NCBI RefSeq assembly: GCF_019649055.1
Contig: NW_026570227.1
Coordinates: 930,001 to 994,000 of the forward strand
Direction of reading: 5' to 3'
DNA length: 64,000 nt
Source: Paramacrobiotus metropolitanus
Taxonomy: Eukaryota; Tardigrada; Eutardigrada; Parachela; Macrobiotidae
Part shown: one piece after another, positions 1 to 64,000 of the stretch
Position numbering within the stretch: position 1 is the stretch's first letter
Layout: each line of letters begins with the position of its first letter
Position numbers and translations under genes: made by a program
The notes under the pieces: model-generated
What the model saw: only the letters and a program-made list of their open reading frames with translations
What the model was told of the DNA's origin: nothing
Database searches by the model: none

Positions 1-1792
1 TATACATAACCGGCTGAAAAGAATCGATCGTCATCTCTTCGTATGTTGGTAAATTTTTCAGACAGTATTCCAGCGATAGTGCCACGAGCGACGGTAAATT
101 CGTGAACGTGTCCTCCTGCGACGTCCGGATGGTTGTATTCCGGAACAAAATCTGTCGCAGCTTCACTGAGTTCTCAAAATCGTTTTTCATAATAACCAGA
201 TCGGAGCAGTTCAAAGTCATAAACTCCAGAAGATTTGTCCAGTACAAACTGCGAAGGCTTTCTGTGGCTCGCTCTTTTACGCAATTGCGCAGCCGAAATA
301 TGACGATCCGCTTACGGATCGGCGCCATATCGCTGAACGTAGTTGAAGTATGTGCTATCCTCAAGGTTCATTATGACCGGTCGAACTGGTAGTCGGATCA
401 TCGCAGTTACCGCACGATGGGTGCGCTCTAAACCCGCGTTCCTGGTATTGCAGTAGCCGTAGTCGTAAATTTCGTATGCGAGACGTGTACTGTTCTCTCC
501 ACAATCATGCCGTAAGCAGTCGCATAATTCCTGCGTAGCACATTCTTCCGCGGACAAGGGTTCGACAGAGAACTCGGGATATCTATCATCCGCATCTGTA
601 TCGTTGGCGTTACCAGGCTGCCATGTTTCTATATCTGAAAACAAAATAAACAAGAACCGCTCGAGACTAAATCTTTTGATCTGGTGTACGCTATACAAAA
701 TAAAATTAATTTTTGTTCGCTCGCTTGTCTGTGTGCTTCTTGATTTCTTGCTTTATGAGAAGGTAAACAGTACGATTGTTTTGCCATTAGTGAGCGCAGT
801 TGTATACTTACAAAGGTCATCGTTAACAGAGAATCGCTCTTGTTGGAAATCTGTAGACGCTACTCCGCTAGGAAACGGTTTTGCTGCGCAATCGACGGGC
901 AAATAAATATCGCTTTTATTCCTGGGATCACGGCCCCATCGAAAAGGATAGATTTGGTACGCTTCATATTCCTGTGCGCTCTTCAGCAGATGCTGCATTC
1001 CCGGAACCATTCGAAAGTTTCACCGCAATGCAGCTCTTTTAAGTGCGCTCGAATTTCGCTGCTGAATGACGGCATGCGTGCTAACCCGGCTTCCAATGAC
1101 AGCAACCGCAACGCGGGAAGATCGGTAAATGTATCTCTTTCCAGTGACTGAATGGTCGTGTTGACAAAATTGATCACGCGAACTTTCAAGGACGACCGGA
1201 AATCTGCACGGCAAAATTTCAAACTATAGCAGTTTTCTAAGGACAATTCCAGCAGATTGGACAAGCGTAATGCAGGCAATTTCCCAGTTGCGCGAGCGGA
1301 TGTACAGTTGTAAAAGAGAATCCGATGACCTGATTGTGTACCGGAGCGATATTCTGGAACACCACTTGTTCGCCGTCATTAAGTGCGACCCATACGGCTC
1401 GCAAGGGACGCCTGGCAAATGCCGTCGCCATTCGTTGAATTTCGGATGTGGCGTTGCTGTCACAACTGATTTGTAATACCGGACTACTAGGACAATTACT
1501 GGCTAGGGTTTCCCGCGACCGACAGTTATCAGTAAACTGCATGCGACACTGATCCTGTGCCATTGGTTCGGCCGAGAAGATCGGGAAAGGTACTGGTGCA
1601 AGATCCGGATTGGAATTCTCGTTATCTGGATATATAATGAACAAGGGATACTTGTAGATTATTAAAGGTAAAACTATTAAAACTAATTTTAGAACAGGTT
1701 TGGTGATTGCATTTTTAAATTCGTTTCATACCGTCTGCAGACGAAAATGGATAACAGATTAACATGATGATGGCCACCCACGGAATATCCAT
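1..1792 (-). pseudogene. LRR1: two-module secreted LRR-like gene, frameshifted and cut by the window start
   Basis: Exon 1 is 1792-1732 and encodes a signal peptide (starts MDIPWVAIIMLICYPF). Exon 2 is 1625-812 (module A) and exon 3 begins at 634 and runs off the window (module B). All junctions are phase 1 with GT/AG ends. Module A starts with the family motif FPIFSAEPMAQDQC, has short LRRs (QSLERDTFTDLPALRLLSLE) and a cysteine-rich cap (LHCGETFEWFRE). It is broken: the frame changes near 1300, and near 1010 a short deletion removes the tryptophans present in the sister copies (WFREWWEN). Module B loses frame near 330, just before the motif FSDMAPIRKRIV. Compared with the intact LRR5 gene at 26.6-28.7 kb this copy has at least three lesions, so it is probably a pseudogene. 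Function of the family is unknown; secretion is inferred from the signal peptide and many N-glycosylation sequons. Confidence 0.7.
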
Positions 1793-3330
1793 GTTGTGTG
1801 TGAGAACCTTGTGCCGGCGTTAAACAAAGAAGTTGCTTGAGCTGAGCTTGTTCAAAGGGATCGAAAAAACAAAAAACAGCTAAGTATATTTCATGCACGA
1901 TGCTAACTGCGAAACAGTGTAGATCACGAGCTTTTATTCAAGACACTTCCGTGTTTTCCTCTAAGTGATTTACCCTGGATTTACTGTCACACAAGCGTAC
2001 CTTTTTGCTTGTTAATGCAGCTGATGATACTTCCGGAACTGACAGCAAAGCATTCTCGCAAATGCAATAAAACTTTTTCTGAGCCTGTGGAACTGGTTTC
2101 ACGTCTCAGGAGTTGCTAATCAGTCTTGGAGTTTGCAGTTTAACAATCGCAAGACCGCCATAAATTTCCTTACTTGTGCCGCAGGTTACTAGGGTAGTAG
2201 GTAACTGCTTTGTTAATAACGTGGCTTCGCTTTATCCCTTGCGTTAGCTGTGTTTTTTATGAGAAAAGGAATTTCAAAACCAAAACATATTCTGAAGAGC
2301 AGTGTTCGTCGAAGCTAGCTTTCTTTTCCAAAACACTTCGTCGAAGCTAGCTTTCTTTTTCTTGGGATCATTTCAAAAGCCAGTCTTTAGTTATCGGATA
2401 TGCGTTACCGTCATCTTATGTTCTCCAATTGTGATTCTGATTAGCTTGTCTGCTACTGCGAATTTATGTACCTAGGGCAAAGTACCATGATTATGAATGA
2501 CTGCTTTATTACCATCAGACTAACCGGTCGACAAAACAGAATGCATTGTGCGCACATACCTCCCGGAAGTTATAACGACATACTAAATAGTTAATCAGCT
2601 TCACAATAGTTCCCGTTATTGTAATGCACACTGCTGAATAAATCATGACCACACACGTTAATCAAATGCTTCAAGTATGTAATATATATTTCCATAAAAC
2701 CTAGTCAGCCAATGGTATGATGCCGGATCGCGAAACTCATTTTGCTGCTTCGTCTGCAAACTCTTTGACCTAATCTCCTGGCTTTTTTTGCTTTTGGTTG
2801 CTGGTAAATAAAAACGTGTCTGGTTGCTGGCCCTATCAGAATGATGTAAATTGTTTGACCCTTAATGTACGCCGTTTGGCACGAAGTAGTAATTAATCAT
2901 CAAGTAATCTGCCTTTGATTACCCTGTCAACGCTGATAACCGCGACGGCATGAGAATACACTTTAACTGCACAACAACAGTTGTTAGTAAACTGAATCGT
3001 TTCAAAAAAGCAATGACCGTACGATAACTTATCAAATACTAAGTGCACCAGTTTTGCTCTGTATCGCCATTCGTCGTAAAGGCTGTATGTAGTCTAAGCA
3101 ATTAAACACTTGAGTGACTGATCCAAGATCCTGCATGCCTTGTGAATTTAGCACTTTCGAGCCACTCATCGCGGTACTTAACTTCCTGCAGTTTAAAGGG
3201 CAGACTACAGAAACCATGACGGCTACCCTTGATCCCTGTACAAACGAAACGGTAGGTTACTATACTATGAATACTGCATGTCCTTCCCTGTGTCCAGCGT
3301 CCAGTTACGCGATTTGATATTCCCTTGCAG
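1793..3330. other. Intergenic stretch without a recognisable gene
   Basis: No ORF here resembles any family in the window. It holds one short tandem duplication (2305-2360, listed separately). It contains the upstream side of LRR1 (-), but I see no convincing TATA element or other site. Confidence 0.5.
2305..2360. repeat. Two-copy direct repeat, period 33 bp
   Basis: The unit TTCGTCGAAGCTAGCTTTCT followed by a T-rich run occurs at 2305 and again at 2338, separated by about ten bases. It contains the palindrome AGCTAGCT. No gene is associated with it. Confidence 0.8.
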
Positions 3331-4640
3331 AAACTTTACATAGAAATGCGAGAATTAGTGAACACGCTGAATTCCGACAATGTATCGTCCATAAGGGCAT
3401 CCCTGATAGATCTGCGTTGCTTTGACACGGCGGAGCGTTTGACGGCCACGGCGGCGCGCATTGTGCATAAGGTTCGACAACTCATTATTATTCTGTTATT
3501 ATCTTGTATGCTCATTTGTTAGCCCAATACCGGCGCATACCGTAGGCACTAGCCGATCCACATCTGGCAAAAACGTGCGCCGCACTCTGTTCCCGATTGG
3601 CAGATATGAAAACAAAGGATTCCACTGACATGAAAACGAAGGCTTCCGCGGGCGTAGGCAAACGTGGTAAACCGCTGCAATTCCGCACCGTTGTACTCCG
3701 CCGCACGCAGAAAAGTTGGGAAAAAGCCGACCGAGATTATTCTACTAGAAAAAAGCCGACCGAGAGTACTTTGGAAGGTGACATCCTGCTTTACGGGGAT
3801 TCAGAATCGCGGCGATTGAAGTGGACTCTTGCTGCTTGGCTTGTAGCCGGTAAATGCTTAAACGGGACTTCTTATCTGGCTTTTGCGTTTTCAACCGCTA
3901 ACCCGTTGATTATTTAACTTTTGTAGATTTTTAGCGCAGCTGCATGCCAACGGTTTATTCACTGATGACGTCGTTATTTCAATTCTGCACAAATTACACG
4001 TAGAGAGATGTGTAGATGTTAACGAAGCAAGAGTTGAATGCATGTGCATCATACTGCAGATATGTGCTCCGCACATTAAGCAACAAGTAAGCGGAATTCT
4101 TTATACTGTACACTTCAGTCTTCAGAGGGTATATCGTAATGCTTTACTGTGTTGTGATTAAAAAAGTGTCAAGGTCTTCTTCAAGCAGCTATGCAAAATA
4201 ATCGACGCTGATAAGGTGACGTCGCCACGTATCCGTTCCATGGTGGAAAAAGTGGTTACTGGAAGGAGAAAGAAATATAATTTTCCAAGCACTACCGCAG
4301 TTACACCAGTAAAGCTAAGCAGAAGAAAAAACACGGGGTTGACAAGGCTCCGATTTTTTTAGCGCCACGGCTTAGGAGCGATCAACCACCACCCTATAGT
4401 AGACACCACTCTGTCCAGCCGTTGCTGCCAGGTGGGAAACGGAAAGTCTTGGGATTATTGGTAAGCAGTTGTCGCTTAATCGTGTAGCGATCGATCTCAC
4501 TGAAATAGGATTATGTTTTTAGGCCGATTCGGCACATGGTCACGCGCTAATGCCAAAAGGCGGACTAGGCAGTAGGCACACAGCGACCTGCTTGGAGCGC
4601 CGGAAGCAGAGTGACCTTCCGAAGCAATGCAAACTCGACC
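3331..4640 (+). pseudogene. eIF4G-like copy 1, decayed MIF4G gene
   Basis: Exons are recognisable by comparison with copies 4 and 5. At 3331-3471 an exon reads KLYIEMRELVNTL...LRCFDTAERLTATAARIVHK, the first MIF4G helices. From 3546 an exon opens ALADPHLAKTCAALCSRLAD and contains FRTVVLRRTQKSWEKAD. At 3927-4088 an exon reads FLAQLHANGLFTDDVVISILHKL...CAPHIKQQ. At about 4168-4360 lies VKVFFKQLCKIIDADKVTSPRIRSM. From about 4345 there are degraded pieces of the linker exon. The second exon does not reach its expected end in frame, the acceptor before 4168 is poor, the linker holds stops, and no first exon or MA3 exons are found. I read it as an old relic. eIF4G MIF4G domains bind eIF4A in translation initiation; this copy probably makes no such protein. 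Confidence 0.7.
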
Positions 4641-4644
4641 AGGT

Positions 4645-5561
4645 TAGCTTTGTTAGTTTTTCTGCTGAACTTTGTTGGCAATTTTCATGCGGTACTAGTA
4701 GATTTTTTAACAGTTAAGCACCGAACACACACAGCTGCATATTTATAAGTATAATTGCAGTCAGCATTCTATACATTACCTTTTTATTGCCGTATACCTG
4801 GTTTTCAGTTCTTACGGTATACTCGTAATAATGTATTTTTACGCTGGCAAACTTTGTCGGACCAAGGGTAACCGTAAAAGATGCGTGTAGCAGTCTCATT
4901 CGCATACATAGATGCCCACCCAACCGCCTTTAAGATGTTCGCACAGTGTAGGTTTACGTTTGTACAGGTTACCACAGGCTTTACCGAAAGACATTTCCGT
5001 GGGATGCTCTACAACACAGATGGTATCGGACGTAGCAATATATAACCAGGCAATTAACAAGAAGTTGGATGGGGAAAACGGTGATAGAGAAGACAAGGAG
5101 GGAGCACTCTTAATAGGTTTTTAAAGTGTACAGATACCGAACTACTTTTGAGACTTCTTGCATTCTGTGGCCAGATGACCCTGATACATTATACATGCAT
5201 TGTAAATACATTGGTGAAGAACGATATGTGCGAGCAGCATCCGGTTGGGAAGATTTAGGTAATTTTTATTATTAACTGAGATTCAATGCGCCAAAAGTTG
5301 TTTTATGGACAGAGCTTTAAAGTTTGCATGTTAATGCACTGTGTGTAAATTTCAGGATTATAGCAATTTAATCAGATTTCATTTCAAATCTCAAATTGCA
5401 AAAAAATGCCAGACCTGACAAAAGCTACAGTAGATCGAACGTTTCTACCACCGGCGAGATGTGAAAAGGCAGCAGCTGGGTCTAAATGAATATATTATAT
5501 GATAGCATCGTTGTTGTCGACATTGCTGTATCTTTACATCGTCACTTCACGATTGCCATAT
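4645..5561. other. Intergenic stretch between eIF4G-like copy 1 and LRR2
   Basis: A 70-codon ORF at 4912-5124 (+) has no recognisable motif and no paralogue in the window, so I do not call it. Otherwise this is AT-rich sequence downstream of two convergent genes. Confidence 0.45.
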
Positions 5562-7573
5562 TTATTCGCAATCAGGTTCGTGCAGCGAGAAGCTTGTTGC
5601 ATTGAAGTCGACAAAACCGTTCTCCGACTTGACTTTCACGCAATCAACCGGCAGATATAACCGCCAGGGTCTTTCATAGGTGCTGCTCCATGACCCGGCT
5701 GGACTGAACACTTCTCCATCCTCGGCGGAACGCAGTAAAGCCGTATTATTGCTCCACCATCGACGAAATCCGGCAAACTCACAACTGCAGTGCAGTCTAA
5801 ACAAATAATCTCGAATTCTTCCATCTAATGGCACATCTGTCATATCGAATTCTATCGAAAGGACGCGTAAGTCAGGCAGACTGGCGAAAGCGTTCCCGTC
5901 CAGTGCACGGATGGTCGTATTATAGAACGTGATATCTCTCAGTTTCGCTGAATACTGGAAATCCGCCTTTTTCACCACAAGGTCCGCACAGTGCCACGTA
6001 TTGTACTCCAGGAGATTTGGAAGCATGAGCTGCCTAAGCTTATCGTTGTCACGTTTACCTGTGCAGTTCTTGAAACTATATTGGACGATTTGACGCCGGA
6101 CTGGAGCAATGTCGGCAAATGTGACCGGTGTCTTACCGAGGAGTTCAAGACCAACCGCACGCAGCGGAAGCTTGGCTATGGCAATCACTACTCGCCTTAT
6201 ATGATGTACACTACTTTCGTTGTTGCAGTCGGCACCCACAATCTGATATAACCCGGCATCCGGTGACGCGGTACAGTTCGCATAAGGAATGTCGTTGGGC
6301 AAACAAAGACATTCGGCCTGCAAAGCGCATTCTTCCGGGGTCATTATCCCCAGGGAAAAGTCAGGAAAATCTTCATTCTCAAAATTCCCCTTCTTGCATC
6401 CGTCGCGCCACTTATTCACATCTGAAACTTCTTAGTTGTACTCACAAATAAATTTAAAATAAACAGTGAAACATCGCAGAATGATTTTACGACTTCGAAT
6501 AAGATTTAAATAACTATTTATTTGCCGAGTAGTAACACAAATTGTTCAAAAATCTAAAATTCAACAAATGAATATTCAAATTTTGTAATCTGCAGATTAC
6601 AAATTATCTCAAAAGTAAAGTTTTCATGCTTCAAATTCACCTAATTCTTACATGGATCGTCGTTTATCGAAAATCTTTCTTGGGTGAAATCAATAGAGTT
6701 GTTGCCAAGTGGAAAAGGATCAGCAGCGCAATCAAAAGGAAGATAAAGTTCCCTTTTCACCGCGGCTATGTTGTAATGAGAGTTCGTGCGGATAGCGTAC
6801 GTATCGCTCTCGCTAACATTTCTTAACAGTCTCTCTGTACTGAGAAATTGTCGCAGCCATGCATAATCACATCCACAATGCAACCGCTTCAGATAATCTC
6901 GGAGTTCATCGTTAAACACCTCCATCTGGTACAAGTAATACTCCATTGACAACAACCGCAATCCTGGCAAGTCAGTAAAGGTGCCCTTTTCCAGATATTG
7001 CAATGTGGAGTTGGCAAATTGAATCATTCTGATTCGGAGTGACTGCCAGAAATCCGCTTTTTTAACCACTAAACCGTAGCAGTTATATGTTGTAAAATCC
7101 AATAAGTTAGCCAGGCGCAAGTCGTACAGTTTACCCGTTGCCCGAGCAGAGGTGCAATTGTAATATTCGAATGAAACGATTAACTTTCTTACAGGTGCCA
7201 CCGTGTTAAAAGTCACTTCGTCGCTGTCGTACAGGGTCAAGTCGATAGCTCGCAGTGGAGGCTTTGACAGGGACACAGCCAGTTGCTGAATTTCCGAGGC
7301 ATTAGCGCTGGCGTTGCAGTTCAGTGCCAAGCCCTGGTACATCGTGCAGTTAGCCGTCGTGTAAAAGTTGTCAGTATAGTTCGGCTGACAGTTGGCGGTG
7401 AACTGCATCCCACACTGGTCACGCGTCATTGGCTCCGTGGAAAAGACTGGGAACTCTTCCGGAACTAGTGCTGAAAACCGGCCGTTTTTGCTGTCAGTGT
7501 ATCCATAACTGAAAGTATTGTGCAGTAGTAGCAGAACAACGAGCAAACCGAAATACGAGAAAATGGAATTCAT
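5562..7573 (-). CDS. LRR2: two-module secreted LRR-like protein
   Basis: Two exons, 7573-6652 and 6421-5562, joined in phase 1, give 593 aa. I chose ATG 7573 because the signal peptide begins there (MNSIFSYFGLLVVLLLLHN) and the same start is kept in LRR3. Module 1 (about aa 20-307) has the opening motif FPVFSTEPMTRDQC, a conserved PPLRAIDLTLYDS segment, short LRRs ending in YLEKGTFTDLPGLRLLSME, and a cap LHCGCDYAWLRQFL resembling an LRR C-terminal cap. Module 2 (about aa 308-593) repeats the plan with FPDFSLGIMTPEEC, ALDGNAFASLPDLRVLSIE and LHCSCEFAGFRRWW, ending in a final Cys-Glu. No membrane segment follows, so a secreted or surface-associated protein is inferred. If the intron were retained the first module would stop four codons past the junction (PCKN-stop), so a one-module isoform is possible. 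It is an inverted duplicate of LRR3. Molecular role unknown. Confidence 0.8.
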
Positions 7574-7712
7574 GGTGCAGTTGACATTAATTATTTGGAG
7601 AAAGACCTGTTCGGATGGATGTTGTTGCGAAATCGCAGTAATGATTTGCACTTCCTGTTAACAGAAAGCACAAGTGAACAGAGCAACTGCCACTAAATTG
7701 CATCCGTTATAG

Positions 7713-7718
7713 CTTATA
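7713..7718 (-). promoter_or_regulatory. Putative TATA-like element of LRR2
   Basis: On the minus strand the sequence reads CCTGGTATAAGCT about 140 bp upstream of the LRR2 start. The inverted-duplicate flank of LRR3 has GCTGGTATAAAAG at the matching place, and the upstream block GAAAATGATAAATGAGTCTT is identical in both flanks. The conservation between arms could simply reflect recent duplication. Confidence 0.4.
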
Positions 7719-7989
7719 CCAGGCTTTTATGAACATAGAAGACTCATTTATCATTTTCTGATTTTCCTTGCGGCTTCAACTAACAGCCAACGTCTGCCGC
7801 ACAACAATTATTGACACTGAGCAGCCTCGTACCTGGATCAATAACGTTGTCACGCGTATACTGCCTCGTAATACGTGTTAATCTATCCACCGTGGCTTTT
7901 TGCTTCCAAGCAAAGCAAGAATTCTTCGTGATGCAGATGATGCACAGATGATGCACAAGGGCGGACGTGCTGCGCGGCCAACAATTTCT

Positions 7990-9600
7990 TTTCCATTTTT
8001 GTAATTATTCTAGTGAAGTATGATTAATCACTATCGAACATTCGGCAAATAAAATGCTAATTCAGAAATATACAGAACCTATTTATATGCAAAGAGTTTC
8101 AATATCAGTTTTGACTCAAGGACGGAAGGCGTCAATCGACATTTTGTGGAAGCTAAAATCTGGTGTTGCCGTAATACGGTCTGCAGTTTTCTGCACTCTT
8201 TATTGTAACCCGTAAGAACCTTTAATAAGTATCATGATACGAGTACAAACTATGTACCAAAACGAAACAGCATTTATAACAGAAACACTTCCTCTATGCT
8301 ATCTTGATCGGGGATCAAGATTGCATTGCAACACGTTTTACCTTTATAATTATGCAGTTCTGTATTTCTGCAGACTTATGATACCGCTTAATAGCCAACT
8401 ATGCCATTTGTTTGCGCCTCAAAAAAATGGCACATTTGACTATAAATTTTTGAAAGTTGCATGTTACTCGTACGTGGATGGCACCAAAAGATTACCAAGC
8501 TCACTGCACATTGTCTCACGACTGTAGTAATAATGAAGATTCGTTTACACATAACACTGTGGTGAAGACATTCTGTTATGAATAACTTGTTAGTACACGA
8601 TTATTCCATTCAGTACTCTGTACTCGAATTAATTTTCCACTTTGAACACAATCATTAGGGTAAGCTGTTATTTGTTGAAAAATAGGACAACAGTGTTCAT
8701 GTTCGGACACCGCTGTAACGTAGCGAATTGTGATTTGTAGGTAGCAGTCTTCGCTGTGTTCATGTTTGCACATGCAACTGTGTTTCCACATGCAACGTTT
8801 TGCTGTGTTCATGTCTTTGGTCAGTTACTGGCAGCCACGCTGAACAGACATATGGCCCAGCTTAATCAACATGAAGTATGGGAAAATGATTCCTTGAGTT
8901 ATTCAACAATCAAAGTCGCTAATGTACTATGTACGAGGTAATTACGAGTACATGTCAAACTCCCAATGCAGCTGTTAACAGTGATGAAATTTTCAGGCTC
9001 GATCGATTGCCTTGTGACTACCTAAGAGGCGTTGGAGCTTTTTACCGGACGACCATAACTCTGGAGATAACAACGGTGCCGGTCACAGATCATATCACTA
9101 AATTCACCTCGGTTGGAGCGTTTCCCATAATAAAGATAGCCAAGCGCGCCACGATCCCATGACAGGCTTGGTGCTCCAACTAGAGTCAGTACTAAAACCA
9201 GCGGTTCCCTGTGTGCATAGTAAATTACGAGTGTTATACTGTTTGTGGGACGTGTTCAAGATGCGGCTCTGTGGGGCATATTGTTAGTTTTACCCTTTAC
9301 TGTGGTCGCATTGGCTTTTCCGTCCAATTGCCCACTGTTTTCTTTTTTTCTTTAACTTTGTGTGCTGGAAAAGTTGCCCTGTATGACTTTTTTTTGTTAA
9401 ACATTTTCATTTTTATCTGCGTGTAGTCTTAACTACAGTCTGTGTTTGTGGTGCAACTGATGTTAAATAAAATTTCCGGATGCGATTAATGTCTGGTAAT
9501 AATTTCCGGATGCGATTAAGGCGTAATAATTTTTCACTCACCGAACTTCCGACGGTTATTAATTACTGTCAAGTAATTAGCAACGGTTAGTGGAAAGAGA
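7990..9600. other. Unique spacer at the centre of the inverted duplication
   Basis: This is the loop of the inverted duplication and has no match in either arm. It holds ORFs of at most 97 codons (for example 8234-8527 on +) without recognisable motifs, and one two-copy repeat at 9471-9519. I see no gene. Confidence 0.5.
9471..9519. repeat. Two-copy direct repeat, period 30 bp
   Basis: AATTTCCGGATGCGATTAA occurs at 9471-9489 and 9501-9519 as exact 19-bp copies. Confidence 0.85.
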
Positions 9601-9893
9601 ATCGTTGGCCGCGCAGCAGGGTGCCCACGCTTGGGCATCATGCCACGGAGAATTCCGGTTTTGCTTGCAAACATCAAACCACGGCGGGTAGATTAACAGA
9701 TATAACGAGGTACAGTACTCGTGACAACGTGGTACCAGCCTGCTTAGAACGATTCAAATTTCGTCGAAGTGCGGCGTTAGTCGTTAAGAAACTGCTGTGT
9801 CAATAATTGTTTTCGGTAGACGTCCGTTGCTAAATAATGCCGGGAGAAAATTCGAAAATGATAAATGAGTCTTAGATCTTCATAAAAGGCTGG

Positions 9894-9900
9894 TATAAAA
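9894..9900 (+). promoter_or_regulatory. Putative TATA box of LRR3
   Basis: TATAAAA lies about 117 bp upstream of the LRR3 ATG, in a flank conserved with the inverted copy upstream of LRR2. Position and sequence fit a core promoter element; there is no transcript evidence. Confidence 0.5.
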
Positions 9901-10016
9901 GATGCAGTTTAATGGCAGCATTTTTGTTATCCAATAACAGGAAGTAGAAATTGTTAATGCGATTTCGCTGCAGCATCTTGTTCATTTTTTTCACTTTTTA
10001 TTTTGCCAGCTGCACT

Positions 10017-12066
10017 ATGAATTCTGTTTTCTCGCTTTTCGTTCTGCTAATTGTTCTGCATGGTCCACTCGGTTATGCATACAGCGACAACAAAAAGGGT
10101 CAGTTTACTGCAGCAATGCCGGAAGAGTTCCCTGTGTTTTCCACCGAGCCAATGACACATGACCAGTGTGGCATGCAGTTCACCGCTAACTGTCAGCCGA
10201 ATTATACTGACTACTTTTACACCAGGGTTAACTGCACGCAGTATCAAGGTTTGGCTATGTTTTGTAACGCCAGTGCCAGTGCAACGGAAATTCATCAACT
10301 GGCTGTATCCCTATCTCAACCTCCGCTGCGAGCTATGGACATGATCCTGTACGACAGTGAGGAACTGAACTTTGAAACGGTGGCGCCTGTTAGAAAGTCG
10401 ACAGTCATTTTGGAATTGCGCAACTGTGTGTCCGCTCGCGCAACGGGGAAACTGTACGAGCTGGGGATGCCTAATTTATTGGATTTTACCACATATAACT
10501 GCTACGATTTAGTGGTTAAAAAGGTGGATTTCTGGCATTCGCTCCGCCTAAGAATGATTCAGTTTGCCAACTCCACATTGCAGTATCTGGAAAAGGGCAC
10601 CTTTACTGATCTGCCAGGACTGCGGTTGTTGTCAATGGACGGGTACTTGGATCAGATGGAGGTCTTTAACGATGATCTGCAAGATTATCTGAAGCGCCTG
10701 CATTGTGGATGTGACTATGCATGGCTGCGACAATTTCTCAGCACAGACAGACTTCTAATAAGAAATATTACTGAAGGCGATACGTACGCTATCCGTACAA
10801 ACTCCCACAGAAACGCAGCCGCGGCGAAAAGGGAACTTTATCTTCCCGTTGATTGTGCTGCTGATCCTTTTCCACTTGCCAATAACTCTATTGATTTTAC
10901 TCAAGAAAGGTTTTCCGTGAACGAGGATCCGTGTAAGAATTAGGAGAACTTGAAGTGCCAAATCGTCACCTTTCAGATAACTTGTAGTCTGTAGATTACA
11001 GTACTGAATTTGTTGATTATTAATTTGTTGAAATCTATATAGGTATCAGTTTATGTCATTATTCAGCACGACTGAATTAATTATTTGATACTTAATCGAA
11101 GCTATAAAATTTGTCTGTGATATGGAATATGGATTAAACCTTTATTAATTTTATTTTATGTTAAATTTATTTGTGCGGAGCTGTCAGTACAACTAAGTAC
11201 TTTCAGATGTGAATAAGTGGCGCGACGGATGCAAGAAGGACAAATTTGAGAATGAGGCTTTCCCGGACTTCTCCCTGGAGACAATGACCCCGGAAGAGTG
11301 CGCTGTGCAGGCCGAATGTCTCTGTGCGCCCAGCGACATTCCGTATACGAACTGTACCGCGTCACCGAATGCCGGGTTATACCAAATCGTTGATACCGAT
11401 TGTAACAACGAAAGCAGTACAAAGCATATAAGGCGAGTGACGACCGCTATAGCCAAACTGCCGCTACGTGCGACTAGTCTTTTACTCTTTGGTAAGTCAC
11501 CGATCACCTTCAGCGATATCGCTCCAGTCCGGCGTCAAATTGTCCTGTATACTTTCATGAACTGCACCAGTCCGCGTGACAATGATAAGCTTAGGCAGCT
11601 GGTATTTCCAAATCTCCTTGAGTACAATATGTGGCACTGTGCAGACCTTGTCGTGAAAAAGTCGGATTTCCAGTATTCTCCGAAACTGAGGGACATCACG
11701 TTCTATAATACGACCATCCGTGCACTGGACGGAAACGCTTTCGCCAGTCTGCCTGACTTACGCATCCTCTCAATAGAATTCGACATGACAGATGTCCCAT
11801 TCGACGGAAGGATTCGAGATTATTTGTTTAGACTGCACTGCAGTTGTGAGTTTGCCGGATTTCGTCGATGGTGGAGCAACAATACAGCTTTACTGCGTTC
11901 CGCGGAGGATGGCGAAGTGTTCAGTCCAGCCGGGTCATGGAGCAGCACCTATGAAAGACCCTGGCGATTGTATTTGCCGGTTGATTGCGCAAAAGTCAAG
12001 TCGGAGGACCATTTTGTTGACTTCAACGCGACAAGTTTCTCACTGAATGAACCTGCTTGTGAATAA
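10017..12066 (+). CDS. LRR3: two-module secreted LRR-like protein, inverted twin of LRR2
   Basis: Exons 10017-10932 and 11207-12066 join in phase 1 and give 591 aa. The protein starts with a signal peptide (MNSVFSLFVLLIVLHGPLGYA). Module 1 shows FPVFSTEPMTHDQC, YLEKGTFTDLPGLRLLSMD and LHCGCDYAWLRQFL. Module 2 shows FPDFSLETMTPEEC, ALDGNAFASLPDLRILSIE and LHCSCEFAGFRRWW and ends in Cys-Glu. Both modules are rich in N-x-S/T sequons and paired cysteines. The donor GTAAGA at 10933 and acceptor TTTCAG at 11201-11206 match those of LRR2. Amino-acid identity to LRR2 is visibly high throughout, so the duplication is fairly recent and both copies look functional. The family role is unknown; a secreted recognition or matrix protein is a guess from the LRR fold. 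Confidence 0.8.
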
Positions 12067-12434
12067 ATATGAGTTAACTGGAGATGTAAATATACAGTAC
12101 AGTGATTCACTACAGCAGCGGTATCATCCGGCTCATTTTGACACACCCGTTCATATCTCCTCACATACGCTGCTAATGATACGCTCATCTCGCCAGTGCA
12201 GGAAATGCTCGATCTATATAAAAATTTAATTATAGTGTGTTTTTTTAAGATGATTAGGATTATATTTGTGATGATATTTGAAAGTCCGATTATATTGTTG
12301 CAATTGTTATTTTTGAATTTATGTGCAATGCATTAAAATGCAAATTTTAAAGACTTTTCCATAAGAGAACTGTGGGTGTTATGAAATTTCATTTGGTGAG
12401 AAACTTACTAAAGTGAGTAGTTTTTTTCCATTAA
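12067..12434. other. AT-rich intergenic sequence downstream of LRR3
   Basis: No coding signal. The right part (12386-12412) carries a sequence that recurs at 14021-14047 on the other side of the LINE relic. Confidence 0.45.
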
Positions 12435-12609
12435 TGTACAGCTTAGGACAGAAAAGACGCATAATCCCATACCCAGATATCCGTACGCATGTGGCAAGTG
12501 CACTTGTACGACAGACGGATATTTTAGCCGAGTCGTACAGCGCACTGCGCCGCATGCGTTCGGAATGATGAGGGTGGGATTATGCGTCTTTTTTGTCCTT
12601 AGCTGTACC
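12435..12609. mobile_element. Fold-back MITE, about 175 bp, nearly fully palindromic
   Basis: The left end (TGTACAGCTTAGGACAGAAA, continuing with AAGACGCATAATCCCA) is the inverted complement of the right end (12572-12609, GATTATGCGTCTTTTTTGTC then CTTAGCTGTACC) with few mismatches. The complementarity continues inward: CCGTACGCATGTGGC at about 12480 pairs with GCCGCATGCGTTCGG at about 12550, and GTACGAC with GTCGTAC near the centre. The whole element can fold into one long hairpin with a loop of about 20 nt. No ORF is present. A non-autonomous DNA transposon of the fold-back type fits best; a hairpin RNA precursor is an alternative. Confidence 0.75.
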
Positions 12610-12689
12610 ATTTTACATTTCTTACACAACCTCAAGAGACTTCACTTATTACACAGCATCAACTGACTCATGCGGCCTAATCACAGAGA

Positions 12690-13975
12690 ACATTTGATTT
12701 AAATTTGCATCGGTGCCGTTCCCAGGATAGATGCCGCATTGCCTCGTTGGATTTCGATGCTGATCCGCTGGCGCAGGAATTCTGTGGCCCGCTTTTCGCC
12801 GGTTTCCTCTTGAATCTTCTGTCCTACTACTGTCTTCATGCGGGTTGCTTCCGGTCCGGGCGGCCCAACCGTCTCGAAGCCCAAGGCGCTGAAAAGGTAG
12901 TTTGGAGTGATGTCCCGGTATTTTTCCGCCTTGCTTTGCTCGGCCTGTGCTGCCGCCGCTCCCGCACGTGTAGATGTTGCCACGGTGTGCGAAATGGCCA
13001 TGGTGTTAACACACGTGGCATCCCATGCCAACATTCGCCCTCTTTCCCATGGTGTCAGCGTAACGCCGTCAGGGCGCTTGTTATCTGTTGAGCAGATCCC
13101 TTTTGGCTCCAATTCGCTTTCAAAGCCGGTGGAAGCGAGACTCCGCTTCCAGACAGCGTTCAAACATTTATGGGTAAGAATTCTTCCACGGCTTTTCTTG
13201 CAGCTGAGGGCGTGGTAGCCGCGGGCATCCGCCCAATCCCGCAAACACAACGGTGTGAGGTAATGACCGGTGCTCCCAGACGTAAGCCCACTGCGATTCT
13301 GACCGCGGAATCGGTGAGGAGATTGCCCAGTTGAGGCGGCTGGAAGTGATCCCAGCCACGCTTCATTTTTTTTGTGCTGACACCCAGGAACCGCGCTTGA
13401 CCGGAGAGGTCATTCCGATTGCCGTTTGCACCCGTTGTACGGTGCTTTCGACTATGGGCTCATCCAATACTTTCTGAAGTTTTCTCGCATCAGGTCGTTT
13501 TGGGAGGTCGTTTTGGGTTGTTTCTTGCCACTCTACAGCAGCATCCAGGGCATTCCAGGCAGCACTTTTCCGGTTGAAAATCAACGATCTCTGAAATTAA
13601 TGGAGCCACACAGTAAGCTGAGGCCAGGAAAGCCGGAAGTGCAAGCTTCTCCAGACTTCTTATTCCGATACCGCCTTTTGCAACCGGAAGGGATGCTTGT
13701 ATCCACATGTCTTCGGTGATGTTAACGTTAGTGATTGTAGCTAATGGTAAGCATTGACGGATCATGTCGTCGAATTGGTTCAGAAGTACTTTCTGTTGAT
13801 AACATCGGCTGGTGTGCAGTTTGTAGTTCAATCTCACCGGTCCCATGCTGCACCGTAGCAGGTACAAAGCCTGGTGCGCCGGTATCAGATTCAACCGTTC
13901 GGTCATTCGAGCACTTACCTCGGTGGTGCTCCCGCAATCGCATCATCAGTGGTGCCCCGAGCCCGAGGTAATGCA
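12690..13975 (-). mobile_element. 5'-truncated, frameshifted non-LTR retroelement relic (C-terminal part of the RT polyprotein)
   Basis: Reading leftward, fragments in several frames follow the order of a retroelement polyprotein C-terminus. At 13906-13490 is YQQKVLLNQFDDMIRQCLPL followed by ASLPVAKGGIGIRSLEKLAL. At 13366-13160 is NLLTDSAVRIAVGLRLGAPV with a C-x-C motif. At 13250-12699 is GYHALSCKKSRGRILTHKCL, then KRPDGVTLTPWERGRMLAWD, then ATEFLRQRISIEIQRGNAAS. This C-terminal block is familiar to me from reverse-transcriptase proteins of many invertebrate genomes; the exact clade is not certain. The catalytic RT core is missing and frames are broken, as expected of a 5'-truncated dead LINE copy. 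It lies between LRR3 and eIF4G-like copy 2. Confidence 0.7.
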
Positions 13976-14461
13976 GATCCTTCAGCTGTGAACATTGCAG
14001 GCCGTCTGGGAAGTGAGTAGTATTTCATTTGGTGAGGAAATACTAAAGTCTCCTCTGAAGTTAATAAGCAGAACAACAGTATGAATGTCCAGTGTCAACT
14101 TCCGTGAACTCAGCAGTCACTTTATTAAAACTATTTATGTAGTAGTAACTAGTAAGTAAACATTAAAGGAAACATGCAAACATGTCATCTCCATTTATTC
14201 ATAATGGTACTACCACGCCTACACCGACAGTGACCGACTACAGTACACGGCTGTCGCCGTCAGGCAAGCATCCACCGCACTGCGGGTGGCCAGGAGACAG
14301 CCACAGCTCAAGACGAAGAAGGCGGTGCAACAGTTTAATTTGTGTTGCTGCAGAGTGCAGACTGAGTGCATTTCGTTTACGGTTTGTCTTACACGGGGAA
14401 CAAACCCATCTTTTTATTGTCCCAGGATTTTTATAAATGAAGTTTTGGTTCCCGAGAAGGC
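13976..14461. other. Sequence between the LINE relic and eIF4G-like copy 2
   Basis: No supported gene. An 84-codon ORF at 14182-14436 has no motif. It probably includes the upstream region of the decayed copy 2. Confidence 0.4.
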
Positions 14462-15994
14462 ATGGATCTCATTCCGGATGAAGCGGTATCGTGCATTTAC
14501 ATCGGTGCCAACAGTTTTGTATTACCTTACTGCTTGACTTAAAACAGTTTGTAAAGCGTGTGGACATGTTTTCCAGAAACGTCTTTTGGATATTCGGGAA
14601 TTAGTTAGGAATTCCGATGATGTCGATGCCATTCGGTTTTCCATGATGCGTCTGCGCTGTTTTGACACACAGGAGCGTCGGACGGCGACGGTGGCGCTGA
14701 TTGTCGACAAGGTTCGCCAGCCCAAGCGCCAGTACACATTTGACCATCCGGGTCAAACTGTATTTGACCGTAGGCTTTATCCCAACCGCATCTCGTGGAG
14801 CCCTGCGCCGAGTTATGCTCTCGCTTGGCGGACATGGAGACGACCAATTCCGCAAGCCGGACAGTGCATTCTGCTCGGCTCTGCTGCGCCAGACGCAATC
14901 ATATTGGGAGGAAGTCAGCAGAGATTCTGTTGCTTTGGAAAGGAACCACCTTTCGTACGCAGATTAAGAATCGCTGGGAACGAGGCTGGAGCGTGCTCGC
15001 CATCACTATCTGGGCGTTACACGGTTAGGCGAACCAAAGTCAGGTTTTCCTACTGTAAACAGTGAATCGGTAGCAAGGTTCTTGTCGCAGTTACACGTCA
15101 AAGGTTTGGTGACGGATACTGTGGTTATCTCTCTCCTCCACAAGCTCCTCCCAGTGAAAATAGAAGATATTATCAAGGTGAACATCGAGTGCATGTGCGT
15201 GATGCTGACGATATGTGGTTTGCACATGAAGGAACAAGTGTGTATTTTAGCTCGTCACTGCAAAATGCAAATCGGTAATCTTATTTTGCTGCTTTAGAAA
15301 AGCATTTTCAGGTTTTGCCATGAAATATTAATGCATTATTTTTACTTGAAGGTTTATATCCGAGTTGTACAAGCTGGAGATGTTAACCGACAGAGTAATC
15401 CTGGGACGCTTTGAACGCTGCTTCCCAAGAGCAAGACTTTCGAAGACGTCGATGACGATAAGGTGGAATGCCTGTGCACTCTGCTGCAGACTTCCGCTGT
15501 CAGAATTAGGGAACAGGCAGCAACGGTTGGCTTCCGCGTCGGCAAACGTTCGCTAACGTGTTTCCTAATAAACCCGTGTTTTTCCAGAAAACCTTGGACG
15601 TTTTCTTCCGGCAGCTGCGTAAGATGATCAACGCTAAAGTCACATCGTCACGCCTCCGGTTCATGATGGAAGAAACCATTGATTTGAAGAACAACCACTA
15701 CGTTTCCCGAACGACCCTGGCGACCGAACCAGCCACCATTAATTTAGAGAGTTTTTGCGACCGTAAGTCTGGGAAACCTCAGACCTGTGGTAGTGTTGGA
15801 ACAATATAACAGAAAAATGATTTTAGATTCTGTGGAAAGTACCCGGCTCTGGACTGATTTCAAGAAGGCCTTGTTCATTAAGGGCTTTCTAAAGATGTCG
15901 TTCGATGAAACGTCACCAGCTCGGGAAAAACAGGCGGAGCGCCTGTCCGGGCTGGCGCGAGATGGACTCTTTTCTCAAGCCGTGCTGGCTGATG
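14462..15994 (+). pseudogene. eIF4G-like copy 2, frameshifted, internally deleted
   Basis: The short first exon MDLIPDEA (14462-14485) and exon 2 (14577-14711, KRLLDIRELVRNS...VALIVDK) are intact and match copies 4 and 5. Exon 3 starts ALSQPHLVEPCAELCSRLAD but changes frame before FCSALLRQTQSYWEEVSRDS and then hits a stop. At about 15080-15237 is FLSQLHVKGLVTDTVVISLL. At about 15355 the second-module exon FISELYKLEMLTDRVILG loses frame before LLPKSKTFEDVDDD. At 15593-15750 is TLDVFFRQLRKMINAKVTSS. At about 15827-15994 is an MA3 exon (FIKGFLKMSFDETSPAREKQ). Missing between them are the exons that end MIF4G-1 and begin MIF4G-2, so the copy arose from a two-MIF4G gene and then lost an internal block. 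Likely non-functional. Confidence 0.75.
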
Positions 15995-16326
15995 GTGAGT
16001 ATTATTAAGCAATAATATCGTGATAATAAAATTCCAGAAGAAACTGGCTATTGTCGTTAATAATACAAGAAACCGCTGCGGCTTCGCCTCCGCGTTTCTT
16101 GTGATCCACGGCCGCTTTGAACAAATCATTCCATTTGCAGTAATTCGTTAGTAAATTCACTAGCTGCCTTAGCAGTTATTTTAGAACTTCTTAGCACGGA
16201 GTCTAGCTCGGTCCTCTCACTCAGTTAGCAACTTTGTTCACTGGACAGTGGTGGTAGCTCGGTCACTCACCCACCTAGCGATTTTATTGATGACGGAGAC
16301 ATAGCCCTGGCAGTGTCTCCGTCATC
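15995..16326. other. Short gap between eIF4G-like copies 2 and 3, with a perfect hairpin
   Basis: The gap contains a weak duplicate of TAGCTCGGTC at about 16205 and 16255. At 16066-16101 CAAGAAAC pairs with GTTTCTTG. At 16289-16326 there is a perfect 13-bp stem, listed separately. No gene. Confidence 0.5.
16289..16326. repeat. Perfect 13-bp inverted repeat with 12-nt loop
   Basis: GATGACGGAGACA at 16289-16301 is exactly complementary to TGTCTCCGTCATC at 16314-16326. It sits exactly where the first exons of eIF4G-like copy 3 have been lost, so it may mark a breakpoint. Confidence 0.8.
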
Positions 16327-16727
16327 ACCCCATCCATAATTCGCCTGCACTGTTTTGACACTCCGGAGCGTCTGACGGCCACGGTGGCACTGATCGTAGA
16401 CAAAGTTCGCCATCACAGGCGTCAGCTTACCGTAGATTCCCCGGCATAGAATTTTGTCTAACTGTAGGCACTTGCCGAGTCACATCTCACCGAATCCTGC
16501 GCCGAATTATGTTCGCAGTTAGCGGATGCTGATTCCGCAGGCGAACAGCACCAGGTTCAGTTCCGCACAGCTGTATTGCGCCTGGTGCGAACGTATTGGA
16601 AGGAAGCCCATAGTAATTCTGCAGCTATGGAAGGGAGCATGTTTTTGATGAGAGAAATCGGAATCGCTGCGAACGAACCTGAAGAACACTCACGATCGCT
16701 GTTTAGCGATTGCACGGTATACCGAAT

Positions 16728-17271
16728 TGTTGCTGGGTTTTTCTGGTAGAAATTGTTAGCAGGGTGCTTGTTCTCTAGTTTCGTGTCGTATTTGTACGTT
16801 ACCGGTTTGCGGAAGAATCGCATTGTTAAAGGCACGACAGCCTGCGTGATAGATACGCCACTTTGCGTATGCGTATCACTGCACACATGCTGATTCGCCC
16901 TCTCTTGTACGTACGTGAGTGGCTGCACTGCACTCTCCGCCTAGCGGATCCACCGCGGGCGCACTCACTGAGCATACTTGCTCTCTCGCTCCTCTCTCTC
17001 GCTGTATGACTCAGCGCATATACGCTCGCGTTGGATACGAGTCCAGTCTGCGCATCACATTCCACATGTCTGGACAGCACGACGTTGCCGCCAGCACACT
17101 TCTCTCTCTACATTTCATTACGCTCTAAAACTTGCTCTCAGCAACTTGACGTGCTGATTTTGCATGGCCAGACATTGGCTCTTGGTTCTTTCTCCCCCGC
17201 AATCACGCGGTATTTGCTCCCTTTATCTGTCAATAAAGCTCACTGTGAGTCCCCTGCGCTTGCCTGTCACA
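16728..17271. mobile_element. Possible solo LTR or other insertion inside eIF4G-like copy 3
   Basis: About 540 bp of non-coding sequence separates the end of one exon from a truncated next exon and has replaced the first part of that exon. It begins TGTTGC and ends CACA, and near its right end has AATAAA (17232-17237) followed by a GT-containing stretch, a layout typical of LTRs. I cannot find a target-site duplication, so the exact ends are uncertain. Confidence 0.3.
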
Positions 17272-17972
17272 GCATCATCGTTTCTTTCCTGTACAAGCTG
17301 ATTCCAGCAAACCTGGAGGGTGTTAGCGAGGGGAAGATAGAGTGTATGTGCGTAATACTGGAGGCATGTGGTCCGCACATGGAGAAAAAGGTGTGAACTT
17401 CTAAACCGCTAATTTTAGAACCTCCATGTTGGGATTTGTTTCAGTTCTTTAACTGTACTTTTTACTCCACCTTCAGAAGAATCTCAGTGTCTTCTTCAAG
17501 CGCATGGAAAAAAGTATCGCGCAGGTAACGTCCGCGAGTATCCGTTCCAGGATGGAAGAGATCCTTGTCTGGAAGTCTAACAAATGCATTCCACGCAAGA
17601 CCACCAAGACTACTACGGTCATCTTTGACCCGGAGACCGCTAAGCAGAAGAAAAAGCACGAAATTGCAAGTCGACGCGATTATGTTATCGTATTAGTTTT
17701 GCTTGTTCGAAAAACTTCTGCTTTCCAGCCAAAAATGTCAAACGAAGGACAGACACCGCGGGACGACAATCACCAGCGAAAACCGGGCATGCCTAGCTCG
17801 GTACAGAAGCAGCGGCAACCCGATATGCCCATTCCTACCAGCGAGAACGCTTGGAAGCCTAGTATGAAAAGTGCTAAAAGCCGGGACGAAAATGAAGTGT
17901 GATAATGCTTGCTGCTGTATTGTGATTTTATTTCTCAATATGTACAAAGCGAGCTTCGCTCAACAATTATAT

Positions 17973-18860
17973 TCAAATGAAGAATTTGTCCCAATTTACA
18001 TGAGAAGGGACTGTGCACAATACACTCATAGCATTACCACGCATAATCTCCCAACTTAAACGTTGAAACAAAAAACAAGTCGAGCGACTCTCGCCCGTTC
18101 TCAAATACAGCTTCTTTCCAATCTCCTTTAAGGTAACAATGCCAGTCTCACACCAAGTGCCAAAAGTCTCGCATGCAAAGGCGACAAAGTGATATCGATC
18201 AGTGAGAGACTTGTATTTCCCAATCTTCTCCTTGGAAGCCAGCTCAGCGGCCGCACCGGCACACTTTGAGGTCGCGTCGACATACGAATCCGCCATCGTA
18301 TCTCTACAGGTCACGTCCCATACTAAAGGCTGCCCGCGGTACCACTTCCAGCGCGTTCTCTGCTACATCTTTTCCACATCTGGCACACGAATGACACTCG
18401 ACAATTTTAGCGCCAAGCCACAGGCCAACGGAAATTCGAAAAGTCTGATCGTCCAAAAAATTGCCGAACACTTTTGCGGGAAGAGCGTTAAGCCAAGCCC
18501 CGGCATACTTCGTGCTGATAGCTCTCAACCGTGCTTCGTCTTGCTTACTGTCTCCGACTTTGCTCCATATCTCAGTGACGTCCCTTTGTATAACAGCATT
18601 ATCCCATACACACTGGTGAACGCGTGCCAAATCCAGGGGTAACTCTTCACAGGCGGACTCTCGCTTCCAGCATTCACATGCAGCATTGACTAACTTCTCC
18701 GTATCGCCATTGTAGATCCGTGATGTTAGCTGACGGGTCGAAAACATGGAAGCCAAAAAGGCTGAAGGAGCCAACGCTTTCGCTCGTCGCACACCCAAAC
18801 CCCCTTTGGCAACAGGGAGTGTAGCCTGCGTATAAACTTGTCCGTCCAGTTTGGTGTTGG
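17973..18860 (-). mobile_element. Second 5'-truncated LINE-like relic
   Basis: Two overlapping ORFs (18798-18304 and 18314-17973) with a frame change near 18310 match the first relic in order. From the right: TLPVAKGGLGVRRAKALAPS, then VFGNFLDDQTFRISVGLWLG, a cysteine pair motif (HSCARCGKD), a gap where the central block should be, then KYKSLTDRYHFVAFACETFG and STCFLFQRLSWEIMRGNAMS. It lies in what was an intron of eIF4G-like copy 3, antisense to it. The middle (the LSCKKS...KRPDG block) is deleted. It is a more diverged copy than the one at 12.7-14.0 kb. Confidence 0.7.
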
Positions 18861-20844
18861 TTATTTTGTTGCTGCTGTATTTGTCCGATTTCTGTACAGT
18901 GCTGGGTTGTTCCAGAAAGTTCTCCTGGACGTGACCGCCCTACTCAACAGACTGTCACCCAGCAACTATGCCGAGTTAATCGAGGATATGAAGCGGATGC
19001 CGTTCAACGACACAGCGGATCGATTGCTTTCCACAGTCGGATTAATTGTCGATAAAGTCGGACTTCTGTCATTACTCTGTACGGTACTGCAGATACCAGT
19101 ACTTTAGTTGCTACATATTTTCTTGATGGTTTGTAGGCGCTGGAGGAAGAAAATTATTTTTACACGGAATCATATGCCAGGATGTGCCGCGATTTTATGA
19201 ATGTGGAAGCCAAAGATGCCAATGGTCAGCAGGCCCAATTCCTTACCATTGTACTGCAGCAGTCGCAGATGTATTTCGAAAACACGGAAAAAGAAGTGGA
19301 AGAGGCTGAGAGCGAAAAGGATCCGGAAGCACTGCAAGAGCAACGTGACCGTGCCAAACGCCACTACCTCGGAAACATTCGGTACTTTTGTACTACGATA
19401 AATCGTTATTGTACTCAAAAGATTTCAGCATGAAATGATTTGCTTGTTAAAGGTTTATATCCGAGTTGTATAAGGTGGACATGTTGACCGACGGAATAAT
19501 CCTTAGCTGCATCCAAAAGCTGCTTCCAAGAGTAAAACTTTCGAAGATGTCGATGATCATAAGATAGAATGCCTGTGCAAGCTCCTGCAGTCGTGTGGTG
19601 TCAAAATAAAAGATCAGGTAGCCGTTTTAATTCTACAATCAGAAGTAGTCACTGACTAAGTGACCATTGCTTCTTCAGAAACTGGTGGAAGGCTTCTTCG
19701 AGCAGCTGCGCAAGATGATCGGCGCCAAAGTCACATCGCCACGCGTCCGTTTTCTGATGGAAGACGCCCTTGATTTGAAGAACAACAATTACATTTCGCG
19801 CAAACTATCCGCCACAAAATCGACAGCCAGTAAGAAAGTGCGTGCCGCCGCAAGAAGGAAGGAGCAAGAGAGTAAGCTGGAGATGACGGACGCTGAAGCG
19901 GTCTTGTTGCCGTCCCGTAAAGAGCGGCAAGCCCTTGGCGGTAGGGCCAGGGAACGCGGTGGGCTGATCGTGCAAAGCGGCCGCGATGTAATCACGCTCA
20001 CCTCGGCGTTTCGTTTCCCATCACACTTGTGATCGGGTGGTTATGTTCGATCGAATAATAGAGCGTTTCTGGATTAAAAAGCGTGCTTGAATGGATTCTT
20101 AGTTTTGTTTTGTAAGTTTGTATCGTTAGCTGTATAGTTTTCCCCACAGGTTAGACCAGAGTAGAGAAACTGCCACATAATTTGCAAAAACTGCCAACAA
20201 GGACTATCAGAATTTTAGGTTCGAATCTTTTGTTACAGCTAAAGTTAGGTCAGTACATGCTGATTATAGACTTTCAGTTAAAATCCAGTCTTCTGCACTT
20301 TTTGGTCTCTGGGCATTTTCTGGTATGAAATCAGTCATTTTTAGTATACGGTAGCCAAAGAGTTCCAACATATTACAGCCAGTGAAAGGTTACGATCGCG
20401 TTTGTGATCGAAAGCCCTAACGTTTTTTCGTGCACGGCTGATGTGACCGTCAGCAGAGTTTAACGAAAACAAAAAGGTGAACACTCCGTTTCTAACCTTT
20501 CGCACAACCTTGAACTCTGGCGTCCACTGTCTTTTCAGGCAAGAAGGAAAGGTTAGGAACAGAGTGGAAGACAGTATCCAAAGATAGTGGACGGAGTGAA
20601 TGGTAGTGTCTAAAAAGGTAGTTGACGAAGTGGAGGTTGTATCGGAAGGTTGTGAACGGAGTGGTCACCAAACAAAAATTACGAGAAGCTGCTCTTAGGG
20701 CGTGCGTTTGCCATTCTGGTAACTTCAGGAAACTGTTGTTAATTACATTAGCATCTATGATATCACGATTACATATGTTAATGTGGTAATTATCAAAGGT
20801 ATACAATACCTGTACAGTGTACATAGAAGCTGTTGTCAATGGCC

Positions 20845-20913
20845 CCGAATACTGGATTTCGGATAGCCCATGGGATATCGGGAATCATGGGCTATTGGGA
20901 ATCCAATATTCGG
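20845..20913. repeat. 28-bp imperfect inverted repeat
   Basis: The left arm 20845-20872 (CCGAATACTGGATTTCGGAT then AGCCCATG) pairs with the right arm 20886-20913 with about four mismatches. The loop is 13 nt. It could be a small palindromic element or a hairpin transcript. Confidence 0.7.
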
Positions 20914-21579
20914 AGAGCAATGAGAAGCTACTCGTATCATGAACTCCCGGTGAAGCCAAAACGATCAGGTTAACTTTGCCGAGCATCCAGACACGAGGTC
21001 GGGGAATGCCAAGGCGGTTAACATGATGACTTGCTAATTTCCCCTTCGCCGTCCTGATGCCATGAGAAACCGGAGCAACGCGTTATAACACGAAGAAAAC
21101 ATGGCAATAGAATGCCCAACATATCCGCTGCCTTTATGTATTTGGAGCCCTTGGTAACTGAAATCGATACCGGCAAATCAAAACTGGTTTCTCCGTTGGT
21201 TTTTGTACATGCCTGCATGATACCGTACACACCCTCTGCGTGGTGTCAGGCAGGCATGCCCAAGAAGGAATATGTCTGAGGAAGTTGATAATGCAGTTGT
21301 CACTGTGTAACGATCTCGGTAGCTGATAATGCATGGCGAAAAACTACTTAACACGATCACCACATGGGCTCCAAATAACTTTGAGATAACTTCACCGATG
21401 TGTACAATACAGTACTAAAAAACATGATATCATCATCATAAAAATATCAGCATCATCGTAAAAATGTTCATCAGCTTAAAAAAGGATACTGGAACATCAC
21501 ACAAATGCCAGTGATGTGCGCCCAGTTAGAAAATTAGCAGCTTTTAGCACACGCTGCCACTATTATAGTATATTGTAAT

Positions 21580-21635
21580 AATTTCGTTAAATGGTACCAC
21601 CGTTTTGCTAAATGATGCCACCATTTAACAAAATT
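21580..21635. repeat. 16-bp inverted repeat
   Basis: AATTTCGTTAAATGGT at 21580-21595 pairs with ACCATTTAACAAAATT at 21620-21635 with one mismatch, and the intervening bases extend the symmetry weakly. Confidence 0.65.
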
Positions 21636-21831
21636 ACAGCCAGCACAGTGTTATCTGATTGCGACGTTAGTATAGTGCTATACTGTTATTAGATTTACTT
21701 ATGTAGAGTGGGACAAACGACAATTTTAGTTTTGCACATAAAAACATGCAGAAACGAGAAATAGCAGCCAGGATGAGGGGAAATAGCAGCTATGCGGGAA
21801 GCTTGGCAGGGTGTTCGTGGATGTCCTTAGC

Positions 21832-22570
21832 GCTGCCGGCTGTTTGATTTACTTTACCAGGGAAAAGTTGGCTGGTGTGCTTGTTCAGTGTGGCTGTTAC
21901 TGCCTGCTAGTAATCGACCGGGGCGAAGCGAAGGCTTATAGTGACGGTATACCTACAACGCACAGCCCGTTACGTTACGAGTTCCCTTCGGAAATCCATC
22001 GACTTTATTTTCCCGGTAAGACGGAAAACCGCTTTTTCGAATATTCAGATTCAAGCAGTTGCGCAAGCTTGAGAATGTAATGTAATATAAGGAGCACATA
22101 ATTCTAAAACTTTGTTTTTACATAAGCAGATACATCAGACCGATTCAGACGTGTTAGTACGTGCACATCCAAGTTCAAACCGTGCACGATTTAGGTTATT
22201 TTGTCAAACCCGATCTAGCGATCGAACTGCATCGAGTGTGGCTCAGCTCGCTGCCGTTGCCCACGCCACGCACCTGGTATGGTGTCACGGCACAGTGTCA
22301 AAAATTCTGTCAAAAATTCTCAGCGCTGCTGAGCTCAGGACAGGTGCCCGCTCCTCTTTCTGTGAACGTTTACCTGAACTTCCAGTATCAGCTGCATCGT
22401 ACCTTTTTACCATCTTTGCTTTGCCGTGCCGGCTGTTTGATCTATTAACCAGAATACACAAGGAATGTATGTTTATTCAGCGAGGCTGTCAGTAATCAAC
22501 TGGTTACTGGAGCGGAGCAAAGGCTCGTATCTGCAAAGCACACTCCGGTACGTTACGCCCGTTACGGATT
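21832..22570. repeat. Degenerate direct repeat pair
   Basis: The segment starting at about 21832 (TGCCGGCTGTTTGATTTACT) recurs at about 22427 (TGCCGGCTGTTTGATCTATT), and further matched blocks follow in the same order (AGTAATCGACCGGGGCGAAG against AGTAATCAACTGGTTACTGG, then CGTTACG). About 150 bp each, clearly diverged. Confidence 0.5.
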
Positions 22571-23148
22571 CTGGTGAACACATTCCTTTGTTTCGCAATA
22601 ATAGTAATTGTTGGTTAACTTTGATTGACCTGAATACCATTTAAAACAAATAGATTAGCGAACTTAAAAAACAGAAACATTTTTTAACATGGGTAGGAAA
22701 TGGTTGAAAGCAGGTGCTGTGATGTTGCTTAACCTACTGCAACAACGCGGTTTAAATTCAATGTTGCGCTTACTGTATAGAAAGTATCCAAAATAATTGA
22801 GGAGATAAGTGCCTGTACTCTGTACAAGTACACATGAATACTTCAATGCCATGAAAGATTTTTAAAAATTAGAAAGTACTGTAACTGTGTGATGTATTCT
22901 AATGTCCATCGTATGTATTTGAAATTTCGAACATTCAGTAATGTGCGCCTAGAAAATTACTTGGAAGTTACGAAATCCGATACTGCCGGAAGAGCACAGC
23001 GTTGAATGATACGGTGCAGGCCCGTGCCGCTGACGCCCAGTAACAGCATATTGAATCATATTTTATCAACATGATGCGGAAATGCACCACCAGTTCAATT
23101 TCAGCTAGTGCTTCGAGTAATCAGCCTTTCCGAATTAATGGCACTTCA

Positions 23149-25282
23149 TTAGCATTCTAATGCGTTTAAAGAAAATTCAGTTTGATTGGCATTTATGAAT
23201 TCCACTCCCAATGGAATAGGTTTAGCGCAGTCAATCGGAATTTGGTCTTCTTTAAAAGCGTAATAACTATTGAGAGCAGATGCAATTGAATACGCGCCGG
23301 TATCATCCGCTATTTGCATGAATCGTGCTGTATTATTGCTCCACCATCGACGAAACCAGGCGAACTCGCAGCCGCAGTGCAGGTGAAAGAGATAGTCGCG
23401 GATACGTTGAGTAAACATAACTGGCTGAAGAGGATCCGCGGTTTCTTCCGAACATTTCAGATTATACTCCAGCGCAAGCGACACGAGCGACGGTAGATTT
23501 GTAAAGGTGTTCTCCTCTAGTGTCTCGATTGTCGTGTTGCGGAAAAAAATCTGTCTCAGTTTCCTGGAATTTTGAAAATCGCTTTTCATGATTACTAGAT
23601 CGGAGCAGTTGATAGTAACGAAGCCCACAAGATTTGTCCAGTATAAGTCGTGAAGTTTCTGTGTAGCTCGATTATTAATACATTCGCTCAACTCAAATAC
23701 GACAATCCGCCTGCGTATCGGCGCCAGATCTTTGAACGGAATCGGAGTGCTGTCCCGGAGGAAGACCATAACTAGTCGAACTGGCAATCGGGTCATCGCG
23801 ATGACCGCGCGGTGTATGCGGTCGAAAGTAGTTGCGCTGTTGTTGCAATAGCCATAGTCGTGAATCTCGTATCCACGATGTAAATCCCCTCCGCAATCTT
23901 TTGGTTGACAGTCGGTGAGTTTCTGTGTGGCGCACTCTTCGACAGACATGGGTTCGAGGGAGAATTCGGGATACCGGTCATCCGATTCGTTGTCGTTAGG
24001 ATTACCAGGTTGCCGCATTTCGTTATCTAAATGAATCAAAAACGTTTGAATTTTCGTTTTTTCCCAGGGCTGTTCTACAAATTATTTGCTTACATAATCC
24101 CTCATTCGCTTAACGGGAACGATCGATCCATCAATCAGAAACTAGGAAAATTATGTTGCTTATTAGGTTTATTATGCTTATTTATGATGGTTATTCTTAT
24201 TATGATAACAACGATAACAATAAACAGAACAAAGCGCTATAAAATATGACGCACATACATGCTGTCGTAATAAAGTGTAGGAAGTCGTTTAAGTACAGTA
24301 CTTACAAAGGTTATCGTTGACAGAGAACCGTTCTTGCTTGAAATCGATGGACGTCACTCCGTTGGGAAAAGGTTTTGCGCTGCAGTCAATGGGCAAATAC
24401 ACATCGCTCTTATTTAAGGCATCACTGCCCCACTGAAACGGATAGATTTGGTACACTTCGTTTTCCTGTGCACTTTTTAGCAGGTGCTTATTCTCCCACC
24501 ATTCTCGAAACCATTCAAAAGCCACACCGCAGTGCAAGTCTTTCAAGTATGCACGGATTTCTGTACTAAACAACGGCATTTTAGCCAACCCGCCTTCCAG
24601 GGATAACAACCGCAGAGCGGGAAGATCCGTAAAGGTGTACTTCTCCAGAGATTGAATGGTCGTGTTGACGAAATTTATCAGGCGGACTTTTGGCGACGGC
24701 CAAAAGTCTGCTCGACGGATTTTCAAATTGTAGCAGTTCTCTACATATAATTCCATCAGATTGGATAAGCGTAAGGAGGACCACTTCCCAATTGCGCAAG
24801 CGGAGGTACAGTTGTAGAAATAGAACGATACGACTTGCTGTCGTACCGAGGCAAAATTGTCAGACGTCACTTGAACGCCGTCATTAACTGAAATCGCAAC
24901 GGCTCGCAATGGCGGCTTCGTAAATGCCACTGACATTTGCTGGATTTCGTTGGAGGTGGCGCTGCTGTTGCAGTAAATATGTAATATGGGGTTGGAGGGA
25001 CAGTTCTCGGGCAAGCTTTCCCAAGAGCGGCAGTGAATTGGTGAATTGCAAGCGGCACTGTTCTTGTGCCATTGGTTCGGCGGAGAATACAGGGAATGGT
25101 GTCAGAGCAGCATCAGAGTTGTAGTTGCCGTCATCTACATGAAGTAAGTTTGGCGAACATTATACGAAACAGAAGGATTAGTTTAAAAATGATTTTGGTT
25201 TGACTGAAATTCGAACCATACCTTCTGCAGCTAAAACTGAGCCGTGAAACGACATCATGAGAACCCACCAGTGCCTCATCAT
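23149..25282 (-). pseudogene. LRR4: two-module secreted LRR-like gene with one frameshift
   Basis: Exon 1 25282-25222 (signal peptide, MMRHWWVLMMSFHGSVLAA), exon 2 25134-24306 (module A) and exon 3 24026-23149 (module B) have phase-1 junctions. Module A: FPVFSAEPMAQEQC, then at about 25045 one extra base moves the frame between QFTN and HCRSWESLPENCPSN; the rest is open (SLEKYTFTDLPALRLLSLEG, LHCGVAFEWFREWWEN). Module B is open: YPEFSLEPMSVEEC, TLEENTFTNLPSLVSLALEY, LHCGCEFAWFRRWWSNN, ending in LEC. Exon 2 is one base longer than phase requires (829 bp), which confirms the single-base lesion. Either this is a young pseudogene or the base is an assembly error; everything else is well preserved. 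Neighbouring LRR5 has the same architecture and orientation. Confidence 0.7.
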
Positions 25283-26612
25283 CCTCAAGTTGGTGAGTTT
25301 TACTGGTGTAAAATTGCGAACGAGAACAAACAGCACCACTATCTGTATAGTTTAGTCAGCACGATATTATGCCGAAATGAAAACGAATTAGACATTTAAA
25401 CAGCTACAGCAATGTCAGACATTACAGTGACTATCAAGGGTCATATTTCAGGCTTCGTATTCGAGCTACTCATAGGCACCTTATTCGATAAAATTACAGC
25501 TGGATGGTATTTTCTAGAATTTAATCAATTAATACCTGCCATTTGTTAGCTTTTCAGGTATAAATACTTAAGTTTGCAAACGAGAAATGCTCACTCATGG
25601 TCAGCCAGTTTGTAGCTGATGGAGTGTGCAATATATTTATAGCTTGTGGCGTTTGTAATACTGTTTCCAAAGATCCTCTCTAAAACGTGTGCATATTTCA
25701 GGAACTTGTATGCCTGACAGCTATTTAGCATCAAACTGCCCATTAGTTCTGTACTTGCGCCGCGCAGCTTGATGTTGTAATTAACATGACTATGCTTCTT
25801 CACGGAAGTTTATCACGGAAGTAATTAAAACCCAACCCGATGCCAACAAAACAGTACATTAGGCAAACATTGCTGTACTGTACCTAAGCATTAAATTTCT
25901 GTACCATTTGATCGATAGCTTTTTAGCCTCAAACACTAAAAACGAATGACAACAAACTAATCCATCAAAATCCATTTTCAGTACTATAAGGCGACATTGT
26001 GAATCAGCAATTGCTCTACTGGTAGAGAAAATTCTGTCTGGCTCTAAATCGGCGAATCCGGTCTCCATCGAAAGTATCCGTTGCAGCCGATAGACATTAA
26101 CGGATTCTCATGTTAAAAGGAATAATTCATAGGCGTGCCATTAACAAGAATACATACATATACAGTATTTGTGTCTCACGGTATCTCCGAATTACTACTC
26201 CATCAGTTTTTATACCAGATACACTTTCAGATGCAATCCGTTGTAGAGATAATTACAGCTAACAACCGCGTTGGAAAAAGCGCGGAAGCCCATCGCAAAG
26301 CGCTAACGAAAGGTCACCAGACAAATGTTGCCACCACGCAGCCAGCGCAGGTAGCCAGCATTGACGGGGCATTCTTTTTTTGTTGCGAAACACCGATTCA
26401 AAGAGCCAAAGTGCACATAGTGTCGTATCAATCCCAGGTGTTTTTAATTCCGAAACATTTACGGAGCAAACACGGTCCCAGCACAACAAACTGCAGTTCC
26501 GAACGTCCACAATAGCGACTTGATTAGAAACGTCGCAGGCAATACATACAATAAAGCCTATGGCATAAACATTGGACCGAAAATTAGCTCTACAGAAGCA
26601 CTCAGCGACAAG
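25283..26612. other. Intergenic region between LRR4 and LRR5
   Basis: The longest ORF (26135-26515 +, 126 codons) has no signal peptide, recognisable domain or paralogue here, so I leave it uncalled. Promoter elements of LRR4 (-) should lie just right of 25282; I see none that stand out. Confidence 0.45.
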
Positions 26613-28705
26613 TTAGCATTCTAAAGCGTTTATGGAAAATTCACTTTGATTAGCAGTTATAAATTCGGCTCCCATTGGAATTGGTTTTGCGCAGTCAATG
26701 GGGATTTGGTCTTTTTTGAACGTGTACCAGCTGTTAATAGCATGGAAAAACTGATATGCTCCGTCCACTTGGTCTGCAATTTCTATAAATCTGGCTGTAT
26801 TATTGCTCCACCATCGCCGAAACCATGCGAACTCGCAACTACAGTGCAGGCGAAAGAGGTAGTCGCGGATGCGCTGAGTGAACATAACCGGCGGACGTGG
26901 TTCAGTCAATTCATCTTCGAATGATCTCAAATTTTTCAGATTGTGTTGGAGCGAAAGTGCCACGAGCGACGGCAAATTCGTGAATGTGTTTTCCTCTAAC
27001 GTCCGAATTGTGGTATTCCAGAAGAAGATCTGCCGCAGCTTCATGGAATTCTCAAAATCGTTTTTCATAATAACCAGCTCAGAGCAGTTGACAGTCATAA
27101 ACTCCAAAACATTGGTCCAGTACAAGTCGTGCAGTTTTCGTGTGGCTCGCTCCTGGACGCAGTTGTATAACCAAAAGCTGACAATCCGTTTACGAATCTC
27201 CGCCATATCGTTGAACGCAAGTGGAGAGCGGTCCTCCAGGTAGACCATAACCGGGCGAATCGGTAGCCGGGTCATTGCAGTTACAGCACGATGGATGCGC
27301 TCTAAACCTCCACTGCTAGCGTTGCAATAACCACGATCATAGAGTTCGATCACTTCATATGCGTAACGCTGGAAACGGGCATCCTTCCCGCAGTCATGTT
27401 GTTGGCAGTCACTAAGTTCCTGCGTGGCACACTCTTCCGGGGATAAGGGTTCAATAGAGAATTCTGGATACCGGTCGTCCCCATCGGTGCGGCTAAAATT
27501 CCCATTTTGCCATTTTTCTTCATCTAAAATAAAGCATAACAAGCTTGACTGAACTATGTCTGATTCACCTTTACAGGGTTTGGGAATGACAATCCTTTAA
27601 ACCTTTCGCTCGTTTGTTATTATTCGAAATCGCTAGTATTTCAAAGTGCATGAGGTGCGCATTTTCGGCCTCTTTCACGATTATTTTTTAATACCCTTAT
27701 TAACGACTTACAAAGGTCATTATTGACGGAGAATCGTTCTTGCTTGAAATCAATGGAACCCGCTCCAACGGGAAACGGTTTTGCTGCGCAGTCGATGGGC
27801 AAGTAAATATTGCTTTTATTCAGGGGCTCGTTGCCAACCGGAAACGGATAAATTTGATACACTTCGGAAAAACGTGCGCTTTTCATCAGGTGCTTATTTT
27901 CCCACCATTTCCGAAACCATTCAAAAGCCACTCCGCAATGCAGCTCTTTCAAGTATGCGCGAATTTCTGAACTGAATGTCTGCATCTGCGCCAACCCGTT
28001 TTCCAGTGACAACAAGCGCAGAGCGGGAAGATCGGTAAAGGTGAACGTTTCCAGGGACTGAATGGTCGTGTTGACGAAATTAATAAAGCGAACCTTCGGG
28101 GACGGGGAAAAATCCGCTCGGCGAATTTTCAAATTGTAGCAGTTCTCCAAATTCAAATCCAGCAGGTTGGACAGGCGCAGTGAAGACAGCTTGCCGGTGG
28201 CGCGAATGGATGTACAGTTATACAAAGTGAACCCAACGACCTGCAGTCGAACCGGCGCGAAATTGTGAAACGCCACCTGATCCCCGTCATAGAGCGTACT
28301 CCATACGGCTCTTAGTGGAGGCTTTGCAAACGCTGTCGCCATTTGCTGGATTTCGTTGGAAGTGACGTTGCTGTTGCAGCTGATGTGTAACATCGAACTG
28401 TCAGGACAGTTACGGGCCAGGGTATCGCGCGATCGGCAGTTATCAGTGAACTGCAAGCGGCACTGATCCTGTGCCATGGGTTCAGCGGAAAAGATGGGAA
28501 AGGGTGTCAGTGTGAATTCCGCATGGAGATTATCGTATTCTACAATGGATAATAAGCAGAATAATAACGTTTTCACACTTACCTAGTTGGTGAACCAGTA
28601 GTTTACCGAAAAATGACTGCTTGATTAGTCGATTCGAAACCTACCGTCTGCGGCTGAAACCTGATCACAGAACATAATAATGCTAACCACCCACAGAATG
28701 TCCAT
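26613..28705 (-). CDS. LRR5: intact three-exon, two-module secreted LRR-like protein
   Basis: Exon 1 28705-28645 encodes the signal peptide (MDILWVVSIIMFCDQVSAAD). Exon 2 28539-27712 encodes module A. Exon 3 27523-26613 encodes module B. Phases 1 and 1 fit, giving 599 aa. Module A (about aa 21-296) shows FPIFSAEPMAQDQC, SLETFTFTDLPALRLLSLEN and LHCGVAFEWFRKWWEN. Module B (about aa 297-599) shows YPEFSIEPLSPEEC, TLEENTFTNLPSLVALSLQH and LHCSCEFAWFRRWWSNN and ends in LEC. The donor after module A is GTAAGT inside the codons for Cys-Lys, so an unspliced transcript would give a one-module protein with a short basic tail. Cysteines and N-glycosylation sequons are numerous; no membrane anchor. This is the best reference copy of the three-exon type. 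Function unknown; an extracellular binding role is inferred from the LRR and cap motifs only. Confidence 0.8.
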
Positions 28706-30227
28706 CGTTGAGGTTCAACAGCTAACAGACTGCAAACTGTAATCCAAAGCACTGCAGTTAGCAGAAAATAAATATGGACTTTTGAATATGTAAAGTGAGC
28801 ATCCACCACGGTTAACCAGCAAGAAACATAACATCGGTTACTGGTTATCCAAGCCTTTTCCTCCAGATAATAGATTTTTGCATACCTCCCGCGAACTACC
28901 TTTGCATTTTAGCTTATCGATATTTCTAAAGTAAAGAGCTCATTAGTAAAGAGCTCATCCTAAGAACTGGTTTATATGTTGCAGTTTCTGGCAAGTGTAT
29001 AAATAGCTGTTAAGCATGATACTGCTGATTATTTCGCGTACTTTTGCCACACTTCGCGACATGTTGTTTGACTGTGTAGCATGACTTGCTTATGTCTAAC
29101 AAATTAAGGAAGTAGTAAATCAAAACCAGTGCCGACAAAGCTGTACCGTACAAGAAGCAGACATACTCCATACAGACGCTCGAGAATTTCCTTAGACGAC
29201 GGTTTCTCAGCCTCGGGCGCTATGTATGAATGACAAGATATGCATGCATCAAACCCATTACCAGCAGTATACCATCAGTTGATGAAGTGTATCACCAGTT
29301 GCTATTAAGAGTACGTTTGGCCCGGCTCCAGTTCGCCGAATCTGGTTGCATCGTTATTTCCTGGGCGCGATCAAGTCCACTGTTTTTGGTACCGGGAAAA
29401 CTCACACCTGCGATGAAGAGTACGCAGATGAAGACGGATGCTTCGATCAAACCCGATAAGTCATCCCAAATATCTCCAGCAAAAGGGCATTGAATGCGGT
29501 TGGTTCTTGAAAGCATTTTCTTCCAGGATTCCAGCATACGCACGGTTGTATTTCTGTCCGAATAATCGACCTTAACTTTCATGAGAACGAGAATTCCCTA
29601 TGCTTGATAAACTGAAGCGAAAATTTACCTATTATACGTTTCAGGTGAGTCATCGAGCGCAATGTAATTTTTGCGTGTCTCAATTGCGGGCGCATTACAA
29701 CAGGAGTGGAAAACCTGGTTGCACAATGATGCGATAAGACTAAAGGGCACGGAGACGAAACGGCAATTCGTACAATGGAGGCTGCAGCAGTACCATACCG
29801 GCAGTTATAGCCAGCTCTACAACTAAAAGCGACCACACGGACACGATTTACGTTTTCTTGGCACGATTACATGGATCAGGATGATAAGCCACTCATAAGA
29901 CTTAGAGATAAACGATAGCGATACATACGAAACAGCACTCACACAGTCACACTCCTCGCTGAGTACGCTAACTCAATTACGAGAACGCGTTGCAGTAAAT
30001 TTGTAGTTTTGCATTTCGCTGAATTGTGAGGATGGAATCGATGGATATCTTGAAAAATACTGTCTAAAACCACTGTCGCTTTTGGATATTTACTTGCTAG
30101 CTCTTTGGTCTGTGAAAGTTATTTAGTCATGTTGATATAACGTTGCTTTGACGTGGTTTGAATGTCATTAGTTTATGATTTCTCGTACACTGAGAACATA
30201 AGCTCCTTTGGGTTTGCCAGAGGACAG
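28706..30227. other. Divergent intergenic region between LRR5 (-) and eIF4G-like copy 4 (+)
   Basis: It should contain promoters for both genes. A tandem duplicate AGTAAAGAGCTCATT lies at about 28929-28958. ORFs up to 96 codons show no motifs. Confidence 0.45.
28929..28958. repeat. Tandem duplicate of a 15-bp unit
   Basis: AGTAAAGAGCTCATT is followed directly by AGTAAAGAGCTCATC. Confidence 0.8.
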
Positions 30228-33200
30228 ATGTCTGACTCCACGGATGCCATGGATCTCATTCCCGAGGAAGCGGTATGCAGTTGACGGAATAAACCATCCG
30301 TGGTTCTGCTGAGTGCAGCCAAGTAGTTATGTAAATTCTATATATGAGTACTTTCTTTTCCAGAAATGTCTCATGGACATTCGGGAATTGATCGGTACCC
30401 TTCATGCCGACAATATCTCCCTGATAATCGCGTCCATGATCCATTTGCGCTGTTTTGACTCTGTGGATCGTCTGTCGGCCACAGTGGCACTGATTGTCGA
30501 CAAGGTTCGCCACGAATCGTCAGATAATGAACATTCGCATACCCAACCCGAGCCTCTCTCTCAACCGTAGGCACTAAGCGGGCCGGATTTCGCGAAATCG
30601 TGCGCCAGACTCTGCTTTCATTTGGCGGGCATGGAGTCGACTGATTCCTCAGGCCAACCGGTGCGATTCGGTAGCTCTGTGTTGCGACTGATGCAAACCT
30701 ATTGGGAGGAAGCTCATAAAGATTTCCAAGTACTGGAGGCAAGCGCGCATTTTAATAGGGGATCAAGTTCGCTGCAGAAAAGCTTGGAAGGGGCTCACAG
30801 TCGCTGTCTGGCCATAACACAGTAACTATAAATTGTGATCTGCGTTTTGTCATTCCTTACGTCACTTTTGTGGTGTTACATGTAAGCGCAATGCGTCGAT
30901 TTGCAGGTTCCTATCGCAGCTGCACGTAAACGGGTTGCTTACGGATAACGTCGTTATCTCTCTTCTTCACAAGTTACTCCCAGTGGAACTGGAGAATGTT
31001 AGCGAGGGGAACATCCATTGCATGTGCGTGATGCTGGAGACATGTGGTCCGCGCGTTAAGGAACAGGTACGCCCTTCTATTTCCTTGATTTGGGCCGGTG
31101 TCTTTTTCGATTTATTTTGCTTCCCCCTCTGACTTAGGAAAGTCTGGACGTCTTCATCAGTCAAATGCAGAAAATGATCGACGCTCAGGTTATTTCGGCG
31201 CGTATTTGCTTCAAAATGGAAGATATCATTATACGGATGCCAGTTATTCCTGCCAGCGGAAATGCTTGGAGGTCTCGTCGAAAGAAGAATGAAAACCTCG
31301 ACGAAAATGAGGTGCGGTCAACTTTTTGTTTTTTCATTTCCCGGGTTTTAATGTATTGCATTATGTAAATCCAGAAAACCCTCCTGGATATTCGCGCTCT
31401 TCTCAACAAACTGATACCCAGTAACTATGCGAAATTAATCGAGGATATGAAGCGGATGCCGTTCAACGAAACAGCGGATCGGTTGGGTTCTACAGTGGGA
31501 TTAATTTTCGATAAAGTAGGAAGACAGCCTTAATTTTACGGATGAATAATAGTGATTTGTAAATGTTGAGCCTGTTTAGGCGTTGGAGGAACCAAATTAC
31601 GCGGAATTCTACGCCATGATGTGTCGTGACCTCATCCATGTGGAAGCCAAAGATTTCAGTGGTCAGCCACTCAAATTCCGTACCTTGGTACTGCGGCAGA
31701 CACAGAACTATTTCGAAAAGACCAAGAAGGAAGAAAATGAAGCGGAAGAGGACAGTAGTGAAGAGGATCCGGAAGCACTGCAGAGGAAGCGCGAGCGTGT
31801 GAAACGCCACTACCTTGGCAATATTCGGTAAGTTCCTGTAGCTGCTTGTTTTTATTTTGATTTTTATAAAAATGTTTTCTTACTGAATGTTTTATTTTGC
31901 TTGAAGGTTTATATCTGAGTTGTACAAGGTGGAGATGTTAACAGATAGAGCTATCCTTAGCTGCTTACAACAGTTACTTCCCAAGAGCAAAACGTTCGAA
32001 GATGTCGACGAAGATCGAGTGGAATGCCTTTGCGTCTTACTGCAGACAAGTGCTGCCAAAATAAAATATCAGGTAACACTTAATGGCTTTCACACCATTA
32101 TCCGGTGTTAACTTTGTTAACTGACGGGTGTATCTGCAGGAATGTGTGGATGTCTTCTTCAAGCAGCTGCAGAAAATGATCGACAGCGACGTCACATCGT
32201 TACGCATCCGTTCCCTGATGAAAGAAACCATTGATCTGAAGAATAACGGTTATGTTTCGCACAAGCCCACCGCGGCTAAGCCGACATTCATTAAGGAGAC
32301 ACATGCCGTCAAACACGAGGCAAAGCCACGAGGCAGGATGGGTAAGCAGCGATCTCATAAGGAAGTTGGAACTGGAACGGGTGTACAGAGCACCGCCACA
32401 TCGGCCAGGTTGGTGTTGCTTCTCGGCTGTTTCTTAGATTCTATTTATCCACTTCGTTTCTTAGGATTCAATGGTTTTTATTACAGTTAATTACGGCATC
32501 TAGTAAAATTATTGCCGATAAACATTTTATCGATTTTGATGCTTTTCCATCACGTCTGTGTTTTTCTATCACGTCTTATCAGTTTTAAAACATTAAAATA
32601 ATGATAGTAACAATATTTTTCATGGGAAGCCTTTAACAAATCCCTTTTTCGGATGTACTGCACTAACGTTACTGTATGTCTGTACATGATTACAATTTAC
32701 AACTAACGCAGTAGCAGTTTTTTAGCGGACTAAAATGGTCAGACTGCACTTTTTGCAAATGCAGATTACAATGCGACAAGTTGGACGAGGAAACGGTGAC
32801 CGAGTTGGCCAGGGTTATGCTAACGCGTGCCACGAACACGGAAGGCGAAGAAAATCAGGTAAACAGATATTTACCTATCTGTATGTGCGAGACTGCGAAC
32901 GTATGCTTTAATGTTGGTTTTTTGTACCACAGGAGGTGGCATCGGATTCTGTAAAAACTATCCGGCGCTGGCCTGATCCTTTGATGGCGTTATTTATTAA
33001 AACCGTCCTGGAGAACTCATTCGATGTCAAGCCAGGAATTCGCGAGAAACATGTTGAATTTTTATCCAGTATGGCGAAAGAGGGACTCTTCTCAGAAGCG
33101 GTGCTGGCTAATGGGTAAATATTGTGATATTGCATGGCAAACACAATTAAAGATCGAAGCTTAGCGAAGGTCCTTTATGTTCAGCGCTAACGGAATATGT

Positions 33201-33796
33201 GATGTCTGTGCGTCGGTTACCGCCACCAAATGCACATGTGTATCTGTACCGTAGTGTTCGATGCCGAAACAGTCTGAAGCTTTGGACTTGTTAACGCTGA
33301 TGGCAGTGTTTAAAAGGTCACCTATTAATCTACAGCCCAGCTTTTCCATAGGAGCTCTTCATGTCACCAATCTGAATATAAGTTTATCATTTTGGTGATA
33401 GTGCCAGAGCATTATTAGAAAAACGTCCGTGGAACATTTTTGCGGGTCCCGGACGGTGGTTTGTGTTATTACAGAATATTTCAGAATGTGAGAGTTGCTC
33501 TGTAACGCAGACTCAAAGTAGTTCTTTGCAGTGTGGGACAAATAGTGGAGTCAACGGATGACTTATCCGTGGATGTGCCGGAAATGTATGCTTATTCAGC
33601 CGACCTGATTGGCCCGCTGGCGGCGGACAATCATCTCAGCTTGGCGGCTTTGGACGGGTTACTGAGTAGATCTCCCAACCATCTCCCCAAATACCGCGCT
33701 GCGTTTCGAAAATGGTCCGATGCGCATTTGTCACTGCACCAGAAAGAGGAACTGATCAACCGAGAACCCGTGATTGGGCGGATATACCTGAGATAG
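30228..33796 (+). CDS. eIF4G-like copy 4: two tandem MIF4G domains plus MA3
   Basis: Twelve exons: 30228-30272, 30364-30504, 30571-30821, 30907-31066, 31138-31311, 31375-31515, 31580-31827, 31907-32072, 32140-32408, 32765-32858, 32933-33114, 33532-33796. Every junction keeps phase, total 711 aa. MIF4G-1 is about aa 16-257 (CLMDIRELIGTL, LRCFDSVDRLSATVALIVDK, FGSSVLRLMQTYWEEAHKDF, FLSQLHVNGLLTDNVVISLL). MIF4G-2 is about aa 258-480 (LLDIRALLNKLIPSNYAKLI, MCRDLIHVEAKDFSGQPLKF, HYLGNIRFISELYKVEMLTD, QLQKMIDSDVTSLRIRSLM). The second is closer to classical eIF4G (the YLGNIRFISELYKxxMLT motif). MA3 is about aa 560-711 (IRRWPDPLMALFIKTVLENS, VPEMYAYSADLIGPLA). No eIF4E-binding or PABP-binding N-terminus is present, as in eIF4G2/DAP5-type proteins. 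Expected to bind eIF4A and RNA in translation; two MIF4G domains in tandem are unusual for this family. Confidence 0.85.
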
Positions 33797-34598
33797 GTCT
33801 GTCGCGCATAAAGCTGTGGATTTGCAAGTTTGCAACTGATGGCCTTTGAAGATAAACTGACGATTATGATGGTATGGCATGTAGGCTTGTCAGGATTTGA
33901 TGATGATCCTAAGAAGTTTTGTACTTAATCGCACGATGACTATTATGTATCTTGAAGCAGGAAGTTGTCTAAAATATCGACGCTAACGGTGAAATCAGTC
34001 AATAAATTCAATCAACAAGTTCTTTGGTGAAAAATTGAAAATAGCTAACTTTTCAAATGACTTTTCCGTACACTTCGCAGTCCACAAGACCTCTGCTTCT
34101 ACAAACCAAAAATTTGCACTTAAACCGTAAGTCGTTTTGTATTTTTGCCTTATGGAGTCCTAATTTGTGACAATAATGAGAAGAAAAAACGCAAAGCAGG
34201 ACGTTTCTCACGTTAAACAAGACACGCTTTAATACATTGCCAGCTAACATCCATCACAGTGCGCCAGTGCGGGGTGGACCGTGAAACACCGCATCTTGTG
34301 GTTAATTATGTACGCACGTCGTACCACGTACTGTACGTTCGTACTGTACTCAGTACTCTGTAGTAATAGTTACAGACTTTCTGCTTGCATGCATTTCAGA
34401 ATCTTGAAGTTCTCGCTTACAGATACATTGCTTCCTCTTTCGAAAAGTTGTACTGTAATTTTTGTGTGGCCTCATCAAATGTCCGAAAATTCTGAATTGA
34501 TTCTACTAACAATTAGGTGGTAGATAAAGATTCAGTCATTCAGTACTTATCCTTATGTAACCTTCGGATTGTGAGGGGACGCTGAATCAACTGATAGA
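33797..34598. other. Intergenic region between eIF4G-like copies 4 and 5
   Basis: No coding signal. It must hold the end of copy 4 and the promoter of copy 5. A run of GTAC-containing words occurs around 34310-34345. Confidence 0.5.
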
Positions 34599-37583
34599 AT
34601 GTCAGGAACCATGGATCTTCCAGACGAAGCAGTACGCAACCAGTAGAATTCTTGCTCGTGTTGATTGATAAGTTGATAACCAGTGAATTGTCAACGCTTT
34701 TTTCCAGAAAATTCTCATGGAAATTCGAGAACTGATCAACGCCCTCGGGCCCTACAACATCTCCTTCGTAACGACATGCATGATCCGTTCACGCTGTTTT
34801 GACACCGCGGAGCGTCTGACGGCCACGGTAGCACTGATTGTCGACAAGGTTCGCTAGGACCAGCGTCACTGTATACTCCAGTACGATCATCTTTAGATTG
34901 GCATTTACAGGCCCTAGCCGAGCCACATCTCGCGGAACCCTGCGCAAAACTGTGTGCCCACTTCTTGGACGTAGAAACTGGTGCATCCAGTGGCGAACCG
35001 CTGCCGTTCCGTCGTGTTCTACTGCGCCAGTCGCAAACATCCTGGGAAAGCGCCCATCAGGACTGGTCTGATTTGGAAGCGAAAGTGCGTCAGGATGGCC
35101 AGTCGGAATCGCTGCGAGCCAGCTTGGAGAACGCGCATCGTCGCTGTCTCACTCATATACGGTACAAGTGTATTTACATCTCCATTTTCTGGCGCCTTCC
35201 TTTACGGTTTAACTTGATTTGGCAGATTTCTGTCGCAGTTGCATGTGAACGGTTCGCTGATGGATTGTGTCATTATTTCCCTGCTGCAAAAGTTACTACC
35301 CGCAGAGGACAGTTTGCAGGACGTTCGTGAGAAGGAAATCGAATGCGTGTGTTTAGTGCTGCAGACATGTGGTCCGTACATGCAGCAACAGGTTGGCAGT
35401 TTCTTCCCAACCATTCTTAAATTAGCTTTGTCGTATTATTAGCTCGTTTTTAGGAGGATTTGAATGTCTTCTTCGAGAAGCTGCAGAAGATCATGGATGC
35501 CAAGGAGACGTTATCACGTATCCGTGTCATGATGGAAGAAACCGTTGGTGCGAAGAAGACTTACGTTCCGCACAAGACCACCACGGCCAAACCGCCGACC
35601 AGGAAGGAGGTGCGTGCCGCCAAAAAGAAGGAAGAACAGGAGATTAAGCAGGCGGACGCGGCGACTGCGATGCCGTTCCGTCAGCAGCTGTCCACCGGGA
35701 TAGCCATGGGCCGCGGGGGTTTAACGAAGCCCAGCTCGGTGCCGCATGCGCAGTTCGCCATGAGTGCCGCTCAGCCGTCACGCCATGGTGGCCGTCTCAC
35801 GGGGCAGCCCTTGATGGACGGTGGGAAGCAAAAAACGTTGAGATTATTGGTAAGTAAATGGATCATACAATGTCATCTCGTTAAATACTTACGTTAGTCT
35901 GTGTTACAACATGATATGGAACAGTTTACGTAGTGTGATGGCATTTCATGGGATTCCACGCTTAAGCATTTTGTATCGTTGCTGTTATGTGTACGTACTA
36001 GTTTTGGTATAACAATACTTCCTTTGAGTTACGATTTTTTTCTCTTAGGCGGATTCATCACATGGCCACACGACCATGCTAGGCCCTCGGGGTGGGCCGG
36101 GTACACAGCGACCTTTGTGGGGCGCTGGAAGCGGTATGGACATGCGAGGCAGTGCCAGCACGGCCAGGTCAGTTCTGTTGTATTTCGTTTCCGCTGTTTT
36201 GCCCACAACTTGATAGTTTATTTAAAACTCGATTTAAGCACCGTTTCCTTAATTAGAATCAGCTAGCTGTCTTTTTTAAAACGTTTTGGTAATTTTTTAC
36301 ACAAGTTGTTGGCCTCTGTGAAGCATTTTAATGATATGTACTTCTATACTTCTAGGGTCTTGCTGTGGGTGTTTTTGTTGTATGAAGCTGATTTTGCTTT
36401 CGCAGGCTACCCGAGAATAAATCGGCCTCTTCCAGTCGCGAGTCGAGCGTGAACCGCATGAATCCGCGCGGTTCCCTGACCCACACCCCGACGTTCCCGG
36501 AGGATACCTCCGTGGAGCGCTCCGCCACCCCGCTGGCATCGGGTACGGCCACACCCAGCCAGGTGGCCGGCACTCCGTCCCGTGGCTCACCGGTGCAGGA
36601 AGACCTGGAGCTGGACGCGGACGCCGTGACCGAGAAGGCCGCTGTGATGCTGACGCAGGCCACGAATTTGGAAGGCGAAGAGAGCCGGGTGAGAAAACAA
36701 GTATCTTAACCTCTGTTGTCGACGTCTCCTGTAATGTAATTTGTTTTGCCTCGTAGGAAATGATTTTAGATTGTGCAAAAATTCTACGACGCTGGACTGG
36801 TCCGACGAAAGCGTCGTTTATCAGAAGCGTAATAGAGAAGTCATTCGAAGTGAAGCCACGGGATCGGGAGAAGTATGTGGAGTTTTTTTCGGGGTTAGCG
36901 CGAGAAGGACTGTTTTCTCAAGAAGTTCTGACAGAAGGGTAAGGCACATCTGGATGACAGAATATTTGGAAACAATTATGTATAGTAATTAGTGCATCTA
37001 TCTTGCATAAATAATGCAGGGGAAACTGGTTCATTTGTTTATTTCAGGAGTGAAATTTGGATTTGTCTAGCAGTTTTGGGTTTTTTATAGACATATTGCT
37101 GCTGATATATTTTGCGCTAGATTGCTAGAAGACAGTTAACTAATTGAAGCTGAACTGCGGATTGCGCTTATTTTTTAACACATTCGCAGACGTTGGTGCA
37201 TTTATTTATACCTTGCTGGTTATTTGTGTATAGGCCATGGGCCATGACATTCGGGACTCGGGTTATTATTTGTCGCTGCCTAACTGTAACATCTTTAATG
37301 TTCTGATTATAGCATGGGCCAGATTGTGGAGGCAACGGATGACATCGCGGTGGATGTGCCGGAAATGTACGCCTATACTGCGGGCCTGATTGGGCCGCTG
37401 CTGGCGGACAACCTCCTCACTTTGGTGGCCTTGGACGGTGTCCTGAGTAAATCTCCCGCTCGTGTCCCCAAATACCACGGTGCTTTCCGCAAATGGCTTG
37501 ATGCACGCCTGTCACCAGAGCAGAAGGAAGAAATGATTAACCGGGACCCGGTTATTGGCCAAAAAATTTTGGGCTCTTCGTAG
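34599..37583 (+). CDS. eIF4G-like copy 5: one MIF4G domain plus MA3
   Basis: Nine exons: 34599-34631, 34708-34848, 34911-35161, 35226-35391, 35454-35849, 36049-36167, 36406-36688, 36757-36938, 37313-37583. Phases agree throughout, 613 aa. The start MSGTMDLPDEA parallels copy 4 (MSDSTDAMDLIPEEA). MIF4G is about aa 12-255 (ILMEIRELINALGPYNIS, LRQSQTSWESAHQDWSDLEA, FLSQLHVNGSLMDCVIISLL, VFFEKLQKIMDAKETLSRIR). A basic stretch (about aa 240-265) and a Gly/Ser/Pro/Thr-rich linker (about aa 270-420) follow. The C-terminus is an MA3 domain (about aa 430-613: ILDCAKILRRWTGPTKASFI, VPEMYAYTAGLIGPLLADNL). It lacks an eIF4E-binding region. It looks functional and is the closest to ordinary eIF4G layout in the array. 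Probable role: translation initiation scaffold binding eIF4A; inferred from the domains only. Confidence 0.85.
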
Positions 37584-37834
37584 GTACGATTTCTCGAAAT
37601 ACGTTTACAAAATATTTAAAAATCTAGAAAGTTTTCGGTATGTATAATTTTATCTGTGCGACAATGAACTTTTAGAGCGATAACTACCTGTTAGTGTTAA
37701 CAAAAATTTTGCGGTTTATTAAGAAATTAATTTTAGTAGCGTATTTATCAGGAACTTAAAGTTTACGGCCAACTAGAGATGTGTTCTTACAGTACTTTGA
37801 TTTTTTTAATTTGTTGTAATTTTTCGTTTTTTAG

Positions 37835-37972
37835 GTTAAAGAGGAATTGTTCAACGTGTTCTGTCTGACCAGAAACCAAATGATGACGGCCCCCAAATAT
37901 TACACTGCTTTCGGCAAAGGACTCGATGCGCATCGGGAACCGGTTTTACCAGCAGTGTCTGGGATCGCGTAG
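37835..37972 (+). pseudogene. Relic of the last MA3 exon of an eIF4G-like gene, unit 1
   Basis: After a TTTTTTAG acceptor a 46-codon reading frame contains APKYYTAFGKGLDAHREPVL, which corresponds to VPKYHGAFRKWLDARLSPEQ in copy 5. No other eIF4G exons lie around it. It appears to be a fragment carried with the BTB unit when it duplicated. Confidence 0.65.
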
Positions 37973-38379
37973 TTGTTTTGGTAGATAACGATGCTTATTA
38001 CTTAAATTTTATTTTTTTATTTAAAGTGCAAGTATTTGTATTAATTCGATCGATTTCTTACCATGAGACTGGCATTTACCAACTGCTTTTGTGTTTTGTA
38101 CACATGCCCATCCTGAATCCATAAGGCTGAATTGTAGTAACCGTTTTTAATAAAATTAAATTAACAATGATTAACCGTTGATAAACTTTCAGTCTATTCA
38201 TGAATGTACCGCACTGGAAAATACACGCCGCTGCACAGAAGATTCCCCAAAAACCTAAATAAACATTACCACCGCTGACCATAAAAATCTGTCACTCCGG
38301 TTGAATAAATAAACAAGGAAGGCAAAAATTAAACAAAAAACACCAATAGAAAATCGAAGCTCTACATCGGGTCTGCCGA

Positions 38380-41300
38380 TTAATACTCCATTTCAGAGTC
38401 CGTCTCCAAGCTGTCACTGTTTGGCGCGTCCATGCCCATGGCGATGTCATTCTCCGCATCCCGAGCGATGGCCCACGCGGCAGCCGCCAGCAGTTTCTGC
38501 AGACCATGTTCCCGCGCAAAATCAAAATACTCCACCGCATCGTCCGGCGACATCCTCGCCACCATCTGCAGCATGACGCGCAGACACTCGGCACGCAGTT
38601 CCGCCATGTCGTACCGGTCAGCGGCCTCATACAGTTCCCTGGGATAAATACAAATAATTTGGAAAATAAATTTAAATATAATCGAAAATAAAATCGCTCA
38701 AATAAATAAATTAAACCAATAAATATCAAATTAAATAAAATCGAATAGAAATAAGCCGATTTTTTAAATAAAATCCAATAGAAATACACATTAATTTCAA
38801 CCTTTTAATTCTATTATACCCGTACATGTATTGTATGTCGCTTTTATAAGAGAGAAATCAAATTTGGGATAGAATAACTAGTGAGTCAGTGAGTGATATA
38901 ATCCTTGAGTAGTCTTTAACAGTTAATTAGTGAAGTCACTGTGTTTTATTAAATCAGCATGAAATTCGTTCAGTTTCTCTACTTAAAATACTCACAAACT
39001 AAAAAAAATAAACTTTTCATTTGAAACTATTTTGCCCGGCTTGATTTCCAAATTAAACGGTTTGATGAGAAACGTGAAATTCTGATTCCAACTTTACCTG
39101 ACACCGCTACCCGCTTCCACATCCGCGCGTGTGTACACAAAATGAATCAGCGCTTTCAAAGCTTCCAGACCGACATCATCGATTTCGCAAATGTTTAATT
39201 GCTCTGTCATAGTCCGAAATATACCAGCAAAGACGGGAGATTGGCCAGCCAGAAGGGCCCGATGGACGGGAAACTCCTGAGCATCGCACCGCAAAACGAC
39301 GTCCGAAAACGTCTGGGTATCCAATAACCGTTGCAAATCGGTCCGGTTGACCGCTGCGTCGCCGGGTGACCGGTCGAAGTGGAAGGTCAGTTCGACAAAC
39401 ACACTGCAGTCCTTCTGCAAAACATACATACTACCACTTTCATCGGGCAAACCCTCGTAATCCACAAGCTCACGGAGAGTGGTGATTTCATCATCTTTGG
39501 GCTCATGCCAATTGGCCATGGTGTTACATCCGGTTGAATCAATGTGGACGCTGTTGTCCCATGGTCGCTCAGCACAGGCTCTGAAAAGTCCGATCTCATG
39601 AAAAACAGCTCAGTATTCCCGGCGTAAGAGTTCGTATCCGACAAGTCGCTTTTCATGTACTATACCTGCACCTTTATCGAAGGAGGCCATGTCATGGGAT
39701 ACGTATTTTTTTAATTTTTTGCTTCGCATTTTAGCTCATAATATCGTCAAAAAAGGCCGGCATTACGGTTACGCTAGCTATTGCGATTGCGTAATATTAT
39801 TTTTGAATTACGGTAAAATGGCCCACTTTTAATCGCTTTAGCAATAACTATTTTCCTTTATCACACGGGGGATTTTGATTTAACTGTCAGATTGCAACAC
39901 TTTTCCATTAGTAATTAAATAGAAGGTTTAAATTGAAATTTTAAATAACAATAAATAAATTAATAGCTTCCGTTATCTGTCATAGTCTCCAAACGATTTC
40001 AAATTATCCCTGCACCGTTATTCACCACGCTGTATGCGTTCTACTAACCGTAAACTGACTAGCTCTTTCCCAGCACATTTCATATGTTTGAATGTTTGGA
40101 TATAACATACCGAACTCGGCACTCGACCGACACGGCAGCGGCTGTGGTCAGCTTTTCTGGCTCTTTTGGAACAACTTGAGCCTCGATATATATGTAACGG
40201 TCGTTAAACCTTGACCATTCTGTTGTGACAATCAGGCGGACAATCCATACGGAAAACGGGATCTCGGAGCGGCCGAACGACCCAACATCCACGTTAAACT
40301 CACACGTGAAATGCACGCCATCGGCACCGCGATCATCCTGGATAAACCGCTCAGTAGGGAAATTATACAGCAAATTCAGCACGCTCCGCTTGTTCACCGG
40401 CGAAATCAACGCTACCACGCCAGTTGGGTAAACTTCCCGGCCGATTACACGCGCCACAACCGCTGTCAGCGTTTGCAGATCATATGAACGGGCAAAATCA
40501 AAATACTGGATCGCTTCAGCCGGAGCGAGCCGGGCGACGGTTTCCCGCATCAAACACAGGCATTCCGTGCGCAGATCCGCTAAGTCATAAAAATCACCGG
40601 CCTTCCACAAATCCATCAAACGGCCGCCCGCAGCCACCACCGTGCGGGTGTACACAAACTGGACCAACGCTTTCACGACATCGGCAGGAAATTCGGTGAT
40701 GTGACAGATCCCCGTTGTTTTCTCCTGCATATCCGTGTTAAACATGGCCGCGAAGTAGGGTGACTGTCCAGCCAGCATGGCGCGGTGCACCCGAAATGAT
40801 TGGCCTTGACACTCCAAAGTAAAATCGCTGAGTGTACCGCAATCCAGTAAGCCTTTCAGATCGGCACGACGGCCTCTTACGTCTCCGTTCGGCGGATCCT
40901 CGTAAAAAACTAACTGGACATGGACAAAACGACCCTTTCGCAAGACATACTGGTAATTTTCATCGGCACCCTGATCAATCACCAGTGACATAAGTTCATT
41001 CGTTTCAGATGACGAGCTGCGCGGTCCTTCCGCGTTGACCTGTACCATGTTGTCCCAAAATTTTGCCGCTCCTGAGGTGGTTCCTGCCCTATTTAATGAT
41101 AAATTAAAAAGTTATTAGTAACAAGCGAGAATTTTATGGTGGTTCAATAACACATACCGCACGGTGCATTCCACGGACAGTGCCGCTGTCGCTGTTGTCT
41201 TCGTTGGCGCCTTGGGTTGAACGGACGCCGTAATGCTGCCGACCCGATACCCACCATAACCCTCCTCCTTCTCGCGAATGCGCAGTGTGACCGTCCACAC

Positions 41301-41468
41301 TGAGGCCGACATCTGCAGACAACCAGCGCCAGTATCCACCAGGATGTCCGCTGTGTAGTCCAGACCATCGGAGTGCAGATCAGCCAAGGTGAAGGCATCC
41401 GTCGGGATTCTGTAATGCAGACTTAACAGCGGCTGGCGTCGGTGGACGGGATAGGCCCAGGATGCCAT
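38380..41468 (-). CDS. Gene D, unit 1: double MATH-like/BTB/BACK protein
   Basis: Exons 41468-41158, 41088-40111, 39580-39098 and 38638-38380 join with consistent phase 2 and give 676 aa. Layout: MATH-like 1 about aa 8-103 (LLSLHYRIPTDAF ... SVWTVTLRIR ... AALSVECTVR), BTB 1 about aa 178-255 (TLSDFTLECQGQSFRVHRAM, LAGQSPYFAAMF), BACK-like helices to about aa 325, MATH-like 2 about aa 335-430 (VLNLLYNFPTERF ... VWIVRLIV ... AAVSVECRVR), BTB 2 about aa 510-585 (FSDVVLRCDAQEFPVHRALL), BACK-like 2 to the end with an acidic tail. The BTB segments and the position of the N-terminal domain match the SPOP/TDPOZ family of CUL3 ubiquitin-ligase adaptors. Assignment of the N domain as MATH is by position and its last strand, so moderately sure. 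The exon 2 to exon 3 join is what makes it one double protein; two single genes cannot be excluded without transcripts. Confidence 0.75.
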
Positions 41469-42664
41469 GACTATCGAGGCAATACGGGTTCCGCAGTCGG
41501 CAAGCACAACCCTGCGACAACTAGTCAACTACACGAAGATCGAAACGCTGTCCCCACAAAGCTTACCAGAGTTAGAGTGCGTGGTGGCAGTGATCGATCA
41601 GCAGGTAAAAAACAGAGTTACAACTGACAATTGAATTAGTACGCGACTACGCGTACTGCGAACGGAATGTGGAAGCAGGAAATCGATAACGAGAACGTCA
41701 ATTACCAGGAAAAAAATAAAAACTAAAAAGTCACTAGTAAAAATTCTAAAATGCTAAATTGAACACACGAACAGATTTGCAAAATGAAATCAGAAATGCG
41801 CGAATGCACAACTTCAACACAAGCGCTGCGCAAACATCCAGCACACTGCCCCCCACAGCGGGAGCACGGTAAGCAACTGCACTGCTGCAGGAAAAACACC
41901 AGAATCGGCGGAGCTCAACAATTTAAACTGCGATTTGTGAATGGGTTTTGTAAATCGTGATCAGTGAAGCAGTTATTATTTTAGAAATGCTTTTGTGTGC
42001 ATTTTTGAACACTCAGAGTCACGGAGAATTAAGTAACGTGAACAGCATTGGCGCGTTTTGATGATGCTTCGAGATGATACCTAATCAAATTAATGTAAAA
42101 TACAGCATGCGTATGTACAGGAGCATGATTTGCAAATGAAAATTTGTAACGCATTTTACCCTGATTTCTACTTTAATATGCCAATTAAGAGGAAAAAGGA
42201 TTTCGATCTGGAAAACAGACCGACACGTGCGCTTTGCCGCGAGAATTCACAAATTAATTAAAATGATCAAATTTATTTCACTACATTGATGGTACTAGTA
42301 GCACCAGTATCTAACCGCCGCCTGATGGTGGTAAATGAGCCAGCATTTCTACTCCAGTAAAGCTGGCGATATGTACGGTAGATCGCATTGGCAACCGCCC
42401 GCCCATTTGTTTTGGTATCCTCATAAAAAAATCTGTATAATCCTACTGCATTTTTCTGTGATAAATACAAAAATTATAACAAAAATTATAACACAACAAG
42501 AAGGAATTCCTAAGACGAAAAGAACCATGGTTTTTCCGGGAAGCTCTTCCCACACTAAACACTACAGTCTACAGACTTGAGATAACAACAAAATAGAATG
42601 GGATGTCCAGTGGACAACAAAAAACGGTATCAAAAATTAACCGGACCGAGCAAAAACCGGTTGT
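41469..42664. other. Gap between genes C and D of unit 1
   Basis: Presumed promoter region of gene D (-) and 3' end of gene C (-). The block CCCACAGCGGGAGCA is kept in the matching gap of unit 2 (about 41854 and 51045), the best candidate regulatory word. No gene. Confidence 0.5.
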
Positions 42665-45600
42665 CTATCGGCGCATTTGTTTGGCATTCGGCGCTTCCTC
42701 CTCTTCCTGTGGAGCCGGTCGACTCTTGGCGGCTTTGGCAGCGCCCGCGTGGGACAAACACAAATAATGCGCTAGATAGTCCATCGCATGACAGGACACG
42801 CCGGCCGCTTGATAACTGGCATATTCCGCCGCGTTCATCGTGGGACCTTTGGATTCTCGCAACAGGTGCGTGGCCGTGTTGACGAATGGAGAATACGGTG
42901 GTCTGCAGCAAAACATGTTACCAAATTACCATTATTCAGGTAATACAATATTCTTAGTGCCAGTTTAGTTGCAAATTCGGTCGTCTTAGAATACGTAATC
43001 ATTGAAACAGAAGAAAGGAAGAGTAAGTAATGCAGGGTGACACAAATTAAATGTCTCATTATGTCTGTAAGCATGGAATATAAAGACCGGCAAACATATA
43101 CTTCGAAGTATGGATGAAAATTAATGATAATCATAAAAATAATCAAAACAAAACAACGGTATGCCAAACAAAAAGGTATTATAAAAATTATCTGTAACAA
43201 CAGACTAGAAAGTAAAAAGAGAGATATAACGCGGGGCCATATGGGCGCCATGCGTATCCTCGACAGCGAACAGCGTGAACCCGGATGAGGCTTTATTGCC
43301 GAATCTAATGCGCACCGTGGCGCAGCAACACCAGACTAAAGAGGAAGGATTCTGCAGCCAGTGCAATTGTGCTGCAGATCCGTCAAAACAGCGCAGAAAT
43401 GTGCGGGGTGGAAATCCCCAGAAACAGCGAATAGCTACTCAGGAGGGCGGAGCGTCCCGCCCTTACAGAGAACAAACGAAAATTAATGAAAAATTAAAAC
43501 AGATAGAAAAAATCGTGAAATGTAAAATGATGATAAAGAGAAAATATCAAGGATCAAATTAAAACCGAGAAAAGCAGACAGTTGAATAAAATCTCATGAT
43601 TCTCTGGCTAATTTGCTGGCCAGCTTCGTCATCGTTGCGACGAACTTACCTGTCAGTTAAGACGGTGGCGCCGCCGGCTTGCAGGACGCGAGCGTAGCCC
43701 TTGACACGGTTGGCGTCGGCTACCAGGACAACTTTCCAGTCGGCAAAAGCGCCCTGACGGGTTCGCTGGACACGCCGACGCCAGCGGTAAGCCGCCATAG
43801 CCAGATCGTCTTCTTGGGCCGCCGTGTTGATGCAGGCCTTCTCCACATTGCCCCATTCGTACATTTCCTCCTACAAATATGGGAATAATTACTGTATTCC
43901 ATACATCAATAGGAAAATTTCGTCACTGGTTTTTTTTTTCCTTTTTCTATCAGATTTATCTATTTGTTTTTCGTTTGCAAAGTATAGAACGAAAAGGATT
44001 CAAACTACTGCATTCACCATTTTTAAAAATTTCTTTAGGGCTGCGTGCACGGGTAAACACGACCGTGGGTTTTGGACAATACTCGTGTTGTAGGTTTTAG
44101 AGTTATTCATCCTTGTCTTATCAATTTATTGATCAACGGAAACGAAACGGTATGGCAATAAAAAGAAGATTCAAAAACGATTTGCTGGCGTTGATTTAAT
44201 ATAATAATAATATTATTCATCCGATGAGTAATATTCCGCTAATAATATTTAATACTCTTACCGGAAGAAAGTGTCCTGCAGTAAGAGAATCGTGAATGTA
44301 CTGCATGTCCAGGATCCATTTGCCGGCTGCCGTATAAGCAAGAAACTTCTCATTGCGCGTCAGGACTTTGATCAACAGGTGTGTACAACCTGTCTCATAC
44401 TTGACGGAATCGATGTATCTGCCACCGAGCGACGTCACGGCGGCGATAACCCTTTGCTTTTCGGCAGCTGTGGGCACACCGGAAAAACAGAACACCGGAA
44501 AGCCCGTCCCGCTTTCCTTCATCACGCGCAGACACTCCCGGCGCAGCTCGGCAATCCCGTACCGGCCAGCCGCGGAATACAATTCCCACAGACCGCCGCT
44601 TACGTCGGCCGTCACTTCCTCCCGGGTGTACACAAACTGGATCATGGCGGCCAAGGTCTCCGCGCTGACATCGTCCACTTTTATCGCGCTGAACAGCCCT
44701 ACGTCCAACGCGTTCTGGAAGCGGGTGGCCAAGACTGGAGAGTGGTTGGCCAGCAGAGCGCGATGGATCGGGAACTCCTGGCCACCACACTCGAGGACGC
44801 CATCGCATAGAGACGGCGGATCGCGCAGACGCTGCATATCCGCCCGGGTGGTGGTGGCGTTGGACGGAATGAAAAACCCTAAGTGGATGTGGACGGTCCG
44901 GTCAGATTTTAGCTCATGTTGATACCGGGCACCATCACTGTGCGACAGCATAAAGCCTTCCACCAGATCCGTCAGATTTTCCGGACTGGACCTTTTCGGC
45001 GTCTTCGTTGCTCCGGCGGGACCGATGCGTATGAGATGGTCATACGCACTCTTCCGAGTTCTGAAAATATCGAGTAATAAGCAGGAGGTTGCAACAGGAT
45101 TTCTCAAAAATTGACAGCGGACATAGCTTTTTTTTCAAAACTGATAATTTTTTCTATTTTCAGCATGCATGTTCAGATTTTTTAAAAACATTGTTGGGTA
45201 AAACCTGAACCTGCTCAGTAAAATAAAACATTTTACAACAATGTTATTCTATCATTTTAACCGAAAATATAACTTTGACAAGAGGAATAAGAAATTGGTA
45301 GCAATTACTAAAAATTTCATTTAATTTTAGTTCAGTCGAGGCAAACCGTATCCAGAACCCAATGTCAAAGCAGCTTGCATAAGCTGAAATCGCACAAGTT
45401 AAAGCAATATAATGCAGCTGGAACATCCTCGAAACTTATGGACTCGAAATATTCTTATCATTTGTTTTTCGATGCTTCAACGGGTGCGCGTAAGTCGTAA
45501 CGCGCAGTACACGTACCCCACTTTGCAGTGGACGGACACTGCCGTAGGCGATGTCAGCTTTTCTTTCGGTCGGACATCCGCTATAACGGAGATTTCTGGT

Positions 45601-45819
45601 TCATAAGCTGTAGTCCCTTCGTCAATGGTCAGGGTGACAGTCCATTGGCCAGCCGGAATCTGCGGATAACTGGGCCCAGCGTCCACCATGAAGTTACAGG
45701 TGTAAGTAATCTGTGCTGCGACCATCATCACCCAACGATCTCGCAAACTGGTTTGTCGACAGTTGGTAGTCTAACTCCAGCAACTGCTTTCGTCTCTCAG
45801 GAAACATGCGCTTTTCCAT
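42665..45819 (-). pseudogene. Gene C, unit 1: MATH-like/BTB/tandem-BRCT gene with a frameshift in exon 1
   Basis: Exons 45819-45517, 45060-44262, 43870-43650 and 42902-42665. All junction phases match unit 2 except that exon 1 is one base too long: the frame changes near 45735 between QLSTNQFARSLGDDGRS and TYTCNFMVDAGPSYPQ. Downstream all is open: BTB (FPIHRALLANHSPVLATRF), BRCT-a (FPVFCFSGVPTAAEKQRVIA, RNEKFLAYTAAGKWILDMQY, AGHFLP), then EEMYEWGNVEKAC leading to BRCT-b (GAFADWKVVLVADANRVKGY, QAGGATVLTD, ATHLLRESKG) and an acidic/basic tail. The expected product without the extra base would be 519 aa. The single lesion could be an assembly error; otherwise this copy has lost its MATH-BTB start while a shorter BTB-BRCT protein might still start within exon 2. 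Confidence 0.7.
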
Positions 45820-45954
45820 TTCGCCCGTCACCGATGAAAACGTCACGGATAATCTGTGCACAGTGCACGCAACTGAGCCAAACAAATATATATATCTATA
45901 CAAAACAAAACAAAACCTAGTGACGTGACAATGGGGAAGTCTATTGCGAATCAC

Positions 45955-46335
45955 AAGTAAACATTGAATATTTACAGTATGGTAAGACTGGTCTCGCAGA
46001 AAGTTAAGGTAAGTACTTAAGACTTGAAAGTACAGTGCAGTTAAGTATGGTACTTGCTCGTACAGTTAAACCATAAAGTACAAAGAGTGCAGTTTAGACT
46101 GCACTCGTACAAAACGCACAAAGTTTAATTAATAACCAAAGTACAGTGCAGTGCAGTGAAGTGGTACGTACAGTACTCGACTCGTACGGTCCAAAGTTTC
46201 AAGTGCAGTGCAGTACGAGGAAAGTGCGCTCCGCTGACCGCTGCGGCTTGAGCTACTGCAGCAAGTCGCCGCCTAAAGGAGGATGTGCGGCAGCCATTCG
46301 GCATTCGACATCGTTTTCAAGAAAATAATTTTATT
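45955..46335. other. Upstream flank of gene C unit 1, rich in AGTGCAG/GTAC words
   Basis: Between about 46010 and 46215 the words CAGTGCAG, GTACAGTGCAG and CTCGTAC recur on both strands (GTGCAGTTTAGACTGCAC is a near-perfect palindrome at about 46087). It lies just upstream of the gene C start on the minus strand and may be regulatory or simple-sequence decay. Confidence 0.4.
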
Positions 46336-46435
46336 GCTTATTATCATGAACTTGTAAGTCTACAGCCAATTAGAGATGTGTTGTTACAGTATTTTGATTT
46401 TTTAGCTGTTCTAAATTGTCAGTTTTCGTTTTTAG

Positions 46436-46624
46436 GTTAAAGAGAAATCGGTCAATGTGTTCTGTCGGACCAGAAGGCGAATGATGGCATTGGCGGCCCC
46501 CAAATATGACACTGCTTTTCGCAAAGGGCTCGATGTGCGTCTGTCATCGCAACAAAAAGAGGCACTGATCAATCGAAAACCGGTTTTACCAGAAGTACCT
46601 GGAATCGCGTGGTTGTTTTGGTAG
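46436..46624 (+). pseudogene. Relic of the last MA3 exon of an eIF4G-like gene, unit 2
   Basis: A 62-codon frame after a TTTTTAG acceptor contains APKYDTAFRKGLDVRLSSQQ then KEALINRKPV, clearly the C-terminal MA3 segment seen in copies 4 and 5 (HLSLHQKEELINREPVIG). It is better preserved than its unit 1 twin. It is isolated from other eIF4G exons. Confidence 0.7.
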
Positions 46625-47026
46625 ATAACAATGCTTTTTACTTATTTTAATTTTGCTATTAAAAGTGTACTTGTGTTAATTTGAGATTTCTTACTATTTA
46701 TTAGACTGGCGTTCAGTAACTGTTTTTGTGTTTTGCAACCATGCCAATCCTGAATCCGTAAGGCTGAATTGTACGTAACTGTTTTTAACAAAATTACACA
46801 AACAATGAAATTTACTCATGAATAAACTTTCAGTTAGATCATAAAGGGCAAATGCACCGCACTGGAAAATACACGCCGCTGCACAGAAGTCTTCCCTCAA
46901 AAACCTAAATAAACTTTACCACCGCTGACCCTAACAATCTGTCACTCCGGATGAACAAAACAACAAGCCTTAACAAGGCAAAAATTAAGCGAAAACACAA
47001 ATAAAAGCTCGAATCTGTTATGCCGA

Positions 47027-50000
47027 TTAATCCTCCATTTCCCAGTCCGTCTCCGAGCTGTCACTGTCGGAATCAGACACGTTTGGCGTGTCCACTGCGT
47101 CGCCATTCTCCGCATCCCGAGCGATAGCCCACGCGGCAGCCGCCAGCAGTTTCTCCAGACCATGTTCCCGCGCAAAATCAAAATAATCAACCGCATCGTC
47201 CGGCGACATCCTGGCCACCATCTGCTGCATCACGCGCAGACACTCGGCCCGCAAATCCGCCATGTCGTACCGGTCAGCGGCTTCATACAGTTCCCTGGGA
47301 TAAAACACAACAATTTACGCCGTTTTTTTTAAATAAAATCGAATAAAAACAAAGTTTAATTTGAATTTTTAAAATCTATTATATTTGTGTATGTTTACCT
47401 TTATAACAAAGAAATCCAACTGTGAATAATAATAGCGACTCAGTGACTGATATGATCCGTTAGTCATAACAGTTACTGGGATCACTGTGTTTTACTAAAC
47501 CTGCTTTAAATCAGATTAATTTCTCCCCTCGAATATTCAGAAAACCCAAAATGCTAAATTCTTCTTCTGAAACCATTTTGCCCGGCATGATTTCCAAGGG
47601 GTTTGATGTGCAAACTGAAATTATGTTTTCAGCTTTACCTGACACCGCTACCCGCTTCCACATCCGCGCGTGTGTACACGTAGTGAATTAACGCTCTCAA
47701 AGCATCCGGACCGATATCATCGATTTCGCAAATTTTCGATTGCTCTGTCATATTTCGAAATCTACCAGCAAAGACGGGCGATTGACTAGCCAAAAGGACC
47801 TGATGGACAGGGAATTCCTGGCCTTCGCACCGCAAGATGACGTCCGAAAAGCTCTGGGACTCCAATAACCGTTGCAAGTCGGTCCGGTTGACCGCTGCGT
47901 CGCCGCGTGACCGATCAAAATGGAAGGTCAGTTCGACAAACACACTGCGATCCTTCTGCAAGACACAGGCTTTACCAGTGCCAGCGGGCAAATCCTCGGA
48001 GCCCACAAGCTTCCAGAGAGAGATGTCGTCCTCTTCTTTGGGCTCAGCATAATTACATCAGGTTGAATCAATCTGGACGGTGTTGTCCCATGATCGTTCA
48101 GCACTGGCTCTGCAAAGTACGATCCCGTAAAAATCAGCATGGTACTATGTTTCCTACGTTATTTCCCGGTGTAAAAGTGCTTGCGTGTCTGACCAAATCG
48201 CTTTTTATGTACATTTATCGAATGACATTTATCAGGCGACGTCAAAAAGAGCGTAAATAGGTTTTAAATTTAAGCTTTTAAAAATGTCTAATTTTTTAAT
48301 TATTATTATTATCTGTACATAAAATAATACATTCTGTGAAATAACATTAAATTTTCACAGAAGGTCGATAATATGGCAATGTTATGTGCAGATAATAACA
48401 ACAATAGTAATAAATATCATTGCGAATAATTATGGTAAAATAGTCGACTTTTCACGCACTTATCTTTAATTTCTTTCCTCTATCAAACGGTGTTCTGTAA
48501 CTTACAGCAACTGTTGATTTGCAACACTGCGTTGCATTATTGATTGAATATAAGAATTAATTTAAAATTAAATTCAAATTTAAATTAGTAATAATTTATA
48601 TTGAAAATTTGAATAAAGTGTAAGAGACTTCCCAGAGACTATAAAGTATAAGTCACTGAAACTCATATTTAATAAGAGTTTCAGTTACTTATACTTTATA
48701 GTCTCTGAGACGATTCAAAATATCTCTGCACTGTTACTATCACGCCGCACGTGTTCATTAAAACTGGCTAGCCATTTTCGAAGCGCGTTTCGTATGTTTG
48801 GATACAACATACCGAATATCGGCACCCAACCGACACGGCAGCGGCTGTTGTCAGCTTTTCTGGCTCTTTTGGAATGACGTCTGTCTCGATGTGTGGCTTG
48901 TACACTCTACAGCCTGTTCTGGTGGCAATCAACCGGACAATCCACACAGAAAACGGAATCTCCGAGCGGCCGAACGACCCCACATCCACGTTAAACTCAC
49001 ATGTGAAATAAACGCCATCGGCACCGCGATCATCCCGGATAAACCGTTCCGTCGGGAGTTTATACAACAAATTCAGCACATTGCGCTTACCCACCGGCGA
49101 AATCAACGCTTCTACTCCCGTTGGGTAGAATCCCCGGCCAATTACCCGCGCCGCAGCCGTTCTCAACGTAGGAAGATTGTAAAAACGGGCAAAATCAAAA
49201 TACTCCATTGCATCATCCGGTGCCAGTCGGGCGACGGTCTCCCGCATCAAACACAGGCATTCCGTGCGAAGATCCGCAAAGTCGTAGAAATCACCGGCCC
49301 TCCATAAATTCATCAAACTGTCGCCCGATGCCACCACCGTGCGGGTGTACACAAACTGGACCAACGCTTTCACGACATCGGCAGGAAATTCGTGGATGTG
49401 ACAGATCCCGGTTAATTTCTCCTGCATATCGGTGTTAAACATGGCCGTGAAGTAGGGCGACTGTCCGGCCAAAATAGCACGATGTGCCCGAATTTCTTGG
49501 CCGCCACACTCCAGCGTAAAGTCGCAGAGTGTCTGGGAATCCAGTAAGCCTTTCAGGTCGGCACGACGGCTGGTTAAGTCTCCATCTGGCTGATCCGCGT
49601 AAAAAACTAACTGAACATGGACGGAACGGCCTTTTCGCAAGTCATACTGGTAATTGCGATAGGGATCCTTTTTAATCACCAGTGACGTAAGGGCATCCGA
49701 AGCAGTAGAAGTGCTGCGCGATCCTTGCGCTGTGATTCGTACCCTGTTGTCGCAAAACTCTCCCACTCCAGCTCTAGAAGCAATAATACCGAAAATAACA
49801 AGCGTGAGCTAAATGAGAAAAACTGAAAAATATTTGAGAATTTTTATAAAGGCAATTTGGGCAACCATCAAAATGCAGAACCTCGGAAACTTTCCATCGT
49901 TGCCGTTTTTGTAATCATTGCCTTTCGTTCTACCTATTTTATACTTCATTTTGTCCACAGAGTCGTCAAAAGCTCAGATGTAAATTATAGTCAACTTAAA

Positions 50001-50746
50001 GATAAACTACTTAATAATTTTAATATGTACCAAATTAAAATAATAATACCAAATTATAATTTTAATATTAACATGTACCAACTGCGATGATTAGCAGAAT
50101 ACCCAAAAACATCACAAGGCAAACAAATAAGCACTTGCTAATCCGAAAAAATTTACTAATCAAGGTGAATCGGAAATAGGTATAAAAATACGCAGCTAAA
50201 TTTTTAAAAAACATCAAAACATAAAGACAACAACGAATGTAAAAGGTGGAGCACACGTCTAATGCAGTAAAACGAATATGGAATATTACAGTGCGATATC
50301 TGTAAGCTTTAAAAACCTAAGAAGCTCTAATTCTAAAACTCCTTCCACAAAATACAAGCTCGCATACCAGAAAGTGTCAGAAAATAAGGGTTGTTTGTAC
50401 AAATACAGTGTTAATACACATACCGCACAGTGCATTCCACCGACAACGCCGCGGCCGCTTTCGTCTTCCCTGGCGCCGTGGGTCCAACGGACGCCGTAAC
50501 GCTGCAGACCCGATCCTCATCACCATCACCATAATATTCACTGAGCTCCTCCCGAATGTGCAGTTTAACGGTCCACTCTGACGGCGGAATCTGGGAGCAA
50601 CGGGTGCCCGCATCCACCTGGATGCTGGCTGTGTAGTCCAGGCCATCGGAGTGCAGATCCGCCAAAGTGAACGCATCCGTCGGGATTCTGTACTGCAGAC
50701 TGAACAGCGGCTGGCGTCGCTGGATTGGATAGGCCCAGGATAGCAT
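47027..50746 (-). pseudogene. Gene D, unit 2: second half disconnected by lesions
   Basis: Exons by homology: 50746-50424, 49773-48813, 48109-47639, 47294-47027. The first half is open: MATH-like 1 (LLFSLQYRIPTDAF-type start MLSWAYPIQRRQ), BTB 1 (TLCDFTLECGGQEIRAHRAI), MATH-like 2. At its end an extra base (CGATATTCG where unit 1 has CGAGTTCG) changes the junction from phase 2 to phase 0. Exon 3 has an in-frame TGA near 48058, where unit 1 has GGA, and no ATG before BTB 2. Thus the two halves can no longer be joined. A protein of one MATH-BTB-MATH block could still be made by reading into the intron (ending in TRFENG). BTB 2 (FSDVILRCEGQEFPVHQVLL) and its tail remain otherwise intact. Confidence 0.7.
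48634..48706. repeat. 31-bp near-perfect hairpin in the gene D unit 2 intron
   Basis: The left arm 48634-48664 (AGAGACTATAAAGTATAAGT continuing CACTGAAACTC) and right arm 48676-48706 are complementary with one mismatch; the loop is 11 nt (ATATTTAATAA). The matching intron in unit 1 has only the outer TCATAGTCTCC part and no hairpin, so it arose after the duplication. Confidence 0.85.
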
Positions 50747-51880
50747 GACACAGATCAAGGCAACGGGTTTGACAATCGGCGGCAATCGAAGCGCTGCCCA
50801 CGAGGTAACCAGGGTACAGTGCGTTGTGGCAGTGATCAAGCTTCAGCCGCAATGAAAACTGAAAAACAGTTACAACCGAAAATCAATTTTGAACGCAGAC
50901 AAAACCGAATGGAAGAACAGCGAAAAATGCACCAAAAGAACGTCAAACGGCAGTAAAAGTCGCAAAATTGCAGTACGAGTACTTAATTTGCAAGATGAAA
51001 TCCGTAAGGCGCAATCGCTGAACTGAAACATCTTACAAACCGCCTGCCCACAGCGGGAGCAACACAAACAGATAAAATTTATAACCTGCATATACATAAT
51101 TACATACTGACTGGCCAGTGGCCTCCGAGAAAAACAACAGAACGAGCAAATCCGAACTATTAAAAACGCAATTTGCAAAAATGTTAACTTGCCAGCGATT
51201 CTTTTGGAAATGGTTTTCTGTGCGTTTTTGACACGCAGAGTCTCGGAGAAATAACCTTACTACCGCAAACCGTATTAGCAGTTGCAGCGCTTGGATGCAT
51301 TTCGAGATGAGCTCTAAGCCTCTAATCAAATTTCATTTCAAACTGTATACGTTAATACGTATATGGTTTCCAGTTAAAATGGATTTATTCTAATTCCTAA
51401 TTTAATATTCTTGACCCCGATTCAAGTGGAATGAAATCAGGAAAACAGGTCGAAATACTCACTACACTACAGTGTAGTGGTGTACGTGTACAAAGTCCTT
51501 TTATTACGCAGTGACGCTAGTGCAATGCAGTAGTTAACTGCCGTCTGAGGGTGGTAAGTAAGTGTGGCGCGCATTTCCGTCAAGCTTGTCAGATATGTAG
51601 GTCGTACTGGCAACCGCTCGCTAATGTTTTTTTCCCCGTATAACAAAGCTGAAAAATGCTGCCGTACTGCCGACATCTTTTATTCCACAGAATAAATACA
51701 AAAAAGTAAATACAACGAGAAAGAACGTCTAAAACAAATAGCACCAGGGTTTCCCGGGAAGCTCATTCCCCGATATCAAAACTAAAAACTTCGGAAATAA
51801 CAAAAAAGCCACGGAAAGCCCATTTATGGACAGAAAACGGTACTCCCATAGAAACTGAGTGGGCAGAGTAAAACCGGTCA
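50747..51880. other. Gap between genes C and D of unit 2
   Basis: Matches the 41.5-42.7 kb gap of unit 1 in layout, including CCCACAGCGGGAGCAAC at about 51045. No gene. Confidence 0.5.
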
Positions 51881-54382
51881 TCATCGGCGCATGTGTTTGG
51901 CACTCGGTGCAAGCTCTTCCTCCTCCTGCGGAGCCGGTCGACTCTTGGCTGCTTTGGCCGCGTCCCCGTGGGGTTGGCACAAGTAGCGCCCCAAATAGTC
52001 CATCCCGTGACAAGCCACACCGGCATCCTCAAAACACGCCAGTTCCGCCGCATTCATCGCGGAACCTTTCGTTTCGCGTAAGAGATGCGTGGCCGCGCTG
52101 ACGAAAGGAGAATACGGCGGTCTGCAGCAAGAGATTTAAGTGCATACAGATAGTACCATTTCAGAAAATTATTAAAACAAACTTTATTAATTTCACTTAA
52201 AATTTCAAAATAATATTTAACATTAAATAAAGGCAATAATGAATTTGGGGGGCACAAATAAAATATCCGCAGCCATAGAATAAAAATCTGGTATGCATAA
52301 TAATGATTGTTTATTAGAAAAATAATCAAAAACGTTCAAATAACAAACGGTATGTGCTATGTAGAACAAAGCAGCGATGAAACAATTTTTTGTGACGATA
52401 GAATGAAAAGAGCTATATGTATTTTAATTAACAAAATATCAATTACCAAATATAACATTGTCCAAATAAGGAAGGCATGCAATGTAGAATGGCGAAATGG
52501 TGATTAAAGATAATATTAAATTTCGCAACGATTCCAAAAAGATACACGACAAATTCCTAAAAAATCCAGTGGGAGCAACTTATGGTCAGTCATGATACCC
52601 AGAAATATTTTGTAGGCCGCCTCTTCAGCGTTGCGGTGAGCTTACTTGTCGGTTAAGAGGGTGGCGCCTCCGGCTTGCAGGACACGAGCGTAGGCTGCGT
52701 AGCCCTTGGCACGGTTGGCCTCGGCCACCAGGACAACTTTCCAGTCGGCAAAAGCGCCCTGACCGGTTCGCTCGACACACCGGCGCCAGCGGCATGCCGC
52801 CATAGCGAGATCGCTTTCTTGGGCCGTCGTGTTGATGCAGGTTTTCTCCACATTGCCCCATTCGTACATGTCCTCCTATATAAACCGGAATGTTTATAAA
52901 CGGGGATATTTATCTCATTTAAAAATGATAAAAGACTTAATCATTAATTTGGAAATTAATTAGCAACTACTAACAACACTGTCCTGGTGCAGTGGTGCTT
53001 CATACGAGTACAAACAAAATTTGGCGCAAATAAATGCTCGTAGGTTTTAAAGTTACTCTGTAGTTTTCCCTGTCTTCTCAGTTTATTGGTCAACGGAAAT
53101 GAAACGACAAGGAAATAAAGAAGATCCGAAAAATTAACAACTAATGGCTTTTATTGAACATTATAATTCATCCAGTACTGAGAAATGAGGAGCAAATATT
53201 CTTACCGGCAGAAAGTGTCCCGCGGTAAGGGAATCCTGAATGTACTGCATGTGCAGGATCCATTTGCCGGCCGCCGCAAACGCCAGAAATTTCTCATTGC
53301 GCGTGGGGGCCCGGATCAGCAGATGCGTGCCACCGGCCTCATACGTGAGGGAATCAATGTACTGACCACCGAGCGACTTGACCGCGGCGATAACCGCCTG
53401 CTTCTCGGCTTCCACGTGCAACCCAGAAAAACAGAACACCGGAAAGCCCGTCTCCCTTTCCCGCAGCACGCGCACACACTCCCGGCGCAGCTCCGCCATC
53501 CCGTACCGACCAGCCGCGGAATACAACTGCAACAGGCCGCCGGTCACATCGGCCGTCACCGCCGCGCGGCTGTATACAAACTCCAACATGGCGGCCAAGG
53601 TCTCCGCGCTGACATCGTCAACGTCCATAGTTGTCGACGGTCCCTCGTCCATCGCGTTCTGGAAGCGGGCAGCAAAGACGGGAGAGTGGGTGGCCAGAAG
53701 GAAGCGGTGGATCGGGAACTCCCGATCAGCACACTGGAGGACGCCATCATGCACCTGCTGGTCGCGCAGACGCTGTATGTCCGCCTGGGTGGTAGGGGTG
53801 GTGGACGGAATGCGGAACGTCAAATAAACGTGCACCGTCCGGTCGGAGCAGAGGATATGCTGATCCTTGGAACCATAACTGTGCGACGGACGGATGTCTT
53901 CCATCAGATCACTAAGATCAGCCTGATTTTCGGGTTTGGACGTTTTCGTTGCTCCTTTGGGACCGATGCGTAAGAGATGATCATATGATCTGGATTTCCT
54001 GGCTCTGAACACATCACAAATTAGGCAGGAAGTTCAAGTTAAATTCCCAATATACGTATCTGTACACGTACCGCACTTTGCAGTGGACGGACACTGGCGT
54101 GGCCGACGTCAGCTTTTTATCTTTGGGATGCACAGCCGCCGCGACCGACAATTCCGGATCACCATAATCCCCGACTCCGTCTACCACCGTCAATGTGACG
54201 GTCCACTGGCCACACTCGATCTGCGGATAACTGGGCCCTGCGTTCACCATGAAATCGCACGTGTAGTTCAAATGGCCATCGGCGTCCAGAGATTTGAAAA
54301 ACCGATCCGTTGGCAGTTGGTAGTGGAGCTCCAACAACTGCTCGCGTCGCATAGGAAACATGCACATTCTCCCGATGTCCAT
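51881..54382 (-). CDS. Gene C, unit 2: MATH-like/BTB fused to TopBP1-like tandem BRCT
   Basis: Exons 54382-54072, 54004-53206, 52875-52646 and 52121-51881 have consistent phases (2, 0, 2) and give 526 aa. MATH-like about aa 15-103 (LLELHYQLPTDRFF, GQWTVTLTVV, PVSVHCKVR). BTB about aa 178-275 (DGVLQCADREFPIHRFLLAT, HSPVFAARF, MLEFVYSR, AELRRECVRVL). BRCT-a about aa 291-370 (FPVFCFSGLHVEAEKQAVIA, LGGQYIDSLTYEAGGTHLLI, RNEKFLAFAAAGKWILHMQY, AGHFLP). A bridge EEDMYEWGNVEKTC then leads to BRCT-b about aa 405-500 (GAFADWKVVLVAEANRAKGY, QAGGATLLTD, AATHLLRETKG). The order RNEKxLAxxAAGKW, AGHF, EEDxYEWG, LAxAAxRWR, GAFxxWKV is that of the BRCT7-BRCT8 end of TopBP1 as I know it. Known: SPOP-type MATH-BTB proteins bring substrates to CUL3; BRCT pairs bind phosphopeptides. 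Inferred: an adaptor joining the two. ATG 54382 is the first in-frame ATG. Confidence 0.85.
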
Positions 54383-54670
54383 GTCGCTGATGAATGCGTC
54401 ACTATAATGCAATAATCTGCAGCTAACAAGCAGCCAAACCAAACCATGGATACAAACTACAAATACAGAGAAGCAAACTACAGATAGCACTTGAGGAAGA
54501 TAACAGCGAAAACTGAAAATAAGAATCCCAATAATACTTGCTGTACGTTTATGGTCAGCTGGACTCGTACACAGTAATCACGGTAAAAATGCGCTGCGCT
54601 GTGGACTGTGGTGAGTGTGGCGTAAAGCTGTTCCAGCAGACCGCCGCCTAGAGCGGTATGGCGTTACACA

Positions 54671-55371
54671 CGTAACAAACACTGAAACACGTACAAATTT
54701 ATTTGCATTTTACTGAAACGTTATTATACTTATATCTATATTTATTCCTGCTCCGCTATATTGATACTTTCAATACGCCCAAGTTTTTTACCAGACAATT
54801 TAACAAACCCCGTGACAACGCTAACTGTAAATTTTAAATCGACGTATTGGTCGATGATTCGATAGTAAAAGCTTAAGAATATAATATAATTACTATTTAA
54901 TATAAATAATATAATTACTATTAAAATATAATTACCATTTGTATTTTTTTCCCGGCGCTTCTGTTTTCTGGATTGTTGGCATAATTAATTATGTTACGTA
55001 TGTATTTCTTAAAGAGTAGAAAAATCTGACTGTAAAAATCGCTGCTCGTATGCTGACTGGATTATCTCCTACATAGTACCTGATAAGATTAACTTCAACC
55101 CAGAATTTGTACGGTACATCATAGCAAACAGAACACATAAATTACTGAATATTATTTGTTCCTGTCCTTGAACTTGCCAGCCTCGAATATTCAAAATTTC
55201 CACACGCGCACGTTATCAGTCAGCGACGTGTAGGCGCAGCGCCCATCAAGTGCAGTTACTGATAATATACAATTTTTGACGGGTTTTTAAAGTGATTCCA
55301 GCGGTGTGCAGGATTAAATTTCCCCTAACAGTAACTGTATGAGTCGTAATAATTCTGCACCTGCATAAAAA
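54671..55371. other. AT-rich intergenic region
   Basis: Around 54890-54940 the word ATATAATTACTATT(A/T)A is repeated about three times. No coding signal. Confidence 0.5.
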
Positions 55372-55590
55372 ATGGAGGAAATATCCTTTGTCAAAGTGGC
55401 TGCACTGGGAGCGACTGTTTTAGCGCTGATTGTGGGCGCTGGCTGTGGTTGCTGTGCTGCTGGACTGTTTGTTTTTGGTAAGCGTGTTGAATTACAGTAC
55501 GTACGTAAAATATTATTTTCAAAAATAATAAAATGATGTGTCGTCATGAATGTGTGATTCTTCCCAGGTAAGCATGTGCTCATGCTGTAA
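55372..55590 (+). CDS. Putative 42-aa single-pass membrane peptide
   Basis: ATG 55372 opens MEEISFVKVAALGATVLALI followed by a Gly/Cys/Ala-rich hydrophobic run (GCGCCAAGLFVF). A good donor (GTAAGC) at 55478 and an acceptor (TTCCCAG) at 55561-55567 join in phase 1 to a short exon ending GKHVLML-stop at 55590. One hydrophobic segment fills most of it. There is no family I recognise. It may instead be a 5' exon of the following gene, but no in-frame acceptor before 55695 supports that. Confidence 0.4.
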
Positions 55591-55694
55591 AATATTTTTT
55601 TTTAATTTCACATTTGACCAAGTAATGCTGTACTTGTACACGTGATTTTCAATATTTTCCATTTATTTTTTAAAATTGCGGTAAATTTTTACCA

Positions 55695-58600
55695 ATGTCT
55701 AAGCGAGATTTTTTTCCGCAAAATTTGTTATTTTCGAAAAAGAATCAAAGCATTTTCGACAGAATCAAAGATTTTGTTGGAATGCTTTTGCTGGTATATT
55801 TTATTTCAGTGCCGATATTCGCTGCCCAGTTATTCATTATTGCCGATTTCTTCCGGCAGCGCGATTCCTCCTTTCCATTTCTCACCACCATCCGGCAGTA
55901 CATTAAGTGGCGCCGGCAATTTATCCGCGGTTATTTTCTCCACCGCAAAATGCAAACGGAAACCCGGGACATTCGCCAACAACAAGAGACCGAACTGATG
56001 AAAATCCTCAAGTACAACGCCGACACCGAATACGCCCGGAAATGGTTTAAAAAGGACAGCCAAATTGGCAACCGGGACGATTTCGTCCGCTTGCACCCCC
56101 TGGTGAAATACTCACATTTTGAGAGCTACTACGAACGTATGATCAATGGCGCCCAGGAAAATGTCATGACGGCCGAATCGCCGGTGTACTATGCGGAAAC
56201 CACCGGGACGACCGGGAAGCCCAGTCGCATCCCGCAGGTGCCTTTTCAGGGACAGGCTAACCGGGATTACTGGGATATCATGGCGTATGCCAGTGAATTT
56301 GTTCCGGGTTTCGGTAGCATTAAGAAGGTATGCGCGATGTGTACATTGTAATGTCCATATGTTCTAAAAGTAATGGTTAGATACGGAAGCGTAGTCCAAA
56401 CGTTGGCTCTCTATCATAAAATAAAGAACGATAAGTAATACATATATTGGCTGAGAAGGGCAAAGTTCTGACCGATATCTTTTTATGAAAAGTAACTGAC
56501 AAATTAAGATTATTCAAAATTTTGTTAAATAACTGGTAAAAAGTGAAAAATTTAAACAAACCGATAAATGAAGTTAGCTGAATATACGAGATAACCCTAA
56601 TTACGATCAACGTAATAGGATACTACACCAGTTAAAGTTTAACGAAATAACAATAAAACAAAAAAACTTCCATGGAGCGGTTTCGTAAAATTCCAGTTTT
56701 AAAACGACCGGAAGACTTTACATAAAAAACCTGTTGATTTAACAACAAATATGCAAGGATAGTGTGACTTTGTATAGACGTACAATAACAACACTTGTGA
56801 TTGGTTAACAGCGAATGAAGTTGTACTACAATGTTCGACGCTTATTGGAGCGTTCAGCCAACGGTACACAGATTGGTCCGGCCAGTGCATCGCCGGTGAC
56901 GATGGCCTTCGGGGACATGCTGACCACACCGCTGATTGGCTATGACAATCCTAATGAAGATGCCACCCGCTACGTGCACCTGGTTTTCGGGCTGCGTGAG
57001 CGCAATCTCCAGAAGATCGAAGCACTCTTCATCTCGCTGGCTTATTATGCTTTCGTGGAAATGGAGAAGGAATGGAAAGAATCTGGTCAGTGATGTCCGT
57101 CATGGAACGCTGAAAGCCGATCTGGTTTGGAACCACGAATTCGCGCCCAGCTGGAGAAGGAACTGACACCGGATCCAAAACGAGCCGACGAACTGGAAAA
57201 GGAATTTAATAAAAGGTAGATTTGACTACCAGGAGAAATTTAACTTCACTGCTGATCTTTTATTTTAGGATTCAACAACATTGCGACCCGCATCTGGCCA
57301 AACTTAAAGGTCATCGACTGCATTGCTGGAGGTCCTTTTATTCATTATGTGTACACATTGCGTCACCAGTATATTGGCTCAGGTAATCAAATTAGCTAAA
57401 TCAGGAATATTAATCAGTTGATTTATTAATAATATTTCAGTTACGAGTATATCCCTCAATTACTGATACTTTAAGTATGTTCTTTTTTGACCGCTGCAGA
57501 GATTGCTATATATAGTCCGTTATATGCTGGCACCGAAGGCTTGTTTGGAATGAATTTATGGCCGGATCGAGTACCGATGAACTACCTCTTGTTTCCTTAT
57601 GGAATATTTTATGAGTTTATTCCTTTGGCTAACGTACACGACACTGTGCCACCGACACTGTTCATGGACCAGGTAGCAAGCGAGTTTGCTGTAATTATAA
57701 TATGATTACATTAGATGACAGACCGAATCATGCCAATTTGAAGACTGACTATCTTATCATTCTAGCTGGAGAAAGGTCAAGATTACGAAATTGTTTTAAC
57801 TACACGTGCTGGACTGTATCGGTATCGGCTCGGTGACATTGTTCGTGTGGTGGACTTTTTCCAGCAGTGCCCGGTTATCGAGTTCCAATACCGGTAAATT
57901 TTTAGCTGTTAATGTACAGATTTATTACATTATTTTACAACCATTCATGTACCAGTACATATTGTTGCAGCATCGCAAATAAACTTGTTTCCTAACAATG
58001 TTAAACTGACGATTAGGTATTTATCAAACTTGTTCGGTATTGTGCATCAGAATCTAATTCAGTGGTAACTTTTATATGCTGACAGTTCTGGACAATTGTT
58101 GAACATTAAAGCTGAAAAGGTTTCGGAAGTCGTCATGTTAGACGCCATTAAACAAGCTGTGGATTCGTTGGACGTAAAAGTTGAGAGGATTGTGGATTTC
58201 ACAGCGTGCGAAAGTTTGACACGCGATGCAGCTGAACTAGGCAAAGGTAAAAATTAATTCTTGGTGTCCATTCTTTATGTACACCATGGGTAGCTTGTTA
58301 GAACTAAAATATAATAAATAAGCTTACTACACAGAGTTATTCATTTCCTAAATTTGTCTATGTTGCAGATGTCTCGATTTCCAGTGTACCGTGCTATGTG
58401 GTCTTCCTGGAACTGACCATTACTGGTGCCGTCAACTTGAAGGAAGTCCAACTGGCTTTGGCTGATAAAGTAATGTTTTCTTTACAGACTGCGTGATTGC
58501 TTTTTTCTGAAATTATCGTTCTGATAGGTGGATGAACGGCTGGCGCACAATCACAGTGACTACAAACTGTACCGCAGTAAGGGCGCCATTGGTCCACTGG

Positions 58601-58746
58601 AGCTGTACCTCCTTAAACCCGCATCCTTTGTTCGCATGAGGAACTATATGCTGGATAACAGCGGTTCGTCGCCCAGCCAACTGAAGATGCCGCGAGTACT
58701 GCGCAAACCCGAACTAGTCAAATTCATATGGGGTGAACGCGTTTAA
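55695..58746 (+). CDS. GH3-domain protein, GHDC-like, with local frame breaks
   Basis: Exons: 55695-56327, 56812-57215, 57269-57382, 57500-57672, 57766-57893, 58086-58246, 58369-58469, 58528-58746; about 600 aa. The N-terminus has a hydrophobic anchor (about aa 28-50), as in animal GHDC. GH3 motifs in order: ETTGTTGKPSRIP (nucleotide-binding motif I), GTLKADL with FNNIATRIWPNLKVID, YAGTEGLFGMNLWP (motif II), FYEFIPL, and LYRYRLGDIVRVVDF (motif III), then SGQLLNIKAEKVSE and the C-terminal SKGAIGPLELYLLKP. GH3 enzymes are acyl-adenylate-forming; the animal substrate is unknown. Odd: the frame changes near 57071 (one extra base), returns near 57125, and the 57215/57269 junction is one base out of phase. 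Elsewhere phases fit. So this is a young pseudogene or carries sequence errors. Confidence 0.75.
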
Positions 58747-59553
58747 TATTAATATTATTTTCTTTTTGTTGGTCACTCTTATGTCGGCTAATACTGGACT
58801 GTAGCAGATGTTGTTTGTGGGACGCTGTGGCAGTAAATGGTTGTACGGTGTACCAGTGTCGATTTCGGGGTAGTGTCAAATGCAGATCACAAGGCTGTTC
58901 TGCACTTTAGTCTTTAGTACCTCGAAATTTGTTCGCCAGTTACAAAAATTTTTTCGAGTTGATTTATGGCTTGTGCATATCAGTTGCAGTACACGACCAG
59001 TCGGTTTACAAGTTATAATAGTTCTATTCCATACGCATAATACAGAATGTTATTTAGAATAATTGTAGAAAACAATCAAAATAAATTGTTGCGTATGTAC
59101 ATACTTACTTTCTAGTAAAACTCAAGTCTCTCTAGTACTTTCCAATACTCTCTCAACTTTCTATTCTTTCACGGAAAACGTATGTACTTAATAATTATTT
59201 CTTCAAGTTCTGTAAAACAGTACAATCAATGTATTGCGCGAAGTTTGTACGTGCACTATGAAAAATCCTGTACATCAACAATTATTATTACAAAATTTAA
59301 TACAGTACTTAAGTGTTTTTGGCCATTGAGTGCTTACTTATTATGTTTTTTGTGCATGGCAACCGACGGAACATATTTCGGACATAATAATCATTTTTAG
59401 GCTCGTCCGCATTTAGTTCACATCAGAGCGATTCACTTTAAACATACTAAACTAGATTTACCATCCTGAAATTAACAACAGGTTTTCAGAAACTCAATTT
59501 TTACGTACTCTACAAGAACGCTGTACTTCTGTGTTACTCGAACGCTAAGGGAG
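58747..59553. other. GH3-like gene 3' flank and intergenic sequence
   Basis: An AATAAA at 59080-59085 could end the GH3-like transcript. ORFs up to 72 codons show no motif. Confidence 0.45.
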
Positions 59554-59966
59554 ATGAACGACAACGCAATCGTTCTTTTACTGTCGATCTCCATATATTG
59601 GACTGGAGGATTTGCGCAAGATGTATGTAAACGTGTCATCGCGAGCCTGCCATTCCGTTTACAGGCAAGCATGGGCTAATGGCTCTGTGATTACAGACCA
59701 GACCTTTACCGCCCCTATGCGCCCAACCATACACTTTTCCCATGAAGCCGAATCCTCCACCGCCTTCATCCATTATGAACGCGGGCTGCTACATCTACCC
59801 GGATATGTTCAACAGTCCAATGGATACATGCAGAAACCTAAAGGCTGCTGACAAACCAGACAAAAGTTATTTTTGGTGGTGCTGTGCGAAGTGGTCGCAA
59901 AATCCTCTTTGTGACGGACCACAATATCCGCCTGCGCGACCACTACCAAGTGCATTCAAAAAATGA
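59554..59966 (+). CDS. Small secreted six-cysteine protein, copy 1
   Basis: Exon 1 59554-59622 encodes a signal peptide (MNDNAIVLLLSISIYWTGGF then AQD). Exon 2 59697-59966 is joined in phase 0; total 112 aa. The mature part has a proline-rich start (MKPNPPPPSSIMNAGC) and six cysteines in the pattern C-x(22)-C-x(16)-C-x(20)-CC-x(10)-C approximately, with motifs YPDMFNSPMDTC, WWCCAKWSQNPLC and QYPPARP. AATAAA lies at 60060-60065. Its sequence partner is copy 2 about 0.8 kb downstream. I do not recognise the family. Secretion and disulfides are inferred; a structural, antimicrobial or signalling role cannot be told apart. Confidence 0.75.
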
Positions 59967-60733
59967 AGGCACTAATTTGCGCAGACGTGATAATAATTTA
60001 CATCTGTGCATAAGCTGTGTGCATGTATCTGTTTTTGAAAGGTCATGTACATCAATGTGAATAAAAGCGTTCATGATAATTTTGGCGATCATCCCTTCAA
60101 TTTCTCTACTAGCTACACCTTGCTTCTTATGCTGTAATCGTAAATATCATGAATATATATTCCTGAGTAACTTGTACAAAATAATGCTGCTTAGGTTCAG
60201 GCGCGGCATGACCCGTGCATTGCCCTTTCCTCCCGCCTTCACGCATTATTACGGTAACGTTCCGCTTTGTTGTACGTTCTAGGATAGCACTTATCCGTTT
60301 TGATATCGCAAGTTTCAGCGTGAAGGCGCCCTCCTACCAAAGCGTGTGTAATTGTAAACTGTCAGAAAAATGAAAAATAGTTGTCTGAAAAGTTTTAGGA
60401 TGCATTATGTTTTCTTGGCTGTTTTCCTACCGTACTACCAGGCCTTTATTTAATTTTTTATTATTATTTTATGTAAACTTATAAACCAGTGTATTACGTT
60501 TTTGCGCGTAGTAACCAGATTGAATTTGTGCAAAAAAATCAGCCTTTCTAAAACATTATTTAATGTTATTAAGTATTATACGAGGTAGTACTCGTATGTC
60601 CTTCATATTCCAGGCCCCCGTTCTCAGTTTAGCGCACTACAATTCTGACGTTGTGAAACCTGCAGAAGGTTTATCCTCTCTTTCCACGTACTTCTCAAAA
60701 GAACACTCTGAATTTGTGTTACTGACTAAGGAA
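59967..60733. other. Spacer between the two small secreted genes
   Basis: It contains the 3' end of copy 1 and the promoter side of copy 2; no gene is seen. Confidence 0.5.
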
Positions 60734-61117
60734 ATGAAAAACAACGCAGTCCTTCTGTTACTCTCGTTCTCTATATGTTGGATGGGCGGATGTGCGGAAG
60801 ATGTAAGTCAACTAATCACCGTACTTCTCGTACCGTGTACAAAGTTACAAACAACGAGGAATGTTGTGTGGTTGCAGACATTGTGCGCTTTACCTTACCC
60901 CTTCCGGTCCGATCCCCCTCCGCCCCAAAGAATTATGAATGCCATGTGCCACGTTTACCCGGATATGTTCAACAGTCCCCTGGAGACGTGCAAAAACCTG
61001 TATCTACTTGACAAGTCGATCTTCTCTTATTTTATGTGGTGTTGCTCTGTTTGGAGCCGGAACCCGTACTGTGAGAAAAATCAGTATCCACCCGCGCGAC
61101 CACAGAATAAAAACTAA
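60734..61117 (+). CDS. Small secreted six-cysteine protein, copy 2
   Basis: Exon 1 60734-60802 encodes a signal peptide of the same 23-codon length as copy 1 (MKNNAVLLLLSFSICWMGGC). Exon 2 60878-61117 joins in phase 0; total 102 aa. Shared motifs: LCALPYPFRSDPPPP, MNAMCHVYPDMFNSPLETC, MWCCSVWSRNPYC and QYPPARP. The cysteine order of the mature part is as in copy 1, and there is one extra Cys in the leader. Two AATAAA words follow at 61126 and 61132. ATG 60734 is chosen over upstream in-frame codons because it starts the conserved leader. Tandem duplicate of copy 1; function unknown. Confidence 0.75.
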   Translation: MKNNAVLLLLSFSICWMGGCAEDVSQLITVLLVPCTKLQTTRNVVWLQTLCALPYPFRSDPPPPQRIMNAMCHVYPDMFNSPLETCKNLYLLDKSIFSYFMWCCSVWSRNPYCEKNQYPPARPQNKN

Positions 61118-62730
61118 AAAAAATGAATAAAAATAAATCATATTCTGCACGGACGTGATAATATGTAACTCCGTCATCGCAGGTACTGTGCGCGATTTTC
61201 GCCAGAATGGTCACAATTACCACAGTAAATTAAGCGGTGATTCAGTATACTTTGTAATCTTCGTCTGTGTTATTTATTATTCGCGTTAAGCCCGTTTTGT
61301 AGTCTCTGTCACGACGTTCCCGCAGAGCGTACTACTTTTCAGGTCGAATAAAGCATAAAAAGATTTGGGTTGCAGACACTGCCAGAGTAAAAACTAAAAA
61401 CTTTGGTTGGCACGTGTTTTCACGCTGAACGCTGAAATGCATAATTCAGGAACTGATGAGATACTACAAAATCTGAACGAAACAACATACCCGAGTGGCA
61501 AAAGTTTGTACATAATCTACAGTTTGTATTACAACGAAAAACATTTGAGTTAAATTGTCTTAACACCAAAAGCCAAGGGGGTGTGATACAAAGATCAGCA
61601 GCCGTCGTCGTTGAACTTGGATGAACCAGACGCACACACAGACTTTTATGGGTACTGATCATTTCTGGACAATACCAAAAACCTTACAATTAGCGTCGTA
61701 CTGTTATCAGTACATACAAAATCTACGAAAATTATAAAAATACGATATGATTATTCCTACGAATTTATAGAACCACGAGTATAAGAAGTTAAGTAATGAC
61801 ATAAAAAAATAAAATTATTTTTGCTCAAACTTTTATTTAGCGCTTTCTGTAGCGCTTTCTGTACATGCATCCTGTAGGTCGAATTAGGAGCGTCGACAAA
61901 CAGCATATACCGGTTGTGCTGTTTTCGTTCATCCCAAGATGTTATTCGAAAGAATTTTTAATAATTCTAAACAACCACACGCAACGCCTGCAGATCGACC
62001 AGACTTCACCTTGGGAGCCTAATAGCTGATACTCCATCTGTACTTATCAGATCTCCAAAATCCATTTGTGAGCCCAGATCGCGCCCAAATCTCGCCGATT
62101 ACAAGCCCGTAGTCTAGCGATTGTCTTGTTCTCATGGTAAACAGTACACATGGAAATCCGTTTGTACTTTATCGTATGATCGCATTCGAAAGCAGCGCTC
62201 TAAATCTTTGTAACGAGTACAGTAGTGCTTTTCGTTCTATGGTAACCTGTAATCCTACATCATAGCATATCTCAAAGCGCAGTTAGCGGGAATTTCTTTT
62301 TTTAAACAATTTTTTTTATTTAGGTATAAATTCGTAGCAACATAAGCACCGAATGAACTACTTACTCCCTTCAAAGTGATAGTCACGTACACTATTTTTA
62401 ACACTACAAGGTATGCCTCGCGCTTCCGCACTCGGCCCTACCCCTTTGAAGGATAATATTAATTGACCACCCTATGATTTTCACTATATTTTAAAGATTC
62501 GTAATATTATGTGCAGATTTAAAGATTAGTAATACTATTATTCTATGAAATATACTAAATTACGGGAACAATACGAAAGAACGAACGATAAACTGATATT
62601 TCGACGATTTGGCTTCTCACGAAGGCTTATATAGTAGAATTTTTTTGAGTTTTGTTCCTCTGATTTTTGTTTTCCATCTGATTTTACAATTTTATAATCA
62701 GATTCTTATATCTATATGCAGCATTTGTAC

Positions 62731-62758
62731 TACATAGTACATAGTACATAGTACATAG
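62731..62758. repeat. Tandem repeat (TACATAG)4
   Basis: Four exact copies of the 7-bp unit, followed by a partial one. Confidence 0.9.
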
Positions 62759-62921
62759 TATGTATAAAAATTTAATATGTAACTACCGTACGCGATTAAT
62801 TATTATTATTGAACCAACAGTAGTCCAACTGCACTTGGGAGACTTTTAAGGCTATTGGAATTTATTTTTGGCATTTTGAAAATTTTATACTTTTTTTGGT
62901 TTGATTTCATGCGATAAAAGT

Positions 62922-62992
62922 TACTCATCTGCGAATCAAACCCAAGCTATACAGTTCAAAAGCCGAACGTATTACCCATCTGGCTATGGGCA
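62922..62992 (-). other. tRNA-derived relic (possible SINE head)
   Basis: On the minus strand TAGCCAGATGGG fits a pol III A box and GGTTTGATTCGC resembles a B box, about 35 bp apart, with CTTTTGA between them like a Lys-type anticodon loop. Stems pair poorly, so it is not a working tRNA gene. A decayed tRNA or tRNA-derived SINE is the most I can claim. Confidence 0.3.
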
Positions 62993-63437
62993 GATTAACA
63001 TAATATGTTATATGTACGAGTATAATGCATGTAGTATAAACGGTGGCTTTAAAAGTACCCGGTTTAAATTATAGTGTTATTGCTAACAATTAAATTAAAT
63101 CTCTGCGCTGTTACGCCACGAATCACGAGGGCGTGCCGCATGTCGTTCAGTCGTTGATTGGGCCGTACTCTGTATATGGCGCACTTCCTACAGTAGAATA
63201 ATGCTGTTTACCGACGGTATAAGGCTCGTACTTGTACTCGTATAAGGTTTAGTTTACCGGTACCCACACGGTGCGATGTTGTTTAATAATGTTTAATGTA
63301 CCTCTGTACTTATAGTTACCTCCTTACGCAATTACGCAATTTGCATACGCAATTTGCCACATTGCACTTGAAACTGAATTATTGCTCCTAATAAATGCAA
63401 ATAACGCTTGTCGAAACCGAACGGTGATTTCAGCATA

Positions 63438-64000
63438 ATGAGTGAACCCGAAATGGAGAACCTGAATGTGACGGATGAACCAGCTCAGGACTCTGTTAAA
63501 ATCACACTGCGCATTGCGGGCAGTAAAGTGGTGTCCGTAGACAAAGGCACTTTGATGGCCGAGTCGGCATATTTCGCCACCATGTTCACGGAAAATGTCA
63601 AGGAGAGCGACCCAACCAGCTTTGAGCTGGAGCTACCGGACAGCGTTTGCCTGGATACGGTTGTTAAATTGGTCCAAAATCTGGGACACAAAAGTTTCAT
63701 GCTGTCCTTCGAACGGAAAGACGCCATTAAAGTTTGGATCGCGGCGAAATACCTGCAAATGGAGAAAGTCGAGAAAATGACTGCCGACATCCGGAAGATG
63801 TGATGAAGCGACCGGAAAACGCTTTTCGTCTGTGGCGGTTGGCCCGTCGCCGCGATATGCCGGATCTGGAAATGCTAGCCGTTGGAGCGATTTTCAAGAG
63901 CGATTTCCGTGGTGCTCGGTTTGCCCAGGTTCCTGTATCGTGTTATATGGAGTTTCTGCGGTGTTCTACTAAGGAGGTCATCGATCTGTTGACGCACGAC
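63438..64000 (+). CDS. BTB-BACK (kelch-like) protein, 5' part, with an apparent frameshift
   Basis: From ATG 63438 the BTB domain reads VKITLRIAGSKVVSVDKGTL, MAESAYFATMFTENVKESD and LDTVVKLVQNL, then KDAIKVWIAAKYLQMEKVEK. The frame stops at 63801-63803 (TGA). The BACK domain continues at once in another frame: DVMKRPENAFRLWRLARRRD then MLAVGAIFKSDFRGARF to the window end. The reading resumes by stepping back one base near 63798, so either a base is missing or the gene is broken. BTB-BACK proteins of this layout usually continue with kelch repeats, which would lie beyond the window. Likely role: CUL3 adaptor, by family only. It is unlike the BTB genes at 38-54 kb in both sequence and absence of a MATH-like domain. 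Confidence 0.7.

What the first reader, a model, noticed from the sequence alone, without database searches (positions are those of the whole stretch)
51881..54382. MATH-BTB protein fused to a TopBP1-type BRCT7-BRCT8 pair
Seen: four in-phase exons encode a SPOP-like MATH-like/BTB start followed by two BRCT domains with the TopBP1 C-terminal hallmarks RNEKFLAFAAAGKW, AGHFLP, EEDMYEWG and GAFADWKVV. Known: SPOP-type proteins recruit substrates to CUL3 through BTB; TopBP1 BRCT7/8 binds phosphopeptides in DNA-damage signalling. Inference: this is a chimeric adaptor that could send a phosphorylated checkpoint partner to ubiquitination, or act as a rival of TopBP1. I know of no described protein with this layout.
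Basis: partly seen in the sequence, partly recalled or inferred. Interest (0 to 1): 0.92.

Follow-up and report, generated by a model that had tools for sequence, protein, structure and literature searches.

The report
BTB–TopBP1 BRCT fusion gene pair
In an animal genome that is probably a tardigrade's, the tail of the DNA-damage scaffold protein TopBP1 has been copied onto a protein-pairing BTB domain, giving a new gene that exists in two diverged copies and still looks functional.

Summary
Four exons with GT-AG introns encode 526 aa. BTB and BRCT7 share one stop-free exon and BRCT8 follows. The C-terminal part best matches human TopBP1 BRCT7/8 (E 4e-32; SLF1 4e-21).

A and B differ at dS about 0.5, yet dN/dS is 0.22 over the BRCT part and 0.48 over BTB. 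That argues against artefact or pseudogene. The donor, a TopBP1-type gene, is still in the genome: same introns, 73-74% identity. A diverged second TopBP1-like gene exists too.

Two points weaken. No MATH domain was detected in 7 of 7 family members. CUL3 recruitment is doubtful: the 3-box is gone, a contact Met is Arg in both copies, and B lost the motif glutamate. The lysine I infer to bind phosphate is kept.

Best reading: a BTB-dimerised BRCT7/8 module that competes for, or bridges, TopBP1 partners. No RNA or binding evidence.

The parts
54072..54382 (-). Copy A exon 1: start codon and N-terminal domain of unknown family
   Evidence: in-frame splice; 20 matches in the genome of which 17 are outside A and B; no Pfam match
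53206..54004 (-). Copy A exon 2: end of the N-terminal part, BTB and BRCT7 in one open exon
53458..53772 (-). BTB domain (residues 182-286)
   Evidence: PF00651 E 2e-18; SPOP first among PDB chains
53206..53442 (-). BRCT7 (residues 292-370); DNA homology to the C85 TopBP1-type gene begins at 53442, the fusion point
52646..52875 (-). Copy A exon 3: first part of BRCT8
   Evidence: PF23294 E 4e-8 on the exon frame
51881..52121 (-). Copy A exon 4: rest of BRCT8, C-terminal tail and stop; AATAAA 196 nt after the stop
45517..45819 (-). Copy B exon 1, net 8 nt shorter than in A and shifted in frame; an in-frame ATG follows at 45728
44262..45060 (-). Copy B exon 2: BTB and BRCT7, intact
   Evidence: 68% identity to A
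43650..43870 (-). Copy B exon 3: BRCT8 first part
42665..42902 (-). Copy B exon 4: BRCT8 rest and stop
37721..45846 (.). Tandem block copy 1: two other BTB units and fusion B
   Evidence: self-comparison
46319..54402 (.). Tandem block copy 2: two other BTB units and fusion A
   Evidence: self-comparison

Best explanation
A genomic segment with the last exons of a TopBP1-type gene (introns, stop codon and some 3' UTR included) was joined inside coding sequence to a SPOP-like BTB gene right after the BTB core, replacing its 3-box. The chimera was then duplicated in tandem with its neighbours. Shown here: structure, donor, duplication, and sequence constraint. Inferred: the protein dimerises through BTB and presents two BRCT7/8 modules to the phosphorylated (FANCJ/BRIP1-type) or other partners of TopBP1 BRCT7/8. 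As it lacks the BRCT0-2 recruitment modules and the ATR-activating region, it would act as a competitor or bridging dimer that tunes TopBP1/ATR signalling, and not chiefly as a CUL3 adaptor.
For: BTB and BRCT7 share one open exon. The same junction occurs in two copies with dS about 0.5. dN/dS A-B: BRCT part 0.217 (bootstrap 0.142-0.321, 231 codons), BTB 0.479 (0.283-0.825, 113 codons), exons 2-4 together 0.343 (0.263-0.453, 418 codons). The lysine of RNEK, which I infer to be human K1317, the phosphate-binding lysine of BRCT7 (PMC4374139, passages), is kept in A and B. The BRCT branches of A (0.16) and B (0.13) are not longer than the donor's (0.18). The 3-box is absent and residues whose change in KLHL3 severely disrupts Cul3 binding differ: M78 position Arg in both copies, E85 position Val in B. 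BRCT7&8 is dispensable for recruitment and lets the ATR-activating domain multimerise (PMC9257406, abstract and passages), so BTB-linked BRCT7/8 without those modules is a plausible competitor.
Against: No transcript, dimerisation or binding data. Copy A keeps phi-x-E (M-D-E), so some CUL3 contact is possible. The neighbouring non-fusion unit a2 also has Arg at the M78 position, so that change is not special to the fusion. The fusion's BTB is not more conserved than the BTB of the neighbour duplicated with it (0.48 against 0.286, intervals overlap). The place of K1317 is inferred, and other pocket residues were not tested. The exon-2 model is weak (mean pLDDT 56.8), and the 50 Foldseek rows shown of 1496 are BTB-type chains, none a BRCT chain.
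Confidence: 0.45

Rival explanations
1. CUL3 substrate adaptor: BTB binds CUL3 and BRCT7/8 selects phosphorylated checkpoint proteins for ubiquitination.
For: SPOP is the best PDB match of the BTB part. A keeps M-D-E at phi-x-E and Ala at the A77 position. BTB dN/dS interval lies below 1.
Against: 3-box missing in both copies, kept by the 5 non-fusion relatives aligned. SPOP BTB alone binds Cul3 far more weakly than BTB-BACK (1.0 mM, as printed, against 13 nM; PMC3616122, passages). M78 position is Arg in both copies; B has Thr at the A77 and Val at the E85 position.
Confidence: 0.25
2. A heterodimer scaffold: its BTB pairs with other BTB proteins of the large family in this genome and tethers them, with any CUL3 activity of the partner, to phosphorylated damage-response proteins.
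For: 114 matches to the exon-2 frame in the genome, only two of which (C85:103741, C40:725482) cover the BRCT stretch alone. The 5 non-fusion relatives aligned keep Met, M-x-E and the 3-box.
Against: No evidence for heterodimers; inference only.
Confidence: 0.15
3. A chimera without function that is drifting, with copy B already damaged.
For: Net frameshift in exon 1 of B. The region before BTB has dN/dS 0.572 with an interval reaching 1.023.
Against: Exons 2-4 are open in both copies at dS about 0.5, with lengths 799/799, 230/221 and 241/238. BRCT dN/dS is 0.217, and the BTB interval lies below 1.
Confidence: 0.1
4. Gene-model or assembly artefact: two neighbouring genes read as one.
For: No RNA evidence is available here.
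Against: BTB and BRCT7 lie in the same open exon in two diverged copies.
Confidence: 0.03

Closest known systems
TopBP1 BRCT7/8 (human structures 3al2, 3al3, 7cmz)
   Same: Tandem BRCT pair, 41% (A) and 43% (B) identity over the aligned part of 7cmz; PDB match E about 4e-32; intron phases shared with both TopBP1-like genes of this genome
   Different: No BRCT0-6 and no ATR-activating region in the 526 aa; a BTB domain sits in front
SPOP and other MATH-BTB CUL3 adaptors
   Same: BTB domain, best PDB match SPOP (E 5e-10); a further domain before BTB
   Different: No detectable MATH, no 3-box/BACK, Cul3 contact residues partly changed, BRCT pair at the C-terminus
SLF1
   Same: Related BRCT pair of the same Pfam family, joined to another module (ankyrin, recalled)
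   Different: Scores lower than TopBP1 (E 3.5e-21 against 4e-32); no BTB (recalled)
SLX4/BTBD12
   Same: A BTB protein of DNA repair that binds TOPBP1 through phosphosite T1260 (PMC12661054, passages)
   Different: Binds BRCT1/2 of TOPBP1; has no BRCT pair of its own (recalled)

Membership tests
BTB/POZ domain proteins | BTB core over its whole length | tested here: met
   PF00651 positions 3-108 of 110, E 2e-18; the 50 Foldseek rows shown are BTB-type chains
MATH-BTB (SPOP-type) | MATH domain before BTB | tested here: not met
   no MATH match in 7 of 7 members at E up to 10; the genome search with PF00917 found nothing, but its controls did not ring either; the fold of the N-terminal domain was not modelled
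CUL3 adaptor | phi-x-E motif in BTB | tested here: inconclusive
   A M-D-E kept, B L-D-V; motif from PMC3616122, placed by ungapped alignment to SPOP and recalled KLHL3 sequence
CUL3 adaptor | 3-box/BACK after BTB | tested here: not met
   replaced by BRCT7 in A and B; the 5 non-fusion relatives aligned keep it
CUL3 adaptor | physical binding to CUL3 | not testable with these tools
   needs protein work
TopBP1 C-terminal BRCT7/8 module | sequence family of the BRCT pair | tested here: met
   PF23294 40 bits, cut-off 27; TopBP1 chains first at about 4e-32; 73-74% identical to the C85 gene
TopBP1 C-terminal BRCT7/8 module | phosphate-binding lysine (human K1317) | tested here: met
   Lys of RNEK kept in A, B and donor; that this is K1317 is inferred
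TopBP1 C-terminal BRCT7/8 module | binding of a phosphopeptide | not testable with these tools
   needs protein work
TopBP1 orthologue | BRCT0-6 and ATR-activating region before BRCT7/8 | tested here: not met
   Pfam finds BTB and the BRCT pair only in the 526 aa

The most novel reading that the evidence does not exclude
A lineage-specific checkpoint protein: BTB-driven dimers of the TopBP1 BRCT7/8 module, kept in two copies beside TopBP1-type genes, that set the threshold of ATR signalling by competing for, or multimerising, TopBP1 and its partners, a natural counterpart of an engineered dominant regulator.
Probability: 0.3. Interest if true: 0.78.

Novelty: new variant of a known kind. Interest (0 to 1): 0.6.

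Why it matters
BTB and BRCT domains are both well-studied modules, and my searches found no description of the two in one protein. No paper held all of tardigrade, BTB and BRCT or four of five fusion terms. The single hit concerns TOPBP1 and SLX4 as separate proteins. A survey of BTB architectures in 17 genomes has no occurrence of BRCT in its main text (PMC1257465). These searches cover open-licence papers only. If the protein works as inferred, the same BRCT7/8 module exists in one genome both within TopBP1 and on a dimerising domain, so the effect of forced dimerisation of BRCT7/8 on ATR becomes directly testable with natural proteins. If the animal is a tardigrade, a duplicated checkpoint chimera would also bear on radiation tolerance; nothing here tests that.

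Tried and rejected
My first idea that the CUL3 phi-x-E motif was the M-F-E of SPOP, and so lost in A, was wrong. PMC3616122 (passages) gives KLHL3 M83-S84-E85, which A keeps as M-D-E. Corrected.

MATH was tested by Pfam on 7 members, by a profile search of PDB chains (60 of 114 rows shown) and by a genome search with the MATH model (uninformative since its controls did not ring). None gave support. The N-terminal part of A alone had only chance-level PDB matches (E 0.46 and 0.55).

Exon 2 with 4 window sequences gave mean pLDDT 56.8; Foldseek recognised the BTB half in the 50 rows shown of 1496. The BRCT half was not seen among them. The viral and VIA-align libraries were not used.

Assembly or gene-model artefact was rejected because a second diverged copy has the same junction. 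Loss of function of exons 2-4 was rejected by dN/dS. Controls: the neighbouring BTB unit b, duplicated in the same block, has BTB-core dN/dS 0.286 (0.14-0.60, 109 codons), its exon 2 with 3-box 0.435 (0.28-0.67, 209 codons) and its exon 1 0.525 (0.27-0.91, 94 codons). The fusion's BTB (0.479) is therefore ordinary for its family, which does not favour a special role of the BTB.

Other BTB+BRCT genes in this genome: I compared by eye the lists (114 places; 14 places); only A and B have both in one gene. Both lists are lower bounds.

Not tested: expression, orthologues in other animals, presence of FANCJ and CUL3 in the genome, the species.

Full report
What is there. Exon 2 is decisive: the 290-aa open frame 54033-53161 holds a complete BTB domain and, directly after it, BRCT7. 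BRCT8 is split between exons 3 and 4 and is recognised by Pfam BRCT_TopB1_SLF1 at 40 bits against a cut-off of 27. The general BRCT model on BRCT7 is borderline in A (20.2 bits against 21.3) and passes in B (25.2). A sequence search of PDB chains puts human TopBP1 BRCT7/8 first (E about 4e-32) and SLF1 next (E 3.5e-21). The BTB part finds SPOP first (E 5e-10).

A second copy. The window holds another fusion gene, copy B, at 45819-42665, with the same exons, intron phases and BTB/BRCT7 junction. Self-comparison shows that 37721-45846 and 46319-54402 are tandem copies of one block, which also holds two further BTB units. B exon 1 is 303 nt against 311 nt in A and is shifted in frame. The protein may start at the in-frame ATG at 45728, or the shift may be a sequencing error; this is not resolved. 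Exons 2-4 of B are open; their lengths in A and B are 799/799, 230/221 and 241/238.

Selection. Between A and B, dS over exons 2-4 is 0.509 and dN 0.175, so dN/dS is 0.343 (bootstrap 0.263-0.453, 418 codons). By part: before BTB 0.572 (0.316-1.023, 74 codons), BTB 0.479 (0.283-0.825, 113 codons), BRCT7-8 with tail 0.217 (0.142-0.321, 231 codons). Against the donor, the BRCT part gives 0.260 for A and 0.203 for B (229 codons each). The neighbouring BTB unit of the same block, as control, gives 0.286 over its BTB core (0.14-0.60). The BRCT part is thus the most constrained, and the BTB part is constrained about as the family is. In a five-sequence protein tree the branches of A (0.16) and B (0.13) are not longer than the donor's (0.18); the split of A+B from the donor has modest support, 74.6/70. 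These are Nei-Gojobori estimates of my own script, with codon bootstrap.

Origin. The genome has 169.8 Mb in 533 contigs, and the window is C7:930001-994000. A TopBP1-type gene on C85 aligns with the fusion over its last three exons, through the stop codon, with the same intron positions. Identity over BRCT7/8 is 73% to A and 74% to B. DNA homology begins at window 53442, inside the donor's BRCT7 exon, and runs 103 nt beyond the stop in A and 54 nt in B. Introns came along, so the copy was made from genomic DNA. The C85 gene has further BRCT exons upstream. A second, diverged TopBP1-like gene lies on C40: 37-38% identity to the others of this genome, the same intron phases, and a BRCT exon upstream. 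On the BTB side, the ten best matches after A, B and C85 are 37-46% identical, and the 5 non-fusion relatives aligned continue into a helical tail, aligned by profile with the SPOP region after BTB, which the fusion lacks.

MATH and CUL3. None of 7 family members matches the MATH model, so the N-terminal domain is of unknown family; its fold was not tested. For CUL3, the KLHL3-Cul3 paper (PMC3616122, passages read) gives phi-x-E as M83-S84-E85, reports that A77E, M78V and E85A severely disrupt binding, and that the SPOP BACK region is needed for full affinity. By ungapped alignment A has Ala, Arg and M-D-E, and B has Thr, Arg and L-D-V. The 5 aligned relatives have Met and M-x-E, but the neighbouring units a and a2 have Ile and Arg at the Met position, so that change is not unique to the fusion. 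The adaptor model is weakened for A and poor for B; it is not excluded for A.

Likely mechanism. TopBP1 BRCT7&8 is dispensable for recruitment to breaks and lets the ATR-activating domain multimerise (PMC9257406, abstract and passages). Its only phosphorylation-dependent ligand characterised at the time of the 2021 review is FANCJ/BACH1 (PMC8651625, passages). K1317 is its phosphate-binding lysine (PMC4374139, passages), which I place by inference at the lysine of RNEK, kept in A and B. MATH-BTB-type long-form BTB domains are predicted to dimerise (PMC1257465, passages). I infer a dimeric BRCT7/8 reader without recruitment or activation modules, hence a competitor or bridge for TopBP1 partners. 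None of the binding steps is shown. The structure model of exon 2 is of low confidence (mean pLDDT 56.8); it supports the BTB half in the Foldseek rows shown and adds nothing for the BRCT half.

Novelty. Full-text searches found no paper with tardigrade, BTB and BRCT and none with four of BRCT domain, BTB domain, gene fusion, chimeric gene and TopBP1. One paper matched BRCT, BTB, domain architecture and fusion; its single BTB refers to SLX4. Four papers hold tardigrade and TopBP1 (listing); in the one opened, TopBP1 occurs once, in a list of annotated genes (PMC6797769, passages). Only open-licence papers were searched, and no protein database of animals was searchable here.

Noticed in passing
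window 41111-40083 and 49808-48771 (-): In both tandem blocks one open frame (343 and 346 aa) runs from a BTB with 3-box straight into the N-terminal exon of the next BTB unit, suggesting a double N-domain-BTB protein; dN/dS of the part beyond the 3-box is 0.299 between the copies (0.18-0.49).
   Followed up: partly
G000 C85:103103-110100 and C40:725482-728384: The genome has two TopBP1-type genes only 38% identical over BRCT7/8 but with the same intron phases there.
   Followed up: partly
G000 contigs C216, C101, C132, C70, C8, C59: Clusters of BTB exons: 114 matches in this genome to the exon-2 frame of the fusion, a lower bound.
   Followed up: no
window 54072-54382 (exon 1): N-terminal domain with an invariant W-T-V in 7 aligned members and no Pfam match; 17 further places outside A and B match it (20 matches in all). 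It may be an undescribed domain paired with BTB.
   Followed up: partly
window 5526-7824 and 12097-9792: Inverted repeat of about 2.3 kb, 80% identical.
   Followed up: no
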